A stretch of 64,000 bases of DNA from an uncultured Flavobacteriales bacterium (lineage in GTDB: Bacteria; Bacteroidota; Bacteroidia; Flavobacteriales_G; Salibacteraceae), in the NCBI GenBank assembly GCA_937899835.1, contig CALCCE010000250.1, forward strand, positions 1 through 64,000. The letters run 5' to 3'. Position 1 is the first letter of the stretch. Every line of letters starts with the position of its first letter. Below are positions 1 to 64,000 of the stretch, piece by piece. The position numbers were made by a program, and so were the translations under genes. The notes beneath the pieces are model-generated. The model saw nothing but the letters and a program-made list of their open reading frames with translations. It searched no databases and had not been told where the DNA came from.

Positions 1-28
1 ATCACATAGTTGTAGTCAATTTGAAAAA
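1..28 (+). other. attC-like right half-site before first cassette gene
   Basis: The sequence ATCACATAGTTGTAGTCAAT leads directly into the start codon at 29. It closely resembles the 3003-3031 segment (ATCACATAGTTAGCTACAAT followed by an ATG). Both carry a GTT core about 15-20 bases before the gene. I read it as the right (R'-like) end of a recombination site whose left part lies outside the window. This is inference from the repeated layout at 3571, 4262 and 5761. Confidence 0.4.
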
Positions 29-1582
29 ATGAAAATCTTGAGATATATACTTGTTTTACTCTTGCTCAGCACCTCTTTACAATCTGTCGCAAATGCGAAA
101 TATAAGAGTACTAAAAGAGCATCTGCAGAAATCATATCAAACACTAAAAAGTCTTTCAATATCAAAGTCAACTACTTTGATTTTTGGAATGACAGTTCTA
201 ATTACAGTGCTTTATACTTGTTTTTTAAAAGCCAAAATGAGAGTCTTGATATAGAATCAATAGAACTTGGTAACGAGTTTTTTGAAATGAAAAAGACATC
301 TGATTCTAAGGGATTTTACCTAATTCCTACCAAAAGGAACGATTCTGAAAACTGTGTTGATATTAAAATATTTTTCGAAGAAAGCAGGCCAAATGCAAAG
401 CCATATTGCCTTGAAATGGTTTACATCCCTGAAGGAGAATTTACTTTGGGAAGCATTAAATCTTTTGAAGATAGAAACACAAAAATTACAAGCAGAGGTT
501 CATCAGGAGCACCACTCAATGCTTTTTTTAAATCAGGTGCAAGAGGTCAGTTTAAAGGAGCTTACCAAATAAATTCAGAAAATGAAATAAAACTTGGTGA
601 TTGTGAAGGATGTCTTAATGTTTTGGATGCCGAAATAACTGGTGTAAATACATTTTCAGGAAATAAAAAAGGAATTTTACCTAAAACTTTTCCTAAAGGT
701 TTTGAAAGCTTTTATCAAATGCGATATGAACTTACAGAGCAACAATTCTGTGATTTCTTAAACTCATTAAGTCCTGAACAAGCAACAGAACGCATTAACT
801 TAGACGCAACTTTTCAAGGTATTACAAGAAAAGATTATGGCAACTTCATAGACTACAATAATGGAGAATTTGTAACAACGAAACCTAATCAACCTTGTAG
901 CTTTTTGTCTTGGAATGATTGTTTAGCATATTCAGATTGGGCAGGAATAAGAGTAATGACGGAATTGGAATTTGAAAAGTCTGCAAGAGGATTTGACAAA
1001 CCAAAATTTAGAGAATTTTCTTGGGGTGGTAGTGAAATCACTAACCAATACTTTTTAGACAAAATACTTTATAAATGCGATGAGAATAGTTACTGCGTTA
1101 ACGGCAATGTTCATGTTAATTATTTAGGATTCAGTAATTATAATGATGTTTGTACTCAAAATGGAAGTGACAAATCCTACATAGGATGTAGAACCTTATC
1201 TGAAGATATTAAATATCGAGGTCCATTAGAAACCGGCATACATTCTAAAGGAAAAGAATCACTGAATAGAACAACTACTGGAAGTGGTTATTTTGGCACT
1301 CTTGATTTAAGTGGAAATTTAAGAGAGCCCGTAATACCAATTGGAAGTATAGAAAGTAGAAATTATACTGGAAGTTGTGGTGATGGTATAATCACAAGTG
1401 AAGGGAAATCGGATAATAAGGATTGGTATTATTCAACCGAATCAGATTTAGTGTATGGTTACAGAGGCGGCTGTTGGGCTTTCCACGAAAATCACGCACG
1501 AATTGCAGATAGGTTCAATGTTTATCGCCAAGGTCTTGATATCAGAAAACCGTATTCTGGCTATCGTGGAGTCAAAAACTAA
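29..1582 (+). CDS. secreted SUMF1/formylglycine-generating-enzyme-like protein
   Basis: 517 residues. A signal peptide covers about residues 1-23 and ends in VANA. Residues 25-125 are a short N-terminal region I do not recognise. From residue 129 the protein follows the FGE/SUMF1 (C-type-lectin-like) fold seen in GldK and related Bacteroidota proteins: MVYIPEGEFTLGS opening, a YELTEQQFCDFLN segment, PCSFLSWNDCLAYSDWAG, and a C-terminal RGGCW...ARIADR...YRGV ending in place of the usual RGGSW/GFR. Catalytic activity cannot be claimed. The domain often serves as a structural or binding module in exported proteins. The gene is AT-rich, stands alone, and begins right after an attC-like half-site, so it is probably cassette-borne. 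The ATG at 29 is preceded by an A-rich tract. Confidence 0.85.
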   Translation: MKILRYILVLLLLSTSLQSVANAKYKSTKRASAEIISNTKKSFNIKVNYFDFWNDSSNYSALYLFFKSQNESLDIESIELGNEFFEMKKTSDSKGFYLIPTKRNDSENCVDIKIFFEESRPNAKPYCLEMVYIPEGEFTLGSIKSFEDRNTKITSRGSSGAPLNAFFKSGARGQFKGAYQINSENEIKLGDCEGCLNVLDAEITGVNTFSGNKKGILPKTFPKGFESFYQMRYELTEQQFCDFLNSLSPEQATERINLDATFQGITRKDYGNFIDYNNGEFVTTKPNQPCSFLSWNDCLAYSDWAGIRVMTELEFEKSARGFDKPKFREFSWGGSEITNQYFLDKILYKCDENSYCVNGNVHVNYLGFSNYNDVCTQNGSDKSYIGCRTLSEDIKYRGPLETGIHSKGKESLNRTTTGSGYFGTLDLSGNLREPVIPIGSIESRNYTGSCGDGIITSEGKSDNKDWYYSTESDLVYGYRGGCWAFHENHARIADRFNVYRQGLDIRKPYSGYRGVKN

Positions 1583-1646
1583 AATTAAATAAATATAAAA
1601 TAAATATCTTTTACAGCTATTGTTTTGATTGCTTTAACTTCTTGAA

Positions 1647-1799
1647 ATGATGAAAATAGCAACAAAAAAAGTTGACAAAAGTCAAAAAACCTGCTTAAAA
1701 TCATTAGAGGAGAATTTTGACCTGCGAAACGATTCTATAATCTTTAACTCAGAAACAATAGAGAACGCCATCCTATCATCCGATATTTATGTTATATAA
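1647..1799 (+). CDS. short ORF of unknown function (50 aa), possibly a remnant
   Basis: An open frame starts at a tandem ATG ATG and encodes a lysine-rich N-terminus, then an acidic stretch (SLEENFDLRNDS) and a TAA stop. I recognise no family. It lies between the SUMF1-like gene and a SymE-like pseudogene in decayed DNA. It could be a fragment of a cassette gene, or chance in AT-rich sequence. The rest of 1583-1845 shows nothing else I can support. Confidence 0.2.
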   Translation: MMKIATKKVDKSQKTCLKSLEENFDLRNDSIIFNSETIENAILSSDIYVI

Positions 1800-1845
1800 A
1801 GGTTTGACAAATCAATTTCTATTCATAGCCCTATCGAATAGTTAT

Positions 1846-2046
1846 ATGACAAAGGAGTTGATTCAGGAAATTGAAAATACACAAAAATCACCGCACCAGA
1901 AGGTGGAAAAACACTACTGTTCCTGAAAAAAACTCGAAGGCAAATAATTGGAAGAATTGGGATTTAAGGAAGGAGAGCAAGTTCAAATTGAACAGCAACA
2001 CAACAAGCTGACGATAACACTCCACAAAGAACAAACCTTAGAATAA
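1846..2046 (+). pseudogene. SymE-like toxin pseudogene with two in-frame stops
   Basis: Reading from the ATG at 1846 in one frame gives a 66-codon product. Its second half (KKLEGK, stop, LEELGFKEGEQVQIEQ, then a KLTITL strand) matches the SymE family pattern L.GKWLEEAGF..G..V.V...., which is an AbrB-like fold that acts as an SOS-induced RNase-type toxin in enterics. Internal stops are TGA at 1924-1926 and TAA at 1945-1947. The TAA replaces the expected tryptophan of the GKW motif. No frameshift is needed. The gene is dead unless the stops are sequencing errors. An attC-like left arm starts five bases after its stop codon, so it too looks like a cassette gene. Confidence 0.6.
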
Positions 2047-2050
2047 CTGC

Positions 2051-2242
2051 GCCCAACAAAAGCTATACGCAATGCGGGTTTCGGTAGTAATGGAAAGGTA
2101 GGGGTTTCATAGCCACCCAAACCTTCGCTTTTACGTTTAATGAGTAAACTTAAACCCAAAAACACAGCTCTGGCTACAGTCTGTGCGACTCGAAAGGTAA
2201 TCGCCTTGCAATCCCGCACTACGCATAGCCAAACCGTTGATA
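2051..2242 (+). repeat. attC-like site with imperfect inverted arms
   Basis: GCCCAAC at 2051-2057 fits the attC R'' consensus RYYYAAC and begins four bases after the SymE-like stop. The arm GCTATACGCAATGCGGG (2062-2078) is matched in inverted orientation by CCCGCACTACGCATAGC (2213-2229), 14 of 17 positions, all three differences being transitions. A GTTGAT core follows at 2235-2240. The left arm also resembles 4102-4120, with 16 of 19 positions alike. The right arm overlaps the transposase-like ORF that starts at 2140, so part of the match could be coincidence. Confidence 0.45.
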
Positions 2243-2505
2243 AAATGTTTGAACCCGATGCTTTGGTGACTACTGACAGGTTAATAGCTTACCAAACAAC
2301 AGTTCAGCCTAGATTGCATGATGTATGGCTTTCTGAAGAAGGAGAAAACTTTCAATCACTTCACTGGCACATTTTTAATCTGATGGGTTGGATAAGGGAA
2401 ATTCATCACCACATCTCAGCATAACATACTCAGAAATACCTCGATGGGTTCCACTTTAGGTTCAAAAACAGAAACCGGATTCAATCGGGCCCTAAAAGGT
2501 ATTAA
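2140..2505 (+). pseudogene. IS1595 (ISXO2-like) transposase C-terminal remnant
   Basis: The translation contains DALVTTDRLIAYQ, then SLHWHIFNLMGWIREIHHH, which matches the ISXO2-like DDE transposase end (TD..RAY ... HWHI.NLKGWLRG.HHH). A TAA stop at 2422-2424 interrupts it. The same frame continues with HTQKYLDGFHFRFKNRNR to a stop at 2503-2505, which fits the family's QKYLDEF.FRFNRR ending. The N-terminal half and first catalytic Asp are absent. The element is dead. No terminal inverted repeats were recognised. Confidence 0.65.
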
Positions 2506-2519
2506 GGCTAATGACGAAA

Positions 2520-2999
2520 ACCCCGAAAACCTCCTATTCTCAGGTTATTGCGAACTAAACCGTTAATCCATTTCAGGTTTTCAATCGCATACCACAACCC
2601 TTTCACTTACTGTTGCGGCAATACTTCTGGAATTTTGAATGGTTTTCGCGCAGGAAGGGTGGCATCCAGGTAAACCGATTCGTTGCAGACTTTCTTGCAA
2701 TAGAGCCTTAAAGCGCAAATGAGTTGCTTTTGTGTGGATTAAGCTGACTCTGAATGGCAAATAAGGTTATAAACCCATTTAAAAAGCTCATCTTTTGTTA
2801 TACCACAAAGCATCTTACTGAAGGAGGTATCCTTCCTCTTCAATCAGCATAGAACTGTAAGCCTGAATCGTGTTTTCGCTACAGCGTTTAACTTCCAATG
2901 TTTTCCTAAAGTTTGCAACTGCCTTATCAGCATAGCAATAGCACATTGTTTGATTAGCTATACTCCATGGGCAGGTAATCGAAACAGAATTCAATATCT
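2520..2999 (-). pseudogene. decayed tyrosine recombinase/integrase
   Basis: On the minus strand one frame carries AVANFRKTLEVKRCSENT, which is the N-terminal SAM-like core-binding signature of phage-type integrases. After a frameshift near 2825 another frame reads ITKDELFKWVYNLI, a stop (2739-2741), STQKQLICALRLYCKK, LPARKPFKIPEVLPQQ, a stop (2607-2609), VKGLWYAIENLK and a weak RIGG. This order (SENTI..Y, ST...I.ALR.YY, LP.VLS..EVK.LL.AIEN.K, LRIGE) is that of Bacteroidota tyrosine recombinases. The catalytic C-terminal half with R..H..Y is missing. It is the only integrase-like sequence in the window, and it lies antisense inside the cassette-like array. Confidence 0.55.
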
Positions 3000-3002
3000 T
3001 CG

Positions 3003-3031
3003 ATTATCACATAGTTAGCTACAATTACAAA
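3003..3031 (+). other. attC-like right half-site before 3032 gene
   Basis: GATTATCACATAGTTAGCTA ends in a GTTAGCT core followed by CAATTACAAA and the ATG at 3032. The first part repeats the sequence at the window start. No complementary left arm was found immediately upstream, where decayed recombinase sequence lies. The site may therefore be truncated. Confidence 0.4.
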
Positions 3032-3541
3032 ATGGAATTAATAGATAAGCAAAAAATTGAGCCGCTCTTACCAGTCCTTAAAGTTCTTTGCATTTTATCT
3101 GCATTTGGTACCACCGCATTACTATTATTCAAAGATCTTTATTTCTATGAGTGGTCTGAAAAAAAAGAAACCATTATCTATTCCATTCCAATGGTTTTCT
3201 TGTTCTTCTATTGGATGAAGTTTAAGCTGGACGAGGACCATACTTTTGATTATAGATTAATTGGATTAGATGGACTCGTAATCTTTTTGACTGCAGTGCG
3301 CCTGTTAGGTCTTCTATTTCATTCAGGACATGTATTGTTCCTCACCTATACCTTTCTAACAACCAATAGTATGACCTTTAGAATAATGTGTGTCCCAATG
3401 ATATTAGTAACAGCATATTTCAAAATATTTTACTGGGGTGATTTTGTAACACCGATTGTAGGAGCTGGAATTGCTCTGCCTTTGGTCCATTACAGAAAAA
3501 AGGTAATTGAAAGATTAGGAACAGTAGCTAACAAAACCTAA
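3032..3541 (+). CDS. small membrane protein of unknown function
   Basis: 169 residues with about four or five hydrophobic segments (near residues 13-33, 47-63, 80-100, 105-130, 138-155) and a basic C-terminus. I recognise no family. It is AT-rich, lone and same-strand with its neighbours, and starts 16 bases after a GTTAGCT half-site. Its last codons run into the GCTAAC arm of the next attC-like site, an arrangement typical of integron cassettes. The gene looks intact: one ATG, no internal stop, coherent membrane topology. Confidence 0.6.
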   Translation: MELIDKQKIEPLLPVLKVLCILSAFGTTALLLFKDLYFYEWSEKKETIIYSIPMVFLFFYWMKFKLDEDHTFDYRLIGLDGLVIFLTAVRLLGLLFHSGHVLFLTYTFLTTNSMTFRIMCVPMILVTAYFKIFYWGDFVTPIVGAGIALPLVHYRKKVIERLGTVANKT

Positions 3542-3578
3542 AATGCATTAAAACGCAGTTGAGCCAAAAAGTTAGCCA
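3525..3578 (+). repeat. attC-like site with GCTAAC/GTTAGC arms
   Basis: TAGCTAAC at 3525-3532, inside the last codons of the upstream gene, is the inverse complement of GTTAGC at 3571-3576. The whole site is about 54 bases, close to the roughly 57-base lower limit usual for integron attC sites. After GTTAGCC come about 10 bases and then the ATG of the next gene at 3588. No associated coding sequence explains the symmetry. Function as a recombination site is inferred. Confidence 0.5.
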
Positions 3579-3587
3579 CTAATTAGA

Positions 3588-4115
3588 ATGAGCATAGAAG
3601 AATACATAGCGGCAATGCTCCCGATGGTAGAGTTACTTGATCGCGAAAAGAAAGTGAATCCTAAGGGCTATAAAAAGAGGCAGCTTTGGTACTTATACCG
3701 ACAATACTTTTATGGCTTCGCAGAATTTATAGACAGAGAGATTCTTTTTAATGCTTCGAAAAAAGCGCAAACCGAGTTTGAAATTCAGCAACCAGGAAGA
3801 AGACTTGTAAATCAAGATTGGAAAGATCAACCTCAATTTGATCAAGGAAGGAAGATTTTCAATTTAGACCATATCTACACTGGGGAAATGTTTAGAAACG
3901 CGGTTGACACCTTGATATCTGAAGATGAATTGTCAGTGGAAAAAATTGCAATGCTCATCAGAAATAATTACCGAATGGCATGGATACTAAAGGACGAAGA
4001 ACGCAGGTTGCATAGATCAAAAAGAGGGAAAACTTTAAATGACGCACTTAAAGAATATAGTAAATGTGAAATTGTTCTGGAGAAAAAAGAAGAAACAGAG
4101 GCCAACAAGAGCTAA
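3588..4115 (+). CDS. hypothetical soluble protein (175 aa)
   Basis: A charged, apparently cytosolic, mostly helical protein without signal peptide or membrane segment. A central stretch FNLDHIYTGEMFRNAV is followed by MLIRNNYRMAWILKDEERRL. The D-H pair and the WILK-E-E segment recall parts of HNH-type nuclease neighbours, but I cannot place it in a family. It starts 10 bases after a GTTAGCC half-site. Its TAA stop lies inside GCTAAACGC, the left arm of the next attC-like site. The tight fit between gene and repeat arms supports a mobile cassette. Confidence 0.6.
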   Translation: MSIEEYIAAMLPMVELLDREKKVNPKGYKKRQLWYLYRQYFYGFAEFIDREILFNASKKAQTEFEIQQPGRRLVNQDWKDQPQFDQGRKIFNLDHIYTGEMFRNAVDTLISEDELSVEKIAMLIRNNYRMAWILKDEERRLHRSKRGKTLNDALKEYSKCEIVLEKKEETEANKS

Positions 4116-4269
4116 ACGCCATTGAATCGAGCTTCGAATGAACGGCAGTGCAAAAACACACTTTGCTCCTTGTACCTCAATTCAAAAAATGTTTTGGAAG
4201 CTGGCAGAACTGCTTTGTAAATCTATCGGACGGTAGTGGGTCATGAAAAAAGATTGAACTGCGTTTAGC
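4111..4269 (+). repeat. attC-like site with perfect 9-bp inverted ends
   Basis: GCTAAACGC (4111-4119) and GCGTTTAGC (4261-4269) are perfect inverse complements at the two ends of the intergenic segment. The sequence just before (GCCAACAAGAGCTAAACGC, 4102-4119) resembles 2051-2070 after the SymE-like pseudogene. The interior holds no ORF. The following gene starts at 4293 after a short AT-rich leader. Size is about 159 bases, slightly above the usual attC range of about 57-141. Confidence 0.55.
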
Positions 4270-4292
4270 CAGAAAGTCACTATCCTTTTAAA

Positions 4293-5693
4293 ATGAAGAT
4301 ATTTCTGATCCTATTACTTCTCCTCTCACTAATTACCTCAGTTTTTGGTCAAACACACTATGTATCTGACGACGACAAGCAGTATTTAGAACATGTAAAG
4401 CAAGGTGAGCACACCTTCAAAAACCACTTAAAAGACGGAAGATGGGTGTCGCTAAAATCTCGTAATGATACCACTTCAAAACACATCGTAACTTATATCA
4501 AGAACGGACTAAAAAATGGAGTTGAAAGCAGGTATTTTGCTGGGTCTGATAAGAAATACGCAGAAATTGAATACAAAGACGGCATTAAAAATGGTCGCGA
4601 AATTCATTGGAACGGGAATGGGACAGTAAAGACTATTTTGAATTATCAAAACGGTATTCTACACGGACCTGTAGTGAACAACTGGACAGAAGGTGAGAAG
4701 CACTACACCGGCTTTTTCAAAAATGGTTTTCAAGATAGCACCTGGACGTATTGGGAAAATAGCAGAAAAGACACCATCTGGATTTATTACGACGAACCTA
4801 TGAAGCGTATGGAATATAAGTATGTGAATGGCAAAAAATCCCTGTGGAATGCTTGGGGTTACACCGGAACAAAAATGATTGAAAACGGCAACGGAACATT
4901 GGTGCTAAGAGAATATGACATACTAACTACTCAATACACCGGTGGACAAAAAAATGGTTTGGAAACAAGTATGTCCTTTGATAGCACACTTGAATACTCA
5001 AGAACTTATGCCAATGGGTTACTTACAAGTGAAATAACGCACAGTTCTTCTGGTGACACCCTATCTTACTTTAACTTATCTTATCCCTTACCTGTAGTCG
5101 TTGACACAGTAGAAAGGTGGGCAGACGAATACGTTAATCGTGACACCTACAACAAACTAAAATTTGACTATCAACCGAAGTACAATGGTTTGCACTTTGA
5201 GAAATTCAACAACAGAACATATAAATTTAAGGGCAAGTACTCAGATGGTGAACGTATAGGACAATGGTTTTGGTATTACCCATCGGGCGTAGTTAGAATG
5301 TTCACCAACTATGAGACCGATGAATGGAAATACTTTGACAAATCAGGCAATGAAGTCGCAACTGATTTTAACGGTGAGTACATTACCAAATTAACAGAGA
5401 GCTGGTGGTTTTTGAATGACAAAATTGACCGAGATAAAGTCATTCTTTCAATATACAATGAAAACGTTGTGACATTGAAGTTTGTTTTTAATCAAGACGG
5501 AACATATATGCTCAATGACTACTTGGAGTGTGGTAAAGATATTGGTTCAACAGGAGGCGGATGGAACATTATTGGCAATAGACTGACAATTGAATTTCCA
5601 TCACAAGGTGATAATTTAGGGGAAATCAACACTTATAATTTCGAGATAGAAGAAGCAACAGGCAGTCAAATAACTTTGAAAAGAATACAATAA
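4293..5693 (+). CDS. secreted MORN/YwqK-repeat protein
   Basis: 466 residues with a signal peptide of about 19 residues ending before QTHYVS. The body is a run of roughly 20-25-residue beta-hairpin repeats of the YwqK/MORN type, each with a pattern such as YKDGIKNGREIHWNGNG, continuing to about residue 350 (GERIGQWFWYYPSGVVRM). The last 100 residues are different and resemble a small lipocalin-like domain (a WWFLNDKIDRDK opening and a GGGWNIIGNRLTIEF strand). Such repeats are common in Bacteroidota exported proteins and in YwqK-family antitoxins. Two larger chromosomal relatives occur at 30524-33829 and 48482-50176. The position between attC-like sites suggests a cassette origin. Confidence 0.8.
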   Translation: MKIFLILLLLLSLITSVFGQTHYVSDDDKQYLEHVKQGEHTFKNHLKDGRWVSLKSRNDTTSKHIVTYIKNGLKNGVESRYFAGSDKKYAEIEYKDGIKNGREIHWNGNGTVKTILNYQNGILHGPVVNNWTEGEKHYTGFFKNGFQDSTWTYWENSRKDTIWIYYDEPMKRMEYKYVNGKKSLWNAWGYTGTKMIENGNGTLVLREYDILTTQYTGGQKNGLETSMSFDSTLEYSRTYANGLLTSEITHSSSGDTLSYFNLSYPLPVVVDTVERWADEYVNRDTYNKLKFDYQPKYNGLHFEKFNNRTYKFKGKYSDGERIGQWFWYYPSGVVRMFTNYETDEWKYFDKSGNEVATDFNGEYITKLTESWWFLNDKIDRDKVILSIYNENVVTLKFVFNQDGTYMLNDYLECGKDIGSTGGGWNIIGNRLTIEFPSQGDNLGEINTYNFEIEEATGSQITLKRIQ

Positions 5694-5699
5694 AAACGG

Positions 5700-5769
5700 C
5701 TGCTATCAAAACCTGTAGGCAACAGCACCCTGCGGGCCCGAACTGCACATCACCAAAACGTTATAGCAC
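5700..5769 (+). repeat. attC-like site with TGCTAT/ATAGCA arms
   Basis: TGCTAT at 5701-5706 is the inverse complement of ATAGCA at 5763-5768, which lies in the core AACGTTATAGCA. The interior is GC-richer (CCCTGCGGGCCCG) than the neighbouring genes. The segment begins a few bases after the MORN gene's stop and ends immediately before the TTG start at 5771. This is the same gene-site-gene spacing as at 3525-3588 and 4111-4293. Confidence 0.45.
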
Positions 5770-5770
5770 A

Positions 5771-6211
5771 TTGAACAAGATAAATAGGAAAGATTTTTTA
5801 ATCACTGTTTGGAGGAAGGGGATAAAACCAATTTTACTTATTGGAGTTATTTTTTTCTGCGCAAAATTCCTCTACAATGTCTTTACAGAAAGTGGAACTG
5901 AAAGATTTATAACCATACTGACGCTTGGTTTTGGACTGTTGATGTTAACGATGCATCTCTTAGGCCTTCTTTTCAAATCATTGACGGAAAAACTAAATTC
6001 CATTCTTCCAGAATCCATTAAACTTTGGATAAGGATCATTGGAAAAACCTTAAATTATATATCTCCAATAATACTGGGGATGATCATTTATAATTTCTGG
6101 AAAGAAGACTGGATAACGGCTGCAATTGTATTGGGAGTATTGTTGATACAAAAGATAGCAGAAATTATAAAAGAAGAACAGCAGGCTACAACAATGGCTA
6201 AACAACCATAG
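5771..6211 (+). CDS. small membrane protein of unknown function
   Basis: 146 residues. A basic N-terminus is followed by four hydrophobic segments (about residues 19-35, 45-66, 86-106, 112-126) and a charged, glutamine-rich tail. No family is recognised. The start is a TTG two bases after an attC-like core. No better ATG lies upstream in frame, so the 5' end is uncertain. The 3' end (GGCTAAACAACC) resembles the left arms of the other sites, but an IS4-family transposase remnant begins about 60 bases later. Confidence 0.5.
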   Translation: MNKINRKDFLITVWRKGIKPILLIGVIFFCAKFLYNVFTESGTERFITILTLGFGLLMLTMHLLGLLFKSLTEKLNSILPESIKLWIRIIGKTLNYISPIILGMIIYNFWKEDWITAAIVLGVLLIQKIAEIIKEEQQATTMAKQP

Positions 6212-6274
6212 TCACCCTTCGAGATTGGCAAGGCTTTTTAGTAAAAACTTTAGCAGCAATGGTCCTAAGAAGGG

Positions 6275-6647
6275 TTAACCAATAACTTATCTTGGACAGC
6301 AAGTACCATTGCAGACTTATATAAAGGCCCGATGGAACACCGAAGCCTTCTTTAAGGACATCAAACAGCGGTTAAAAATCAAAACCTTCATTGGGACAAG
6401 CCACAATGCTGTGATGATACTGGTTTGGACAGCACTGATTGCTATTTTACTCTTGAAATACTTGCAGAAAAAGTCTCAATATCCTTGGTACTTGCCCAAT
6501 TTAGTGTCCTTTTTGCGGATCAACCTGTTTGTGAAAATTGATTTATGGCATTGGGTGAATTACCCATTTAAACCGCCTGATACGAAATCTAAACAGCTGA
6601 TGCTTTTTCACTATCGAAAAGAGAGAGTACTTGATTGTAATGATTGA
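6275..6647 (+). pseudogene. IS4-family transposase C-terminal remnant, frameshifted
   Basis: The frame starting at 6275 reads LTNNLSWTASTIADLYK. A one-base insertion near 6326 then shifts to the frame giving ARWNTEAFFKDIKQRLKIKT and FIGTSHNAVMILVWTALIAI. This is the IS4 DDE transposase signature around its catalytic Glu (T.AELYKARW.IE.FFK.IKQ.L.IK.F.GTS.NAV..Q.W.A). The N-terminal two thirds are missing. No intact inverted terminal repeats were seen. The remnant marks the right part of the mobile-DNA zone. Confidence 0.7.
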
Positions 6648-6816
6648 CTTTTTTGAAGCTTTAATCAACGTTTGTGGCGTTTTTTACTTCAGTTTAAATC
6701 GTTTGGGACAGGTGTGCATTGAGTTATCTTATATTTGTGGATCATTGATGGATAAAAGGAAATATAGTGGCATATAAATCGTTTGGAAAAATTTATTGAT
6801 TTGGCTTTCTCTTTGA

Positions 6817-6990
6817 AATAGAAAACACGAATTTGGGCCGAAATATTACAAACTCAAACCGAATAATATTTCAATTCCTAATAGAATTTATGGATTTGAG
6901 TTTAAATGGCATTCAGATTTAGGATTTCTTGCTCGTCAGGATGAGCACTATTCATTAGGTAATAGTGATAATTTGAGAATCAAAAACTAA
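6817..6990 (+). pseudogene. C-terminal fragment of an unrecognised gene
   Basis: Between the IS4 remnant and the gene at 7006 one frame stays open for about 57 codons after a TGA (6814-6816), with no start codon. It reads EFGPKYYKLKPNNISIPN and ends LGNSDNLRIKN before TAA. The coherent composition suggests the tail of a real protein whose 5' part was lost. I do not recognise it. The remaining part, 6648-6816, shows no gene. Confidence 0.25.
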
Positions 6991-7005
6991 CTAAAAACTA
7001 CCGAT

Positions 7006-8133
7006 ATGAGTAAATTAGTTACAGCTTCTATCCTACTACTATTAGTTTCAATTGAATCTTTTTCTGCTACCTGCACATTCAATGGAAATGGTGATGGGAC
7101 GAGCTGGACTGATGGGAGCAATTGGTCTTGTGGTTCAGAACCAGATCCTGGAAATGATAATGTTATAATACCTGCTGGCTTCAATGTCTTTAATGACGGG
7201 GGTAGCGATTATACATTCGATGGTGGTGAAAGTATCACCATCAATGGTGGTTTAAACATGGACGGGAAAAATATAATTATAAAAAGTAACGGAACGATAA
7301 ATGTTTCATCAACAGCAAATATTACAAACTTATTTGCCTTACAGCTGGCAGAAAATGCAACCGGAACAATTGCATCAGGAGCGTCCTTCACAATGGAAGA
7401 ACTCAAAACAGATGACAATAGTCTTTTAACAATTAATGGTGTCTTAACAGTAAAAGATAAACTTGAAAACCTAAGTGATGCTGGTATTGTCGGTGCTGGT
7501 AGCATCAATTACCAAGGTAGCAATGGAAATTTTGTCAATACCGGGACCAAAGGTATTTTTGGATGCTTCGATTCTAACGTAAACAATTGCTCTTTAAGTG
7601 GCTCTTCGCTCCCAATTGAATTACTCTTTTTTGGGGTAACGGTTATAGAGAATTCAGTTGAAATTCATTGGCAAACAGCCTCTGAAACAAACAATGACTA
7701 TTTTACTATTGAACGCTCACAGGATTTATTACGTTGGAAAGAAACAGCGAGAATTGATGGGGCTGGCAACTCTTCTAAATTATTAAATTACTCTACAGTT
7801 GATAGTCCGCCAATTGTTGGCACTTATTACTATCGGTTGAAACAAACTGACTTCAATGGACAATTTGATTATTCGCATTTAGAGAGTGTACATGTAAATG
7901 AAATTTACTCTAATCTATCGTTGTCCCAATTCTCCAACGAAGTAATCATTTCAGGCAAGAATATTGATTCACAATATTTTGCAGTTTACAACACCTTAGG
8001 GCATGATGTCACTTCGCAAACAGAAAGAACAATCCAGACCAGCTCAAAAATGGTGATTAATTTATCATATTTGAAACCTGGGATATATTTCATTAAATCG
8101 ACAACTACTACCAACAAAGTGTATAAGCAATAG
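7006..8133 (+). CDS. T9SS-exported surface protein with type A C-terminal domain
   Basis: 375 residues. Signal peptide residues 1-21 (cleavage near SFSA). Residues 22-185 are a low-complexity, Asn/Gly/Thr-rich right-handed beta-helix-like region with repeated strands (ITINGGLNMDGKNIIIKS). Residues 205-300 are a fibronectin-III-like module common in Bacteroidota secreted proteins (VEIHWQTASETNNDYFTIER ... YYYRLKQTDFNGQFDYS). The last 70 residues are a T9SS type A sorting domain (VYNTLGHDV ... LKPGIYFIKS ... KVYKQ). It is presumably secreted through the GldKLMN/Spr machinery and either anchored to or released from the surface. Composition is AT-rich like the upstream region. A terminator-like hairpin follows. 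Confidence 0.85.
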   Translation: MSKLVTASILLLLVSIESFSATCTFNGNGDGTSWTDGSNWSCGSEPDPGNDNVIIPAGFNVFNDGGSDYTFDGGESITINGGLNMDGKNIIIKSNGTINVSSTANITNLFALQLAENATGTIASGASFTMEELKTDDNSLLTINGVLTVKDKLENLSDAGIVGAGSINYQGSNGNFVNTGTKGIFGCFDSNVNNCSLSGSSLPIELLFFGVTVIENSVEIHWQTASETNNDYFTIERSQDLLRWKETARIDGAGNSSKLLNYSTVDSPPIVGTYYYRLKQTDFNGQFDYSHLESVHVNEIYSNLSLSQFSNEVIISGKNIDSQYFAVYNTLGHDVTSQTERTIQTSSKMVINLSYLKPGIYFIKSTTTTNKVYKQ

Positions 8134-8142
8134 CTAATTAAG

Positions 8143-8174
8143 TAACCGAATAGCGCCTCCTTATTTTTCGGTTA
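8143..8174 (+). terminator. terminator-like hairpin after the T9SS protein gene
   Basis: TAACCGAA (8143-8150) pairs perfectly with TTCGGTTA (8167-8174) around a 16-base, T-rich loop, ten bases after the stop codon. There is no long U-tract after it, so it may act as a 3'-end stem rather than a strong intrinsic terminator. Confidence 0.45.
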
Positions 8175-8360
8175 TCATTGCCCTTAGGCAATTGAAGAAC
8201 GATACAAAGTGGTCCACTTCGGCATACACGTTATGAGCGCCAGTCCTATTGGCAAATGTTCCTGTCTACTCCCAGCAATCCCATTCCGCATTTCACGCAC
8301 ATCAGCCACCGAAGGCATAAGGAAGTCTGACTACTGTTGCCGGGTTAGATCGTTTCTAAA

Positions 8361-8530
8361 CGTGTTGCCCTTTGCTACAGGTTGGGCAACGTTGCCCCCT
8401 TTTCATTTTTTTAAAAGTGTTGCCCCACTTATCGGGTAGGGCAACGTTGCCCCTTTTTGATTTTTCTGAAGGCGTTGCCCCTTTTTTCTCATTTTTAAAA
8501 GTGTTGCCCCTCCACACCCATAGGGCAACG
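8361..8530. repeat. tandem palindromic GTTGCCC/GGGCAAC repeat cluster
   Basis: GTTGCCC pairs with GGGCAAC at 8364-8370/8384-8390, 8419-8425/8439-8445 and 8503-8509/8523-8529, always 13 bases apart. A half-unit lies near 8474. Two of the hairpins run on into another GTTGCCCC, giving the self-complementary GGGCAACGTTGCCC. T-rich linkers with TTTAAAA separate them. Overlapping ORFs can be drawn on both strands, but all are driven by the repeats. The layout is REP/BIME-like. The rest of 8175-8965 holds no gene I can support. Confidence 0.7.
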
Positions 8531-8826
8531 GGCATATTCCTTTCTTTTCGAAGCGTTGCTCCAGCGAAACCAAACACCCATCGCGGCCTTGCCCGCATTT
8601 TTGGCTATTGGCCAGCACCCACCTTTTGGCCATGTGCTCGTTCGGTGGACCAAAGCAACTGTTGGCCGAAACAGTAGAATGCATACACTTGAATTAAGCC
8701 TTAGGTATCGGCTCAAAGCAAGGCATGAAATTTTTTTTCCGATCCGCGCGTTACTTTTTTGAGCCACTGGCATTCCACCTGATGAAGGGCGACACCGCTT
8801 CGCCGGTGACAGGCCCGCCCTTCAAG

Positions 8827-8933
8827 CGATAGGGCCGCCCCAAATCCCGGTCTGAACACGATGCAAGGTGGCCCTATCGACTTTCTCAGACACCTTATTG
8901 CCTCCATGTAAGCCGACCAAGTGCTTTGGTCGG
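8827..8933. repeat. two inverted repeats in the gldM leader
   Basis: CGATAGGGCC (8827-8836) and GGCCCTATCG (8870-8879) are perfect inverse complements around 33 bases. Directly after, CCGACCAA (8913-8920) pairs with TTGGTCGG (8926-8933) around a 5-base loop. The second hairpin ends 32 bases before the gldM ATG and would lie in its mRNA leader or promoter region. It could be a regulatory structure, or more of the palindromic repeat debris that fills 8361-8940. Confidence 0.4.
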
Positions 8934-8965
8934 ACAAGTTCAACCTATTTCAAATTTTCAACACA

Positions 8966-10579
8966 ATGGCAGGAAACAAAGAAACTCCCCGGCAAAAAAT
9001 GATTGGCATGATGTACCTGGTGCTTACCGCTCTGTTGGCACTCAACGTATCGAAAGATATTCTCGATGCTTTTGTGGTGGTGAACGATGGCCTGGAAGAA
9101 AACCTGGTGAGCTCGGACCAAAAGAGCAGCAATTTGTATTCGGAGTTTGACCTCGCCAAGCAGGTGGACCCGGTGAAGGCTACCCGTTCCTGGCAACAGG
9201 CCCAATTGGTAAAAACCCAAAGTACCAGTGTCACCGAGTTCATTGAGGCCCTTAAAAAGGAACTCTACATTAAAACAGAGGGCATTGAGGTCAATGAAGC
9301 GGACACGGCTCAATTGGCCAACCTGGACCAAAAAGACAACTACGACATTCCGACGAACCTGATGATTGGCAATTCGGAGGATGGCTCGGCCGGCAAGGCC
9401 CGGGAGTTGTTTGAGCAATTGACCCAATACCGGCAATCGCTGCTGGAGCTGATCGGCGACACACCAGAGAACCAAACCAACATTGGCTTACAACTTTCGG
9501 AGCACCCCTCACCGGAAGGGAAGCTGAGCTGGGAAATGCACCACTTCTACCACACCCCACTGGCGGCAAGCATCACCATTTTGTCGAAGTTGCAAAACGA
9601 TGTGAAAAATGCGGAGTACTACACCATCAGCCGGTTGTTGGAATCGGTGACGCGTGCGGAATTTCCGATCGATACGATTGCGGCCAAGGTAATGCCGCGC
9701 AGCAATTATGTACTGTTAGGGCAAGAATACGAGGCGGATGTGTTTTTAGCGGCTTTTAGTTCTACCCGAGACCCGGAAATTTTGCTGGGCAATCTCAACG
9801 CAGGTGGCGACAATTTGGCTGCAGTGACCGATTCGGTGCCCGTAGAACGCGGTTTGGGCAAGTTGCGCTTGCCTACCCAACGGGAAGGAATTTTCAACTA
9901 CCAGGGGATGATCAATTACACAACGGCCAGTGGCGAGGTGAAGCACTATCCGTTTGAATCGGAATACATTGTAGCCCGCCCGAGCCTCACGGTTTCGGCT
10001 ACCAAGATGCAGGTATTTTACCGCGGTGTGGAGAATCCTATATCCCTTTCAGTGCCCGGGGTGGCGCAAGAAAATGTTTCGGCTTCCATCAATGGTGGCA
10101 ACCAACTGGTTTCGAATGGTGACGGTACGTACACGGTGAAAGTGAGCCGTAATTCTCCGCCCAAGGTGGCCATTTCGGTAAGTGCCAAAATGCCCGATGG
10201 AAGCACCATGCCCATGGGCAAAGTAGATTTCCGGGTGAAGCGTTTGCCTACGCCGGTTGCTAAGGTGGGCAAGGTGACCAACACCGCCCTGGTAGCTAAG
10301 GAGATGTTGCTGGCCTACAAGCGCGTAAACGTAGTGTACCCCGAAGATTTTGATTTTGATGCCAAAGTGCGCGTGAAATCGTTTCGCATGACTTTTATTC
10401 TGAGAAATGGAAAAATTACGGACGCTACGAATTCCCAAAACGGCGAGTGGACCCCTCGTATGAAAGCTGCCATCAATGGCTTGCGCAAGGGCGATCGCGT
10501 GGTGATTGACAAGGTAATGGCCTATGGCGATGATGGTGCCCGCGTTGAGGTCAACAGCATTTCGTTTACGATCCGATAA
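8966..10579 (+). CDS. gldM: gliding motility / type IX secretion protein GldM
   Basis: 537 residues, near the usual 510-540 for the family. The N-terminus MAGNKETPRQKMIGMMYLVL is the family hallmark and fixes the start at 8966 rather than the upstream in-frame ATG at 8921. One inner-membrane helix (about residues 12-28) is followed by a periplasmic alpha-helical domain (to about 220) and three beta domains, ending in the GldM C-terminal domain (MTFILRNGKITDATNSQNGEW ... GLRKGDRVVIDKVMAYGDDG). GldM with GldL forms the proton-driven motor of the T9SS and gliding apparatus and reaches toward the GldK/GldN ring. gldL and gldN usually flank it in one operon. Neither is here. A strong terminator lies 50 bases downstream. 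Confidence 0.93.
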   Translation: MAGNKETPRQKMIGMMYLVLTALLALNVSKDILDAFVVVNDGLEENLVSSDQKSSNLYSEFDLAKQVDPVKATRSWQQAQLVKTQSTSVTEFIEALKKELYIKTEGIEVNEADTAQLANLDQKDNYDIPTNLMIGNSEDGSAGKARELFEQLTQYRQSLLELIGDTPENQTNIGLQLSEHPSPEGKLSWEMHHFYHTPLAASITILSKLQNDVKNAEYYTISRLLESVTRAEFPIDTIAAKVMPRSNYVLLGQEYEADVFLAAFSSTRDPEILLGNLNAGGDNLAAVTDSVPVERGLGKLRLPTQREGIFNYQGMINYTTASGEVKHYPFESEYIVARPSLTVSATKMQVFYRGVENPISLSVPGVAQENVSASINGGNQLVSNGDGTYTVKVSRNSPPKVAISVSAKMPDGSTMPMGKVDFRVKRLPTPVAKVGKVTNTALVAKEMLLAYKRVNVVYPEDFDFDAKVRVKSFRMTFILRNGKITDATNSQNGEWTPRMKAAINGLRKGDRVVIDKVMAYGDDGARVEVNSISFTIR

Positions 10580-10630
10580 AAGCCTATATCCCTCGCCCCA
10601 ATGCTGGTGGAACGCTCTACCAGGAAGCAT

Positions 10631-10666
10631 GCAGAGGCCTCCCCTACAGGAGCCTCTGCTTTTTTA
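10631..10666 (+). terminator. intrinsic terminator after gldM
   Basis: GCAGAGGCCTCC pairs with GGAGCCTCTGC (one bulged C) around a short CCTACA loop and is followed directly by TTTTTTATTTA. This is a textbook intrinsic terminator, 52 bases after the gldM stop. It shows that transcription of gldM ends here and that the genes further right are separate. Confidence 0.8.
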
Positions 10667-10760
10667 TTTATCGCCCCCAGGTGGAGCAACAACAACTATG
10701 GTGATCTTCCGTTGGTAGGCTTTGCCTTTTATCGAGGCGAAGGACTCAACCCGCTCGCAC

Positions 10761-11762
10761 ATGGTTTTCGACATTCTACTTGTTGGTCTGCTACAACTTG
10801 CTTTGATCCTAATTTTTTGGGGATTGCGCCACTTTCAGGAAGCGCATGTGCTCCAAAAGTTGTTTTTCAACCGGTGGTGTTTTGTGGCTTTCAATGCGGC
10901 TACCTGGGCGGTGGCGTGGTATTACAACCAAGAGCAACAGGTGTTTTGCCAACCCGTGGCCTGGGCCGGGGTTGCGCTCTCGCTGGTGCTGGGTTCCTTT
11001 CTGCTTTTTCCGTTCGCTGCCAAAAAACGCCTTAGGGTTTGGATGTTGCCCATTTGGGGTGTCAATTGGTTTGTAGCACTTTATTTATTGGTGTTTGCCA
11101 GTGACGAATACCTCATATTTTTGGGCATACACCTTCCATTTTTTATCGGTTTCCATTTTTTGCTTCGCTACTACAAACGCAGGCATCCTTCTCCGATCTA
11201 TGGGGCGCTTTACTTTTATCCTGCTTTGATGGGCTTACCGTTTTTCCTGCTCTATCAAACCTTTTTGATGCAGCAATCGCTTGGTTGGAGAGAAGGCTGG
11301 GTAGCTATTGGTGGCCCGGTGCGGGTCTTAGGTCTGGGTTTCACACTCGCGGTTCGTATGGAAACACTGTTGTGCAAAATTGATCTTGTCCATTTCCCGC
11401 ACCATGTTGAAGTAGCACAAGGAAAGGAAACGATCGAGGTTGCTTCCCTTTCAACGCCCATCGACAGCGCCAAGGCGGTCAAAGCCCAATTTTCAGATTT
11501 GGTCAACAATCCTCTGGATGCCTACTTATCCGAACTACTCCTGGGTGCGCATTGGAAATACCATACCCAGTTGTGTTTGTATGATGGCTGGCGTCCTCCC
11601 TATCATGATCCTACTTTGGTCATGAGTACCTGGCTTTTTCATTTTACGGATGGATTTGAGTATTGGTATACGCTACCTCAATCGGCAGCGCTCTATCAAA
11701 TTCTATTTCCTGAGCAGCCTGTTCAATTTCAATGTCGGTGTGGAAAGCACCAGTTGATTTGA
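10761..11762 (+). CDS. multi-pass membrane protein of unknown function
   Basis: 333 residues from the ATG at 10761; an upstream TTG at 10722 is a less likely start. About six or seven hydrophobic helices span residues 3-200 (for example ILLVGLLQLALILIFWGL and LALSLVLGSFLLF-like segments). Residues 225-333 form a soluble C-terminal domain with a CRCGKH ending. I recognise no family. The two cysteines at the extreme C-terminus could bind metal, but nothing shows it. It stands alone between the gldM terminator and a palindromic repeat. Confidence 0.65.
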   Translation: MVFDILLVGLLQLALILIFWGLRHFQEAHVLQKLFFNRWCFVAFNAATWAVAWYYNQEQQVFCQPVAWAGVALSLVLGSFLLFPFAAKKRLRVWMLPIWGVNWFVALYLLVFASDEYLIFLGIHLPFFIGFHFLLRYYKRRHPSPIYGALYFYPALMGLPFFLLYQTFLMQQSLGWREGWVAIGGPVRVLGLGFTLAVRMETLLCKIDLVHFPHHVEVAQGKETIEVASLSTPIDSAKAVKAQFSDLVNNPLDAYLSELLLGAHWKYHTQLCLYDGWRPPYHDPTLVMSTWLFHFTDGFEYWYTLPQSAALYQILFPEQPVQFQCRCGKHQLI

Positions 11763-11844
11763 GCGAACGCAGCTACAACGCCCATTTTATGGGATGACCT
11801 CATTTTGTCGGGTGACCGTATTTTGTCGAGTAATCGCATTTATT

Positions 11845-11867
11845 GGGTGTAGTTTGCAACTACACCC
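11845..11867. repeat. palindromic repeat GGGTGTAGTT-TGC-AACTACACCC
   Basis: A perfect 10-bp inverted repeat with a 3-base loop. The same 23-base palindrome recurs at 13964-13986, followed in both places by a nearly identical tail (TG C/T TATCCATTTT). Sister palindromes with GATC ends lie at 13852 and 13915. The copies bracket the AraC regulator and SnoaL-like gene. The core GTAGTTGCAAACTAC is shared in one orientation or the other. Confidence 0.7.
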
Positions 11868-11924
11868 TGCTATCCATTTTCACAATTTCTTTGCATCTAT
11901 CCTTTTCGAAAAGTTCGGGAAGGT

Positions 11925-11932
11925 TAGTTTTG
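11925..11932 (+). promoter_or_regulatory. candidate Bacteroidota -7 element for the AraC gene
   Basis: TAGTTTTG fits the Bacteroidota -7 consensus TANNTTTG, 32 bases before the ATG at 11965. No well-spaced TTG -33 box is clear; a TTTG at 11890-11893 is too far away. Offered as a weak candidate only. Confidence 0.3.
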
Positions 11933-11964
11933 TGAAGGCAGTACTGCACACCAGGCAGGAATTT

Positions 11965-12840
11965 ATGTCCACATCGGAATCCATACAGCTGTACAATTTT
12001 AAACCGGGGCTCCCACAGGAGTTGGAGCTGTTGGATTTTGCCGAAATGCAACAAAAATTTGGTCCTTATTTGGCTTCTCCCCACCGCTTGGAGTTTTACC
12101 AGATCATCTGGTTTCAAGAGGGCCGGGCGCAACATGTAGTCGATTTTACTCCTTGGGAAGTAGTGCCAGATACAGTGTTGTTTTTACCACCGAATGCAGT
12201 GCAGCAATTTCGATTTGAGGGGGCACTTCAAGGCCGTTGTTTGCTGTTTACCGATGCTTTTTTCACCGAATCGGAAGTAGATACGCAGTTTCTTCGAAGC
12301 AGTATTTTGTTCAACGATCTGTTTTCCGTTCCACGCATTCGGTTGGATGTTGCCGCTTTCCCGCTGCCTGCTTTGCTCGATCAACTGGAAACAGAACTTG
12401 CCAAACCTACCGATGATTTTCAATCGGGCATCTTGCGGAATTTGCTTCGGGCTTTGTTGTTGCACGCAGAGCGCGAACGCCGAAACCAGGATTTCACGGA
12501 AGTGCGCAAAGGCCCCGACCTGGAAGTAGTGATGCAATTCCGGGAAGCGTTGGAGCGCGATTTTACCACTTCAAAACAGGTAAAACACTACGCTGGATTG
12601 CTTCACCTTACCGAAAAACGCCTCAACCTGGCGACTTCGCGCTTGTTGGGCAAATCGCCCAAACGCTTGATTGACGAACGGGTAATGTTGGAGGCCAAAC
12701 GGCTGCTGGCCCACACCACTGCCCCCGTCAAGGAAATCGGTTTTGAACTGGGCTTTGAAGAGGCCACCAACTTTGTGAAATTCTTTCGCAAACACCACAC
12801 CACCACTCCCGTAGCTTTTCGCGAAAGCCAACAGGCTTAA
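11965..12840 (+). CDS. AraC-family transcriptional regulator
   Basis: 291 residues from the ATG at 11965. The open frame extends further upstream, but that part overlaps the palindromic repeat and lacks similarity to the family. Residues 1-175 form a cupin-like sensor domain (FYQIIWFQEGRAQHVVDF, then a LFLPPNAVQQFRF strand). Residues 190-288 carry the double helix-turn-helix DNA-binding domain (HYAGLLHLTEKRLNLATSRL, then PVKEIGFELGFEEATNFVKF). Regulators of this cupin-HTH layout usually control an adjacent gene, here plausibly the SnoaL-like lipoprotein that follows 99 bases later. The effector is unknown. Confidence 0.88.
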   Translation: MSTSESIQLYNFKPGLPQELELLDFAEMQQKFGPYLASPHRLEFYQIIWFQEGRAQHVVDFTPWEVVPDTVLFLPPNAVQQFRFEGALQGRCLLFTDAFFTESEVDTQFLRSSILFNDLFSVPRIRLDVAAFPLPALLDQLETELAKPTDDFQSGILRNLLRALLLHAERERRNQDFTEVRKGPDLEVVMQFREALERDFTTSKQVKHYAGLLHLTEKRLNLATSRLLGKSPKRLIDERVMLEAKRLLAHTTAPVKEIGFELGFEEATNFVKFFRKHHTTTPVAFRESQQA

Positions 12841-12939
12841 ACTCTCCAAAGGAGTAAAATTACCATTCAAGGGAAGGTTTGTATCGTCCCTAAAACACCC
12901 ATGGACTTCACTTTTGTATTGAACATTCAATGCTTCAAT

Positions 12940-13806
12940 ATGAAAAAGATCATTCCTATCGCACTGTTGGCCATCGCTACTTTTTGGCTGGCCTGCTCTG
13001 CTCCAACACCAGAAACTACTTCACAACAATCAAACACTATGGAACCAAGTAACAAGGAAAAAGTAATTGCACTTTTGGAGAGCATCGAAACAGGAGACAC
13101 AGCTCCGATTGCTTACATCAATCCGGATAAATACATTCAACACAACCTTTCTGCTGCGGACGGATTGCAGGGATTTGGCGAGCTGTTGAAAAACTTACCG
13201 CCCAATTCTACCAAGGTAAAGGTGGTGCGGGCTTTTGAAGATGGCGACTACGTCTTCACCCATTCGAAATATGAATTTTTTGGCCCCAAGGTGGGTTTTG
13301 ATGTTTTCCGTTTCGAAAACGGGCTCATTGTGGAGCACTGGGACAACCTTCAGGAACGTCCCGAAAGTGCCAACCCCAGCGGACGCACCATGCTGGACGG
13401 CCCCACCACCGTTACCGATGAAGCGAACACCGCGGCCAACAAGGCCTTGGCCGAAAAGTTTGTCAACACCATATTGGTAGAGGGTAAGATGGATCAGTTA
13501 GCAGGTTTCTTTGATGGTGACAACTACATGCAACACAACCCTGGGGTTCCCGATCAGCTTTCGGGACTGGGTGCTGCACTGGAACAAATGGCCAAGCAGG
13601 GCATCGTGATGAAATACGACAAGGTGCACCGGGTGCTGGGACAAGGCAATTTTGTGTTGGTGATAAGCGAAGGAACGCTGGGCGGTGTACACAAGGCCTT
13701 CTACGACCTGTTCCGGATGGAGCAGGGCAAAGTGGCAGAACACTGGGATACGATTGAGACCATTCCTGCCAAAGAAGAATGGAAAAACGACAACGGTAAG
13801 TTCTAA
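12940..13806 (+). CDS. lipoprotein with tandem SnoaL-like (ester cyclase/NTF2) domains
   Basis: 288 residues from the ATG at 12940. The signal sequence MKKIIPIALLAIATFWLAC ends in a lipobox with Cys19, so it is a membrane-anchored lipoprotein. Two homologous NTF2-fold domains follow: residues 35-150 (EKVIALLESIETGD ... DGDYVFTHSKYEFF ... VEHWDNLQ) and 165-288 (LAEKFVNTILVEGKMDQLAG ... YMQHNPGVPDQLSG ... VAEHWDTIE). Each has the Y.QHN and EHWD signatures of the SnoaL-like polyketide cyclase family. Many such proteins have no known substrate. It sits downstream of the AraC gene and is followed by a palindromic repeat cluster. Confidence 0.82.
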   Translation: MKKIIPIALLAIATFWLACSAPTPETTSQQSNTMEPSNKEKVIALLESIETGDTAPIAYINPDKYIQHNLSAADGLQGFGELLKNLPPNSTKVKVVRAFEDGDYVFTHSKYEFFGPKVGFDVFRFENGLIVEHWDNLQERPESANPSGRTMLDGPTTVTDEANTAANKALAEKFVNTILVEGKMDQLAGFFDGDNYMQHNPGVPDQLSGLGAALEQMAKQGIVMKYDKVHRVLGQGNFVLVISEGTLGGVHKAFYDLFRMEQGKVAEHWDTIETIPAKEEWKNDNGKF

Positions 13807-13851
13807 GGTTTTACCATTCAGTGAAGCCCATTTTGCAGGGGTTAGATAACC

Positions 13852-13986
13852 GATCGTAGTTGCAAACTACGATCAAAATTCAAGATGATCCCATTTTGCA
13901 AGGGTTGGATAGCGGATCGTAGTTGCAAACTACGATCTGACTTCAAGATGATCCCATTTCGCAGGGTGTAGTTTGCAACTACACCC
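13852..13986. repeat. cluster of three 23-bp palindromes with direct-repeat spacers
   Basis: GATCGTAGTT-GCA-AACTACGATC occurs identically at 13852-13874 and 13915-13937. GGGTGTAGTT-TGC-AACTACACCC lies at 13964-13986. Between them a spacer repeats: TTCAAGATGATCCCATTT followed by TGCAAGGG or CGCAGGG, giving a period of about 63 bases for the first two copies. The third copy matches the one at 11845. No ORF explains these. The whole 13807-14136 gap otherwise contains no gene. The arrangement is REP-like. Confidence 0.75.
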
Positions 13987-14136
13987 TGTTATCCATTTTT
14001 ACAATAGGGTCTTTCCGATCACCGAAGTCGAGAAGCCCGGAATAAATGAAAAAGAAAATGTAGGATGAAATCTCTTTCATTTCGGCTGAGGAAAAGAACT
14101 ACGATCAGAATTCTGGGTTTATTTTTTAAGCAAGGC

Positions 14137-15081
14137 TCAATGATGGTGCGGATGCGGATGTCCACCTGGCGGTGGGCCTTGGTGGCGGTGCCCACCGGGT
14201 GGGCCATTGGGACCTCCCGGCCGGTTTTGCTCGGTGAACACACCTTTCAGGCAACGGCCCACATACGGGTATTCATCAGTGACGAGGTAGCAGTAATTGC
14301 CGTCGATGGTTGTTCCGTTGCATTCGTCGAGTTGGCCCAGGCCGGCTTCATATTCCCAATCGGAAACGAAGGTGCCGTCGGGCTGGGTATTGCTAAACGA
14401 CTTTTGCATCCGGGTGTGTGGGGTTTGCATGGTACAGATGTCGCCGGTTCTGGGTGTTTCTGAAATCCGGTAGCTGGGTTTGTATTGACCGCTTTTCGAA
14501 TAATAAATCGGGAAACCGTCCATGGCAAACCCTATCAGAACGAGGTCCTTGCCTTGGTCGAGCTTTTCTATCAACCCCACGGGCACGCCGAGATAGAGGT
14601 AGGCTCAGGTGGGTTGAACATGGGCATGGTTAGCATCGAGTCCAAGGTCAATTAATTCTTGCAAGGCTTCGATGCGGTAGTTTTCTCCGTTTTCGCACAC
14701 AAAGCGCTCGGCGGTTCCGGGTTCGAATTTCACGCCGTTGAGGGCTACTCCGGGTTCGCGCGCCCAAACTGCCTTGCCGGAAAGCTGAGGGGTTACCGGA
14801 ATGGAATAGGTAAGCCGCTGAACACTGATACGATTGGGATTGCCGGAGTTGGGAAAATCTCCGGTGGGATGGTTGGGCAAGCCGTTGGTTTTCATGACCC
14901 GTTGGCCGTTTTTCAAGGTAACGGTGGTTTTGGTTTTGTAGGCAGGGTCAGTAATCGAATAGTTGCCCATGAAGTCGATTGATGCAAGTTCGGTGGCTGG
15001 CACTTGGCCCGATTGGTAGACGAATCCGAAACCGAGGCTTATCAACAACAAGCCTCCGGCGTATGCACTGCGTTTCAACAT
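14137..15081 (-). pseudogene. YHYH-domain protein interrupted by an in-frame TGA
   Basis: One reading frame runs from the ATG at 15081 (signal-anchor KRSAYAGGLLLISLGFGF) to 14137, broken only by TGA at 14605-14607. The halves together form a YHYH-domain protein: NPNRISVQRLTYSIPVTPQL, GVALNGVKFEPGTAE and NHAHVQPT before the stop, then AYLYLGVPVGLI, LVLIGFAMDGFPIYY and a DGTFVSDWEY strand. The family motif GxYHYHGxP is here stop-A-YLYLG, so both histidines are leucine (CAC to CTC) exactly next to the stop. The C-terminus is a Gly/Pro/His-rich tail (HPHPHHH). The gene is probably inactive unless three nearby base calls are wrong. Confidence 0.75.
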
Positions 15082-15208
15082 GATGTGGTGTTTTGCTTTG
15101 AGACGCTTCCTCGCCGGTAGTTCCTTTGCCGGCATCAATTTTTTACCCCCTATCTGATGCCTGCTTGGATTTCTTACTTTTGGATGGAACCCCAATACGC
15201 GATTTTCA

Positions 15209-16222
15209 TTGATTACCGACGATTTCGCCACCTTGCATTTACCACCCGATGCTTCCTGGAAACAAGTGGAGAGGGCCTTTGAATTGTTGAGTCGCAAATG
15301 GCACCCTGAAATCAATGCGTCTTCCGAAGCAGAAGAAAAGTATCGGAACATCGCTGAAGCCTACGCCCGCCTGCGAAAGCATTTCAAAAAAGAGACCAAG
15401 ACTACTCCTTCTTTTTGGTCGGAATGGGCACACCGCCTGTTGGATACGCAACGGGCTCCCCTTTACACGGGTCCTGGCTTCGATCGGGTAGAACTTACCC
15501 TCAACATCGTTTTTGATTGGATAAGAGCCTTGTTCGTGTTGTTTGTTTTTGTCGGCTCTCCCCTGTTTGGCTATTTGTACATCGGCGGATGGGGCATCTT
15601 GGTAGGAGTGCTCATCATTTTTCTCAGCGTACACTCCTGGGTGCAAGTGGTGTACCACGACCCACCCCGGCTGCAGGTGAAAGAGCTTTTTTGGTCCATT
15701 CGGCAACTTGGAGTGGTTCCGATTTTTCAGTTGCCTCTGTTGACCATTTACCACGTTTGGATCGTTTTTACCATCGGGCTGGATACGTTTATTCCTTATT
15801 GGTTCTTCGTGGTAGGCGACGGAATTGCGTTAGGCATAGGCTATGGGGTCTCCAAATTCGTTGAAGTTCCCTATTTCAAGTCCTCAGTGGTTTGGATGGG
15901 TTTGGGGCCTTTGCTCTTTAGTTGGTTTTTGGTTTTCAATTTTCGGTTTTCGGGTCCCTCGGAGGTAGAGAATTACCGGTTTGAGTTTTTGGAGCAAAAA
16001 GGCCCAGTCTTTCATAGGACCGGCTATTCTTCCAGGTTTTACGGTGATTTGGCTTATTACTCCACCACAAAAGTGATCCTCGAAGGCGATGCCTATGAAG
16101 CGTACCCGGGTATTCTTACTTTTTCCGACTACGATGAAATGAAAGGTCGCCGTGAGGTCAGCCTGATCACCGCCAAGGGCTTGTTTGGGCTGAAAGTGCT
16201 GAAGGACTATCGTTTTTACTAA
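15209..16222 (+). CDS. J-domain membrane protein with HPE in place of HPD
   Basis: 337 residues. The N-terminal 65 residues fold as a DnaJ J domain (DDFATLHLPPDASWKQVERAF ... EKYRNIAEAYARL), but the HPD tripeptide that stimulates DnaK is HPE (residues 32-34). About five membrane helices follow from residue 95 to 255. A soluble C-terminal domain of about 80 residues ends the protein. The start is a TTG at 15209; no in-frame ATG exists after the upstream stop. The DUF418 gene follows 13 bases downstream. An Hsp70 co-chaperone role is uncertain because of the altered tripeptide. Confidence 0.75.
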   Translation: MITDDFATLHLPPDASWKQVERAFELLSRKWHPEINASSEAEEKYRNIAEAYARLRKHFKKETKTTPSFWSEWAHRLLDTQRAPLYTGPGFDRVELTLNIVFDWIRALFVLFVFVGSPLFGYLYIGGWGILVGVLIIFLSVHSWVQVVYHDPPRLQVKELFWSIRQLGVVPIFQLPLLTIYHVWIVFTIGLDTFIPYWFFVVGDGIALGIGYGVSKFVEVPYFKSSVVWMGLGPLLFSWFLVFNFRFSGPSEVENYRFEFLEQKGPVFHRTGYSSRFYGDLAYYSTTKVILEGDAYEAYPGILTFSDYDEMKGRREVSLITAKGLFGLKVLKDYRFY

Positions 16223-16235
16223 CGCTGCCGCTCCT

Positions 16236-17429
16236 GTGACACCTGCCGCTCCCCCTGCTTCAGCACCTTCCCATACGGAGGTTTCCCAACGCATTGGCGT
16301 AATCGACGGCTTGCGCGGCTTTGCCTTGTGGGGAATTCTGGTAGTCAACGTATTCGTTTTTCATGCGCCCTACTTTTATTATGGGGAGTTCTATACCCAA
16401 TTCACCGGCAGGGAAGCGATCGCGCTGGAAACGATGATCTTGCTGTTCCCCGGCAAGTTCATGTACCTCTTTGCTTTCTTATTTGGCTACGGTGCGTTTT
16501 TGCAATTTTCTCGTTGGCGTTCCCCAGGTTCCTTTTTGCCGTTTTGGTTTCGACGAATGGGCATGTTGGCCGTTTTTGGAGGGCTACACTTGTTGCTGTT
16601 CTGGATGGGCGACATTCTTTTTTCCTATGCCTTGTTGGGCTTTGCCCTGCCTTTGTTTTTCAAATGGCGCGCCCGCTTTTTGTTTCTGGCCGGGTTTCTG
16701 CTCTACTTTACCTCGGTCGGGTACTCCTTTTTTCAATTCAATTTGGATTGGCCGGCCTTTCACAGCCATTCCGACTATCCCTTGACGCATTTCATAACGG
16801 TTTTTTCAGAAGGTAGCTACGCAGAAATATTTTGGTTGCGCCTGCATGAAATCCAACAGTTCGCTTTCGAAACCGTGGTGTATTACCTGCCCCGGGAAGG
16901 CGGATTATTTCTGGTAGGCATGGCGGCTGCAAAAGTTCAATTGCACCAACGGCTGAACTGGAAAATAGCGTGGGTTCCCTTGCTGTTGGCCCTATTGGGA
17001 ATCATCAGCTGGAACCTGACAGTAGACGAAATTGTGGCAGCTGCTGAGTTGGACACTTATCCCACCCGCCGTCCTCCGCTGATCTTGCTCAGTACCCTTG
17101 CTGAATGGCTGCATGGGGCCAGTTATATCCTGCTCTTTTTTCTGCTTTGGCGCTGGCACTTGCTCCAAAGGTTGGTGCGTTTTCTGGCGCCCGTCGGTAG
17201 GATGGCCCTGAGCAATTACTTCTTTCAATCCTTGGTCTGCGTGCTGGTTTTCTATGGCTACGGTGCCGGTCAATACGGTTCCTGGACTCCGATTGAGCTG
17301 TTGGTGTTTGCTGGTTTGCTCTACCTCTTTCAAGCGGTAGTATCGATTTGGTGGCTGAAAAAATATGCCATGGGACCACTGGAATGGCTTTGGAGGAAAG
17401 CCAGTTATTCATTCCGTTCAACTAAGTAA
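16236..17429 (+). CDS. DUF418 (YeiB-type) membrane protein
   Basis: 397 residues with about ten transmembrane helices. The opening RIGVIDGLRGFALWGILVVN and the C-terminal segment GRMALSNYFFQSLVCVLVFY are the conserved ends of the DUF418/YeiB family, distantly related to acyltransferase-3 membrane proteins. The function of the family is not established. Transport or acyl transfer are suggestions only. GTG start at 16236, preceded by the J-domain gene and followed 6 bases later by another small membrane protein, so the three probably form one operon. Confidence 0.85.
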   Translation: MTPAAPPASAPSHTEVSQRIGVIDGLRGFALWGILVVNVFVFHAPYFYYGEFYTQFTGREAIALETMILLFPGKFMYLFAFLFGYGAFLQFSRWRSPGSFLPFWFRRMGMLAVFGGLHLLLFWMGDILFSYALLGFALPLFFKWRARFLFLAGFLLYFTSVGYSFFQFNLDWPAFHSHSDYPLTHFITVFSEGSYAEIFWLRLHEIQQFAFETVVYYLPREGGLFLVGMAAAKVQLHQRLNWKIAWVPLLLALLGIISWNLTVDEIVAAAELDTYPTRRPPLILLSTLAEWLHGASYILLFFLLWRWHLLQRLVRFLAPVGRMALSNYFFQSLVCVLVFYGYGAGQYGSWTPIELLVFAGLLYLFQAVVSIWWLKKYAMGPLEWLWRKASYSFRSTK

Positions 17430-17435
17430 AACGTT

Positions 17436-18014
17436 GTGTACTTCTTCTTCCTTGACATTCTCTTCATCGGCTTCCTTCTATGGAGTATAACTTGGGTGAT
17501 CGTTTCCTTTAAGGGCACTCCGCAACCCAACTCTAAATGGTGGCAACTCGATTTGGCAACCGTTCAAATGGTCAAATGGCTGGGGCTTGGGATTAGTGTA
17601 TGGCTGTTCTTCGGAATCCTTTCGGAAGGAACACCAGAGCCTGCCCCATTTTATCCAACGGCCATCTATAGCAGCCCCACGCACTATCAAATTTATAATT
17701 TTTACTTCCCTGTTTTTTGCCTTCTCAGCACCCAGTTGCTTTGGCTTTCTCCATTGGTAGGCTCACCCTTGTTGCGATTAGGATTGGCTTTTTTGTGGAT
17801 GTTCACTCCGATGTATGAATCGGTTGCTCTTGCGGTTGAATCGGATGGGAGCTATTGGAGCTTACCGACCTGGACAGCTTCCAATGCATCGCATGTGCTC
17901 TCCAAACTGCTGGTCTTCGCTTTTCTTGTTGGTGTTGCCTACCTCGCTCAACAACGTAAACGCCCAAAACCTCACCCATCTTCGGCCGATACCAGGGCCA
18001 ACAACGTAGAATAA
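17436..18014 (+). CDS. small multi-pass membrane protein of unknown function
   Basis: 192 residues with five predicted helices (about 1-22, 44-62, 88-105, 110-128, 148-172), two of them aromatic-rich, and a basic C-terminal tail. No family is recognised. GTG start 6 bases after the DUF418 gene, so probably co-transcribed. Its last 43 bases overlap the 3' end of the convergent gene on the minus strand. Confidence 0.6.
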   Translation: MYFFFLDILFIGFLLWSITWVIVSFKGTPQPNSKWWQLDLATVQMVKWLGLGISVWLFFGILSEGTPEPAPFYPTAIYSSPTHYQIYNFYFPVFCLLSTQLLWLSPLVGSPLLRLGLAFLWMFTPMYESVALAVESDGSYWSLPTWTASNASHVLSKLLVFAFLVGVAYLAQQRKRPKPHPSSADTRANNVE

Positions 18015-19489
18015 TACGGTTTTGCAATCAGCTTGGATTTGATCCAGGCATAGAACCCCATGGCAATCAGGTCTTCCCTTGAGGCGGGCCGAAATTCGAT
18101 GGCGCGCTCAATACGGGCCTGAAAATCGGATGTAGCCAAACGCTCCGGATAATCAATGGTGAAACGAATAAGGCTGAGAAATTGCCTGACCCGCTGGTAA
18201 GCCGGCTGTTCGAAAAGGGTTTTGAACTGCCGTTCGATGCTCCGCACCCGGTTGTGCGCAATGTCGGTGTTGCCCAATTCGATTTGTAGGATGAGCTCCA
18301 CCATGTTTTTGCGCAAAACCCATTCCCTGCCCAATTTTTTAGCGCACCAGGAATCGCTGTGGGGCGATTGCTGCAACAAACGGTTAGCGGCCTTATAGTC
18401 TTCGAGTTGAAAGTGGTACACGGCTAAGTTCAGACGCAGGGTCATTAAATCTACCGGAGAAGGGCGGCCCTCAGGCGCTTTGAGGTAGGCCTGAAGTTGG
18501 GCTACGGCAAGGTGACTTTCGCCCAGGTAACTGTGGTTGGCGGCTTTGAGCAACACCATGCGTGGGCGAAAGGTGGGAAAATGCTGCCGCGATTTTTGCG
18601 ACAACAGTGCTTCTAATTCACCCAGGTAGCGGTTGGAATCCGCAAATTTTTTGTTGCGGTAAAGCACATGAGCAATCATGTACAGTAGGTTTACCTGATA
18701 CCAAAGGTGTGCCTTGCCAAAGCCATCGCCGTCAAGCAGCCGTTGGTAATGCCCAATCACAAAGGGCTCGAAACTGAAAAAATCTTTTTTGGCCAACATG
18801 GCGCTCCGTACCATCGACACCATGTTGTAGAGCAGCTTGGGCCGGTGTAGAATGGCTTCCTGCAAACGGTTTTCAATCAGCACTTGCTGCACCATGGCGT
18901 CAAAGTCGATGGTTTTGCCTTCTAAACGTACCTCACGGAGTTGCTGCCGGATGAAACTACTGGCAATGGAAGCACGTTCGTCTTCGTCGGCCAATTGCTT
19001 GTTGACGTTACGTTTGCGCACAATTTCGGGCAGTTCGTCGGCCCCTTCCCGGTCCGCCATTTCTATTTGCAGCTGGTACACCGAATGGAGCAATTCGTAT
19101 TGCTCTCCATCGCTGGCTGTTTTTTCGGCTTTGCGCAAAAAATCCCAGGCCAGGCGGCCACTTCCTTTTTCAAACAGGTAGCGACAAAGGGACAATTGCC
19201 CCATTACGGTAGAAACTGAACTGCCGTCTTCGCTGAGGCGCTTGAGCACAATGTAATCGGACAATTGGCGCAACAGTCGCTTACGAAGGGTATGGAAAGC
19301 CGCCCGTTCCCCTTGGGGATAAAGCGCCTCCCAGCAGGTTTGCCGATCGGCATTGGGATGGGCCACCATCCAATCGAACAATTGTTGGTCTTTGCGGTCG
19401 CCACGCGCGGTTTGTCGACTGAGAAAAGCTTTAAAATCTTTTTGCTCTTCAGGGCTAAGGGTAGCAATTACTTCTTGCAGTCGATCCAA
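17972..19489 (-). CDS. helical-repeat (TPR-like) protein
   Basis: 505 residues, almost wholly alpha-helical, without signal peptide or membrane segment. It opens LQEVIATLSPEEQKDFKAFL. Several pairs of helices in the middle (LRLNLAVYHFQLEDYKAANR, NRYLGELEALL) look like degenerate TPRs. This layout (N-terminal SPEE-KxFxxFL helix pair, then irregular repeats) is frequent in Bacteroidota and has no assigned function. The start is TTG at 19489, since no ATG is available before the upstream stop. Tail-to-tail overlap with the 17436 gene. Confidence 0.75.
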   Translation of the reverse strand: MDRLQEVIATLSPEEQKDFKAFLSRQTARGDRKDQQLFDWMVAHPNADRQTCWEALYPQGERAAFHTLRKRLLRQLSDYIVLKRLSEDGSSVSTVMGQLSLCRYLFEKGSGRLAWDFLRKAEKTASDGEQYELLHSVYQLQIEMADREGADELPEIVRKRNVNKQLADEDERASIASSFIRQQLREVRLEGKTIDFDAMVQQVLIENRLQEAILHRPKLLYNMVSMVRSAMLAKKDFFSFEPFVIGHYQRLLDGDGFGKAHLWYQVNLLYMIAHVLYRNKKFADSNRYLGELEALLSQKSRQHFPTFRPRMVLLKAANHSYLGESHLAVAQLQAYLKAPEGRPSPVDLMTLRLNLAVYHFQLEDYKAANRLLQQSPHSDSWCAKKLGREWVLRKNMVELILQIELGNTDIAHNRVRSIERQFKTLFEQPAYQRVRQFLSLIRFTIDYPERLATSDFQARIERAIEFRPASREDLIAMGFYAWIKSKLIAKPYYSTLLALVSAEDG

Positions 19490-19712
19490 AACAAATGTCA
19501 GTTTTACAAAACATAAAAATACTTAAACGAATCAAAAAAGCCGTTTTTAACAATTTTTAAAAATCAGGTTTTTACAAATCTCGGTTTTGTCTGGCCTTTC
19601 ATGGCTGCTATGTTTGCCCTGTTCAACCTTCAACCCTGCGCGCATTTTGTTGTCGGTGACCTTTCAGCAATTGGCAGCTTCGGCTGCATCACTCAACTAA
19701 CACCTCCTAACC

Positions 19713-19931
19713 ATGGAAACACGAAAGTTGCTCACCACCCGATTTGAAGAACTCCAACAAGGCTTTCAAAACTTGCAAGAGCTGGCGGCAGCTCTGGGGC
19801 AACAATTGGATGCCCTACGCGAACAATGGATGCACTCCAAAAAAGACCTCCGCGAATCGGAACCGGAAGAACTGCACTTTTTTATTTCGCTCCACGAAGA
19901 CCCGCTCCCCGGGCTTCGGCCGGCGGTATGA
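19713..19931 (+). CDS. small coiled-coil protein upstream of the DUF2339 gene
   Basis: 72 residues. Residues 8-50 form a heptad-patterned, Gln/Leu-rich coiled coil (FEELQQGFQNLQELAAALGQ). The rest is acidic. ATG start, then 41 bases to the DUF2339 gene on the same strand. DUF2339 proteins commonly begin with such a coiled coil before their first membrane helix, and the protein downstream lacks one. This small gene may therefore supply that part separately. It could also be a chance ORF. Confidence 0.5.
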   Translation: METRKLLTTRFEELQQGFQNLQELAAALGQQLDALREQWMHSKKDLRESEPEELHFFISLHEDPLPGLRPAV

Positions 19932-19972
19932 CAGCTCTCCTCCTCGCAGTTTAACCACAAAATCACGGAATC

Positions 19973-22015
19973 ATGGAAACTCCTTCGAACAAGGGTCCAA
20001 TGAAGGACCCCGAGAAATTTATTGGCGAAAATTTGATCAACAAGATCGGCATTGGCATCCTGGTGCTGGGGCTGGCCTACTTTGTGAAATATGCCATCGA
20101 CCAATCCTGGATTGGACAAGGTGGCCAGGTAGCCGGAGGCCTGTTCAGCGGTGCCCTCCTGATTGGCATAGGCCATTGGCTCCACCAGCGCTACCGGGCT
20201 TTTAGCTCGGTATTGGCAGGCGGTGGTATTGCCATTAGCTACATCACCCTTTACTTGGGCTTTACCGATTACGAACTCTACTCGCCGGCGGTGGCTTTCG
20301 CGGGCATGGTGGCAATTACTGCGGTAGCGGTGGGCCTCAGCCTGCTCTACGATCGGCAAGAACTCACCATTGTTGCCCTGCTGGGCGGCATTGCCACGCC
20401 TTTTTTGGCCAACTCCGGCTCGTCCAACACCGATGCCTTGCTTACCTACCTTGCCTTGCTCAACAGCGGCATTTTGGCGGTGTCATGGTTCAAAAGATGG
20501 CGGACAACCAACCTCATCACTTTTTTGGGTACGCTCATCATTTTTGGTGGCATTGTACTGCTGAATAGCGGAGGTTGGTACCACCTGGGTACGGGAAAGA
20601 GTTTGCTTTTCGCTACCATCTTCTACCTGCAATTTGGCAGCATTGCCTTGATGCACAATTTGCGCACAGCCAGCAAATTCAAAGCACTGGAGCTTTTTCT
20701 CTACCTCAGTAACACGTTTTTCTACTATGCCTGCTGCATGTACTTGTTGCCCATGTTCAGCGAGCGGTTTTTGAACGGCTATTTCACCGCAGCTTTGGCG
20801 GTAGTGCACATTGCGCTGGCTTTTGGGCTTTCTCGCCATTCGGGTACCGATAGAAACCTTTTAATGCTCATGGTGGGCCTGGCGGTGTCCCTGGTGAGTT
20901 TGGTAGCTCCGGTGCATTTTCATGGCAACGCCATCACCCTGTTTTGGGCAGCCGAAGCCGCCTTGTTGCTCTACATGTGGGGCCGCACCGGGTTTCGCTT
21001 CTTCCGTTGGAGCGGCCACCTGATAGCGGTACTTACCCTCCTCAGCCTCTCAATGGATTGGGGACTCAACCGCCTGGATATGAATAGTGGTTTCTTTGCT
21101 CATCCGGTTTACCTGACCAATTGGGGAGTGGCGATTGTTTTGGGTGCGGTTTACTTCCTTTTCCGCCGATTTTTCCCTGCTTTGAAAGAGCAGGTAAAAG
21201 TCTATTTGCCTTTGGCTGGTATAGTGCTGTATTTCGGGCACGTGATTGAATTAAACCGTTTCCTGGGCTTCCTCGATCAAGGGTTTCAGTTTTCAGCGGC
21301 TGCCTTCTTGTGTTTTCACCTGGCCATTTTCCTACCGGTACAGTGGAAAGCCTCCCGTTCCGAAAACGACATTTTTCAGATGGGCAGCCTTCTTTGGGCC
21401 TGTGTGGTGCTCATGGTGGGCTGGCTCATTAAAATTGAGTGGGCCAGTACTTATTCTTCTGCGTCCTGGTTATCCATGGTGTTGCACTACACTGCCCTGG
21501 GCTTGTCGGCAATTGCCACCCTGCATGGCGTGAAAGCGTTGCATTTCCTTTCCGGTAAAAACGGAGATGGTGCTAAAGTAGGACACTGGCTGTTGGCCTT
21601 TGGCCTGGTGGCCCATGCCAGCCTGGAACTCGATTACTTGTTGATCCAGTTGTTTGCCGGAAAGACCTCCATCGTGGCTTTGATGCGTCATTCTCACCTG
21701 ATCGGGTATCCGGTGGTTTGGGGCTTGCTGGCTTTCGGACTGTTATTGTGGGGCATGCGCCAACAAATTCGTCACGTGCGCATCATTGGGCTTACGGTAT
21801 TTGGTGTGATCCTGCTAAAGTTGTTCCTCTTTGATGTGCAATCCATGAGCGAAGCCGGCAGAATTGTGGCTTTCATTGCCCTGGGCGTGCTGCTGCTGGT
21901 GGTTTCTTTTCTCTATCAAAAGCTACGTCACCTTATCCTCACCGAGGATACCGATACAACCCCAACTACTCCAACTCATCCTGAACATTCCGTGGTAGAG
22001 TCGGCAGAGGAGTAG
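19973..22015 (+). CDS. DUF2339 polytopic membrane protein
   Basis: 680 residues with about 18-20 membrane helices. The opening EKFIGENLINKIGIGILVLGL followed by FVKYAIDQSWIG is the DUF2339 signature. The family's large helical membrane domain continues (VLAGGGIAISYITLYLGF, GGIATPFLANSGSSNTDALL). The C-terminus is a Thr/Pro-rich cytosolic tail. Function is unknown; enzymes or transporters of the envelope have been suggested for related families. The usual N-terminal coiled-coil extension is missing here. A GC-rich hairpin follows the stop. Confidence 0.88.
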   Translation: METPSNKGPMKDPEKFIGENLINKIGIGILVLGLAYFVKYAIDQSWIGQGGQVAGGLFSGALLIGIGHWLHQRYRAFSSVLAGGGIAISYITLYLGFTDYELYSPAVAFAGMVAITAVAVGLSLLYDRQELTIVALLGGIATPFLANSGSSNTDALLTYLALLNSGILAVSWFKRWRTTNLITFLGTLIIFGGIVLLNSGGWYHLGTGKSLLFATIFYLQFGSIALMHNLRTASKFKALELFLYLSNTFFYYACCMYLLPMFSERFLNGYFTAALAVVHIALAFGLSRHSGTDRNLLMLMVGLAVSLVSLVAPVHFHGNAITLFWAAEAALLLYMWGRTGFRFFRWSGHLIAVLTLLSLSMDWGLNRLDMNSGFFAHPVYLTNWGVAIVLGAVYFLFRRFFPALKEQVKVYLPLAGIVLYFGHVIELNRFLGFLDQGFQFSAAAFLCFHLAIFLPVQWKASRSENDIFQMGSLLWACVVLMVGWLIKIEWASTYSSASWLSMVLHYTALGLSAIATLHGVKALHFLSGKNGDGAKVGHWLLAFGLVAHASLELDYLLIQLFAGKTSIVALMRHSHLIGYPVVWGLLAFGLLLWGMRQQIRHVRIIGLTVFGVILLKLFLFDVQSMSEAGRIVAFIALGVLLLVVSFLYQKLRHLILTEDTDTTPTTPTHPEHSVVESAEE

Positions 22016-22023
22016 GCCGACCA

Positions 22024-22059
22024 AAGCCCTCCGGCCTGGTTGACCGGGCCGGAGGGCTT
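22024..22059 (+). terminator. GC-rich hairpin after the DUF2339 gene
   Basis: AAGCCCTCCGGCC (22024-22036) pairs perfectly with GGCCGGAGGGCTT (22047-22059) around a 10-base loop, nine bases after the stop codon. A T-run is lacking, so it is a terminator-like stem. If read from the other strand it has the same shape. Confidence 0.6.
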
Positions 22060-22081
22060 CCACTTTCAATACATTCGAACG

Positions 22082-22513
22082 ATGAAAAAGCATTTTTCTT
22101 TGCTGCTTGCCTTCACCTTGGTGATCGCCAACGGCTTCATAGGACATTTTTACGCGCCCTACGGCATTATTTTCACGCCGGTTCTGCTACCGCTCACCAT
22201 TGGTTTGCTGGTTTTTGGCAAACACACTAAAAAGCCCATCCCCTTGGCATTGGGTGCCTTTTCACTGGTTGCGCTCAACGATGTACTGATCAAGCTCTAT
22301 TCGGGCGGCCTCCACGATTGGGAGGGGTACGGCTGGATACAAGGCACCCTGTTGTTGGGCTTGTTTCCTTCGTTTATACTCGTGGCCTTGGGAGTTCACA
22401 AGAACACCGTAGCCCTCAAATCGGCGAAAGTTTTAGGTATTTTGCTCTTTCCAGTGATGGTTTTTGTGCACCTCTATTTCACCAGCCGCCTGGGCTTGGG
22501 CAGACTTTATTGA
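22082..22513 (+). CDS. small membrane protein of unknown function
   Basis: 143 residues from the ATG at 22082. The frame opens earlier, but that part lies in the hairpin. Four hydrophobic helices (about 5-22, 31-47, 56-72, 90-135) and no soluble domain. No family recognised. Eight bases separate it from the GNAT gene, which suggests co-transcription with the acyltransferase/aminotransferase pair. Confidence 0.6.
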   Translation: MKKHFSLLLAFTLVIANGFIGHFYAPYGIIFTPVLLPLTIGLLVFGKHTKKPIPLALGAFSLVALNDVLIKLYSGGLHDWEGYGWIQGTLLLGLFPSFILVALGVHKNTVALKSAKVLGILLFPVMVFVHLYFTSRLGLGRLY

Positions 22514-22520
22514 ACCCACT

Positions 22521-23057
22521 ATGGATTTCGAACTTAAAATCGCCAGTGACGACCGCGAGATGCAACAGATCTTCTCGCTCAACCACCGCACCTTTGCGGA
22601 AGAGATTCCACAGCACGATCGGCAGGACAGTGGTTTGTTGGAGGATGCGTTTCACCCCAACAACACCTATTTGGTGGCCAAGCACCGTCAGGAGGTAGTG
22701 GGCATGGTATCGCTGTCGGATACGCGCCCGTTTTCGCTCGATCGCAAATTACTGGATTTGGACCACTACCTGCCCCAGCACCAACACCCGGTTGAAATTC
22801 GACTGCTGGCCCTTCTTCCGGCTTATCGGGGCACTTCTCTTTTCGGAGAATTGCTGGGTTTCTTGTTTCAAGTGACGGAAGCCCGCGGCTATGACCTTGC
22901 TTTGATTTCTGGTACCACCCGCCAATTGCGATTGTACCGCAAGCTGGGTTTTGAAGCCTTTGGCCCTTTGGTTGGCAAAGTCTCGGCCCGATATCAACCC
23001 ATGTTTCTTACCCTCGACCGACACCAATCGGTTCGCCAACAGCTTGTATTGCCATGA
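22521..23057 (+). CDS. GNAT-family N-acyltransferase
   Basis: 178 residues from the ATG at 22521. The GNAT fold is visible: IASDDREMQQIFSLNHRTFA (first strand and helix), TYLVAKHRQEVVGMVSL, VEIRLLALLPAYRGTSLFGE (acyl-CoA-binding strand beta4 and the R/Q-x-x-G-x-G/A-like loop, here RGTSLFG), and the LRLYRKLGFEAFG ending. The N-terminal part with an extended helix recalls the FeeM/autoinducer-synthase-like branch that uses long acyl donors, but this is only a resemblance. Its stop overlaps the start of the aminotransferase (ATGA at 23054-23057), pointing to coupled translation and a joint pathway. Confidence 0.8.
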   Translation: MDFELKIASDDREMQQIFSLNHRTFAEEIPQHDRQDSGLLEDAFHPNNTYLVAKHRQEVVGMVSLSDTRPFSLDRKLLDLDHYLPQHQHPVEIRLLALLPAYRGTSLFGELLGFLFQVTEARGYDLALISGTTRQLRLYRKLGFEAFGPLVGKVSARYQPMFLTLDRHQSVRQQLVLP

Positions 23058-24124
23058 ATTTTTCCATTCATCCTACCGTGAACCTGCTGCCGGGTCCGGT
23101 GAGTCGATTTCCCGCCGTGGACCGTGCTTTTCGACAAGAGCCAGTTTCTCACCGAAGCCAGCGCTTCCTCCACGATTTTCAATCGCTTCGTCGGTCTTTG
23201 ACACAACTCACCCGCGCAGGCTCGGTGCACCTTTTATCGGGCTCAGGTAGCCTGGCCAACGAGGTGATTGCCGCACGGCTTTCTCTGCGCAAATCCAGAG
23301 GACTGATGGTCAGCTGTGGAGAGTTTGGCGACCGGCTGATCGACCAGGCCCAACGGTGGGGCTTGCAGTTCGATACCTTGCGGTTTCCCTGGGGCTCGGC
23401 GATAGAATGGCAAGCACTGCAAGATCACCTTGATGCCAACCACATCGATTGGTTGTGGACTCCGCATTGCGAAACTTCTTCGGGATACCTGATCGATCTT
23501 GATCGTTTGAAGTCGCTGTCGATCCGCTATAACTACGCGATCTGCCTGGATGCCGTCAGTTCTTTGGGCAACACCGCAGTAGACCTCAAAGGCATTCATC
23601 TGGCCTCGGGCACCAGTGGAAAAGGCTTTGGAGGATATCCGGGAATTGCCTTGGTGTTTAGTGCCGACCGTGGACTGGTCGCTACCGATCGGCTACCGGC
23701 CTATTTGGACATTGGTGCGCATCAGGCCAGGCAAGGTCTGCCCTATACGCTGAATTCTAATCTTTTTTACGCTTTACAAACGGGTGTAGAGCTCACAGGA
23801 AACGAGGCGCATTGGAAAAAGATGGCCACTTTGGCCTACACTTTGGAAACCGGTCTTGCTACCTTGGGATTATCTCCCATGTTGCCCCGATCACAACGCT
23901 TGCCGGGAGTGCTCACGGTAGCCTTGCCCCAAAAGCAATCGGCGGTGGAGTTGGGACAATTTTTAAGGCAAAAAGGAGTGTTGGTCAGTTTTGAAAGCCA
24001 GTACCTGCAAGCGCACAACTGGATACAGTTTTGCCTCATGGGGCATCAACATCCCGGAAACGGGCAACGGCTTTTGGCGCTTCTTCGCCGGTACTTCAAC
24101 CGACAAACACGATGGGTTGCTTAA
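23054..24124 (+). CDS. class-V aminotransferase-like PLP enzyme
   Basis: 356 residues. Fold type I class V (alanine-glyoxylate / serine-pyruvate type): NLLPGPVSRFPAVDRAF opening, HLLSGSGSLANEVIAARL (cofactor phosphate loop), WTPHCETSSGYLID, ICLDAVSSLGNTAVDLKG with the PLP-contacting Asp, and the Schiff-base Lys in ASGTSGKGFGGYPGIA. About residues 255-345 form the small C-terminal domain. It probably transfers an amino group or desulfurates/decarboxylates a small substrate; the substrate is not readable. It overlaps the GNAT gene at its start and, by 4 bases, the convergent thioredoxin-like gene at its end. Confidence 0.85.
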   Translation: MNFSIHPTVNLLPGPVSRFPAVDRAFRQEPVSHRSQRFLHDFQSLRRSLTQLTRAGSVHLLSGSGSLANEVIAARLSLRKSRGLMVSCGEFGDRLIDQAQRWGLQFDTLRFPWGSAIEWQALQDHLDANHIDWLWTPHCETSSGYLIDLDRLKSLSIRYNYAICLDAVSSLGNTAVDLKGIHLASGTSGKGFGGYPGIALVFSADRGLVATDRLPAYLDIGAHQARQGLPYTLNSNLFYALQTGVELTGNEAHWKKMATLAYTLETGLATLGLSPMLPRSQRLPGVLTVALPQKQSAVELGQFLRQKGVLVSFESQYLQAHNWIQFCLMGHQHPGNGQRLLALLRRYFNRQTRWVA

Positions 24125-24672
24125 GGAATATCGAATTGACTTTCGTCTTGCTGAAAGGTTTCGTAGGTGATGTTGTTCTCAAAGGCTCCCGAGCCGAAGT
24201 ATTTGAGAATGCGCTCCAACTCACGGGCCTGGCGAAAGCCCGGCAGGGGTTGAATCACCTGATAGTCGGCTTTCATGAATACCAGCGTAGGGTACGACAT
24301 TTTTCCGTTCATCAGGTTGGCGGGCAATTCGTGATAACCGCGCCTTCCGTTGGCCACAAACTTGTAGGTTTTGCCCCCGAATTCGATGTCTTCTTTGTAC
24401 TCACCATCCATCTTCACCGCATAGTAGTGTTTCTTCACGTACGCTACAATGGTTGGATTTTTGAAGGTGGTGGCATCCATTTTTTTACACCAGCCGCACC
24501 AATCGGTATAAATATCGAAAATGAATAAGCGAGGCTCTTTGTCGTTCCTTTTTACGGCTTCTTCGAAAGAAAGCCACTCGATGGGGCCCTCAGTATCGGG
24601 ACTTACAGGCGCAAAGCCCGCGAAAACGAATATGGCGGCAATGGCCAGACTTAATCTAATGGTACGCATCAT
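24121..24672 (-). CDS. exported thioredoxin-like protein
   Basis: 183 residues from the ATG at 24672. Signal peptide of about 20 residues (LAIAAIFVFAGFA). The thioredoxin fold carries the redox motif DWCGWCKKMDATTF (Cys59 and Cys62), followed by a cis-Pro region (MSYPTLVFM). The middle insertion of about 50 residues fits the DUF255/SoxW-type periplasmic thioredoxins. It probably reduces disulfides or handles redox in the periplasm. It is convergent with the aminotransferase gene and divergent from the M28 peptidase gene. Confidence 0.85.
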   Translation of the reverse strand: MMRTIRLSLAIAAIFVFAGFAPVSPDTEGPIEWLSFEEAVKRNDKEPRLFIFDIYTDWCGWCKKMDATTFKNPTIVAYVKKHYYAVKMDGEYKEDIEFGGKTYKFVANGRRGYHELPANLMNGKMSYPTLVFMKADYQVIQPLPGFRQARELERILKYFGSGAFENNITYETFQQDESQFDIP

Positions 24673-24766
24673 CAACTCAGTTGAACTATAAAATTACAGA
24701 TTCCTATTGGTAAGGACGAAATGAAACCGGCACTCGGTTGCCTTCCTAACCAGAAAGCTTCACCTT

Positions 24767-25783
24767 ATGAACACCACTAAATCCAAATACCATTCCATGA
24801 AAAAGCGACTTCGAAGATTCATCTGGTGGAGCCTGGTTCCCCTCTCGCTGCTACTGGTTTTGTCATTCTCGGTCACTCAACCGTTGTTGAGCAGCAAAAC
24901 TCCCTACCCTAAGTTGGACATCGATCCATTTTTGCTTCGGTCGCATGTAGAGGCCCTGGCCAGTACGAGTGTGCCGCGCAATGCAGAAAATCCCGAAGGT
25001 TTGGAAGAAGCATCGGTTTATATCGAGAATGTGCTGAACGAAATGGAGATTGAGGTGAGCCGGCAAGGTTTTGAAACGCCCAATGGCAAGTCTTACCACA
25101 ATTTGCTGTGGTCAATGGGTCCTGAAACAGGGCCCAGAATTGTAGTAGGGGCCCACTATGATGTGTGTGACAACCAACCGGGTGCTGATGACAACGCTTC
25201 TGGTGTGGCTGGGTTGTTGGAATTAAGTCGGATGGTACAGAAAAATCAGCCGCAGCTGCCTTATCGGATCGATTTTGTGGCCTACACCTTGGAAGAGCCA
25301 CCTTATTTTCGAACCAATTACATGGGCAGTGCGGTGCATGCTCAGGCCTTAAAATCTGCATCGGTGGATGTGAAAGCCATGCTCTGCCTGGAAATGATCG
25401 GGTATTTCGATGCGACTAAGGGCAGCCAAAGCTATCCGGTTGGAGCGATGAAATTGTTTTACCCCAATCGTGGCGATTTTATTGCGGTGGTGGGCAAAAC
25501 GGGCAAAGGCAAACTCACCCGGCAAGTGAAGCGGCATTTGCGCAATGGTTCAGACATCGAAGTGCGTTCGATCAATGCGCCTACGGTAGTTCCCGGTATC
25601 GACTTTTCCGATCATCGGAATTATTGGGCCGCCGATTATCCTGCGGTGATGATCACCAACACGGCCTTTTACCGAAATGCCAATTACCATGAGGTGACCG
25701 ACACACCCGAATCTCTGGATTATAACCGTATGGCCGAAGTGGTGAAAGGCGTATATTGGGCATTGGTTCATTTCGACAAATGA
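24767..25783 (+). CDS. M28-family zinc aminopeptidase
   Basis: 338 residues. Residues 20-42 form a signal anchor. The M28 co-catalytic zinc motif set is present: VVGAHYDVCDN (His130, Asp132), GADDNASGVAGLLE (Asp141 bridging), YTLEEPPYF (Glu176, Glu177), CLEMIGYF, and the C-terminal FYRNANYHEVTDTPE with its His ligand. The enzyme would cleave N-terminal residues from peptides in the periplasm or at the membrane. A second start at Met11 is possible. The stop overlaps the ATG of the hydrolase gene, so the two are translationally coupled. Confidence 0.9.
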   Translation: MNTTKSKYHSMKKRLRRFIWWSLVPLSLLLVLSFSVTQPLLSSKTPYPKLDIDPFLLRSHVEALASTSVPRNAENPEGLEEASVYIENVLNEMEIEVSRQGFETPNGKSYHNLLWSMGPETGPRIVVGAHYDVCDNQPGADDNASGVAGLLELSRMVQKNQPQLPYRIDFVAYTLEEPPYFRTNYMGSAVHAQALKSASVDVKAMLCLEMIGYFDATKGSQSYPVGAMKLFYPNRGDFIAVVGKTGKGKLTRQVKRHLRNGSDIEVRSINAPTVVPGIDFSDHRNYWAADYPAVMITNTAFYRNANYHEVTDTPESLDYNRMAEVVKGVYWALVHFDK

Positions 25784-26598
25784 AAGTTATCCTCATACTG
25801 TCTTTGATTGGCCTCGCCTTGTTTGTGGTGGTGATGGTGGTGCTGAACATCAATCAGGAACGATTGATTTTTCGCCCGGAGCGGCTTCCTCAGAATTATC
25901 AATTTCAGTTTGCTACCCCTTTCGAAGAGCGGCAATTTCAGGTGAAACCAGGAATAACGTTGAGTGCCTTGCATTTTAGGGCACCCAACTCCAAAGGCCT
26001 GGTGTTTTACCTGCACGGAAATGCCGGGAGTTTGCGCAGTTGGGGCGAAGTGGCTTCGGAGTACACGCGTTTTGGCTACGATGTGCTGATTCCGGATTAC
26101 CGGGGATATGGCAAAAGTTCGGGTAGGATATCGAACGAACAGATGTTACACCGCGATGCGCGGTGGATCTACGAAAAGGCGTTGGAAGAATATTCGAGTT
26201 CCAATATTGTGGTGGTTGGTCGATCGCTGGGTTCGGGCATTGCTGCCCAATTGGCGGCCAAGTTCGCTTGTCAACTGCTCATTTTAGAAACGCCTTATTT
26301 CAATTTTCGCGATTTGGTGGACCACCACTATTGGTTTTTGCCCACGGGTTGGATTTTAAAGTACCGGTTTCGTACCAACCAACAACTCAAAAAAGTTTCG
26401 GTGCCGGTTTACCTTTTCCACGGCACAGAAGATGAGTTGATTCCTTTCAACAGCAGCGAACGGCTGGAGGCCTTGGGCGAACACATTGAGCTCATTACTA
26501 TGCATGGCGCCCGGCATTCGGAATACCGCAACAACCCGAACTATCGGGATGGCATGGAGCGCATTTTTAAAAGTCTGGAAACGGCTTCCGCAGATTAA
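25780..26598 (+). CDS. alpha/beta hydrolase (BEM46-like serine esterase)
   Basis: 272 residues from the ATG at 25780. A single N-terminal membrane helix (ILSLIGLALFVVVMVVLN) anchors an alpha/beta-hydrolase domain. Oxyanion-hole strand VFYLHGNAGSLRSWG, then DYRGYGKSSG, nucleophile elbow VVGRSLGSGIAAQLA with Ser at GRSLG, acid GTEDELIPF, and base His in MHGARHSEY. This matches BEM46/ABHD13-like hydrolases of unknown substrate. ATGA overlap with the M28 peptidase gene suggests a shared task. Its 3' end overlaps the convergent DUF3857 gene by 4 bases. Confidence 0.88.
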   Translation: MKVILILSLIGLALFVVVMVVLNINQERLIFRPERLPQNYQFQFATPFEERQFQVKPGITLSALHFRAPNSKGLVFYLHGNAGSLRSWGEVASEYTRFGYDVLIPDYRGYGKSSGRISNEQMLHRDARWIYEKALEEYSSSNIVVVGRSLGSGIAAQLAAKFACQLLILETPYFNFRDLVDHHYWFLPTGWILKYRFRTNQQLKKVSVPVYLFHGTEDELIPFNSSERLEALGEHIELITMHGARHSEYRNNPNYRDGMERIFKSLETASAD

Positions 26599-28559
26599 CC
26601 CTGCTTTTCAAATACCAGGACGATTTTGTTGAAATCGGCCGCAGCATTGATCACTTTCCGAAACTCTTCGAATTGTTCTAAAGGATAATTGAACCGGTTG
26701 TAATACTCAATTACGGTCACCGTAACGGTATTTCCCTCCTGGGTATAGGAAGAAATGAAACCCATCGAATCGCCTTCGTCATCGCCGTACTTGATGTCCA
26801 TGTTGAGGGCGTCCATACCACTCACGGTGTAGCCATCGGGCACCGTGAACCGGATGATGCGGTCGTATTTGTGGGGATAAGTCAATTCTACTTCGGTCAC
26901 CCGCTCTTTTTCCTGATACATCTCCGACTGGGGGCCAATCACCTGCCCGATTTTGAACAGGTAGTTGGGACCGGCTTTTTCGAGCACGGAGGCTACTGTC
27001 ATCTCTCCCGCCAACTTCATCGGTTGTTCTGCCGGAGAAACGTTGCGATCGGTATGTTCGATGGACTTAGAAGTCAATTCCGCATCTTCTCCCATAAAGT
27101 TGAGCAGGTCTTCTAAGATCGGCCCTTGCTCTGACTCTGGAATCAAATCGTAATAGGGTTGAATAAACATGGCGTTGTGCCCGGCAAACTCCCGTTTCAG
27201 CGAGATGTTGGCGTGGGCCATGTCTTCCGGGAAAGAAATGGACATGTCCAGGTTGTCAAACTGCGACTCTACGCCACAGCAATCGATCCAGCGCACCTCT
27301 CCGATACCGGTAGTGGTTTCCCCAATTTCCAGCAGTTTGATGAACAAACCGTAGTTGTTGGCCCACTCTACCGGAAAAGCACCCAAACGGGTTTCGTACT
27401 TGTCGGGAGCAATGTAATCGTCTGCAACTGGCAGGTAAAAAAGGAACTCGTCCAGAAAATTCCAGGTTTGAAAATCCTTATCGAATTTCACATCGGTGCG
27501 GTCGCACGTCAGCACCAATTCGTGCTTCACTCCGGCATTCATGAACAACCCGGCCAACAAGCGGGTGACCCCGGAACTATTGACCACCTGTTTTTTGAAT
27601 ACTACACCCAGGTCTCCACCATCGGGGTTGTCTTCCTGATAGGCGTAGTTGTTCTTCACGTGGTTTTCAATGGCTTTGATCTTTTCCAGCTCTGATTTGC
27701 CATCGAGCTCTATTTTCGATACTTCTTTGGCAAATTTCTTCTCGTACTTGGCCAGCGGCTCGTATACAATTTCATAAAAGCGTTGGGCGGCTTCGTTCCA
27801 GGTAAAGCTTTCGGAAGACCCGCGCAGGTTGTTGTGGCTAAACTTATAGTCGATCCGCATGCGGTAAGCATCGGTCATCGAAAAGAGTTCGTCTTCCAAC
27901 ACCGGAATCTGATCGATTTCCGATTTCAGGTAGCGCTTCTCCCCTTCTTTGGTTTCTTCCAATTCCGGGAATCCGTTGTAGGCCTTGGCAATAAAGTTCA
28001 GGTGCTCTGGCGTAATGATCTCAATGGAAGCATCCTTTACAATGGTACTGCCTTGATAAAATTGGCGACCAAAAAAGGACAATCCCTTTTTCACGGTGTA
28101 GAGAATCTCAAAGGTGCTCTCCGGCTCAAGACCATCGATGGCGAAAATTTTGAAATAACCGTAATCCTCTACGTTTTCCAACTCTTTGAGGTTGGACTCG
28201 TCCAACTCAATCACTTTGCCCTCTTTGGTGGTGGTGCGCGCCTTGAGGTCGACCACTTCCATCACGTTGGCCATGGGCAAGAAAAACTTGTTGTATTTCT
28301 CGATGCCTTTATCATTGTTTACCCGTACGATTTTGTGGCGGGTCTCGTAAATGACCAAGCCACTGCGCCCGGAGGTTTCAACGATCATATATTCGAACAC
28401 CCGTTTGTCTTTGAGGATCACCGAGGGCTCGTCTTTTTCTTCTTCACTCAACTCCTGAAAGGCTGTTTCAGACTCCCAGTCGTAGTTTTTCATGTCATAA
28501 TCCTGGGCAATGAGGGCCAGGGGTGCCAAAAAGATGGCGGATAGCAGCTTCTTCAGCAT
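26595..28559 (-). CDS. DUF3857 protein with degenerate transglutaminase domain
   Basis: 654 residues with a signal peptide ending near LIAQ. Residues 25-215 match the DUF3857 beta-sandwich (IYETRHKIVRVNNDKGIEKY, LEPESTFEILYTVKKGL). Residues 255-400 align with the transglutaminase core of the neighbouring gene, but the catalytic Cys is replaced: KKQVVNSSGVTRLLAGLF has Ser328-Ser329 where the neighbour has RYGDCKD, and the His/Asp positions are also lost (FQTWNFLDEFLF). It is probably a non-catalytic paralogue, perhaps binding the same target. It ends the three-gene minus-strand unit (7 bases after the intact gene). Confidence 0.8.
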   Translation of the reverse strand: MLKKLLSAIFLAPLALIAQDYDMKNYDWESETAFQELSEEEKDEPSVILKDKRVFEYMIVETSGRSGLVIYETRHKIVRVNNDKGIEKYNKFFLPMANVMEVVDLKARTTTKEGKVIELDESNLKELENVEDYGYFKIFAIDGLEPESTFEILYTVKKGLSFFGRQFYQGSTIVKDASIEIITPEHLNFIAKAYNGFPELEETKEGEKRYLKSEIDQIPVLEDELFSMTDAYRMRIDYKFSHNNLRGSSESFTWNEAAQRFYEIVYEPLAKYEKKFAKEVSKIELDGKSELEKIKAIENHVKNNYAYQEDNPDGGDLGVVFKKQVVNSSGVTRLLAGLFMNAGVKHELVLTCDRTDVKFDKDFQTWNFLDEFLFYLPVADDYIAPDKYETRLGAFPVEWANNYGLFIKLLEIGETTTGIGEVRWIDCCGVESQFDNLDMSISFPEDMAHANISLKREFAGHNAMFIQPYYDLIPESEQGPILEDLLNFMGEDAELTSKSIEHTDRNVSPAEQPMKLAGEMTVASVLEKAGPNYLFKIGQVIGPQSEMYQEKERVTEVELTYPHKYDRIIRFTVPDGYTVSGMDALNMDIKYGDDEGDSMGFISSYTQEGNTVTVTVIEYYNRFNYPLEQFEEFRKVINAAADFNKIVLVFEKQG

Positions 28560-28566
28560 GGTTGGG

Positions 28567-30510
28567 TTATTTCTTCAGTACAATGGATTCGTTGTAGGCT
28601 GAACTCAGGGTCTTCACCATCGAGTTCCAGGCTTCAAACTCATCGGTATCGATGAGCAGGGTGTTGATGTAAAAGGTTTTGGACATCTGCACCTGATTGC
28701 CTTGCCGACGGTATTCGATGGTGAATCCAAAATTATCTCCTTCATACGACGAACTCTCGGGCAAATAGTCGAGGGAGTAGCCTTCCGGAATCTCAAACAC
28801 GGTAGTGAATTCGTCCTGGAATTTGTAATCAATCTCAAGGGCTACTTTGCGGTCTTCTACCTCAATAAAATCGTTGAGGTAGGATTTGTCGAGGTTGAGG
28901 TTGACGTAAATGGCGTTGTTGACTTGCTGAGCATAGTCGGGCACTTCGAATTGGTAGTCGATCACCAAATCGTTGTCTTTGTTGGTTTCTCCTTCGGCTT
29001 CGTACTCGGCCAGGCGAAACTTGTTGTGCCCTTTTTCCAGCAGGCGCTCTATGTAATCTTTTTTCTTGTCGGTTTTTCGGTTGTTGAGCCGTTCCCGCAC
29101 CATCACATTGACGTAACCGCCAAAGGCAGCCGTACCCTGACCCGAAAGCTGGTTGCCGTCTACCTTCACGAAAGCTGAATCGCGCTGGTAGTTGGTTTCT
29201 TTTTCTACTACAGGCACCATCAACAGGTCGTAGTTTTCTTTCGTTTTGCTCACCAGGGCTTGTTTGCCCTGTATGAACGAAGAGGGCATTCCAATGGGCG
29301 TGTGTTGGCTGGTAGCATCCAGAAAAATCACTTTGCCATTCAGTTCCACCATGGCGATCATGTGGTTGTCTACGCTGGGCGTGGGCAAATCGTCGTAGGT
29401 GTAGGGAATGTCACGGCTGCCGATCCAAACCAGGGAGGATGGTATTTCTGCCGCCTCCAGCATTTCGGTGAGGATGCTCGACATGTCTTTGCAATCGCCA
29501 TAGCGCTTGGTGCAAACTTTGGCTGCCGGCCGCGGAATGAAGCCCGACATGCCGTCTTCGAAAGCTACGTACTTGATGTTGTCCTGCACCCAGTAATAGA
29601 TGCGTTTCACCTTCTCTTCATCGTTGGTGAGGCCCGCAGTGAGGCTATCTACCAAAGCATTGATGGTGGGGTCTTTGTCTTGGTTCAAATCACCAATCAA
29701 TGATTGATACCAGGCATACAAGTCTTCTACTTTGTCCAACACGCGCACGGTCTCACCGTTCGCGGTATACTCCTGAACGAAGAGGGCAACGTGGGGGACG
29801 TAATAGCTAATGGAAGGGCCATCATCATCATACTCATACTTGTCGGCCATGGTGGCCGTCCAGGTGTAAGTGGTCTTTCCCTTTTCTTCGATTTTGGCAA
29901 ACTTTATTTGGTTCTCCTCATTGTTGAACACTTTGTAGCCTACTTTCACCGAAGACGGAAACGTGACCGAATATTGCAGCTTACGGGCCGGAATAAAGGT
30001 TTGGAAGTAAAACTTGCCTAAAAAGTGCGGATCGCTAATGGTTTCGCGGTAGGCTACCCTGGCCCGGGTTCCTTTGTCCATCTTGGGAAAAATGATCTCG
30101 ATGTAGCGGTTGTCATCGTAAAATACACTTCCGTCCAGGCTGGACTTGGTCTCCATTTGGGTGACCTTCTCCCCTTTGAATTTTTTCCCTTTAGGATAAA
30201 ACGCAGTAGCCGAAATGTTGGAAATTTCGTTGAAGGTTTCGTTGAAGTGAATGGCATCGTTGGCGTAGCCTTGCGCTTTGTCGCTGGTGAGGTATTTGTC
30301 CTCTACCAGATCGGCCACCACCACTAATTCTCCGTTTTTAAGGCTGATGTTGAGCGCTTCGGTTTTTTGAAGCATCACCGCCTTGTCTTCGGGGTATTCT
30401 TCCACCAGAGGCAGAAGTTCTGCAGGAGTTTGGGCCTGCAGGCCAACAGGAATCAAGCAACACAGCAAGCCTGCCAGCGAAGCGAGCCCCAATTGGCAGG
30501 CGCGCTTCAT
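28567..30510 (-). CDS. DUF3857 / transglutaminase-like exported protein
   Basis: 647 residues from the ATG at 30510, which gives a clean signal peptide (MKRACQLGLASLAGLLCCLI). Upstream in-frame ATGs at 30531 and 30558 are possible; 30531 would overlap the stop of the preceding gene. A DUF3857 domain (to about residue 235) precedes a transglutaminase-like cysteine-protease fold. Cys340 lies in KRYGDCKDMSSIL, His383 in SVDNHMIAMV and Asp398 in IFLDATSQ, so the catalytic triad is intact. A C-terminal beta domain follows. It acts in the periplasm or at the outer membrane, presumably on peptides or envelope proteins. Confidence 0.87.
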   Translation of the reverse strand: MKRACQLGLASLAGLLCCLIPVGLQAQTPAELLPLVEEYPEDKAVMLQKTEALNISLKNGELVVVADLVEDKYLTSDKAQGYANDAIHFNETFNEISNISATAFYPKGKKFKGEKVTQMETKSSLDGSVFYDDNRYIEIIFPKMDKGTRARVAYRETISDPHFLGKFYFQTFIPARKLQYSVTFPSSVKVGYKVFNNEENQIKFAKIEEKGKTTYTWTATMADKYEYDDDGPSISYYVPHVALFVQEYTANGETVRVLDKVEDLYAWYQSLIGDLNQDKDPTINALVDSLTAGLTNDEEKVKRIYYWVQDNIKYVAFEDGMSGFIPRPAAKVCTKRYGDCKDMSSILTEMLEAAEIPSSLVWIGSRDIPYTYDDLPTPSVDNHMIAMVELNGKVIFLDATSQHTPIGMPSSFIQGKQALVSKTKENYDLLMVPVVEKETNYQRDSAFVKVDGNQLSGQGTAAFGGYVNVMVRERLNNRKTDKKKDYIERLLEKGHNKFRLAEYEAEGETNKDNDLVIDYQFEVPDYAQQVNNAIYVNLNLDKSYLNDFIEVEDRKVALEIDYKFQDEFTTVFEIPEGYSLDYLPESSSYEGDNFGFTIEYRRQGNQVQMSKTFYINTLLIDTDEFEAWNSMVKTLSSAYNESIVLKK

Positions 30511-30523
30511 CCGGGAAACTAAA

Positions 30524-33500
30524 TCAATCATAGAGTTCGTCGTATCGGTATTTTTCAACCTTGGTAACGCTCCCGTTTTCGTCGTAGTATTTCCAGTTGC
30601 CGTGACGCTCTCCCATGAGGTAGAACTCTTCGCGAATCAGCTTTCCAGCCTCGTTGTAGAAACTGAATTTACCGTTTTTCGCATCGTATAGATACACACC
30701 GGTTTCTTTCAAAGTGCCATCTTCATAATACACTTTGCGTTCTCCGTCAATGTCGTCGTCGAGAAAAACTTTATCGCTGAAAATATTTCCGTTTTCGTAG
30801 TACAAGACACTACGACCTTCCCGGTAGCCTTTTTCAAAAGATTGTTCAATGGATTTTTTTCCATTCGGATAATAGGCAACAATCTTGCCGGTTTCGTTGG
30901 GCATCTCGATCATGGGTACCGGCTTGCCGTCTTTGCCGTGATAGGAGTAACCCTGAACTCCACCATTGATGTAGTAACGGATAAAACGCACCGTTCCATT
31001 TTCGTTGTAGTAGGTAAATGCTCCGGTACGGCTACCTGCGTCATATTCGCCGTCTGATTCTAACTTACCATTTTCGTAATACCACTTCCATAGGCCGTCC
31101 CGATTGCCTTTGTCATCATATTGGCCTTCGGTTTCCACTGAACCATCGGGGTAATACCAGCGCCAATCGCCCGTCAAATCTCCGTTATCGTAGAAGCCGC
31201 GTATTTTTAGCTTACCACTGTCGTAGAAAATCTCATACATGCCGTGGCGCTCCCCGTTGTAAAAGTCAACCGTTCCGGTAACCATGCCCTTGGGATTCAT
31301 CCACTTGTATTCCCCTTCCAGGAGGCCATTTTTGTAGGTTCCTTTCAGCCGCACCTTAGCGTTGAGGTGAGGCATCATGTAGCTTCCGCTACCGTTGGGC
31401 GTCAACAGGGTATCGGTAGGTTCTCCCAGGGTATCGAAAGAAATGGTTTTGATCCGCAATCCATCTTCAATGTAGAGTTCGTAATCCAGCTTGCCATCTA
31501 CCTGAAAATACTGCTGATAGCCATCTAAGTCGTCGTTGAGGTAATAATTGATCCGCTCCAAAGAACCATCTGGACGGTAGTAGCGCCAATAGCCTTCGCT
31601 GTTGTCGTCAACGTACCAACCTTCCCGCTGGATTTTTCCGTTGCTGTAGTACCGCCGATAATAACTGTCCACATCACCACCTTCATAAGCGTATTCGCTG
31701 CGCAGCTTTCCGTTGCGGAAGTAGGTTTTATTCTCACCTTCAAAGGTGCCCATGTTGTAGGTAGTAGTTTCATCGACGGCTCCACTGGCGTGATAAAAGG
31801 TCCACACTGCGTGGCGCTCTCCTTTTTTCAGCAATCCCTGAGTACGCTTGATACCATTGGGGGTATAATAAACGTAATTCATTTTGCCCTTGCTACCTTT
31901 TCCTTCGGCTACTACTTCGCCCTTTTTGTTGAAGTATTTGTAGTACCGCAAAAAGCCTTTCTTGTACGTGTATTCGTAATGTTTTACACCATCATCGTCC
32001 CAAGCAGTAAGCAGCCCTTCGAGTTTGCCATTCACATAAGTGAATTGCTCAGTAAGCTCGCCTTCTTTTGAAAATTCTTTTACGTCTCCGGTGGCATTGC
32101 CTTCCTGGTCGTAGTTGATTTCCGTAAAGATTTGGCCATTGTCGTAGTACGATTTGTAAACACCTACATCTTTATCGTTTTTGTAGGTTCCTTCTGCTTC
32201 TACCTGTCCATTTTCATAAAAGGTTTTGTAGGGGCCATTCCGGTCGCCTTCCTCAAACACCAGTTCTTGTTTTAGCTGACCATTGTTGTAGAAACTTTTG
32301 AAGGTGCCGTGGTATTCATCATCTTTAAATTCAACCTCGTTGGACTTGTCGCCGTTGCGGTAGTAATAAGTGGCCATTCCGTTGGCATCGTTGTCCGAGT
32401 AAGGAATGATCTGACGCAGCTGCCCGGAGGCATAATACCTGCGCACTTCACCTTTGAGGGTACCCATTTCATAATTGGCTTCCGCACGTTTCAAACCGTT
32501 GGCATTGTAGTAGATGTTTGGTCCGTGTAGGGAGTCGTCTTTGTAATTGGAAACTTCTTTCAAATGCCCTTCCATGGCATAGAGCTTTACCTCGCCCTGG
32601 CGCAAGCCATCATCGTCGAAAGTTTGCTCTACCTGCCGGCTTCCCACATAGTAGAAATACACCCACTCTCCAAGATGATCCGATTCGAAATCGCCATCCA
32701 TTTTAGACTTGCCAAGCGCGCGCATTTTACCGTTGCTCTCGTAGTACCAGTGGTTTCCATTTCCCTCACTGTCATTGCGCGTCATCTCCTGGCCGGTGGG
32801 TTCTAGGTTTTTACGCGTCCACTGGATGAAGGTGCGCACTTTTGAGTTTTTATTTTTCTTCAACCAATTCTGAACCACAGCCGCGTTGAAGGAAGCAAAC
32901 ATCCAATAAGAGAAGGTCTCAATTTGGTTGTCGGACATCAGTTTTTTAGCGGTAGGCACATAGTAATCCATCCAGAAGTTGTCGGTACCTTCTTTATACT
33001 CAAGCTTCTCATAGAGCAGTTGGGTTTGACGGATCAAAGGATCGTTCACCTTGGCTACCGTACGATACCCACCGTTGAGCGCAGCTTTGGAGTTAATGAT
33101 CAATTCCATATCGGAAAACAACTCCGTTTTTACTGGCTCTACTCCCTCTTTGGGTTCTAATTCAACCTTAGCGATTTCTGCCAACTTTTGAACCGCAAGG
33201 TGCGAACGTTCGGTCCACGATTCACGCATCAAATAGCCCTCCAAAGACAGCATAGCGGGAATAGCATCACCTTGATCCGCACAGATCATACCTAACAAAT
33301 AGTGCGGGGAGGCATACAAGTGATTACATCGAATGGTTTTGATGAGTATCTCTTTCGACTCCTCCAACTTATCCTCGTTGTAAAGGGTTAGAGCGAGGTT
33401 GTAGTTCAACAGTTGGTTGTAGGGATAGCGTTTCAGGCCATCGCGATAAGCAGTGATGGCTTCTTCTGCTCTTCCCATCTCATCGTAAGCCGTACCCATC

Positions 33501-33829
33501 AACAGGTAAAACTGCTGATCGAGGCGCTTATCGAGTTTCAACCCTTCCTGGCAAGTGTTGATGGCTTCCTTGTACTTCTCAAGGGCAATTAGGGTTTGGG
33601 CCTTTTCGGCCATAGCCAGTGCGTAGTTGGTATCGTTTCGCGTAATGGCTTCATACGATTCGAGGGCTTTTTTATACTCCTCATTCTCGTGATGGTATAC
33701 GCCAATAATCAGATTGGCTCCCGAATTAATCAGGGGAGGTGTGTTGTCGTCGGTTGTGCTCTGGGCACCGACCAAAGAGTAGGCAAAGGTCATTGCCAGA
33801 AGGCAAATGACTGGGGTTAATTTTTGCAT
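30524..33829 (-). CDS. large secreted TPR + MORN/YwqK-repeat protein
   Basis: 1,101 residues; signal peptide about 1-22 (cleavage near VGAQ). Residues 35-230 hold about five TPRs (YALAMAEKAQTLIALEKYKE, AEEAITAYRDGLKRYPYNQL). From about 385 to the end runs an almost unbroken series of roughly 23-residue MORN/YwqK beta-hairpin repeats (for example YYYRNGDKSNEVEFKDDEYH and LKQELVFEEGDRNGPYKTFY), about 28-30 units. These proteins are thought to form long, flat beta platforms; YwqK-type repeats also occur in antitoxins. Binding partner unknown. It is the first gene of a unit with two DUF3857 proteins, its stop 13 bases before or overlapping the next start. Confidence 0.88.
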   Translation of the reverse strand: MQKLTPVICLLAMTFAYSLVGAQSTTDDNTPPLINSGANLIIGVYHHENEEYKKALESYEAITRNDTNYALAMAEKAQTLIALEKYKEAINTCQEGLKLDKRLDQQFYLLMGTAYDEMGRAEEAITAYRDGLKRYPYNQLLNYNLALTLYNEDKLEESKEILIKTIRCNHLYASPHYLLGMICADQGDAIPAMLSLEGYLMRESWTERSHLAVQKLAEIAKVELEPKEGVEPVKTELFSDMELIINSKAALNGGYRTVAKVNDPLIRQTQLLYEKLEYKEGTDNFWMDYYVPTAKKLMSDNQIETFSYWMFASFNAAVVQNWLKKNKNSKVRTFIQWTRKNLEPTGQEMTRNDSEGNGNHWYYESNGKMRALGKSKMDGDFESDHLGEWVYFYYVGSRQVEQTFDDDGLRQGEVKLYAMEGHLKEVSNYKDDSLHGPNIYYNANGLKRAEANYEMGTLKGEVRRYYASGQLRQIIPYSDNDANGMATYYYRNGDKSNEVEFKDDEYHGTFKSFYNNGQLKQELVFEEGDRNGPYKTFYENGQVEAEGTYKNDKDVGVYKSYYDNGQIFTEINYDQEGNATGDVKEFSKEGELTEQFTYVNGKLEGLLTAWDDDGVKHYEYTYKKGFLRYYKYFNKKGEVVAEGKGSKGKMNYVYYTPNGIKRTQGLLKKGERHAVWTFYHASGAVDETTTYNMGTFEGENKTYFRNGKLRSEYAYEGGDVDSYYRRYYSNGKIQREGWYVDDNSEGYWRYYRPDGSLERINYYLNDDLDGYQQYFQVDGKLDYELYIEDGLRIKTISFDTLGEPTDTLLTPNGSGSYMMPHLNAKVRLKGTYKNGLLEGEYKWMNPKGMVTGTVDFYNGERHGMYEIFYDSGKLKIRGFYDNGDLTGDWRWYYPDGSVETEGQYDDKGNRDGLWKWYYENGKLESDGEYDAGSRTGAFTYYNENGTVRFIRYYINGGVQGYSYHGKDGKPVPMIEMPNETGKIVAYYPNGKKSIEQSFEKGYREGRSVLYYENGNIFSDKVFLDDDIDGERKVYYEDGTLKETGVYLYDAKNGKFSFYNEAGKLIREEFYLMGERHGNWKYYDENGSVTKVEKYRYDELYD

Positions 33830-33920
33830 GAACTGACGGGGTGTTGGTCAAAGTGACTAAAGTACAGATTTTTGCTTTGAATCAAGGCTCCAACACTGCT
33901 TTAGCCCAAAGGCTTCCCCG

Positions 33921-34691
33921 TCATTCTTGTTTACTCATCAGTGCCTCGGTTCGGTATCCTCCAAGCAGTAGCATGGCTTTAGCGCTGGGAGGTCGGCTTC
34001 TGCGGAGGGTTTGTGGTTCGATCCTCACCGAAATGCCCGTGTAGGTATAGGCTTTGGATAGGAGGTACTTGCGGTTTCGTCCTTTGCACCACTGCTGGAT
34101 GGCCGCTTCGGCAAAAGAGCGGTAGGTATGGCCTTCTAAGGGAAGGGCCGGCTCCTCTTCTTCCTCTTCTTGTTTCACCCCGAGGTATAATTGATAAGGG
34201 CTTTCTGCGCGTTTCCGATCAAAATGCCACCGGTTTCGATGGGGCAGCACTACCAGGTTGGCCCTCAAGGTGATGGGTACCAGCAAACGTCCTTTAAATG
34301 AAGTGGATGCGCTTGCCCGATGAACGTATCGCTCCACACTGGGGTGCAATCCGGCTTCATATTTTCGAAAACCAAATACTTCAATGCCTACCTGGGTCTG
34401 TTGTTGCAAGCTTTGGTGCCATTCCAGGGGTTCCAGTCGGCTTTTCTTCCGAAAGGCATTGTACGCATAATACAAGGTGGCTTCGAGCAGTTCATCATCC
34501 GGATGATCCGGATCGATCAATTCATTGGCAAGTCCACTGGCAAAAAAGGCTTGAGCTGAGGCATAGTCCAGATACGGATTGGCGACAACAACCGCAGAAT
34601 CCACCCCAGCCAAGAAGCGTTTCGATTGTGCACAAAGCGATAAGGGAACGAGCAGCACCCATGCCAGGCTAAGTAATACCAAACCTCTCAT
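33921..34691 (-). CDS. secreted CAP/SCP-like domain protein
   Basis: 256 residues, signal peptide about 1-22 (ending SLCAQ). The pattern LYYAYNAFRKKSRLEPLEWH then FAEAAIQQWCKGRNRKYLLS and a YTYTGISVRI strand recalls the CAP (SCP/PR-1) fold, with an N-terminal helix, L.W motif, W..S..HR..LL segment and a final G(I/V).V strand. The active-site His residues are not clearly conserved, so this is a divergent member. A Glu-rich stretch (KQEEEEEEPA) interrupts it. Four-base ATGA overlap with the upstream leucine-rich-repeat gene marks an operon. Confidence 0.65.
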   Translation of the reverse strand: MRGLVLLSLAWVLLVPLSLCAQSKRFLAGVDSAVVVANPYLDYASAQAFFASGLANELIDPDHPDDELLEATLYYAYNAFRKKSRLEPLEWHQSLQQQTQVGIEVFGFRKYEAGLHPSVERYVHRASASTSFKGRLLVPITLRANLVVLPHRNRWHFDRKRAESPYQLYLGVKQEEEEEEPALPLEGHTYRSFAEAAIQQWCKGRNRKYLLSKAYTYTGISVRIEPQTLRRSRPPSAKAMLLLGGYRTEALMSKQE

Positions 34692-37594
34692 ATTCCCATC
34701 ATGGAATACACCGTAAAATAATCCATTTCTTCTACTGGCACTATAGTAAAAGGCACCTGTTGAACGGTTGTACTGCTATATTGAAGCAAGCCCTGGCAAT
34801 CTTCAGGCCGCGCTAAGGCTACACGATTGTCTTTTAGAATCATTATCAATCCAATTTGTGATTTTTGATCATACATGACACCGTTTACGGTTCCATAGGT
34901 AAAAACTGCGTTCGCGGTCAGGTCAAGTACCATCGCTTGTGCTACTTCCGACCATTCAAAGGGTTGGTTTTCGGTATCGACAAATTGAGCGACCAAGGGT
35001 GCCGGTTGGGCCATCCGATAGATTTGATCGCAATTGTAAACACTGAAACTGGCGAGTGCAAAACTGCGATATACGGGATCGGAGATGGTGGTGGCCACCG
35101 GAAGTGGAGCGGCTGTGTTGACCAAATTGTTTCTACCAGCTGCTATGGCCTGGAAGTACTTGGAGGTATCCCGGTAATTTTTGAACTCCTCACGGTAAAC
35201 CAGCATTTTTTCCATGAATTCCTTCCGCTGCTTTTCCAACTTTTCTGATTTCTCCAGGCGCAGTTTTTTTCCTTTATCATGACTTCGGGTATAGCGCTTG
35301 TGCCAACTGCCCAACTCTCTTTGAATTTGGTAATGGTTGGAACGACGAACTCCAGGAAAAACAGGTAAAAGCAAAGTATCGTTGCTTGTGTAAAGGGTCA
35401 ACTCGAAATTGTCCGTCTCGGGAGTGTGCTTTAATTGAAACCCCTGCTCACGATAAGCGGTTCCTCTCCAAAAAGAGAAAGGGTTCTTCTTTTTCCTACC
35501 CAGCTTTCCTTTGCGGGTAAATTTCCGATCAAAATACACGCCTTGAAAATCTCTGAGTGTCTTAATAGCAGGGTATAAACTGTCACCTTCATACGTAAAG
35601 GTCATGTTTCTGCAAGCCTGAAATTCTGGATAGGGATAATGGATTTTTTCTTTCCGCGTCCCTACTCGACCACTTTTCATGATACGGATGTGCATCTTTC
35701 TACCCCTCACCGATACTCGATAATTTAATTGATCGTAAGTCGGATTAGCAGGTGATTGGGGCCTTACAGGAGCTTTGTCTGGCATCAACAGTACCACATC
35801 ATCCGTAGATGGAGGGCTGGCCGGCGTCACTTCATCTTTGCCTACGTTGGTCCATCGGCCGGAGTTGGAATCCAATTCGTAGAGGTTAATCGTTGGAGAA
35901 GCATTTTGCGAAAGGAGGTCTACCTGAATGAGGGCTTCCGGGTTGGGTTGTAGCAATTGGCCGTTTTGCCGGGCTTCAAACTTCATCATGCCCGCCGATT
36001 GAAAAGTATTGCTTACCCCGCCCGAATCGTAGGTCATCGGAATGCCACTGAGTGCAATGGCCAGAGGATTGGAATATTCGGTGTAGCGCATCTCTACCTC
36101 ACCCTGCACCGGATTGCCTTCGGCATCGAGAAAAGCATTGGCTGGAATGTTGAGTCGGGTACCGGAAGCAGTGACCCAAAGGCTGGCGGTGGTGGCATCT
36201 ACCTTTTGTGTTTCTGCTGAAGGCTCCCAACCGGGTACGGGTGGCACAATACCTTTGGCCTTGGTGGTGGTTTGGCTGCTGATCACCACTTCCCTGCTGG
36301 TAGAAGCCTGAAATGGAAGGATTTCATCGTGCAAAAACTGGCAATCGGGCATTTGATTTTTCAACGTATCTACCATTGTTCCCACCATATCGTTTCCATA
36401 GAGTACGCACCGGCGAAGTGCACCTAATGCATGAAAATCCTGGCTCAATGCCGTCATGGAATTCCCCCCCAAATTGAGAAAACGCAAGGTTCGGGCTTCG
36501 TTCAGGGCTTCAGGATATTGTTGCAAGCCACAGCGAACCATGGACAAAGTATCCAGTTTTTTTAGCCATTTCTCATCCTCGAACCATGCATTGGCATCCA
36601 GTGAAGCTGCTCCGTACAGGTGCAAGGCTAGCAGCTTTTTAGGCGCCCAAACCGTAAGCTCTGGCTTTATCAAAGCAGTACTTTGGAGGGTGAGGCTTTC
36701 CAGTTTTTTCAGTCGGTTGATCTCTGAGGGCAACTGATTCCAGCCCGTCTCAATTAGGGCCAGTTGCTTCAATTGTGGGGCACGGGCAAGGTAGCGCAGG
36801 CTTTTGCCATCATCCGCCAGTGGTCCCTCAATGCTGAGGCTTTGCAAAGCTTCCATGTGTTGCCAACCTTTGTGCACCGTTAAAGGGCTTTTGAGCTGCA
36901 ACTTCAATTCCTCCAATTCGGATAGGGTGGATAGAAAAGCAGGCCAGGTCGACAGGTTTTCCAATTCGAGGTACCGCAGTTCAGTAGAAAAAGAGAGTAA
37001 TGGAATACTGTTTTCCCATTGATGATCGGTGGAAACTCCAAAGGCTACGTATTCCAGGTTTTTACAGGTTCTGATCTGTCGGGGCAATGCTTCCAACTGG
37101 TTTCCCCGAAGTTCGAGGTGTTGCAACTTGCGCAAGCGACCGGTCGAGCGGGGAAGCATAACCAACCAATTGTTATTCAACTCGAGGTGTTGCAGCCGCT
37201 TCATGCGCCCCAAGCTTTCCGGAAGCAGCATCAAGTCACAATTGTTCAGCTTCAAGACTTCCAGGCTATCCAGTTTAGACAAAACGCCCATGGCCTGATC
37301 GATATCCAAATCAGGGTTATGGCTTAGATCAAGGGTTTTTAAATGTTGGAGCTGGCCCAATTCTACCGGTAACGTTTTCAGGCGGTTGTGGCTCAGGTCC
37401 AAACTTTCCAATGCGGTACAGTTGGAAATTTCAGAGGGCAAAGTATCCATTTGGCGGTGACGCAAGCTCAGCCGATCGGTGGCATCGGGGTTTTCAAGAG
37501 CTTGCTGAAGGCTTTGGGCAGTTTGCGCCCAAACAGGGAATACCGTTCCCACGAAGAGAACAGCAGCAAATAGGGTGCGGAGTAAGTAGGTCAT
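34688..37594 (-). CDS. secreted leucine-rich-repeat protein
   Basis: 968 residues with a signal peptide (about 1-23). Residues 35-415 carry about 15 leucine-rich repeats of the L..L.L..N.L..LP type (CTALESLDLSHNRLKTLPVE, LKTLDLSHNPDLD). Residues 460-610 form a beta-rich domain (TRLNIPANAFLDAEGNPVQG, AGMMKFEARQNGQLLQPNPE) found in other Bacteroidota surface proteins. The C-terminal third is basic and helical, ending in a small folded domain. It probably binds ligands on the cell surface. Shares its general layout with 39572-41689. Followed by the CAP-like gene with ATGA overlap, preceded by the interrupted anti-sigma-like gene. Confidence 0.85.
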   Translation of the reverse strand: MTYLLRTLFAAVLFVGTVFPVWAQTAQSLQQALENPDATDRLSLRHRQMDTLPSEISNCTALESLDLSHNRLKTLPVELGQLQHLKTLDLSHNPDLDIDQAMGVLSKLDSLEVLKLNNCDLMLLPESLGRMKRLQHLELNNNWLVMLPRSTGRLRKLQHLELRGNQLEALPRQIRTCKNLEYVAFGVSTDHQWENSIPLLSFSTELRYLELENLSTWPAFLSTLSELEELKLQLKSPLTVHKGWQHMEALQSLSIEGPLADDGKSLRYLARAPQLKQLALIETGWNQLPSEINRLKKLESLTLQSTALIKPELTVWAPKKLLALHLYGAASLDANAWFEDEKWLKKLDTLSMVRCGLQQYPEALNEARTLRFLNLGGNSMTALSQDFHALGALRRCVLYGNDMVGTMVDTLKNQMPDCQFLHDEILPFQASTSREVVISSQTTTKAKGIVPPVPGWEPSAETQKVDATTASLWVTASGTRLNIPANAFLDAEGNPVQGEVEMRYTEYSNPLAIALSGIPMTYDSGGVSNTFQSAGMMKFEARQNGQLLQPNPEALIQVDLLSQNASPTINLYELDSNSGRWTNVGKDEVTPASPPSTDDVVLLMPDKAPVRPQSPANPTYDQLNYRVSVRGRKMHIRIMKSGRVGTRKEKIHYPYPEFQACRNMTFTYEGDSLYPAIKTLRDFQGVYFDRKFTRKGKLGRKKKNPFSFWRGTAYREQGFQLKHTPETDNFELTLYTSNDTLLLPVFPGVRRSNHYQIQRELGSWHKRYTRSHDKGKKLRLEKSEKLEKQRKEFMEKMLVYREEFKNYRDTSKYFQAIAAGRNNLVNTAAPLPVATTISDPVYRSFALASFSVYNCDQIYRMAQPAPLVAQFVDTENQPFEWSEVAQAMVLDLTANAVFTYGTVNGVMYDQKSQIGLIMILKDNRVALARPEDCQGLLQYSSTTVQQVPFTIVPVEEMDYFTVYSMMGI

Positions 37595-37631
37595 GTTGGG
37601 GTTGTATAGTTATTAAGATGCAGATTCGGTG

Positions 37632-38696
37632 CTAACCGTTGGGACGCCATGGAAGGCACTTGAAGGTGAACGGTTCTTCACCATCCGAGTTGACTTCCTG
37701 GAGAGAGGCGCTCCACCATTGATTATCAGTGGTTTTCACATAAAGTACTGCAGTTGGTTCTGTCCAAAGCGGAACGAGGCCTTTAGGGTCAATACCTACC
37801 ACTCCATTTGAGAGTTGCCAGTAGGCCAGTTGCGCAGCCATCGGTTTCCCGGCAGCATTCACAAACCGTGCCTTTTTCCAGGTCGCTTTTTCCGTATTAA
37901 CAGCTTCTACCTGAAGCCAGCTTTGGGTCACCACCACAGGTGTAGGATATGGGTCCACCGATGGCGTTTTTTCCATATTCTTCAGCATTTTTTTTCGCTC
38001 TTCAGGATCAATTACCGCAACGAGCTCCACCTTTCGAGTGGCTTCAAACTTCTTAAAAACAGCTTCATAGCGGAAGGAGCCAATTTTTTGAAACTGCTTA
38101 CACGTCCACGAATATTTTTTCATGGTTCCCAATTCCGCTTCAAATCCCGGTGCGGCATGGAAGGTTAACCGCTCATAGCCTGCCAATTCGGGATAGGTAT
38201 TGGCATCGTAAGCAAATTGGAAAGTGAGTTTTCCACTTTCTATGGCTGCTGGAATTTTGCGTTCCAGGCCACCTTCAGAGGTAGTGAGGTTTTGCCATTC
38301 CTGTTGTTCATTGAGGTAGAGCGATGAAGTAACCCTTTGGGGCAACTGCACGGTCAACGGTTCCATTGTAGCCATGCCGGAACTAATGGCCCAAACTTCT
38401 TTGTTCGGATGCGCAAGCGGGAGCCTTATTTCGGCCAACATCACTGCTTTGCCATTGGAGAAAATTTCTACCCCATGGTCTTTTGAAAGCGACACTCCGG
38501 TAGTTGACTTTGCGCCCAGATGACCATTATTGATATAAAGTTGGACTGCTTCAAGCTTGGGTATCCTGCTACGCGGCTCCGCTTGTCCGGCAATGGGTGG
38601 CATTTCGATGGATCGAACGGTATCCGCTGGTCGTTTTTGTGGCTCAGCAGCAATGGCGGAATTCGTCTCCACAAACAACCGAAGTCGTTGTGAAAG
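37632..38696 (-). pseudogene. C-terminal (periplasmic) part of amber-interrupted anti-sigma-like protein
   Basis: Encodes about 355 residues downstream of a TAG codon, in the same frame as the gene at 38697-38909, with no other stop between them. It has no ATG start; the first candidate is a TTG at 38678. It has no signal peptide, yet the content (beta-strand-rich, LQVEAVNTEKATWKKARFVN, QLAYWQLSNGVVGIDPKG) looks extracytoplasmic. All this fits the soluble domain of a membrane anti-sigma-like protein whose cytoplasmic and membrane parts lie before the TAG. Family not recognised otherwise. Whether it is read through, re-initiated or dead cannot be told. Confidence 0.6.
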
Positions 38697-38909
38697 CTAT
38701 GACTCCCCAGTCACATTTTGCCATTGGTACCAGCCCAAAACTCCCAGTCCGATAAGCGCTGTGGCGGCCCAAAGCATCCATTTACTGCCCGAGTTCCACC
38801 AATGGTGTTGTTGCTTGTAGCTTTGGTAGAGCGAATCGAAGTCCTTTTTCTCCTGAAGCGATGCTTTCGATGGGCGGGACCGATCTACCTTAAATTTCAA
38901 TTTTGTCAT
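38697..38909 (-). CDS. N-terminal part of anti-sigma-like membrane protein (70 aa before amber stop)
   Basis: 70 residues: a charged cytoplasmic start (about 1-42), one membrane helix (WMLWAATALIGLGVLGWYQW) and a few outside residues. Its ATG overlaps the sigma-factor stop (ATGA at 38906-38909), as is usual for ECF sigma / anti-sigma pairs. The protein ends at TAG, and the same frame continues for about 355 codons, so the expected full product is about 425 residues: cytoplasmic sigma-binding part, helix, external sensor. The 70-residue piece alone could still bind the sigma factor. Confidence 0.7.
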   Translation of the reverse strand: MTKLKFKVDRSRPSKASLQEKKDFDSLYQSYKQQHHWWNSGSKWMLWAATALIGLGVLGWYQWQNVTGES

Positions 38910-39502
38910 AAGGCTCCCTCCTTTCCGGGTACCAATTTTTTGCGCAATTTTTCAACTACCCGATACGTCCGCACCTTGGCATTGTTTTCAGTAATCTCTA
39001 AGATTTCGGCTATCTCCTTAAAGGGGCGTTGTTCAAAAAATCGCATTTCAATCAATTCTATCTCTGCCAGTTTCAACTGGCGTATTGCGGCCAACATGGC
39101 CTCCACCGCTTGTTCCGGGTATTCGGCCTCCCATTCTTCAGTAAGGTGCTGCAATTGCACCTTTTCCAAGCTTACCACCCTTTGGCTTTTTTGAGTTCTG
39201 AACCATTGGTTTAGTTCGTTTTTTGCAATGCGGTAGAGCCAGGATACAAAGGGCACACCCCGAAATTGATATCGCGGCAGGTGGTGCAAGGCTTTGGTAA
39301 AAACTTGTGAGACCAGATCGTCGGCAAGGGTTTCGTCTTCTACCCGGTTGAACACATACCAATAAATGGCTTCGTAGTGCCGGTCGTAGAGTACCGAAAA
39401 GTGCCTCCGGTCGCGCTGTGCCCTACGAACCTGCTCGTCTTCTTCCGAGATTTGCTTTCGGGTCCGATGGTAATTAAACAAGTTCAATTTGCGGTTGGTC
39501 AT
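38906..39502 (-). CDS. ECF-type RNA polymerase sigma factor
   Basis: 198 residues. Sigma region 2 (YDRHYEAIYWYVFNRVEDET, then LADDLVSQVFTKAL, with the core-binding and -10 recognition helices) and region 4 helix-turn-helix (LAEIELIEMRFFEQRPFKEI, AEILEITENNAKVRTYRVVE) are clear, with no region 3, as in extracytoplasmic-function sigma factors. It is directly followed by an anti-sigma-like membrane protein and further envelope genes, which are likely its targets. Control by an outside signal through the anti-sigma protein is the usual mechanism. Confidence 0.92.
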   Translation of the reverse strand: MTNRKLNLFNYHRTRKQISEEDEQVRRAQRDRRHFSVLYDRHYEAIYWYVFNRVEDETLADDLVSQVFTKALHHLPRYQFRGVPFVSWLYRIAKNELNQWFRTQKSQRVVSLEKVQLQHLTEEWEAEYPEQAVEAMLAAIRQLKLAEIELIEMRFFEQRPFKEIAEILEITENNAKVRTYRVVEKLRKKLVPGKEGAL

Positions 39503-39571
39503 CGGTATAATGCCCCGCTTTCAAAAAGATACACGAAATGGGGTGGGGGTTGGAAAAAAGTCAAAAAAAGG

Positions 39572-41689
39572 CTACGGCTGCCAACCTAAAGCGGTCCAGA
39601 TATCACTCACGGCGGCCAGTTCCGACCGAAACCGCTGCAAATAAAAAGTATGGCAGCCTGGCCGCCGAAAATCATTTTGGGCCAATTGGTTGCTGTTGAT
39701 AACGCCGAGATCGCCATTGCGGGCAATCACAATGAAACAACAACCTGCTTGATCTCCTACATAGGCGGTGATGGCAGAAATGCCCAAATTTCCTTCCAAT
39801 ATGCGCAATTGCTTGCGTTGCGCATCCATGAGCAAAATGGTGGTTTCGGGCACTCGACTAGAATCTTCGTAAGCAAAGGCACATTCAATGCGGCTCACGC
39901 CATGCCAATAATCATCAGAGCCTTCACTCACCAAATTGAAGCCTTCGATTTCCAATCGACGGATCAAGTTGCTTCGACTGGCTTTGGCTCTGGCCAAGGC
40001 ATCTTTTTCTCGGGCCACAATCTGGTCGTAATAATTGAGCCACTGCTTTCGGGTCATGTCTTTTTCTTCTTCCGAAAAATAGGTAGCCGCAAAGGCCGAC
40101 CAGGCCTTATTGAGGCGATTGTGGTAAGCCAGTTTGTAGTGGTTGTGCTCGCGTTGAAGTTGGAGGTGAAATCGTTCGCTTCTGCGCTGCAAAACTTTTT
40201 GGTACCGTTCGAACCGACGGAGGTAGGTGCGTTGCGATTTGGATTCTGGTAAACTGCGGTCAAAAAGTCGAGGAACTGCGGTGATCCTGTCAAAACCATT
40301 TTGGTGTTTCAACTCAATGGTAAAATTATGAGCCGTTTCATTGTAGTAGATTCTCACATCGCTCCACGACTTTTTCCTGAGGTATCTTTTGCGAAAATCT
40401 CTTGAACTCAGATCGCCGATATAGACCCATTTCATACCCATAAAGGCATTTAGCTCTGGGTTTTGGGTGTTGATGTGTACGTTCCAGGCATCTTCGCCCG
40501 AGCGCTTGAAATCGAACCACACCTCTTTGCGGTTGCCTCGCCGGTAGGCTTCCAGGGCAATGTTGTGGTATTCTTCACCGGGCTGACGTCTCCATACATT
40601 GGCATAGTTGATGTCCTGATAACGCTCCATGAAAAGCGAGCTATCAAAATCATAGTTGAATTGCGGCTGGTTGAAAATTCGTGCATAGTTCAAGTAGGCG
40701 GCAGAAAGCACCCGTAAATCTTCACCTTCTAAATCGATGAGGGTGGGCAGCAGGGGTTGATCGGTAACCGCCACCAGGGTATCTGGCGGCAAGGTGCCAT
40801 GGCGCGCCTCTACGATGGTGGCTTGTGGAAACAAAGCTTGCAGCAGCTGCCGTTCTTCGGGTTTTAAACCATTGTCCAGAGAAAGGTAGCGAATCGACAA
40901 CCCCTTGGCTTTGCTAAGTTCTTCTACGGGCTCTACTAAAATGTTGCCCTCAATTTGGAGCGTGTCCAGGTCTTGCAGCGAAGTAAGGTTTTCGTGGAGG
41001 TTGGTCAACACGTTGTCGCGCAAGTCGAGTACCCTGAGGTGCTTCAACAAGTTGATGTTGGAAGGCAGGTTGGTGATTTGATTGATGGGCAAGTGAATTT
41101 CTGTGAGGCGAGGCAACTCAGCCAGCACTTCGATGGCTTTCTCAAAATCGAGCTTCTCATTGCCTTGAATAGAGAGTACCTGCAAGCGAGATAACCGGTT
41201 GAAGTTTCCTGGAAGGTGGTTGAGTTCATTTTCAATCAAATCCAGGGATTCGAGGTGCGGCAAGTGGGCCAACCCTTCTATCAACTGGCGATAATTGAGC
41301 TGTGGGCTCCCAATCACCCGCAAATGACGTAACCCCTGCAATTTCTCTATGCCTGCAGGTGGACGGCTCATCAAGTTATCTTCCAAAGTGAGGTGAGCCA
41401 ACCTCGGGTGTGCCGCAAGGCTCTGCATCAGGTCTTTTTCGTGCTGGCGGTCCCACGGTCCGCGTAGTACGAGATGGGTAAGGTTCACCATTCGGTGGAG
41501 GTTGGCCACCAAACGCATTGCTTCGTTTCCAGAGGCAGCTACTTCCAAACAGCCCACCTTTTCGGGATAAAGAATGGCTTTGCGGATATCCGATTGGCAT
41601 CCTCCGTTGGGTGCTTGTGCCAGGGTCAGATGACCCGACAACAAGCTGATCCAAAAGAAAGACCACAGTGCAATTTTTGGTGTTTTCAC
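39572..41689 (-). CDS. secreted leucine-rich-repeat protein
   Basis: 705 residues, signal peptide about 1-24 (LLSGHLTLAQ). Residues 60-270 carry about nine leucine-rich repeats (LPHLESLDLIENELNHLPGN, LKHLRVLDLRDNVLTNLHEN). The remaining part has a beta-rich module (YNETAHNFTIELKHQNGFDR), a basic coiled region, and a final Cys-containing domain (AGCCFIVIARNGDLGV). General layout parallels the LRR protein at 34688-37594, probably a paralogue. GTG start; no in-frame ATG is nearby. It lies 69 bases upstream of the sigma-factor gene on the same strand and may belong to its regulon. Confidence 0.82.
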   Translation of the reverse strand: MKTPKIALWSFFWISLLSGHLTLAQAPNGGCQSDIRKAILYPEKVGCLEVAASGNEAMRLVANLHRMVNLTHLVLRGPWDRQHEKDLMQSLAAHPRLAHLTLEDNLMSRPPAGIEKLQGLRHLRVIGSPQLNYRQLIEGLAHLPHLESLDLIENELNHLPGNFNRLSRLQVLSIQGNEKLDFEKAIEVLAELPRLTEIHLPINQITNLPSNINLLKHLRVLDLRDNVLTNLHENLTSLQDLDTLQIEGNILVEPVEELSKAKGLSIRYLSLDNGLKPEERQLLQALFPQATIVEARHGTLPPDTLVAVTDQPLLPTLIDLEGEDLRVLSAAYLNYARIFNQPQFNYDFDSSLFMERYQDINYANVWRRQPGEEYHNIALEAYRRGNRKEVWFDFKRSGEDAWNVHINTQNPELNAFMGMKWVYIGDLSSRDFRKRYLRKKSWSDVRIYYNETAHNFTIELKHQNGFDRITAVPRLFDRSLPESKSQRTYLRRFERYQKVLQRRSERFHLQLQREHNHYKLAYHNRLNKAWSAFAATYFSEEEKDMTRKQWLNYYDQIVAREKDALARAKASRSNLIRRLEIEGFNLVSEGSDDYWHGVSRIECAFAYEDSSRVPETTILLMDAQRKQLRILEGNLGISAITAYVGDQAGCCFIVIARNGDLGVINSNQLAQNDFRRPGCHTFYLQRFRSELAAVSDIWTALGWQP

Positions 41690-41813
41690 TTTAGAGGCGA
41701 TTGGTCCTTGAATGGGTGAGATTGGTTCAAATGCTTCCCAATCCTAATCAGATTTTCCTTGTGGGGAGGACAATCTGCAACTGCTACCAAAATGCTACTT
41801 TTATCGCCTTTAT

Positions 41814-43157
41814 ATGGGCAAATTAAAACAGCACTACGCAGCATATTTGGTTATAACGCTTTCGGCCGCGTTTTATGTTGGACTGAGTTATTTTACTGTT
41901 CGCACCCAGGTAAATCAGGTGTTTCTGTTCGCTGGATTACTATTTGCCGGTTACTTTTTTGCCCAACGGCTTCCCCAATTTCCCCTCAAAGGATGGATTG
42001 GGGCAGCCATAGGTTTTCGTCTGATTTGCTTATTTGCTTTCCCTAACCTATCGGACGATCTCTACCGCTTTCTTTGGGACGGCCAATTGTGGATACACGG
42101 CGAAAGTCCGTTTCTGCGGTTGCCCGTTTACCATGCTATGGCAGGATTTCCCATCGAAGGAGCTGGCCCGGAGCTCTACGGTCCCATGAACTCCAAAGAA
42201 TATTTCACCATCTATCCGCCCATTTGTCAGCTCGTTTTTGCACTCGCGGCTGGGCTCGCTTCCGATAGCATCTATGGAGGCACGCTGGTAATGAAAACAA
42301 TTTTAGTAGCTGCAGAAATAGGAAGTATCGCCTTGATTGTAAGCATCTTAAAGACACTCCACCTCCCGGAACGCAATGTTTTATGGTATGCACTCAATCC
42401 CTTGGTCATTTTTGAATTCAGTGGGAATGCCCATTTCGAAGCCCTAATGATCTGCTTTTTGCTCGGAGCAGTTTATCTTTTTCTTAAGGGCAAGTGGCAA
42501 CTCTCAGCGGTTGTTTTTGCATTTGCGGTATGCACCAAACTGTTGCCACTCATGTTTTTGCCCTTCCTGATTCAGCGCTTGGGATGGCTAAAAACCATTG
42601 CCTACGGTAGCATTACAGGCTTGGTCACCTTAACCTTGTTTTTACCGTTTGTCAACCTACAACTGGTCGTCAATTTTGCCGACAGCTTTAGTCTCTATTT
42701 CGAGCGGTTTGAGTTCAATGCAAGCATCTTCTACATCATCCGCGCTGTGGGGTTCTGGTTGGTAGAAAAAGACATTATTCGGCAAGCGGGATGGGTACTT
42801 TCGGTAGTTGTTTTGTTGGGGATTCTTACCCTGGCCTGGAAAGAAAAAGTGCCAAAAAACGGCCAATGGCCTCGCCAAATGCTTTTGGCGCTTACGGTTT
42901 ATTTGGGTTTTGCCACCATCGTACACCCCTGGTATGTTACCACCTTGGTAGCCTTGGCGGTGTTTACCCCATGGCGCTATGCGATGGTCTGGTCGGCTAC
43001 CGCGGTTCTTTCTTACTATACCTATCGGGATACTACTTATACCGAAAGCTATTGGCTCATTGCCATTGAATATGCAGCGGTTGCTGCCTGGATGCTCTAC
43101 GATTGGAAAAGGAAAGAGAAGCCGGGAAATGGAGAGGTAAAGCTGAAAACAACTTAA
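41814..43157 (+). CDS. GT-C family polyprenyl-phosphate-dependent glycosyltransferase
   Basis: 447 residues with about 11 membrane helices. The first external loop carries SDDLYRFLWDGQLWIHGESP, the DD...R..WDG signature of GT-C mannosyl-type transferases (DUF2029/GT87 and PIG-M-like). A second conserved piece is MKTILVAAEIGSIALIV followed by RNVLWYALNPLVIFEFSGNA and HFEALMICFLLG. It probably adds a sugar from a lipid-linked donor to an envelope glycolipid. The two GT2 genes at 46041-48257 may be partners. Divergent from the LRR gene. Confidence 0.85.
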   Translation: MGKLKQHYAAYLVITLSAAFYVGLSYFTVRTQVNQVFLFAGLLFAGYFFAQRLPQFPLKGWIGAAIGFRLICLFAFPNLSDDLYRFLWDGQLWIHGESPFLRLPVYHAMAGFPIEGAGPELYGPMNSKEYFTIYPPICQLVFALAAGLASDSIYGGTLVMKTILVAAEIGSIALIVSILKTLHLPERNVLWYALNPLVIFEFSGNAHFEALMICFLLGAVYLFLKGKWQLSAVVFAFAVCTKLLPLMFLPFLIQRLGWLKTIAYGSITGLVTLTLFLPFVNLQLVVNFADSFSLYFERFEFNASIFYIIRAVGFWLVEKDIIRQAGWVLSVVVLLGILTLAWKEKVPKNGQWPRQMLLALTVYLGFATIVHPWYVTTLVALAVFTPWRYAMVWSATAVLSYYTYRDTTYTESYWLIAIEYAAVAAWMLYDWKRKEKPGNGEVKLKTT

Positions 43158-43384
43158 GCGAGCCGGCTAAGGCGAATGATGATGTCGTCACCGTACGCCA
43201 ACAGGCGCTTGTCTTCAAACAAGGCAGGAAAAACCCATAAATCAACGGGAGGAGATTCCGACTGACTATCCACGTTCACCACCTTACAAGCTAAAGAGTT
43301 GGTGTTGATATATTCTGCAACCACCTTACAGGAAGGACAGTGGTTGCTTATATACAAGGTTAAATTTTGGATAGAATCGACCAT
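43154..43384 (-). CDS. glutaredoxin-like small thiol protein
   Basis: 76 residues. LTLYISNHCPSCKVVAEYIN gives a first strand ending in a CPSC redox motif and helix, as in glutaredoxins. A cis-Pro equivalent is present in DLWVFPALFEDKRLLAYG, and a final helix follows. No signal peptide, so cytosolic. Overlaps the GT-C gene tail to tail by 4 bases. The partner reductase or target is not visible nearby. Confidence 0.75.
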   Translation of the reverse strand: MVDSIQNLTLYISNHCPSCKVVAEYINTNSLACKVVNVDSQSESPPVDLWVFPALFEDKRLLAYGDDIIIRLSRLA

Positions 43385-43475
43385 ATGCTACGTCTTCTTA
43401 TCATGCGACACGAGCGCCAAATCACAATACAAATGTAGCGGGAGGTTGGAGGGAAAAATGTAGGTTGGCCGACAA

Positions 43476-44039
43476 TTAGTCGTATTGGTAGCCCGCCCCT
43501 CCTTCAGTCTCCAATTCTACTCCGAGGCCTAAAACCAAACGGTTTACAAAGTTGAAGTACGCAATCACCAAGGAGGCGTCCAAAATGGCCCGATCAGGCA
43601 GTCCTGCTTTCCGCAAACGCTCAGGATGAACGGTTTCGGCAATGCTGTGTGGTGCTTTGGTCAGGTGCTCAGCAAACTCACACAACAGCAGGTCGGTTTC
43701 GCTAAGGTCAAGGCTGTGGTAATCTTCTATCAAGCCCTCTACTCTGCCGGATTCTTTCCAAAAATTGCGCAATGCATCGCCGTGGTGCCGCGTGCAGTAA
43801 GCACAACGGTTGGTTGCAGAAACCACTACGGCAATCATTTCTCGTTGCGCTCTTTTCAAGGGGCTTTTGCCAAACATAATGGTCATGTACAACTCCATGT
43901 GGTGCACAATGCTCTCCGGGTTCAGGCTCTGTATCTGATGTACGTTGGCCAGCTTTCCGCGGCTTTTAATCAGGTTATCGTAAATCTCACGCAGCGGCCC
44001 TTCAGCGGCATCGTGCCCAATTACATCGATGAATGCCAT
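43476..44039 (-). CDS. peroxidase-related AhpD/CMD-family protein
   Basis: 187 residues. The carboxymuconolactone-decarboxylase/AhpD helical core carries the redox motif RCAYCTRHHGDAL (Cys-x-x-Cys and the following His). The flanking helices are MIAVVVSATN before it and DRAILDASLVIAYFNFVNRL near the end. The closing GAGYQYD tail is typical of the 'peroxidase-related enzyme' subgroup. It probably acts in hydroperoxide or thiol redox chemistry in the cytosol. Followed by the T9SS esterase and arsM genes upstream on the same strand. Confidence 0.87.
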   Translation of the reverse strand: MAFIDVIGHDAAEGPLREIYDNLIKSRGKLANVHQIQSLNPESIVHHMELYMTIMFGKSPLKRAQREMIAVVVSATNRCAYCTRHHGDALRNFWKESGRVEGLIEDYHSLDLSETDLLLCEFAEHLTKAPHSIAETVHPERLRKAGLPDRAILDASLVIAYFNFVNRLVLGLGVELETEGGAGYQYD

Positions 44040-44058
44040 ATCGTCGGTTTTTTAGAGG

Positions 44059-45060
44059 TTAGCCGCGCACCATGAATTTGTGCATCTCCTGGTTTTGCGG
44101 CCCAATGATTTTGATCAGGTAAACGCCCCATGGCAAGTCATCGGTAGACACCTTGAACTTTCGGCGGCCTTTGCCCACTTTCATGGTTTTGGTGGCCAGG
44201 GTTTTGCCGGAGAGATCGGTGATGATAAACGTAAAGTCTCCGGGTTGACGAAACAGGTATTCTATAGGAATAACGGTTCCACTTTTTACCTTTTCGGGAA
44301 ATTCGGTTTGAAGACCGGCATTTAACGAAGCGGTTACCGCAGTGGTATCGGTCAAGTTGCTGGCCACGGAATCGACCCACCGATACGCTTTGCTCAATTG
44401 GACATCGCGGTCCTCAAGGTCGATGGTATGCCCTACGCCTTTTAGCATGGTGGTTTGAACGTAAGCGCCCGATTGCCGCAGAGAATCACTCAAAGGAAAC
44501 AGTCGAAGCTCTGGTGCATCCTGTTCGCCGTGCAACAGGTAGAAAGGCTTGTCAACTACTTTTGCAAATCCAGGGGGATACTTGTCGTTTCGTCCAAAGG
44601 CGGCTCCAATGGCGATGTAGCCCTTGAATTCAGCCACGTGTTGCATGCCATAGGAATAGGTGGTTCGGCCACCCCAGGAAAAACCCATTAGGTAATATTT
44701 ATTCGGGTCCACCGGTAACCAGTTGGCTGCTCCACGGAGTAATTGAGTCGTAAAGGAAGTATCAATTTGATCGTCGACTTTGCCGTCTTCGCCTCCATCC
44801 GGACACAGCAAAACCAACTGATTTTGCTCCGCAAATTGCACCAAGGTATCGCACCACGCTTGGGCATTCCAACGTTTGGTGTTGAATGGATGAAGCGCCA
44901 CCATCATCGGCAGTTTCTCGCCCTCTATGGCACCAGAAGGAAGGTATACCGAAAAGTTTTTGCTTTTTTTCTTAAAAACCAGTGTTGAATCCAGTCGCGT
45001 TTGGGCACCTGTAGCTCCCAGGATACCGATAAATAAGATGAGCAGGGCCCAATTTTTCAT
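44059..45060 (-). CDS. T9SS-exported feruloyl esterase/PHB-depolymerase-like hydrolase
   Basis: 333 residues from the ATG at 45060, with a signal peptide (LILFIGILGATGAQ). An alpha/beta-hydrolase domain of the Esterase-PHB type follows: YLPSGAIEGEKLPMMVALHP, the nucleophile elbow YLMGFSWGGRTTYSYG with Ser in GFSWGG, an Asp in HGEQDAPELRLF, and His in KGVGHTID. Residues 265-333 are a T9SS type A sorting domain (FTFIITDLSGKTLATKTMKV ... LPWGVYLIKIIGPQNQEMHK). So the enzyme is exported through the Bacteroidota-specific secretion system. ATG overlaps the stop of arsM (TGATG), and translation is coupled. Confidence 0.83.
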   Translation of the reverse strand: MKNWALLILFIGILGATGAQTRLDSTLVFKKKSKNFSVYLPSGAIEGEKLPMMVALHPFNTKRWNAQAWCDTLVQFAEQNQLVLLCPDGGEDGKVDDQIDTSFTTQLLRGAANWLPVDPNKYYLMGFSWGGRTTYSYGMQHVAEFKGYIAIGAAFGRNDKYPPGFAKVVDKPFYLLHGEQDAPELRLFPLSDSLRQSGAYVQTTMLKGVGHTIDLEDRDVQLSKAYRWVDSVASNLTDTTAVTASLNAGLQTEFPEKVKSGTVIPIEYLFRQPGDFTFIITDLSGKTLATKTMKVGKGRRKFKVSTDDLPWGVYLIKIIGPQNQEMHKFMVRG

Positions 45061-46028
45061 CAACAGCAACCTCCTCCGTCGTAGAAAAAGGTAGAATCGG
45101 AGATGAACAGATCTTCGGGCAAACGGGCCTTCAGATTGCCTGCCGTCTTGTCACAAACCGCAAGGGGTTGGTTGGGTGTCAACACGTGCCCGTCACCATC
45201 ATCGAAGTACTCCTCGTTGCCAAAATAAATAGCGGTTTTCCCGGTGAAGATGCACGGACCATCTACCGGCATGGGATCTTTGATGGCACACACTTCTACA
45301 CTTTCGATATAAATGGGAGCAGCGGTATCGTAGTGGTTGGGATGCAAAATACGATAGGGCCTGCGGGCACGTACTTCAACGGTTCCAAAACCTACTTCAG
45401 TAATCATGTTGAGGTACTCCTGTAGTGGAAGGGCCCCGCTGAGACATAAAGCCCTCAGGCGATCGTCTTGCTTTAGATTTTCTGGCATTCCCTGGTCGCA
45501 AATCGGATCGGAAAGTACCAGCCTTCCGCCAGGTTTGAGCACCCGATACATCTCCTTCAAGGCTTTTTTCAAGTCCTCCTGTTTAAAGATGTTGAAAAGG
45601 CAGTTTTGAGCAGCTACGCCAACACTATTGTCTTCTACCGGCAAGTTGAGGGCATCCCCTTTCCGCAAACTCACAAATTTCGATTGAAACCAATTGTTTT
45701 GCTTCTCGGCCTCCAAAAAGTTTTCGGCACACGCTACCAGCATTTCATCCACTACATCGATGCCAATAACGCCTTGGGGTTGGCGGGCGAAATAAGAGAA
45801 TTGCAAGAGTTCCATTCCTCCGCCAACTCCTACATAGAGCACACGCGGATCGTTGGAAAGGTCGCGCGGATTGACAGTACTACCGCAACCGTAGTTCATT
45901 TCCAACATTTTGGAGGGGATGGACAAGCCCGGCAGTTGCCATACCGGAGTAGTGGTACAGCACAATCCCTCGTCGGGGGTAAGGGCTGCATCTTTATATA
46001 AGTTGTGTGTTGCTTCTAAATAGGACAT
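45060..46028 (-). CDS. arsM: arsenite methyltransferase ArsM, arsenosugar-pathway type
   Basis: 322 residues. The N-terminus has the arsenosugar-type ArsM pattern (ALTPDEGLCCTTTPVWQLPG, MLEMNYGCGSTVNPRDL). The SAM-binding Rossmann core is RVLYVGVGGGMELLQFSYFA, then VIGIDVVDEML and a KPGGRLVLSDPICDQG strand. The C-terminus ends GGGCC, a vicinal Cys pair probably for As(III) binding. The enzyme transfers methyl groups from SAM to arsenite. The usual companions of arsenosugar synthesis (a radical SAM ArsS and a specific glycosyltransferase) are not recognised in this window, and the role of ArsM here is inferred from family. Confidence 0.85.
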   Translation of the reverse strand: MSYLEATHNLYKDAALTPDEGLCCTTTPVWQLPGLSIPSKMLEMNYGCGSTVNPRDLSNDPRVLYVGVGGGMELLQFSYFARQPQGVIGIDVVDEMLVACAENFLEAEKQNNWFQSKFVSLRKGDALNLPVEDNSVGVAAQNCLFNIFKQEDLKKALKEMYRVLKPGGRLVLSDPICDQGMPENLKQDDRLRALCLSGALPLQEYLNMITEVGFGTVEVRARRPYRILHPNHYDTAAPIYIESVEVCAIKDPMPVDGPCIFTGKTAIYFGNEEYFDDGDGHVLTPNQPLAVCDKTAGNLKARLPEDLFISDSTFFYDGGGCC

Positions 46029-46040
46029 GCTGAAGACGCC

Positions 46041-47534
46041 TTACTTCACAATGCTTTTGCTGTGATTGACCGAATAATAGAAGACCAGCCCAAAACCCAA
46101 GGCCAGCATCAGATGGAAGGGGAGCAAGCCAAAATCATTGAGCCACGCTCCAATAAGAATGCCAATTAAAAAGTAGAGGGCCAGAAACCCTTCGAGCAAG
46201 GTAAGCAGGTTGAGGCTACTGGTGAGGTACTTATTGCCTTTCCATTGATCGCCAGATTGCTTGATGTTGAATTTTGGAGTTCGGATGAACGGTGTTTTGC
46301 GCCCGATGTATCCTTCGACCACGGCTATGGCATTGTGGAGCGAAAGCCCCATAGAGACGGACAAAAACATCGGAAATTTTACTAAAAACCGACCAAAAGT
46401 GGCTTTTTCAGGATTGGTTCGGGAAAAGGCAACCCAGTAGTAAATGGCAAGAAACAAAAGGCTCAACAAGAAAAACGCTCCGTATTTGGACAATTCGGCG
46501 AATTCCGCGCTTTGATTTTTAAACACCATGAGTGGCACACTGAGCAAAGCGGTAGAAATAATGCAAACGAATAGAAAGCTATTCATCAGGTGAAACAAAG
46601 CGTGCAGCTTGGTTGAAAAGTTGATGTTTCGGGATACCAACACATGCCAAAGGTTTTTTCGGGCACATTCAGCGGCTCCTTTGGTCCAGCGGAATTGCTG
46701 GGTTTTGAGTGCGTTCATGGCTGCGGGTAGCTCGGCCGGCGAACCTACATTTTCGAGGTAGCGAAACCGCCAGCCTTTCAATTGGGCACGGTAACTCAAA
46801 TCCAGGTCTTCGGTAAGGGTATCCGATTGCCAGCCTCCGGCCTCATCGATACACGACTTGCGCCAAATACCGGCAGTACCATTAAAATTGATGAAATGCC
46901 CGTTGGCGTTGCGGCCCACCTGCTCTACCGAAAAGTGGGCATCCAAACCAAAAGCCTGAAGCTTGGTAAGGATCGAGTAATTTTTGTTGATGTGCTCCCA
47001 GCGGGATTGCACTACTCCTACCTCATCGCAATCGAAGAAGGGAATGGTACGGAGCAAAAAGTCTTTTTTAGGCACAAAGTCGGCATCAAAAATGGCAAGG
47101 AATTCGCCTTTAGCCGTTTTCATACCCTCGGCAAGTGCTCCTGCTTTGAAGCCCTGGCGGTCTTCCCGACGTACGTGTACAATGTCTATTCCCTTGGCTT
47201 TGGTGGCTTCGACTTTGCGCGCGGTGATTTCAACGGTTTCGTCGGTTGAATCGTCCAACACCTGAATTTCCATCCGGTCTTTCGGATAGTCAAATGCTGC
47301 TACAGCATCAATGAGGCGCTCAATAACGTATTTCTCGTTGTAAATGGGCAGTTGAATGGTGACCATGGGCACCTGATCGGTACCGGTATCCAGTCGGCGG
47401 ACCTCTTTACTTTCTTTTTGTCGACGAAAACGCAGGTAATTGAGCACGAGGCTCACCTGCATCAGGCTGTACAAGAAGATGAACAACAACAGGACAGCGT
47501 AGACTAAAAGCAGAACAAATTGCAATGTGGTCAT
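46041..47534 (-). CDS. membrane GT2 glycosyltransferase (cellulose/mannan synthase-like)
   Basis: 497 residues with an N-terminal membrane helix, a GT-A domain and four or five C-terminal helices. Catalytic signature: IQLPIYNEKYVIERLIDAV, Asp95-Asp96, AIFDADFVPKKDF (Asp150, Asp152), TLTEDLDLSYRA (TED at 241-243), and QQFRW (Gln279 to Trp283, the QxxRW motif of processive beta-glycan synthases). It likely makes or extends an envelope polysaccharide or glycolipid, using a nucleotide sugar. It sits between arsM and a dolichyl-phosphate-type GT2. Confidence 0.9.
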   Translation of the reverse strand: MTTLQFVLLLVYAVLLLFIFLYSLMQVSLVLNYLRFRRQKESKEVRRLDTGTDQVPMVTIQLPIYNEKYVIERLIDAVAAFDYPKDRMEIQVLDDSTDETVEITARKVEATKAKGIDIVHVRREDRQGFKAGALAEGMKTAKGEFLAIFDADFVPKKDFLLRTIPFFDCDEVGVVQSRWEHINKNYSILTKLQAFGLDAHFSVEQVGRNANGHFINFNGTAGIWRKSCIDEAGGWQSDTLTEDLDLSYRAQLKGWRFRYLENVGSPAELPAAMNALKTQQFRWTKGAAECARKNLWHVLVSRNINFSTKLHALFHLMNSFLFVCIISTALLSVPLMVFKNQSAEFAELSKYGAFFLLSLLFLAIYYWVAFSRTNPEKATFGRFLVKFPMFLSVSMGLSLHNAIAVVEGYIGRKTPFIRTPKFNIKQSGDQWKGNKYLTSSLNLLTLLEGFLALYFLIGILIGAWLNDFGLLPFHLMLALGFGLVFYYSVNHSKSIVK

Positions 47535-47543
47535 CTTCCTAAT

Positions 47544-48257
47544 TTACAAGTATTTAAAGATCGTAAATATGATCTTGTACCCTGCTAAGATAGTACCTTT
47601 CACAGTTCCCGCAATTTTGGAAACTCCTATCCTACGCCGGTATTTCACTGGTATTTCAACACTTTTGAGCTTTCGCTTGGCTACTTTCACTTGCATCTCC
47701 ACGGTCCAACCATAGGTGGTATCGACCATGTTGATGTCCATAAGCGATTGCCATCGGATGGCTCTGAAAGGTCCCAGATCGGTGAATTGCACGCCATAAA
47801 ACCATCGGAGCATGCTGGTCGCCAGCCAATTGCCAAAAACCTGCTGAGGGGTCATACTTCCCTGCTCACGGTTTCCCAAAGCACGCGACCCGATCACAAG
47901 GTGGGCGTCTTGTTCCCATATAGGCGCTACCAGTTGGGTCATTTCTTCTGGATAATCCGAATAGTCTGCATCGATAAATACCAATATTTCAGGCGGATCT
48001 TTTTTGGCCTTTAAGTAGTTGATGCCACACAAGCAAGCTGCTCCGTAGCCTTGACGGGTTTCTGGTAGCACAGTGGCTCCTCCCAATTTTGCCTGCTGTG
48101 CCGTTTGATCGGAGGAGTTGTTGTCGACCACTACTACTTCGCGGACCAGGGTTTTAGGAATATCTCCCAACACCTTGCCGATAGAGTTTTCTTCGTTAAA
48201 GGCCGGAATCACCACATCGATGGTTGGCTTCGGTCTTTCTTCAGCTATCCGCTCCAA
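47544..48257 (-). CDS. GT2 glycosyltransferase (polyprenyl-phosphate mannose/glucose synthase-like)
   Basis: About 237 residues from a TTG at 48257; the frame is open to a TTG at 48305, and no ATG exists. GT-A fold: IDVVIPAFNEENSIGKVLGD, VVVDNNSSDQTAQQA, ILVFIDADYSDYPEEM (DxD-type), IGSRALGNREQGSMTPQQVF, and TYGWTVEMQVKVAKRKLK with a KYRRRIGVSKIAGT segment that is typical of DPM1-like enzymes. It would make a polyprenyl-phosphate sugar, which could feed the GT-C enzyme at 41814. Start codon uncertain. Nine bases separate it from the following GT2 gene. Confidence 0.82.
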   Translation of the reverse strand: MERIAEERPKPTIDVVIPAFNEENSIGKVLGDIPKTLVREVVVVDNNSSDQTAQQAKLGGATVLPETRQGYGAACLCGINYLKAKKDPPEILVFIDADYSDYPEEMTQLVAPIWEQDAHLVIGSRALGNREQGSMTPQQVFGNWLATSMLRWFYGVQFTDLGPFRAIRWQSLMDINMVDTTYGWTVEMQVKVAKRKLKSVEIPVKYRRRIGVSKIAGTVKGTILAGYKIIFTIFKYL

Positions 48258-48481
48258 GGCAAAAGTCCTCTCCTGTTTCGATCCATTTGCGCAAAAGTGA
48301 AACAATTGAGTTGACCGGGGTGTCTTGCGGCTGACATTTTATTAGCAAATTTCAGTGGATTCTATGGATTATATTCTCTATTCATCGGTTTTATCCTCCA
48401 ACCAAATTGAATTCAAATGGAGTATAAACCGATAAAACGTGATGTTGATAAGGTAAGTGGTTGGAAAGCGAGTTGCTTCAA

Positions 48482-50176
48482 TCAATATTCGATGATGTTC
48501 TCCAACTCTCCTGCCGCATCGTAGAATTTCCAAGCTCCTACCCGGGTATCCGATTCATAACTGCCTTCGCTGAAGAGGCGTCCAAAACGGTAGTAACGGA
48601 AATGGCCGTCTTTAACATTGGTAATGAAGGAGCCTTCGAACACCAGGTCGCCATTGAATTCGAACACTTGCCACCAATCGTCGGGCTCTCCTTCGAGGTA
48701 TTCTCCAATTTTCCTGATTTGCCCGTTAATGTGAAAGTATTGCCAAAATCCGGTTTTTACGTCTTGACGGTATTGGCCTAAGCTATATTGTTGCCCATTT
48801 TCATAGAATTCACTCCACCAATCATTTCGGCGATCATCTTCGTAGGCTCCGGTGAGGTGCAACTGACCGTTGGGAAAATAGGTGTGCCAGAATCCTTTTC
48901 GACTTCCGTTGTCGTAAGAACCAATTTTGCGCACCGTTCCGTCATTATACAACCATTTCCATACTCCATGGCGTTGATCGTTGGTTAACCGACCTACCAA
49001 ATTCAATTGGCCATCGGCCTCAAAGCTTTTCCACCACCCATTCTTTTTTCCTTTTTGGTAGTTGCCAGTAACTTTCAATTGGCCCTGCTCGGTGAAATAT
49101 TCCCAAAAACCTTGCTTTTTGCCGTCTTGATAATGCCCTTGTCGCTTGAGCTTTCCATTGGGGTGGAAACTCTGCCAAAAGCCTTGTTTTTTACCCTGCT
49201 TAAATTTTCCCTGGTGCCAGAGTTTGCCGTCTGCATTGAAGATTTCCCAGAAACCAGATTGCGCATCATCTTTAAAGTGACCTTTACGGATTTCCCGGCC
49301 TTTCCGATCAAAGAATCTCCAATAACCCGAGCGCTGACCGCCTTGGTAAGCCCCTTCGGCAACTACCGCTCCACCTTCATACAACCTGCAAGGTCCGGTG
49401 CGTTTTCCTTGTTTGTAAATGCATTCCAGGGTCGTGTTTCCCGCAGCATCCACAAATCGCCAGTAGCCTGATCGGGCGCCCTTTTGATATTCTCCTTCAG
49501 CGATGAGGTGGTTGTTTTCAAATTCCTGCCACTCGCCCTCTTTTAGGCTCTTGTTGTAGTTCCCCTTGCCCGTAATGTTTCCCAGTTGATCGTATTCCAC
49601 CCAGGCACCGGTTCGATAGCCTTTCTGGTAAATGCCTTCCGCTTCTAAGTTTCCGGTGAGAAATTTTCTCCAATGGCCCGTGCGCTGGCCCATGGTATTG
49701 TAATTGCCTTCGAGGTAGCGTTGGCCTTGGTGATCGTAATAATGCCAATATCCTGCAGGTTGACCTTCGTTGTAGTGGCCTTCGGAACGCAACTGCCCAT
49801 TGAAATACTGTTTCCAATAGCCTTCTTTTTGGCCTTCTGCATAAGTTCCTTCCGAGAGGATGCGTCCGTTTTGATCGTAGGTTGCCCAATGCCCGGTGAG
49901 GCTTCCGCTTTGAAAATTACCCTCCCCACTCAATTGGCCATTGGAATGGTAATTCCGCCAAAACTGGTGGCGTTTCCCATCTTTAAAATGTCCTTCGGAT
50001 TGCAGGGCTCCATTGGCAAAAAAAGCTCGCCAGTATCCTACTTTCTGCCCGTTGAGTAAGTGCCCTTGCTCTTTGGGTGAGCCATTGCTGAAAACTGCCG
50101 CTTGCCATGTTCCTTTTTGGCCAAAGGCCAACGAGAGCGATAGAACAAAGCATATCCCGAAAATGATACGGGCCAT
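48482..50176 (-). CDS. secreted MORN/YwqK-repeat protein
   Basis: 564 residues, signal peptide of about 19 (LSLSLAFGQ). Almost the whole remainder is an array of some 22-24 MORN/YwqK repeats of 23 residues (GYWRAFFANGALQSEGHFKD, GFWQSFHPNGKLKRQGHYQD), each predicted to form a beta-hairpin with a conserved G.W..F/Y...G.. core. It has no TPR part, unlike the 1,101-residue relative at 30524. Function unknown; a platform for protein or lipid binding outside the cell is plausible. It lies 15 bases downstream of the polyferredoxin gene and may be co-transcribed with it. Confidence 0.85.
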   Translation of the reverse strand: MARIIFGICFVLSLSLAFGQKGTWQAAVFSNGSPKEQGHLLNGQKVGYWRAFFANGALQSEGHFKDGKRHQFWRNYHSNGQLSGEGNFQSGSLTGHWATYDQNGRILSEGTYAEGQKEGYWKQYFNGQLRSEGHYNEGQPAGYWHYYDHQGQRYLEGNYNTMGQRTGHWRKFLTGNLEAEGIYQKGYRTGAWVEYDQLGNITGKGNYNKSLKEGEWQEFENNHLIAEGEYQKGARSGYWRFVDAAGNTTLECIYKQGKRTGPCRLYEGGAVVAEGAYQGGQRSGYWRFFDRKGREIRKGHFKDDAQSGFWEIFNADGKLWHQGKFKQGKKQGFWQSFHPNGKLKRQGHYQDGKKQGFWEYFTEQGQLKVTGNYQKGKKNGWWKSFEADGQLNLVGRLTNDQRHGVWKWLYNDGTVRKIGSYDNGSRKGFWHTYFPNGQLHLTGAYEDDRRNDWWSEFYENGQQYSLGQYRQDVKTGFWQYFHINGQIRKIGEYLEGEPDDWWQVFEFNGDLVFEGSFITNVKDGHFRYYRFGRLFSEGSYESDTRVGAWKFYDAAGELENIIEY

Positions 50177-50191
50177 GGGTGAAATATTTTT

Positions 50192-52186
50192 TTAGTAGGT
50201 CACTTGATCACTCAAACCAACGCCACTGTTGCCAATGATAATGACGGGGGTTTCGGCACGGTTGTCATCAGGACCATTTTCTAATTTGAGTACGCCACGT
50301 GGGCAAACTGCTGAACAAATCCCACACCCAACGCAGGAGGAGCGCACAATGTTTTGCCCTTTTTGGGCATAAGCCCGGACGTCTATCCCCATTTCGCAGT
50401 AGGTAGAACAGTTGCCACAAGAGATGCATTGGCCTCCATTGGTAGTGATCCGGAAACGCGATTTTAAACGCTGAATCAAACCAAGGTAAGCAGCCAATGG
50501 ACAACCAAAGCGGCACCACATGCGGTTGCCCATCAAGGGATAAAAACCTGTTCCAACCACTCCAGAGAACACAAAACCAATCATGAAGCCGTAGTTGCCC
50601 CGAAGTTGATATTGGTTGAAAAACATGATATTTTCTGCGTTGACGATGAAATGATTGTACACCATCACGCCCACCAGCATAACTCCTGCACCTGACATGA
50701 GGTAGAGCGAGGTGGTTTGAAAAATGGTGTGTTTCCGTTGCAGAAACCAAACGTAGCCCAGTGTTCCTACCAGCAATACGGCCACAATGACAATGAAAAT
50801 ATCGCGGGAGATGCTTTCAAATGGTAGAAAAGAGTAAACGACTCCAATGGTCATGATCACCGCAAAGACCAACACCAGGTGGATGGACCAGCGCTCAATT
50901 TTCCAGGCCCGAGTAGATTTATTGCTTTGTTGACGGTAAGGGTCGCCAAGGGTTTCTGCGAGGCCTCCACAGCCACACACCCATGAGCAATACCACCGCT
51001 TCCCAAAAAAATAGGTGAAAGTTGGAACCCCAACCAAAAAGAGCACAATTCCCCAACCAATCATCCACCAACCGAGGGTGCCAGCAGCCAGGTGCTCATC
51101 CAAACGGTAGTCAAAAAAGAAAGTATACTCCAACGGCCACGCACTTTTAAGGTCGTAGGAGGGGCGGTTGAGCGACTTCAGGATTTGAGGTAATGTAAAG
51201 GCAAAAGCGAACTGAAAGAACAAAATGGAGCCGGTACGAACAATTTGGTAGCGGTTGTGGCGGTATTTGACCATCATGCGAATGCCCATGACCCCCATGG
51301 CCAAACAGTACAAGACGCCGTACATAAACCATTGGTCGGCGGGTTTTCCACTAATGGATTCACTCACCGGGTCCAGCATTAAGACCCAGTTGGTTATGTA
51401 TTCGGGAAACTTGTAGAGAAAGACGTAGAAACCGATAAGAAACGTACCGAAAGAAATCCCGATCCAGCCTCGGTTCATCACGTTGAGAAAAAACACCCCA
51501 TCGTTTTTAATGCCCGGAGTTCCATCGTTCATCTGTGGCACGATGTACAACAAGGCACCCAAGCAACTCAGCAGAAAGCAAATGATCGAAAACAACCCTA
51601 CGTGGTCGCGAATGAGACCTACCGTTGCGGCTTTGGTAGCGTGGTATTTTAAGTATTTGATTTTATCGTCGGGTAACCCCAGTTGGCCCACGATTCCACG
51701 ATTGATGTCTTGTTTCTTTTGATCGAGGTTGTTTTTGAAATCCTCTACGCCGGAAAACTCGCGGCCAATCATCCATCCGGTATTGTCGCGAATGGCTTTG
51801 TTCTTTCCAGCTGCAGTTTCGGGTGAGAACACCTGATCAATGATTTCGCTGGTATAATTAACCGCTCCATCGGCCGAACTCAGGGTTACTAACTGTTCAA
51901 TTTCCTCATCAGAAACACCATTTTCGGCCATAACTGCCGCGTTGGCTTTGGCTACTAATTCGGTGAGGGCGGGTACATAAGCAAATTGAGATCCGAATAC
52001 CTTTCCATCTTCTTCTCCCAACTGATCGATAACGTATTGCTGTTGGGCCTCGCTGGCTCCCACCTGTTCCATGCCTTGCCGCAGGGCAGACTCAGTCATT
52101 TGGAAGCTTCCAAGGCTAAGGCTAATAACAAATACGCTGAAGCAGAGCAAGAAGAGGGCTAATCCTATTTTTTGAATCGGTCTCAT
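50192..52186 (-). CDS. membrane-bound polyferredoxin (NosR/NapH-like)
   Basis: 664 residues. An N-terminal signal anchor, an extracytoplasmic helical domain (about 35-180), then about ten membrane helices with conserved cysteine motifs in loops: GKRWYCSWVCGCGGLAE and NRMWCRFGCPLAAYLG (the CxxxCP/CGC-type motifs of NosR and NapH). The C-terminus has two 4Fe-4S ferredoxin clusters (Cys587, 590, 593, 597 in CISCGNCSTYC and Cys618, 621, 624, 628 in CVGCGICSAVCP). It would pass electrons across or along the membrane. The FAD oxidoreductase gene directly upstream is the obvious donor or acceptor. No N2O or nitrate reductase gene is in the window. Confidence 0.87.
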   Translation of the reverse strand: MRPIQKIGLALFLLCFSVFVISLSLGSFQMTESALRQGMEQVGASEAQQQYVIDQLGEEDGKVFGSQFAYVPALTELVAKANAAVMAENGVSDEEIEQLVTLSSADGAVNYTSEIIDQVFSPETAAGKNKAIRDNTGWMIGREFSGVEDFKNNLDQKKQDINRGIVGQLGLPDDKIKYLKYHATKAATVGLIRDHVGLFSIICFLLSCLGALLYIVPQMNDGTPGIKNDGVFFLNVMNRGWIGISFGTFLIGFYVFLYKFPEYITNWVLMLDPVSESISGKPADQWFMYGVLYCLAMGVMGIRMMVKYRHNRYQIVRTGSILFFQFAFAFTLPQILKSLNRPSYDLKSAWPLEYTFFFDYRLDEHLAAGTLGWWMIGWGIVLFLVGVPTFTYFFGKRWYCSWVCGCGGLAETLGDPYRQQSNKSTRAWKIERWSIHLVLVFAVIMTIGVVYSFLPFESISRDIFIVIVAVLLVGTLGYVWFLQRKHTIFQTTSLYLMSGAGVMLVGVMVYNHFIVNAENIMFFNQYQLRGNYGFMIGFVFSGVVGTGFYPLMGNRMWCRFGCPLAAYLGLIQRLKSRFRITTNGGQCISCGNCSTYCEMGIDVRAYAQKGQNIVRSSCVGCGICSAVCPRGVLKLENGPDDNRAETPVIIIGNSGVGLSDQVTY

Positions 52187-52209
52187 GGTTGATTTGATTT
52201 ATTCAAGGA

Positions 52210-53544
52210 TTAGGCAATGTTTAAGATTCGTTTCCAACGGGCTTTGCGTGGTTTAATGTTCGTATTAAATTCTTTGTTGAATTTATCACAGATGGACTTT
52301 TCATGCTTGCGGTAAAATTCTGGATCAAAATTGGCGTCTGGTAAGTATTCCAATACATATTCCACACTCCGCTCTTCGTGAAACCACTTATCGAATACGA
52401 CATGGCGCATCCGTATTCCGAAGGTATTAACGCCTACAAAACGGTGAGTGGTTTCATCAAATACCAATTTGACCCCAATGCGTCCTTCCGGGTGTTCCCA
52501 CCAAAAGGATTGTTGTCCTTCCTTGGCCTTGCCAGGAACATCACCATAGGTTTGATATTCAATGTCAAAAAACTTAGCCGAGTTGAACCAAACACCTGGT
52601 TTGTAGGCAGTTTTTTTACCTGTAATAGTGGCTCCAACGGTTTCCCCCATCATCCGGCCAGTATACCACACTTGCTCCATTGGCCTTCGACCGGTAGGGT
52701 GTTGATGGAACTGTGCACAATCGCCAATGGCATAAACATCTGGAATGTTTGTTTCGAGGAACTCATTGACCATAATCCCGCGTTGAGTTTCCAAGTCGCT
52801 TTCTTTGAGGAAGGCTATGTTGGGGCTTACCCCGGCGGTGAGGCCTACAATTTGACATGGTATCTCTTCACCAGTGCTGGTTAGCACTGCACGAGCACGG
52901 CCGTCGTCTCCGGCAATTACTTCTTTCAATTCCGTATTTAAACGCAGATCGACATGGTGTTCACGCATGTGGCGCATGATCATATCACCGTCTTCAGGAG
53001 GCAGTACATTGCCCCAAAAACGGTTTTCACGCACCAAAAACGACACTTTTATATCCCGCGTGAGCATCATTTCGGCGAATTCTACTCCAATCAATCCCCC
53101 GCCAACAATAACGGCACGTTTAGCACCAGGAGAGTTTTCCTCCAAGGTCTCCAAATCCTGATAGCTGTAAAGCCCTTGCACTCCAGGCAAATCTTGACCT
53201 GGCCAGCCAAACTTGTTGGGTTTAGACCCGCAGGCGAGCACCAACACGTCATACGCCATGGGCGCATCGTTGTCAAAATGCAAGGTTTTGTTGGCAAAAT
53301 CTACTTTTTCTACATAGGCGCGTTTGAGGTCGATCCGGTTTTTGGGCCAGAAGTGATCTTCAAACGGTTTGGTATTCTCGAATTTCATGTGCCCCATGTA
53401 GATGTACATTAAGGCTGTACGAGAAAAAAAGTGATCGGTTTCCGCCGAAATTAGAGTAATACGGCATTGGGAATCACGCTTGCGAATGTGCCTGGCAGCT
53501 GTGACACCCGATATTCCGTTTCCAATTATGGCGATGTGGGTCAT
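52210..53544 (-). CDS. FAD/NAD(P)-dependent oxidoreductase
   Basis: 444 residues from the ATG at 53544 (seven extra residues are possible). The pyridine-nucleotide-disulfide-oxidoreductase fold: FAD dinucleotide motif ITHIAIIGNGISGVTAARH-type opening (GNGISG near residue 8), NAD motif AVIVGGGLIGVEFAEMMLT, and FAD-binding end IPDVYAIGDCAQFHQHPTGR. Active-site disulfide cysteines are absent, as in ferredoxin/rubredoxin reductase- and nitrite-reductase-type members. The C-terminal 120 residues are family-specific. It probably moves electrons between NAD(P)H and the polyferredoxin encoded 23 bases downstream. Divergent from the DUF547 gene. Confidence 0.88.
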   Translation of the reverse strand: MTHIAIIGNGISGVTAARHIRKRDSQCRITLISAETDHFFSRTALMYIYMGHMKFENTKPFEDHFWPKNRIDLKRAYVEKVDFANKTLHFDNDAPMAYDVLVLACGSKPNKFGWPGQDLPGVQGLYSYQDLETLEENSPGAKRAVIVGGGLIGVEFAEMMLTRDIKVSFLVRENRFWGNVLPPEDGDMIMRHMREHHVDLRLNTELKEVIAGDDGRARAVLTSTGEEIPCQIVGLTAGVSPNIAFLKESDLETQRGIMVNEFLETNIPDVYAIGDCAQFHQHPTGRRPMEQVWYTGRMMGETVGATITGKKTAYKPGVWFNSAKFFDIEYQTYGDVPGKAKEGQQSFWWEHPEGRIGVKLVFDETTHRFVGVNTFGIRMRHVVFDKWFHEERSVEYVLEYLPDANFDPEFYRKHEKSICDKFNKEFNTNIKPRKARWKRILNIA

Positions 53545-53629
53545 GGTAGAAAAGATAGAATGCAAATAAAGAGTTGGCCTAAAAATTAAAATGTCAATGC
53601 TCTGACAAAATATGGAATCAGTAGCGTGC

Positions 53630-53637
53630 TACATTTG
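53630..53637 (+). promoter_or_regulatory. candidate Bacteroidota -7 element for the DUF547 gene
   Basis: TACATTTG fits the Bacteroidota -7 consensus TANNTTTG and lies 36 bases before the ATG at 53674, in the divergent intergenic region. A TTG -33 box at the proper distance is not obvious (TCTGACA at 53601). Weak candidate. Confidence 0.3.
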
Positions 53638-53673
53638 CAGGGAGCAAAATAGAGATTCTCATACTTGTACAGC

Positions 53674-55320
53674 ATGAACAAATTAGCGCTATTATGGTCC
53701 TTTTCCTTGGTTTTGGCCTCAGGATTGACCTTTGGACAAACTGAATCGGATATTTTCCGGGAAGTTGACCTCTTTTTTCAAAAACATGTAGTCGGCAACA
53801 AAGTAGACTACCAACTTATCGGGCAAGACCGCCAGGGGCTAGAGCAGCTTTCGAAACAGGTTTCTGCTACCAAATGGGAAAAAATGGAGGGCAACACCCA
53901 AAAGGCTTTCTTGATTAATGCCTACAACGTGTTCACGGTTGCTCAAATCATGGAACACTATCCGATCTCCACCAGCCAGGAAGTACCCGGCTTTTTTCAG
54001 CAGACAAAATTCCAGTTGGGGGCCAAAAAATATACGCTCGATCAAATCGAAAATAAGCTTCTTCGACCGGTATTCAAAGACGCGCGGCTGCATTTTGTGT
54101 TGGTTTGCGGAGCAAATGGGTGCCCTCCGATCATTGAGCGCGCTTATCGACCCGAATCGCTCGACCGGCAATTGGAACGCCAAACCCGCCGGGCACTCAA
54201 CGATCCTGGGTTTGTGCGGCTCAATGCCGAAAAGCAACAGGTGGGCTTGTCGCAAATATTCGAATGGTACAAAGGTGATTTTACCAAAGACGGCCAAAGC
54301 CTCACCGATTTCGTGAACCGCTACCGCACCACCCCTATTCCTGAGGGCTATAAAGTGGTGCACTACCCTTACGACTGGTCGCTCAACAGCTATTCCGGCA
54401 CTACGCCTTTTCCAGCTGCGGGAGGTACGGGCACCAGTTTGGTAGAACGACCCACCGGGAGCAACGTACAAACCTTTACTCCATCCGTATTGCTGCGCAA
54501 AGATCAGGTAGAGGTCAAATTGTTCAACAACCTCTACACCCAAACGCATTGGTATAACAATACGGATGGTGAACGCTCGGCTCTCAACCAAAGACAAACC
54601 TTTTACACCGGTATTTTCCAGTTCTTGTATGGTGCTTCTGACCAAGCTAGAATCAATGTAGGTTTTGACGTCAACCTCAAAGGGGTACGCTACGATGGTG
54701 ACCCTGACAGTAGCCCGCTTTTGGTATTTGGTGGAGATTCGGATACTTCCCGCATGACGATTACCTCTTTTGGGCCAAAAATCAAATTTTCGCCCATCAA
54801 AAAACTGGACCACTTTTCTATCCAATCGGCTTTTTGGATTCCGGTAGGTAGTAATTTGGAGGGGTCGCCCTGGATCGATCGCGACCGCTACACCTGGTGG
54901 AACCAATTTTTCTTCGACCATTCGTTTAACGATCATTTCCAGGTCTTTACAGAAGCCGACCTGCTGTTTTGGTTTTCAAAAGACCGGAGCCGAGGCCATC
55001 AGCTTCAAACACCGCTGAGCTTATTTCTAAGCTACTTCCCTACCTCCAAAGCCACGATATATGGCATGGTGCAATACTCGCCCACCTACGAGGAATTGGC
55101 CTCTAATCAAGAGGCCATTGATGTGGGGGCGATCCCAAGATTCACCCACGGACTTGGTGCTGAATGGATGTACAACAACCATTTTGCGCAAACCGGTGTA
55201 GGTGCCAAGTATCAGGTCTTGCAAAACCTGGAGGTGGAAGCCCTCTACACCAACTTCTTTGCTGGTTTTGGTGCAGGTGCGGGTTCTACCTTCAACATCG
55301 GCTTGCGCTTCTTGCGCTAA
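53674..55320 (+). CDS. DUF547 domain fused to an outer-membrane-barrel-like domain
   Basis: 548 residues from the ATG at 53674 (MNKLALLWSF); signal peptide ends near TFGQ. Residues 25-235 match DUF547 (AFLINAYNVFTVAQIMEHYP, LDQIENKLLRPVFKDARLHF, VLVCGANGCPPIIERAY), a cysteine-protease-like fold of unknown activity with its Cys. Residues 260-548 are beta-strand-rich with amphipathic strands and a C-terminal STFNIGLRFLR, ending in aromatic/Arg as outer-membrane barrels do. So one protein seems to carry a periplasmic DUF547 module and an outer-membrane part. It is divergent from the redox pair. Confidence 0.78.
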   Translation: MNKLALLWSFSLVLASGLTFGQTESDIFREVDLFFQKHVVGNKVDYQLIGQDRQGLEQLSKQVSATKWEKMEGNTQKAFLINAYNVFTVAQIMEHYPISTSQEVPGFFQQTKFQLGAKKYTLDQIENKLLRPVFKDARLHFVLVCGANGCPPIIERAYRPESLDRQLERQTRRALNDPGFVRLNAEKQQVGLSQIFEWYKGDFTKDGQSLTDFVNRYRTTPIPEGYKVVHYPYDWSLNSYSGTTPFPAAGGTGTSLVERPTGSNVQTFTPSVLLRKDQVEVKLFNNLYTQTHWYNNTDGERSALNQRQTFYTGIFQFLYGASDQARINVGFDVNLKGVRYDGDPDSSPLLVFGGDSDTSRMTITSFGPKIKFSPIKKLDHFSIQSAFWIPVGSNLEGSPWIDRDRYTWWNQFFFDHSFNDHFQVFTEADLLFWFSKDRSRGHQLQTPLSLFLSYFPTSKATIYGMVQYSPTYEELASNQEAIDVGAIPRFTHGLGAEWMYNNHFAQTGVGAKYQVLQNLEVEALYTNFFAGFGAGAGSTFNIGLRFLR

Positions 55321-55322
55321 GC

Positions 55323-56660
55323 CTAAATGAGCCCTTTCGATTTGAGCTCCAGGTACTTGTTGATGGTATTGATCGATAGGTTTTCTGGCCGGGTGAGGAT
55401 GGACTGAATGCGAAATTTGCGCAATTCCTGTACAACCTGTTTTTTCTCCGAAACAAATTTTTGGGCGATGGTTTGGTAATAGATACCCTCCAGGTCATCT
55501 GCCTCTTTGCTGGAGAAATCGAAAATCTCCGAATTCTCGAAAAACACCACCACCAGCAAATGTTGGCGGTTGATTTTGCGAAGTATTGGCAACACCCGTT
55601 GCAAAGAGTACAGACTTTCGAAATTGGTGTAAAGAAACAACAAACTACGGCCCTTCACTACGTTGCGAACGGAGTGGTAGAGCAGTTCATAGTTGGCCTC
55701 TAATTTTCGATCCTGTTCGCGATATAGCGCATCTACAATTTTTTGCAATTGCCCTTTTTTGCGTTCGGCCCGAATGCTGGACCCCAATTTGTCGGAAAAG
55801 GTGATGAGACCAGCCTTATCGTGTTTGTAGAGGGCAATGTTGGAAATGACCAAACTGGTATTGATGCTGTGATCGAGCAAACTTAGCCCATCGAAAGGCA
55901 TGCGCATGGAGCGACTTTTGTCGATGACCGAATAAATTTGCTGGGCTTTTTCGTCTTCGAACTGATTCACCATCAATTCATTGCGCTTGCTAGTAGCTTT
56001 CCAGTTGATGCTTCTGAAATCATCGCCCCGCACGTAGTTTTTGATCTGCTCAAATTCGTAGCTGTGTCCCAAACGCCGAATGCGTTTGATTCCCTGAATG
56101 TTGGAGGTGCGGGAGAAGGCCATGAGTTCATAGCGCTTCATTTGAATAAAACTGGGATAGACCGGCACACTGGCGGCTTCGTTAAAACGAAAACGCCTGC
56201 GCAATAATCCCAAAGAAGTCATAGCAAAAGCCAACACTTGTCCGTAGGTATATTCTCCCCGTTCTAAAGGTCGAATTTCGTAGCTGAGCTGCCTTTTTTC
56301 TGCTCCGGCAACGGTAACCAAAATGCGCAAATCACGCCTCTGTAATTGTGGCGGTAGTTCGTCCAGAATCAACAACCGCAGCTGAAGGCCCGACAGGTTG
56401 ACCAAATCGAGGTAGATGCTATTGTCATCGCCCAAGGATAAGGATTCGGGCAACTTCCGGTGAATGGAAAGCCGCACTCGGGGGTGAAACAGCAAAATCC
56501 CATCCACGACCAGCAACGCTACAAATACTAACAAGACGGTTTTGGCCAAGGCGAACAGCAAGGGCACAAAAAAGCTGGTAATGAACAGCGCCACCAACCC
56601 TCCAAAGGCCAGAAAAAAGCGATCGGACAAATAAAGGTTGGACAGGAATTTGATTTTCAT
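55323..56660 (-). CDS. DUF58 protein with von Willebrand-like fold
   Basis: 445 residues from the ATG at 56660. Two N-terminal membrane helices (about 15-50) precede a beta-sandwich. The DUF58 core follows: RLGHSYEFEQIKNYVRGDDF, RSINWKATSKRNELMVNQFE, then an altered MIDAS-like segment YSVIDKSRSMRMPF (DxSxS-type). DUF58 proteins work with MoxR ATPases in the assembly or activation of metal or envelope complexes. Here the MoxR gene is immediately upstream with overlapping start and stop. Conserved cluster with DUF4350, DUF4129 and SpoIIM genes. Confidence 0.9.
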   Translation of the reverse strand: MKIKFLSNLYLSDRFFLAFGGLVALFITSFFVPLLFALAKTVLLVFVALLVVDGILLFHPRVRLSIHRKLPESLSLGDDNSIYLDLVNLSGLQLRLLILDELPPQLQRRDLRILVTVAGAEKRQLSYEIRPLERGEYTYGQVLAFAMTSLGLLRRRFRFNEAASVPVYPSFIQMKRYELMAFSRTSNIQGIKRIRRLGHSYEFEQIKNYVRGDDFRSINWKATSKRNELMVNQFEDEKAQQIYSVIDKSRSMRMPFDGLSLLDHSINTSLVISNIALYKHDKAGLITFSDKLGSSIRAERKKGQLQKIVDALYREQDRKLEANYELLYHSVRNVVKGRSLLFLYTNFESLYSLQRVLPILRKINRQHLLVVVFFENSEIFDFSSKEADDLEGIYYQTIAQKFVSEKKQVVQELRKFRIQSILTRPENLSINTINKYLELKSKGLI

Positions 56661-57817
56661 CAACGGGGGACTTCGATCTTCTGAATGATTTCGTTGACGA
56701 TGTCGCCTACTTCGATACCTTCCATCTCCCGATCGGGAGAAATAACCACCCGGTGGTTGAGCACCGGAAGGGTTACAAATTTGATGTCGTCGGGAGTTAC
56801 GAAATCGCGCCCCCGCATGGCTGCTATGGCTTTGGAAGACCGCAAAATGGCCAGAGAGGCACGTGGAGAGGCTCCTAAGTAAAGGTCTCCATTGTTGCGG
56901 GTATCGTTCACCAACCGGGCGATGTATTCGATCAATTGATCGCTGATGTGAATGCGTTCTACAATGGCCTGGCAGTTTTTGATGGTCTCGGCCGTCATCA
57001 CCGATTTTACTTCTTCAGTTACCCGCATGGTAAAATCCTGACGAAAACGCTTGAGAATATCAATTTCTTCGTTCAAACTCGGATAATCGAGCACCACTTT
57101 GAACAGGAACCGGTCCAGCTGGGCTTCAGGCAATTGGTAGGTTCCCTCCTGCTCGATCGGGTTTTGGGTAGCGATCACCTGGAAGGGGAACTCCATGGGA
57201 TAGGTGGTACCATCAACGGTGACTTGCCGTTCTTCCATCACCTCGAAAAGGGCGGCCTGGGTTTTGGCCGGGGCCCGGTTGATCTCATCAATCAACACAA
57301 TGTTGGAAAAGATGGGACCGGCATTGAAATTGAATTCCGAATCTTTCAAGTTGAAAATAGAGGTTCCGGTAACATCGGTGGGCATCAGATCCGGCGTGAA
57401 CTGAATGCGGCTAAAATCAACCGAAAGGGTTTTGGAAAGTAACCGTGCCGATAAGGTTTTGGCAATGCCGGGAACACCTTCCAACAGAATGTGCCCTCCG
57501 GTGAACAATCCAGCCAACAGCAGATCGATCATGCGGTCCTGCCCAACAATTACCTTGCGGATTTCGGTTTTGGCTCCCTCTACGGCTTGCTTAATTTTTA
57601 TCAAATCTGGATTGGCCGGGCGGAATGCTGCGTTTTCAGAAACTGGCACTGGCGCTTCAGCGGCTGCTTTATTGCCTACTGGTTCAGCAATTGCCGGAGT
57701 TTCTTTCTCAGCGGCTTCCAGCTTGTCGGCTTCCGGTTGGTTTTCCGGTGCTGGCGTGCCTTCCGTTTCATTTTCTTTTTTATGCGGCTCTTCCTGTGGG
57801 AGTTGAGATTCTTCCAT
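56660..57817 (-). CDS. MoxR-family AAA+ ATPase
   Basis: 385 residues. The first 68 residues are an unusual acidic, Glu/Pro/Ala-rich extension (for example EENATEGTPAPENQPEAD-like composition), absent from most MoxR proteins. The AAA+ core has Walker A GVPGIAKT (114-121), Walker B VLIDEI (174-179), sensor 1 in VIATQNPIEQEGTYQLPEAQ, arginine finger LDRFLFKV, and the C-terminal helical lid with sensor 2 (LGASPRASLAILRSSKA). It acts as a chaperone-like ATPase for the products of the neighbouring DUF58 and DUF4350/4129 genes. Confidence 0.93.
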   Translation of the reverse strand: MEESQLPQEEPHKKENETEGTPAPENQPEADKLEAAEKETPAIAEPVGNKAAAEAPVPVSENAAFRPANPDLIKIKQAVEGAKTEIRKVIVGQDRMIDLLLAGLFTGGHILLEGVPGIAKTLSARLLSKTLSVDFSRIQFTPDLMPTDVTGTSIFNLKDSEFNFNAGPIFSNIVLIDEINRAPAKTQAALFEVMEERQVTVDGTTYPMEFPFQVIATQNPIEQEGTYQLPEAQLDRFLFKVVLDYPSLNEEIDILKRFRQDFTMRVTEEVKSVMTAETIKNCQAIVERIHISDQLIEYIARLVNDTRNNGDLYLGASPRASLAILRSSKAIAAMRGRDFVTPDDIKFVTLPVLNHRVVISPDREMEGIEVGDIVNEIIQKIEVPR

Positions 57818-57828
57818 GGTCGATGGTT

Positions 57829-59118
57829 CTATTTACAGTTGTCGTAAAACTTTTGCAGGGCGTGGTGGAGATTGACCAACAGAAAATCGTCGATCTGGTC
57901 GCGTTTTTCTACCACGGCAAAATGATTGAATATGGTTTTTATATCGTCGTAAGGTAATTGCGATTTGAGGGCGATCTTTTTGATCAGTGCTTCGTCCATT
58001 TCGTTGGTAGACAAGCGGTAACGATCGCGCACAAAAGCGAGGAACAATTTCATTTTATGTACGGCCAGCTTTTGGTGGTCGTTTTGCAGGAAATAGAGCC
58101 TGCCAATGGTTTGAATGTACTCCAAAGAAGTATTGGGGTTGCCTTCGAGTACCGGAATCACCCGCTGTTCGCGCTTGGATCGGAATAAGAAATACAGCAG
58201 CGTACCCGCCAGAAGCAAGTACCACGCCCAGCGCAAAGCAGGCTCGGATAAAATGAATTGCAATGGCCCCTGGCGCGCCATTCCTGGTTTTTCCCGAGGA
58301 GTTTCCTGGCTTCTTTCCCGATGAAAGTATTTGTGGTAAAAATCGTAGTAGATATCTCCCTCCAACAGGTGCCCAAATACCTTCTCAGTGTACTCCAGGT
58401 TGTCGCGGTGACGCATGTAGTAATTGGTGAACGCCAGCGGGTTGGAATGCAGGAAAAAAGCACCTTCACCATAATCTACCCGAATAAAGTTGATGTAGCC
58501 TTCGTCAAATTCACCCAAGCAAACAAAAGGAAGGTAATCGATGCAAAACTCGTTGGTATCAATGTAGGTAAACTCGTACTGAACAGGTTCGAACTTGTAG
58601 TGGAACGAAACGTTGTAGCCCTTTTCGGTGCGGAGATTTGGATGCAGAAAATTGAGGTTGATGGAGCTATCGGTATAGATCGGGTAGCTTTCCATGTAGC
58701 CGCACTCAAAAAAGCGCAATTCCGACATCACATCGTAGGGCAGGTTTTTCGTAGCGATGAAAGCATTATTGCCCGAGGCCACGTATTCCATCAGGTGATC
58801 AAAATCTCCTCCCCGATCGAGGTAGAGGTAATCGCCTATCAACAAGAGGTTCGACCGTGGTCCATTGTTTTTCAGCGGCAGCGATTCTACCAGAGAATTG
58901 TTGATCGGATGAAACTGCTGGTCGGGGAACTCATCTTTCAGCAGTTGAAACAGCAAGTACAACCCATAAGGTTGGCGGTCGCCTTCCTCGTAGCTTTCGT
59001 ACCAGACCAGTCGTCGTTCAGCGCGTTGGTTGGCCCACAAAATCAGCAAAATGCCCAATACGACCACCCCCAGGAGGATGAAGTAGCCGTTTTTGTTGCT
59101 CATATTGCCCCCACTCAT
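57829..59118 (-). CDS. DUF4350 membrane-anchored protein
   Basis: 429 residues. One N-terminal membrane helix (about 14-30), then the DUF4350 domain (ESYEEGDRQPYGLYLLFQLL, then LLIGDYLYLDRGGDF and a glutamine-amidotransferase-like DHLMEYVASGNNAFIATKNL), and a second membrane helix near 285-305 before a cytosolic helical end. DUF4350 is a standard companion of MoxR-DUF58 genes and may sense or transport. It overlaps the DUF4129 gene by 4 bases (ATGA) and is separated from MoxR by 11 bases. Confidence 0.87.
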   Translation of the reverse strand: MSGGNMSNKNGYFILLGVVVLGILLILWANQRAERRLVWYESYEEGDRQPYGLYLLFQLLKDEFPDQQFHPINNSLVESLPLKNNGPRSNLLLIGDYLYLDRGGDFDHLMEYVASGNNAFIATKNLPYDVMSELRFFECGYMESYPIYTDSSINLNFLHPNLRTEKGYNVSFHYKFEPVQYEFTYIDTNEFCIDYLPFVCLGEFDEGYINFIRVDYGEGAFFLHSNPLAFTNYYMRHRDNLEYTEKVFGHLLEGDIYYDFYHKYFHRERSQETPREKPGMARQGPLQFILSEPALRWAWYLLLAGTLLYFLFRSKREQRVIPVLEGNPNTSLEYIQTIGRLYFLQNDHQKLAVHKMKLFLAFVRDRYRLSTNEMDEALIKKIALKSQLPYDDIKTIFNHFAVVEKRDQIDDFLLVNLHHALQKFYDNCK

Positions 59119-59858
59119 GATCCGGTTGAATTTTTGAGTTGGGCAATGAACTGCTCGTACTGTGGTTGCAACTGTAAAAAGAGTTCTTCAGTAAGGCGCA
59201 ACTCACCGTACCAAACGATTTCAAACAAGTAAGTTAATTCCCCAAAAGGGGCATACCAGCGCGAACCGGAAAGTTCGTAGAGGTAATCGCCATTGGTTTT
59301 GTCTTTTTTCCAGCGAATTCGGTTTTGCAGGCTGAGCTCTTTAAGTACCGCCAAGAATTGCAAGCGGATGGCAAGGTGGTAGTTGCCTGCTTCCATCGCC
59401 TCCCGCAGGGCGCGGTCTACGTCCGACTCCGTCAGGTTATCTTCGATTTCTTCCAGAGTGAAACCTGCCTTTTTTGCAATCTTTTTATTGCTAAACAGGG
59501 CAGAATTGCCAAATATCTTCCAGATAACAAAGCCCAATATCACGAGGATCACGGCAAAGAAGAGGACTTGAAAAAAGGCTCCACCTGAAATACCATCGCT
59601 CGATAACTTTGAATCCCCGGATTGTGTTCCTCCTTCGCTTTCCGGCAAGGGTTCAGGCGTTTCTTCTTCTTCTTCGTAGCGAGAATAATCCAATTCTCGG
59701 GTAAGGCCTTTCCAGGTTTCTTCGTTGAACGGACGGGGTTCTACTTCTTCATCGAGGTAATCGCGTTGGGCGACATCGTCTTCATCGTTGTCTTGAGCCC
59801 ACAACACAGACAGCCCCAACAGCAAGCTCAACAAAACCAAAAAGGTTTTTCTCATCAT
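59115..59858 (-). CDS. DUF4129 membrane protein
   Basis: 247 residues from the ATG ATG at 59858, just after the stop of the SpoIIM gene; an earlier start would overlap that gene. Signal peptide (LVLLSLLLGLSVLWAQ), an acidic linker, one membrane helix (QVLFFAVILVILGFVIWKIF) and the C-terminal DUF4129 domain (DRALREAMEAGNYHLAIRLQ, LFLQLQPQYEQFIAQL). It follows the rule for MoxR clusters, where DUF4129 lies between SpoIIM and DUF4350. A link of the cluster to transglutaminase-like proteins has been noted elsewhere. Confidence 0.87.
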   Translation of the reverse strand: MMRKTFLVLLSLLLGLSVLWAQDNDEDDVAQRDYLDEEVEPRPFNEETWKGLTRELDYSRYEEEEETPEPLPESEGGTQSGDSKLSSDGISGGAFFQVLFFAVILVILGFVIWKIFGNSALFSNKKIAKKAGFTLEEIEDNLTESDVDRALREAMEAGNYHLAIRLQFLAVLKELSLQNRIRWKKDKTNGDYLYELSGSRWYAPFGELTYLFEIVWYGELRLTEELFLQLQPQYEQFIAQLKNSTGS

Positions 59859-59862
59859 GGCT

Positions 59863-61758
59863 TTATTCCACGAGATCGATGCCAAACTGCGATTTCTTTT
59901 TACCAATTTGGGTAATCCGTTGTTTGAGGGTAACGGCTTCTTTCATTTCCCGGATGCTGTAATACAACAAACTGTTGCCAATGAGCAACAGCGGGATGGC
60001 GAGGTGAAGCACAAAAACCCAACTAAAGGCAAAGGCCGTGGTGAGAATCTTGTCTACCAGCGCATCTTCAAAAACGAGGTTGTCGTTGAGAATGCCAAAA
60101 TAGAGGTAGCTCAGGGGGGAGTTGACCAAAAACATGAGCAACGCTGAAAAGGCGGTGATCATTATGCTGAGCCCAAACAAGCGAAACCAATAGCCGCTGA
60201 GCAGTGAAATGGTTTTGCCCAGCCCGGCAAACGCTCCCACCTTTTCTTTGAGGGAGAGGTGCAGCCACATGGCACAAAAGGATTGCAAAAACAAGTATGC
60301 GATCCACACCAGGGCCACCACCAATGCATTGTTGAACGGAATCAACAGCAAGGCCAGTAGGGTAATCAAACTTAAGGTTACCGGAAAAAATGCTGTTCGG
60401 GTAAACTGCCATAGGCTGTTCCAGCTGTTCCCGGCCTTTTTGGCGGGCTGGTCGGCATCGGTCACCAGCAAGTATTGGGTCAAATTGCAAATGAGCCAAA
60501 AACCGGGCAAGCTCACCAGGAGGTAAGCCCAGCCGTTCATCTCGCCAAAGAAACCAGCTAGGTTGGGAAAAATGGCAAACCATCCTGATTCCAGGTAAAA
60601 GTACCCTTCAATGAAGTCGTAGAGGAAGGTCCAGAAAAGACCAATAAACAGCAGCGAAGCAAAAAACGAGGTGCGAAACAAGCGGCCGATGTACTTTTTG
60701 TAAAGGGCAAATGCTTCGGTAAAAATTTCCCCATTGCCCCGCATGCGCTGGTAATTGATAACGGTTTTACGATCGGGCTGTACCCGATTGTCTTTCAAGG
60801 GTTTGCTCCATCCTCGGCGGTTGAGCAATCGGGGATAAAGGCCAAAATAACCCAAGATGAACAACAGCGAAAAAACAATGATGCCGACCTGAAAAATGTC
60901 AGCCACATCGGTGTAGCGGGTCACGAAGCTTTCTAAAAAAGCGGCAAAAGCAATGATGGGAGCGATGCCCAACATAATTTTTATTCCCCGCTTGGCAGAT
61001 AACAGGAACGATTGCAAACGGGAATAGGAGCCGGGAAAGACCAGTCCCTTGCCCATCGTGATGCCCGCTGCCCCTCCAATAATAATGGCGCTGATTTCCA
61101 GGGTACCATGGATCCAAATGGCCAGTACCGATTCTTGCAATACATCGTGCTGATAGAAGAAATATTGGAACGCTCCTACCATGATCCCGTTGTAGAGCAG
61201 AATATAAACCGTACCCACAATGAACAGGGCTCCCAAAGCGAAAGCCCCAAAAGCCACCCGCAGGTTGTTGAAAGCAATTCTTAGAAAATCGTAAGAAGAG
61301 TCCCCGTCTTTGTAAACCGCCATCGGGTCGCCTTTTTCGATGTTTTCCAGGGTCATGTCCACATAACCATCTCCCAAGATCACCCTTGGAAAGTTGGGGT
61401 CGAAATGCGAACTCACGGCCCCTGCAATGGCAAAGAAGGCGAAAATGAGAAAGGAAATCAGGAAGGCCCTGCGTTCCAGGTAATTGACTTGTGGCAATTC
61501 TTCTTTCCAGAAAAAGAGCAAGCGCTGAAACTTTGGCTTGGTATTTTTGTAAATGCTACTGAACACCTGCTGAGCAAGGCTGTTCAGATAAACCCTGACG
61601 GAGCGATTGGGATAAAAGGTTCTGGAATAGCTGAGGTCTTCGGTAATTTGGACAAACAGCTCACTGAGCTGGTCGGGGTCCTTTTTTTTCAACTTCAGTA
61701 TTTGCTCAAACCTGGCCCACTTTTTCTTATTTTGCTCAATGAATTTTGACTCACGCAT
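59863..61758 (-). CDS. stage II sporulation protein M (SpoIIM)-like membrane protein, extended
   Basis: 631 residues, about twice the length of a minimal SpoIIM/DUF95 protein. Residues 1-100 are a cytosolic helical N-terminus. The SpoIIM domain follows (DFLRIAFNNLRVAFGAFALG, YNGIMVGAFQYFFYQHDVLQ, WIHGTLEISAIIIGGAAGIT with the conserved HG..E). A second half of six more membrane helices (about 350-600) is unlike the classical family and may be a fused partner domain. The HGxxE motif is the best mark of the family. First gene of the minus-strand cluster, divergent from the RDD gene. Confidence 0.85.
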   Translation of the reverse strand: MRESKFIEQNKKKWARFEQILKLKKKDPDQLSELFVQITEDLSYSRTFYPNRSVRVYLNSLAQQVFSSIYKNTKPKFQRLLFFWKEELPQVNYLERRAFLISFLIFAFFAIAGAVSSHFDPNFPRVILGDGYVDMTLENIEKGDPMAVYKDGDSSYDFLRIAFNNLRVAFGAFALGALFIVGTVYILLYNGIMVGAFQYFFYQHDVLQESVLAIWIHGTLEISAIIIGGAAGITMGKGLVFPGSYSRLQSFLLSAKRGIKIMLGIAPIIAFAAFLESFVTRYTDVADIFQVGIIVFSLLFILGYFGLYPRLLNRRGWSKPLKDNRVQPDRKTVINYQRMRGNGEIFTEAFALYKKYIGRLFRTSFFASLLFIGLFWTFLYDFIEGYFYLESGWFAIFPNLAGFFGEMNGWAYLLVSLPGFWLICNLTQYLLVTDADQPAKKAGNSWNSLWQFTRTAFFPVTLSLITLLALLLIPFNNALVVALVWIAYLFLQSFCAMWLHLSLKEKVGAFAGLGKTISLLSGYWFRLFGLSIMITAFSALLMFLVNSPLSYLYFGILNDNLVFEDALVDKILTTAFAFSWVFVLHLAIPLLLIGNSLLYYSIREMKEAVTLKQRITQIGKKKSQFGIDLVE

Positions 61759-61817
61759 CCGGGCAAGGGATATTGGGGGAAGAAGTAAAGCGGTAAATTT
61801 AGGAATTATCTACCGAC

Positions 61818-62549
61818 ATGCGTACAGCTGAAATCACCACGGCACAGAACGTCATCATTGAGTATGAACTTGGTTTGTTGAAAGACCGAATTATGGCTTT
61901 CATCCTTGACTTCATCATTCTTTTGGCGGCCATATTTCTCCTCGCCTTTCTCTTTATTACCGCCTTCGGAGCAGGTGATGCCTACGGGTATTTCACTTAC
62001 CTGGTGCTGCTGCCTGTGTTTTTCTTCTATTCCCTGTTTTGGGAAGTGTTCAACAATGGACAATCGATCGGCAAAATGGCATTGAGCATTCGGGTGGTGC
62101 GGGTCAATGGCAACAAGCCCGATTTGAGCGATTACATCCTCCGGTGGTCCTTCCGCATGATCGACATTTACCTCTCGGTTGGCTCTGTGGCGGCTATCCT
62201 CATCAGTTCGGGCGAAAAAAACCAACGCTTAGGTGGGTTGCTCAGCAATACCACCGTGGTGAAAGTCAACAAAAGTGTGCCTTTGCGCCTGGCCGACATT
62301 GTGAAGATCAGCACCCGCGATCAATACGAACCAAAGTACCCGCAAGTGGCGCGCCTTCGGGAAGAAGACATGCTGGTGATTAAAGCAGTTATCGAGCGCT
62401 ACCGCAGGTTGCGCAATCCGGCCCACCGCCAGGTGGTGATCGACCTCACGGCACACATGTGCGAGGTGTTGGACATTCCGCCCATCAAGAAAAAACGCCT
62501 GGAGTTTCTAAAAACCTTGATCAAAGACTACATCGTACTCACGCGGTAG
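61818..62549 (+). CDS. RDD-family membrane protein
   Basis: 243 residues. The N-terminal 165 residues are the RDD domain (KDRIMAFILDFIILLAAIFL with the Arg-Asp pair, FWEVFNNGQSIGKMALSIRV, SDYILRWSFRMIDIYLS, GEKNQRLGGLLSNTTVVKV). A soluble, helical C-terminus of about 80 residues follows (RYRRLRNPAHRQVVIDLTAH). RDD proteins are membrane proteins of unknown or ion-linked function. Members next to SpoIIM/DUF58/MoxR genes are frequent. The gene is divergent from the SpoIIM-like gene and convergent with 62551-63093. Confidence 0.9.
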   Translation: MRTAEITTAQNVIIEYELGLLKDRIMAFILDFIILLAAIFLLAFLFITAFGAGDAYGYFTYLVLLPVFFFYSLFWEVFNNGQSIGKMALSIRVVRVNGNKPDLSDYILRWSFRMIDIYLSVGSVAAILISSGEKNQRLGGLLSNTTVVKVNKSVPLRLADIVKISTRDQYEPKYPQVARLREEDMLVIKAVIERYRRLRNPAHRQVVIDLTAHMCEVLDIPPIKKKRLEFLKTLIKDYIVLTR

Positions 62550-62550
62550 T

Positions 62551-63093
62551 TTAACCTTTGCCTGCTCCCTTGAAATAGTCCTCTTTGTCTTTGAAAAGCA
62601 GGTTAAAGGTGGTGAGGCTTCCGTAGGCCCGAGTGATGTACTGCTGCAAGTGCACCTTTTCTTCATCGTTGAGGCTTTTATGAGAATTGATATTTTGTTC
62701 CAACACCCGAAGCCGATCGCGCAACATCACAATTTTGTGAAAAAACACTTCTACCGGAATTTCTTTGGCTTGCAGATCGGGGTTGGAAGGTTTAATATCT
62801 AGCGAGCCGCCAATCCATTTTTCACCCAGATCTACTATTTCGCTGTTCATAGCGTGCTTTTCCAAGGCGTAATCAATGATTTCGCGCACCTGCTCAATGT
62901 CAATGCTATTTCCGGATGCACTGGCACCTTCCGGCCGTTCCAGCACTTCCAGATCGAGGGTAGACTTGGAGAATTGAATTTCTCCACCGTGTATAAAAAT
63001 AATATCGTAGCTGGTAAGGTGGACCCGACTGATGATGCCTTCTCCATATTTTGGATGCTCTACGCGGGTGCCAACTGCAAGGTCTTCTGCCAT
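62551..63093 (-). CDS. conserved Bacteroidota protein with N-terminal Tudor/CarD-like domain
   Basis: 180 residues. The N-terminus AEDLAVGTRVEHPKYGEGII followed by SRVHLTSYDIIFIHGG is a small SH3/Tudor-like barrel of the kind seen in CarD/UvrD C-termini (VGTRV.HP.YG.G.I). The rest is helical, with a stretch PVEVFFHKIVMLRDRLRVLE. Proteins of this general layout, of unknown function, are present in many Bacteroidota. Cytosolic. A role in nucleic-acid or RNA-polymerase binding would be inference. Confidence 0.75.
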   Translation of the reverse strand: MAEDLAVGTRVEHPKYGEGIISRVHLTSYDIIFIHGGEIQFSKSTLDLEVLERPEGASASGNSIDIEQVREIIDYALEKHAMNSEIVDLGEKWIGGSLDIKPSNPDLQAKEIPVEVFFHKIVMLRDRLRVLEQNINSHKSLNDEEKVHLQQYITRAYGSLTTFNLLFKDKEDYFKGAGKG

Positions 63094-63214
63094 ATCAATT
63101 GGGGTTATAAATAGAACGTTATCAGAAGCCTAAAAATAGGAAAGGATGCGCTTATTGCCAACGCCAAGTGCCAATTGAAGGTCACAAATGGAGAATTGCT
63201 CTATTCGTAAGTCC

Positions 63215-63793
63215 TTAAAAAATATCGTAATAGAAGCGGTATCCCAAGCCTCCACCAATGTTCACATTGCCCCACCTGTTGGGCTCGGTATAGGCCATGC
63301 GCATTTCTACACTGGCGTTGAGCACCCACCGTTCGCCCAACAAAGCATAGGCTCGGGCGCCAATGGCTCCATTGAGGTTCCATTCGTTTTGCTGTTCCAA
63401 TTCCCGGTCGTTGAATTCTACCCCAATGAGGTTCACGTAGGTACCCATGGTGAAATGTCGGCCCATGGGATGAAAATAAGTGACGCCTTCCGGAATCATA
63501 AAAAGGGCCAACAATCCTTCCACATCTCCTGAAAGGCCACCTATGGCCGCAGCCAAAGCGTAGCCAGCCGGTACTCTAAAATAGCCTTCGGAGAAGGCAT
63601 AGGTATGGTTTAAACTCACCCGCTCGTGAACGAAATAGTTCAGGTCGATGGTAAACATACCAAACGGCTCGCCGTATTTGGTAGCGTGTGAAGACCACTG
63701 ACCGCCAACGATCCAATCCCCTGGCTGAAATTGGGCGTGGGTAGGGAGCGACCATAGGGTCGCCATTAAAAGGATTCCAAGCAAATGCTTCAT
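63215..63793 (-). CDS. outer-membrane beta-barrel-like protein
   Basis: 192 residues; signal peptide about 1-20 (LMATLWSLPTHAQ). The remainder alternates hydrophobic and polar residues in eight or so strands (SHATKYGEPFGMFTIDLNYF, HFTMGTYVNLIGVEF), ending in GLGYRFYYDIF with a terminal Phe, as in OmpW/PorT-like small barrels. Function unknown. Between it and 63094 nothing else is visible. Confidence 0.75.
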   Translation of the reverse strand: MKHLLGILLMATLWSLPTHAQFQPGDWIVGGQWSSHATKYGEPFGMFTIDLNYFVHERVSLNHTYAFSEGYFRVPAGYALAAAIGGLSGDVEGLLALFMIPEGVTYFHPMGRHFTMGTYVNLIGVEFNDRELEQQNEWNLNGAIGARAYALLGERWVLNASVEMRMAYTEPNRWGNVNIGGGLGYRFYYDIF

Positions 63794-63798
63794 AGGGG

Positions 63799-64000
63799 CT
63801 AACTTTCTGTCATCGCTGTTGCCTCAATTTCTATTACCAGATCGGGATGAATCAAACGACTAATTTCCACCATGGTGGTGGCCGGCTTGATCTTGCCGAA
63901 AAACTCCTGGTGCGCTTTTCCAATAGCTTCCCAGTCGTTGATGTTGGTTACATACATGCGGGTTCGGATCACATCTTCCATCGCCCCACCGGCATCTTGT
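63799..64000 (-). CDS. RidA/YjgF-family protein, 5' end cut by window
   Basis: The C-terminal 67 residues of a RidA (YjgF/YER057c/UK114) enamine/imine deaminase: [20 protein letters not shown] then [20 protein letters not shown] and the signature end [14 protein letters not shown]. The catalytic Arg of the family is probably in the IRTRMYV strand, and the conserved Glu in EIEATA is present. The N-terminal half lies beyond 64000. An internal ATG at 63981 only looks like a start. RidA clears reactive enamines from PLP enzymes in the cytosol. Confidence 0.85.

Follow-up and report, generated by a model that had tools for sequence, protein, structure and literature searches.

In integrons of the IntI type the integrase gene lies beside an attI site, the cassettes stand in tandem on one strand, and the attC sites form hairpins in which R'' and R' pair. 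The crossover is at G^TT, arrays can be very long and dead integrases are common. All of these features recur in the system described here. Classical attC sites carry extrahelical bases, and in Treponema-type integrons the integrase has the same direction as the cassettes.

Integron integrases are defined by an additional domain (PMC9668308, PMC2426708), which in IntegronFinder 2.0 sets IntI apart (PMC9024848), and pseudogenes account for nearly one third of intI genes (PMC2426708). For Bacteroidetes the accessible text names only In0 from earlier work and now one complete integron, in Salinibacter (PMC9024848), while the attC models described for 11 taxa do not, in the passages available, include Bacteroidota (PMC8352920). 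One partly available source states that the insertion is not fully conserved within an integron-like subgroup, which leaves room for prior knowledge of members without it (PMC8138268).

Here we describe a stretch of 64,000 nucleotides (the window), contig C250 of an assembly of 6.9 Mb in 307 contigs. A decayed recombinase fragment in it leads to a widespread and apparently undescribed kind of integron in Bacteroidota, whose integrases lack the supposedly defining domain. A search of openly licensed papers, without preprints and covering titles, abstract openings and passages, found no description of such integrons in this phylum.

The integrase remnant and its cassette array

The fragment is the N-terminal half of a tyrosine recombinase, read on the minus strand from 2925 to 2523 (Table 1). 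A preliminary description of the window had listed recombinase motifs there, broken by at least two stops and a frameshift, with the catalytic half missing and attC-like sites on both sides. The motifs are indeed present on that strand in the claimed order, and the stops are real. So is the frameshift, which DNA comparison with three sister copies resolves into an insertion of 4 bases. The former start codon now reads AAG. Truncation falls after catalytic box I, and the flanking attC-like sites are found at 2055-2236 and 3524-3579.

A read-through translation, in which X marks the stops and two frames are joined, matches Pfam Phage_int_SAM_4 with E 2.5e-5 and 25 bits, slightly below the cut-off of 27 bits. 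Intact recombinases, which come from other genomes and are not built from window sequence, align to the window DNA with a best E of 1.6e-15, and several of the alignments extend to 2532 or 2523. The RIGG motif can for that reason be equated with LRIGE of catalytic box I. An initial suspicion that RIGG was only the antisense of the IS1595 remnant is argued against by the same alignments.

Table 1. Features at the integrase remnant and the neighbouring arrays (positions in the window)
Feature	Position	Strand	Remarks
Second platform (B), crossover ATCACATA-GTT	1-11	plus	first cassette within 1-1582
ORF of platform B first cassette	29-1582	plus	FGE-sulfatase domain
attC-like site of left neighbouring array	2049-2238	plus	score 63.8
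IS1595-family transposase, C-terminal remnant	about 2236-2500	plus	PF12762, E 3.1e-8; right end approximate
Decayed tyrosine recombinase, short divergent class	2523-2925	minus	lost start codon, 4-base insertion, stops 2739 and 2607
Conserved leader and attI-like region	2926-3016	plus	ends in crossover ATCACATA-GTT (3006-3016), G of GTT at 3014
Cassette 1	3014-3571	plus	ORF 3032-3541, no Pfam match
attC-like site of cassette 1	3524-3579	plus	covariance model E 0.063
Cassette 2	3571-4276	plus	ORF 3588-4115, no Pfam match
attC-like site of cassette 2	about 4098-4278	plus	score 38.7; R' = GTC
Cassette 3	4276-5760	plus	ORF 4293-5693, no Pfam match
attC-like site of cassette 3	about 5699-5762	plus	score 41.7
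Cassette 4	5760-6260	plus	ORF 5771-6211
Weak attC-like site of cassette 4	6184-6257	plus	covariance model E 0.82
DDE transposase remnant	6309-6647		PF01609, weak; interrupts array after cassette 4

The remnant is divergent from the cassettes, which begin at a crossover 89 bases from its lost start codon and read away from it. The 9 bases with which cassette 1 starts, GTTAGCTAC, occur again as an exact reverse complement at 3524-3532. By the covariance model the two attC signals measured in the window array are weak, and the R' of cassettes 2-4 is partly degenerate. The site of the left neighbouring array has the highest score among all loci in the arm-profile scan; the IS1595 remnant sits between it and the integrase remnant.

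Three more decayed copies are present in the genome, at C245:4946-5290, C4:158-408 and C262:24168-24266. The first is 63-65% identical to the window fragment (E 1.8e-36; reverse comparison E 1.6e-30). All four copies have in common a leader of about 110 bases that ends in AAC-TATGTGAT, which is ATCACATA-GTT on the cassette strand. Past the GTT they diverge sharply, and the downstream genes read away from the integrase. Counting these four and nine platforms from elsewhere, the first cassette closes with an exact reverse complement of its own first 9 bases in 9 of the 13 platforms of the first locus set. The earlier suggestion that the fragment was once the array's integrase is borne out by the divergent orientation of the fragment and its distance from a crossover common to the four copies.

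The decayed integrase of platform B is found on contig C4; with its first 55 bases this contig overlaps positions 1-55 of the window. If this overlap, which is the only evidence, is a true join, the C4 copy is situated shortly before the start of the window. An R'' for platform B was sought within 4 kb of window position 1 and not found. No intact integrase of the window's class was found anywhere in this assembly, so the window array looks stranded. Short-repeat families with GTTGCCC/GGGCAAC and GTAGTTGCAAACTAC palindromes occur outside the array at 8340-8530 and 13827-14005; a repeat of the GTTGCCC/GGGCAAC type is also seen on contig C4, beside the integrase copy.

Intact relatives and their place among tyrosine recombinases

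With the reading of the C245 copy as query, a match of 1e-12 or better is obtained in 173 of 395 genomes sampled from the phylum. The best foreign relative, G222 (272 residues), is 47% identical with E 6e-46. Like the nearest intact relatives in general, it heads an attC-like cassette array in another member of the Bacteroidota. The preliminary description had taken closest relatives that flank attC-like arrays as support for an integron origin, and closest relatives among phage or conjugative integrases without arrays as a refutation. The former outcome is what was found, and the latter was not. In the intact short-class relatives the distance from crossover to start codon is mostly 79-93 bases, in some 113-163.

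In the tree, the C245 copy groups with a Flagellimonas xerA and G222 (100/91), within a short class (100/96) that itself falls within a Bacteroidota clade of 66 rows (99/98). It stands in for the window copy, being the closest relative of that shorter sequence. The IntI clade of 24 rows (100/99) is separate. It should be noted that the bootstrap is not fully settled. A search of the genome for the XerD family gave seven recombinases, among them separate XerC and XerD; these two and one of a pair on contig C85 fall outside the Bacteroidota clade, and the other four are unplaced.

The IntI-specific additional domain near patch III is missing from the intact relatives, something that the preliminary description had not anticipated; the window copy is truncated before it. 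The spacing between KDR and HxLRH could be measured in 63 of 72 fetched loci and not in the remaining 9. It is 58-59 residues in 57 of the 63 loci; five others have 61-64 and one has 100, compared with 100 in IntI. In agreement with this, G222 is without most of the residues between the two parts that match in its alignment to 2a3v (24 against 67). The intact relatives score 196.7 and 208.4 bits with TIGR02249 and the fragment 88.7 bits, all below the cut-off of 265 bits. With NF040815 (XerA, cut-off 220), G222 scores 225.4 bits and G094 215.8 bits. Judged by domain, TIGR02249 and clade, the intact integrases are not members of IntI.

In domain build and best profile match these integrases resemble XerA and simple Xer-type recombinases (NF040815), and their best solved relative is the XerA structure 5hxy. 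They differ in being tied to cassette arrays at a fixed side and strand; further, the window's class is not that of the genome's own XerC or XerD.

Name-based scan loci with a spacing of 100 or 118 join IntI1 in one clade. A true IntI with a spacing of 100 does occur in Bacteroidota (locus L199, genome G388), closest to one from Balneolales.

attC-like sites and array layouts

Across loci, cassettes begin at G^TT and finish in attC-like hairpins. Sites were located with an arm profile trained on the sites of the window, genome G000 and loci L129-L140. It finds 33 sites in 16 sequences and none at that score in shuffled DNA, although the lowest-scoring few are probably false. Because the alignment of the arms allows no gaps, sites that contain a bulged base could be missed. 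A covariance model (R1) built from the arms without their loops loses long-loop sites and thereby undercounts, giving 3 matches genome-wide although the arm profile scores more; site counts are therefore taken from the arm-profile scan. An Rfam search of seven loci returned no family for the attC sites, only a tRNA. A name-based genome-wide search for recombinases mostly brought up other recombinases, with 7 sites scoring at least 22 in 80 loci versus 2 in shuffled sequence.

The stems covary strongly. In 32 non-redundant sites 87.2% of the cells are paired (63.3% shuffled, 27-39% slid), double changes number 142 where 41 are expected, and the covariation score is 0.566 versus 0.128 for shuffled stems. 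At two stem positions the top strand almost invariably has A.C, which corresponds to G.T on the bottom strand: this orientation is seen 112 times and the opposite 10 times (62 of 67 non-redundant sites), a significance that takes no account of shared ancestry. The asymmetry favours folding of the bottom strand and would be expected if that strand were the folded substrate. In contrast to IntI integrons, the arms as aligned contain no bulged base and carry these two fixed positions.

To relate the sites to the integrases, 70 of the 72 loci were placed by clade; L150 and L157, with open frames of 194 and 51 residues, were excluded. The 30 loci of the short class, to which the C245 copy of the window's integrase belongs, have 36 sites 5' of the integrase and reading away from it, compared with 1, 3 and 0 in the other combinations of side and strand. 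The rest of the clade comprises 31 loci, mostly with integrases of 345-460 residues, and was defined as its fetched loci minus the short class, five being unresolved at the clade base. Here 33 sites lie 3' in the direction of the integrase and 0, 0 and 0 elsewhere. When the 12 training loci (L129-L140) are removed, the counts are 14, 0, 3 and 0 for the short class and 32, 0, 0 and 0 for the others. Towards the array, the contigs of L148, L130, L149, L181, L183, L172, L191 and L152 stop about 50-1000 bases from the integrase, as though attC repeats break assemblies, so arrays are probably undercounted.

A similar picture is obtained from the first 9 bases of the cassette, which recur downstream as a reverse complement on the 5' side in 20 of 27 short-class loci. 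The rule is unmet in seven, and scrambled controls (5/27 and 6/27) and the other side (4/28) indicate that some of the 20 will be due to chance. On the 3' side it holds in 17 of 20 of the other loci of the clade (3-4 of 20 when scrambled). The nine loci outside the clade gave no attC-like sites of this type in the arm-profile scan. The nine include L199, a true IntI. On the 3' side, six of the eight that could be tested follow the rule, which suggests that these are related systems with another type of attC; further attC types may therefore exist. Recombinases just beyond the clade without attC of this type are those of L164, L167, L177, L185, L194 and L200.

The long class, about 345-460 residues with an extra N-terminal part, resembles Treponema-type integrons in having its array 3' and in the same direction. 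The clearest case is plasmid pPP2 of Persicobacter psychrovividus (NZ_AP025294.1), whose integrase, unlike the Treponema type, has no IntI-specific insertion (spacing 59). An intact copy of this gene, spanning the record start, stands at the head of 116 attC-like sites within 94.5 kb, every one of them on the same strand and 0 on the other; the shuffled control gave 1 site, and no Persicobacter site was used in training. The R'/R'' pairs are exact in 87 of 115 cassettes and have at most one mismatch in 108, whereas random pairing is exact in 6.7%. A search of openly licensed papers gave none on Persicobacter and integrons. Many sites at 310100-404592 of pPP2 (L210, L212) flank repeated cassettes that are about 600 bases long, lack annotated genes and have AGAGATAAC or AGGAACAAC as R''.

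Cassette movement and the origin of the remnant

Two genomes of one genus, G094 and G066, are homologous over 9.2 kb, a stretch that runs across the integrase and attI and ends at GTTG; different cassettes follow, after which homology resumes. A plasmid of Flagellimonas marinaquae carries an intact integrase with 82% identity to G222; next to it come attI, a cassette in which erm(F) lies antisense, and then another cassette. Homology between the erm(F) cassette and one in a Riemerella anatipestifer plasmid extends from GTT to GTT, with an internal gap; in the latter plasmid it is preceded by an estT cassette that has an attC of its own. It recurs, whole or in part, in 16 plasmid records, including Bacteroides, Sphingobacterium, Myroides and Salmonella.

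Comparison of sequences thus documents natural cassette replacement and one cassette both at an attI and behind an attC, in addition to the layout of the platforms and their common crossover, the pairing of R' with R'', the covariation of attC and the strand asymmetry. From this evidence alone we infer integrase-dependent excision and insertion of cassettes. That the integrase itself recombines, on folded single strands and without the IntI-specific domain, is also an inference. By every comparative test made the system appears integron-like, yet the intact integrases, without the insertion and in a separate clade, fail the tests of IntI membership; activity has not been shown.

In the proposed mechanism an intact integrase would join circular gene cassettes to an attI-like site that lies upstream of the integrase gene, at a distance of about 89 bases. 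The substrate in the cassette would be the folded bottom strand of attC, cut at G^TT, and the newest cassette would adjoin the integrase. On the sequence evidence the window fragment is the former, now dead, integrase of the adjacent cassette array. As a whole, a dead integrase of the array at about 3014-6260 together with this attI/attC mechanism is an explanation in which we have high confidence, though there are no recombination data.

The preliminary description had left room for an unrelated integrative element, or a prophage, that landed in the array. Decayed mobile genes do lie on both sides (IS1595 and DDE remnants), and distant phage integrases match weakly. However, the best phage match among those listed is 29.6% identical with E 5e-8, far weaker than the 47% and E 6e-46 of the array-linked relative. 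Tree and layout contradict such an origin, as the closest relatives are linked to arrays at a fixed side and strand, and one leader and crossover occurs in four copies, each with genes reading away; we find the idea hardly credible. It is very unlikely, too, that the arrays were moved by homologous recombination or transposition, with the integrase a passenger or a dif-type Xer protein. The profile match to XerA and Xer-type recombinases would fit that proposal, long repeats among the attC sites could serve homologous recombination, and Riemerella naturally takes up DNA according to the part of PMC13148043 available. Against it, the breakpoints coincide exactly with G^TT, at the two ends of cassettes as well as at attI, XerC and XerD are encoded separately in the genome, and the uptake of aph(3')-IVb is described in that same part as occurring without flanking homology (PMC13148043).

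Harder to dismiss, although we regard it as unlikely, is that the sites recombine as double-stranded DNA, the hairpin being incidental and the system only outwardly integron-like. Without the IntI-specific domain the known means of reading a folded strand is absent. What speaks for folding is the strong covariation of the stems across 32 sites and the placement of mismatches, which lets only the bottom strand pair well. The dead integrase of a cassette array remains our reading of the window fragment.

A broader proposal seems to us probable, with considerable room for error. It holds that a second major lineage of integrons exists in Bacteroidota, whose integrases handle folded single-stranded attC without the IntI domain; the bottom strand would be marked by two fixed G.T pairs and not by extrahelical bases, the layouts would be two (divergent and in line), and the lineage would supply human-associated Bacteroides with resistance cassettes, erm(F) among them. 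Were this true, the IntI domain would not be required for integron recombination and would likely be a later addition in one lineage. The accepted link between domain and mechanism would need revision if folded strands are recombined without it. Integron surveys would miss the lineage, because they recognise the integrase by the IntI-specific domain.

For Riemerella, the accessible part of PMC13148043 describes how aph(3')-IVb, with an attC-like tail of 140 bases, was inserted without homology, names no enzyme, states that the authors' tool detected no integron and calls the mechanism "not yet fully elucidated". The system described here offers a testable mechanism for such homology-free capture of resistance genes with attC-like tails. 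A role of tet(X) as a cassette of this kind was considered but is not claimed: an attC precedes the gene, but no R'' was found behind it. Cassettes with erm(F), estT and a DHFR-family gene and attC of this kind were seen in a Flagellimonas plasmid (L201), a Riemerella plasmid (L221) and loci L206 and L207.
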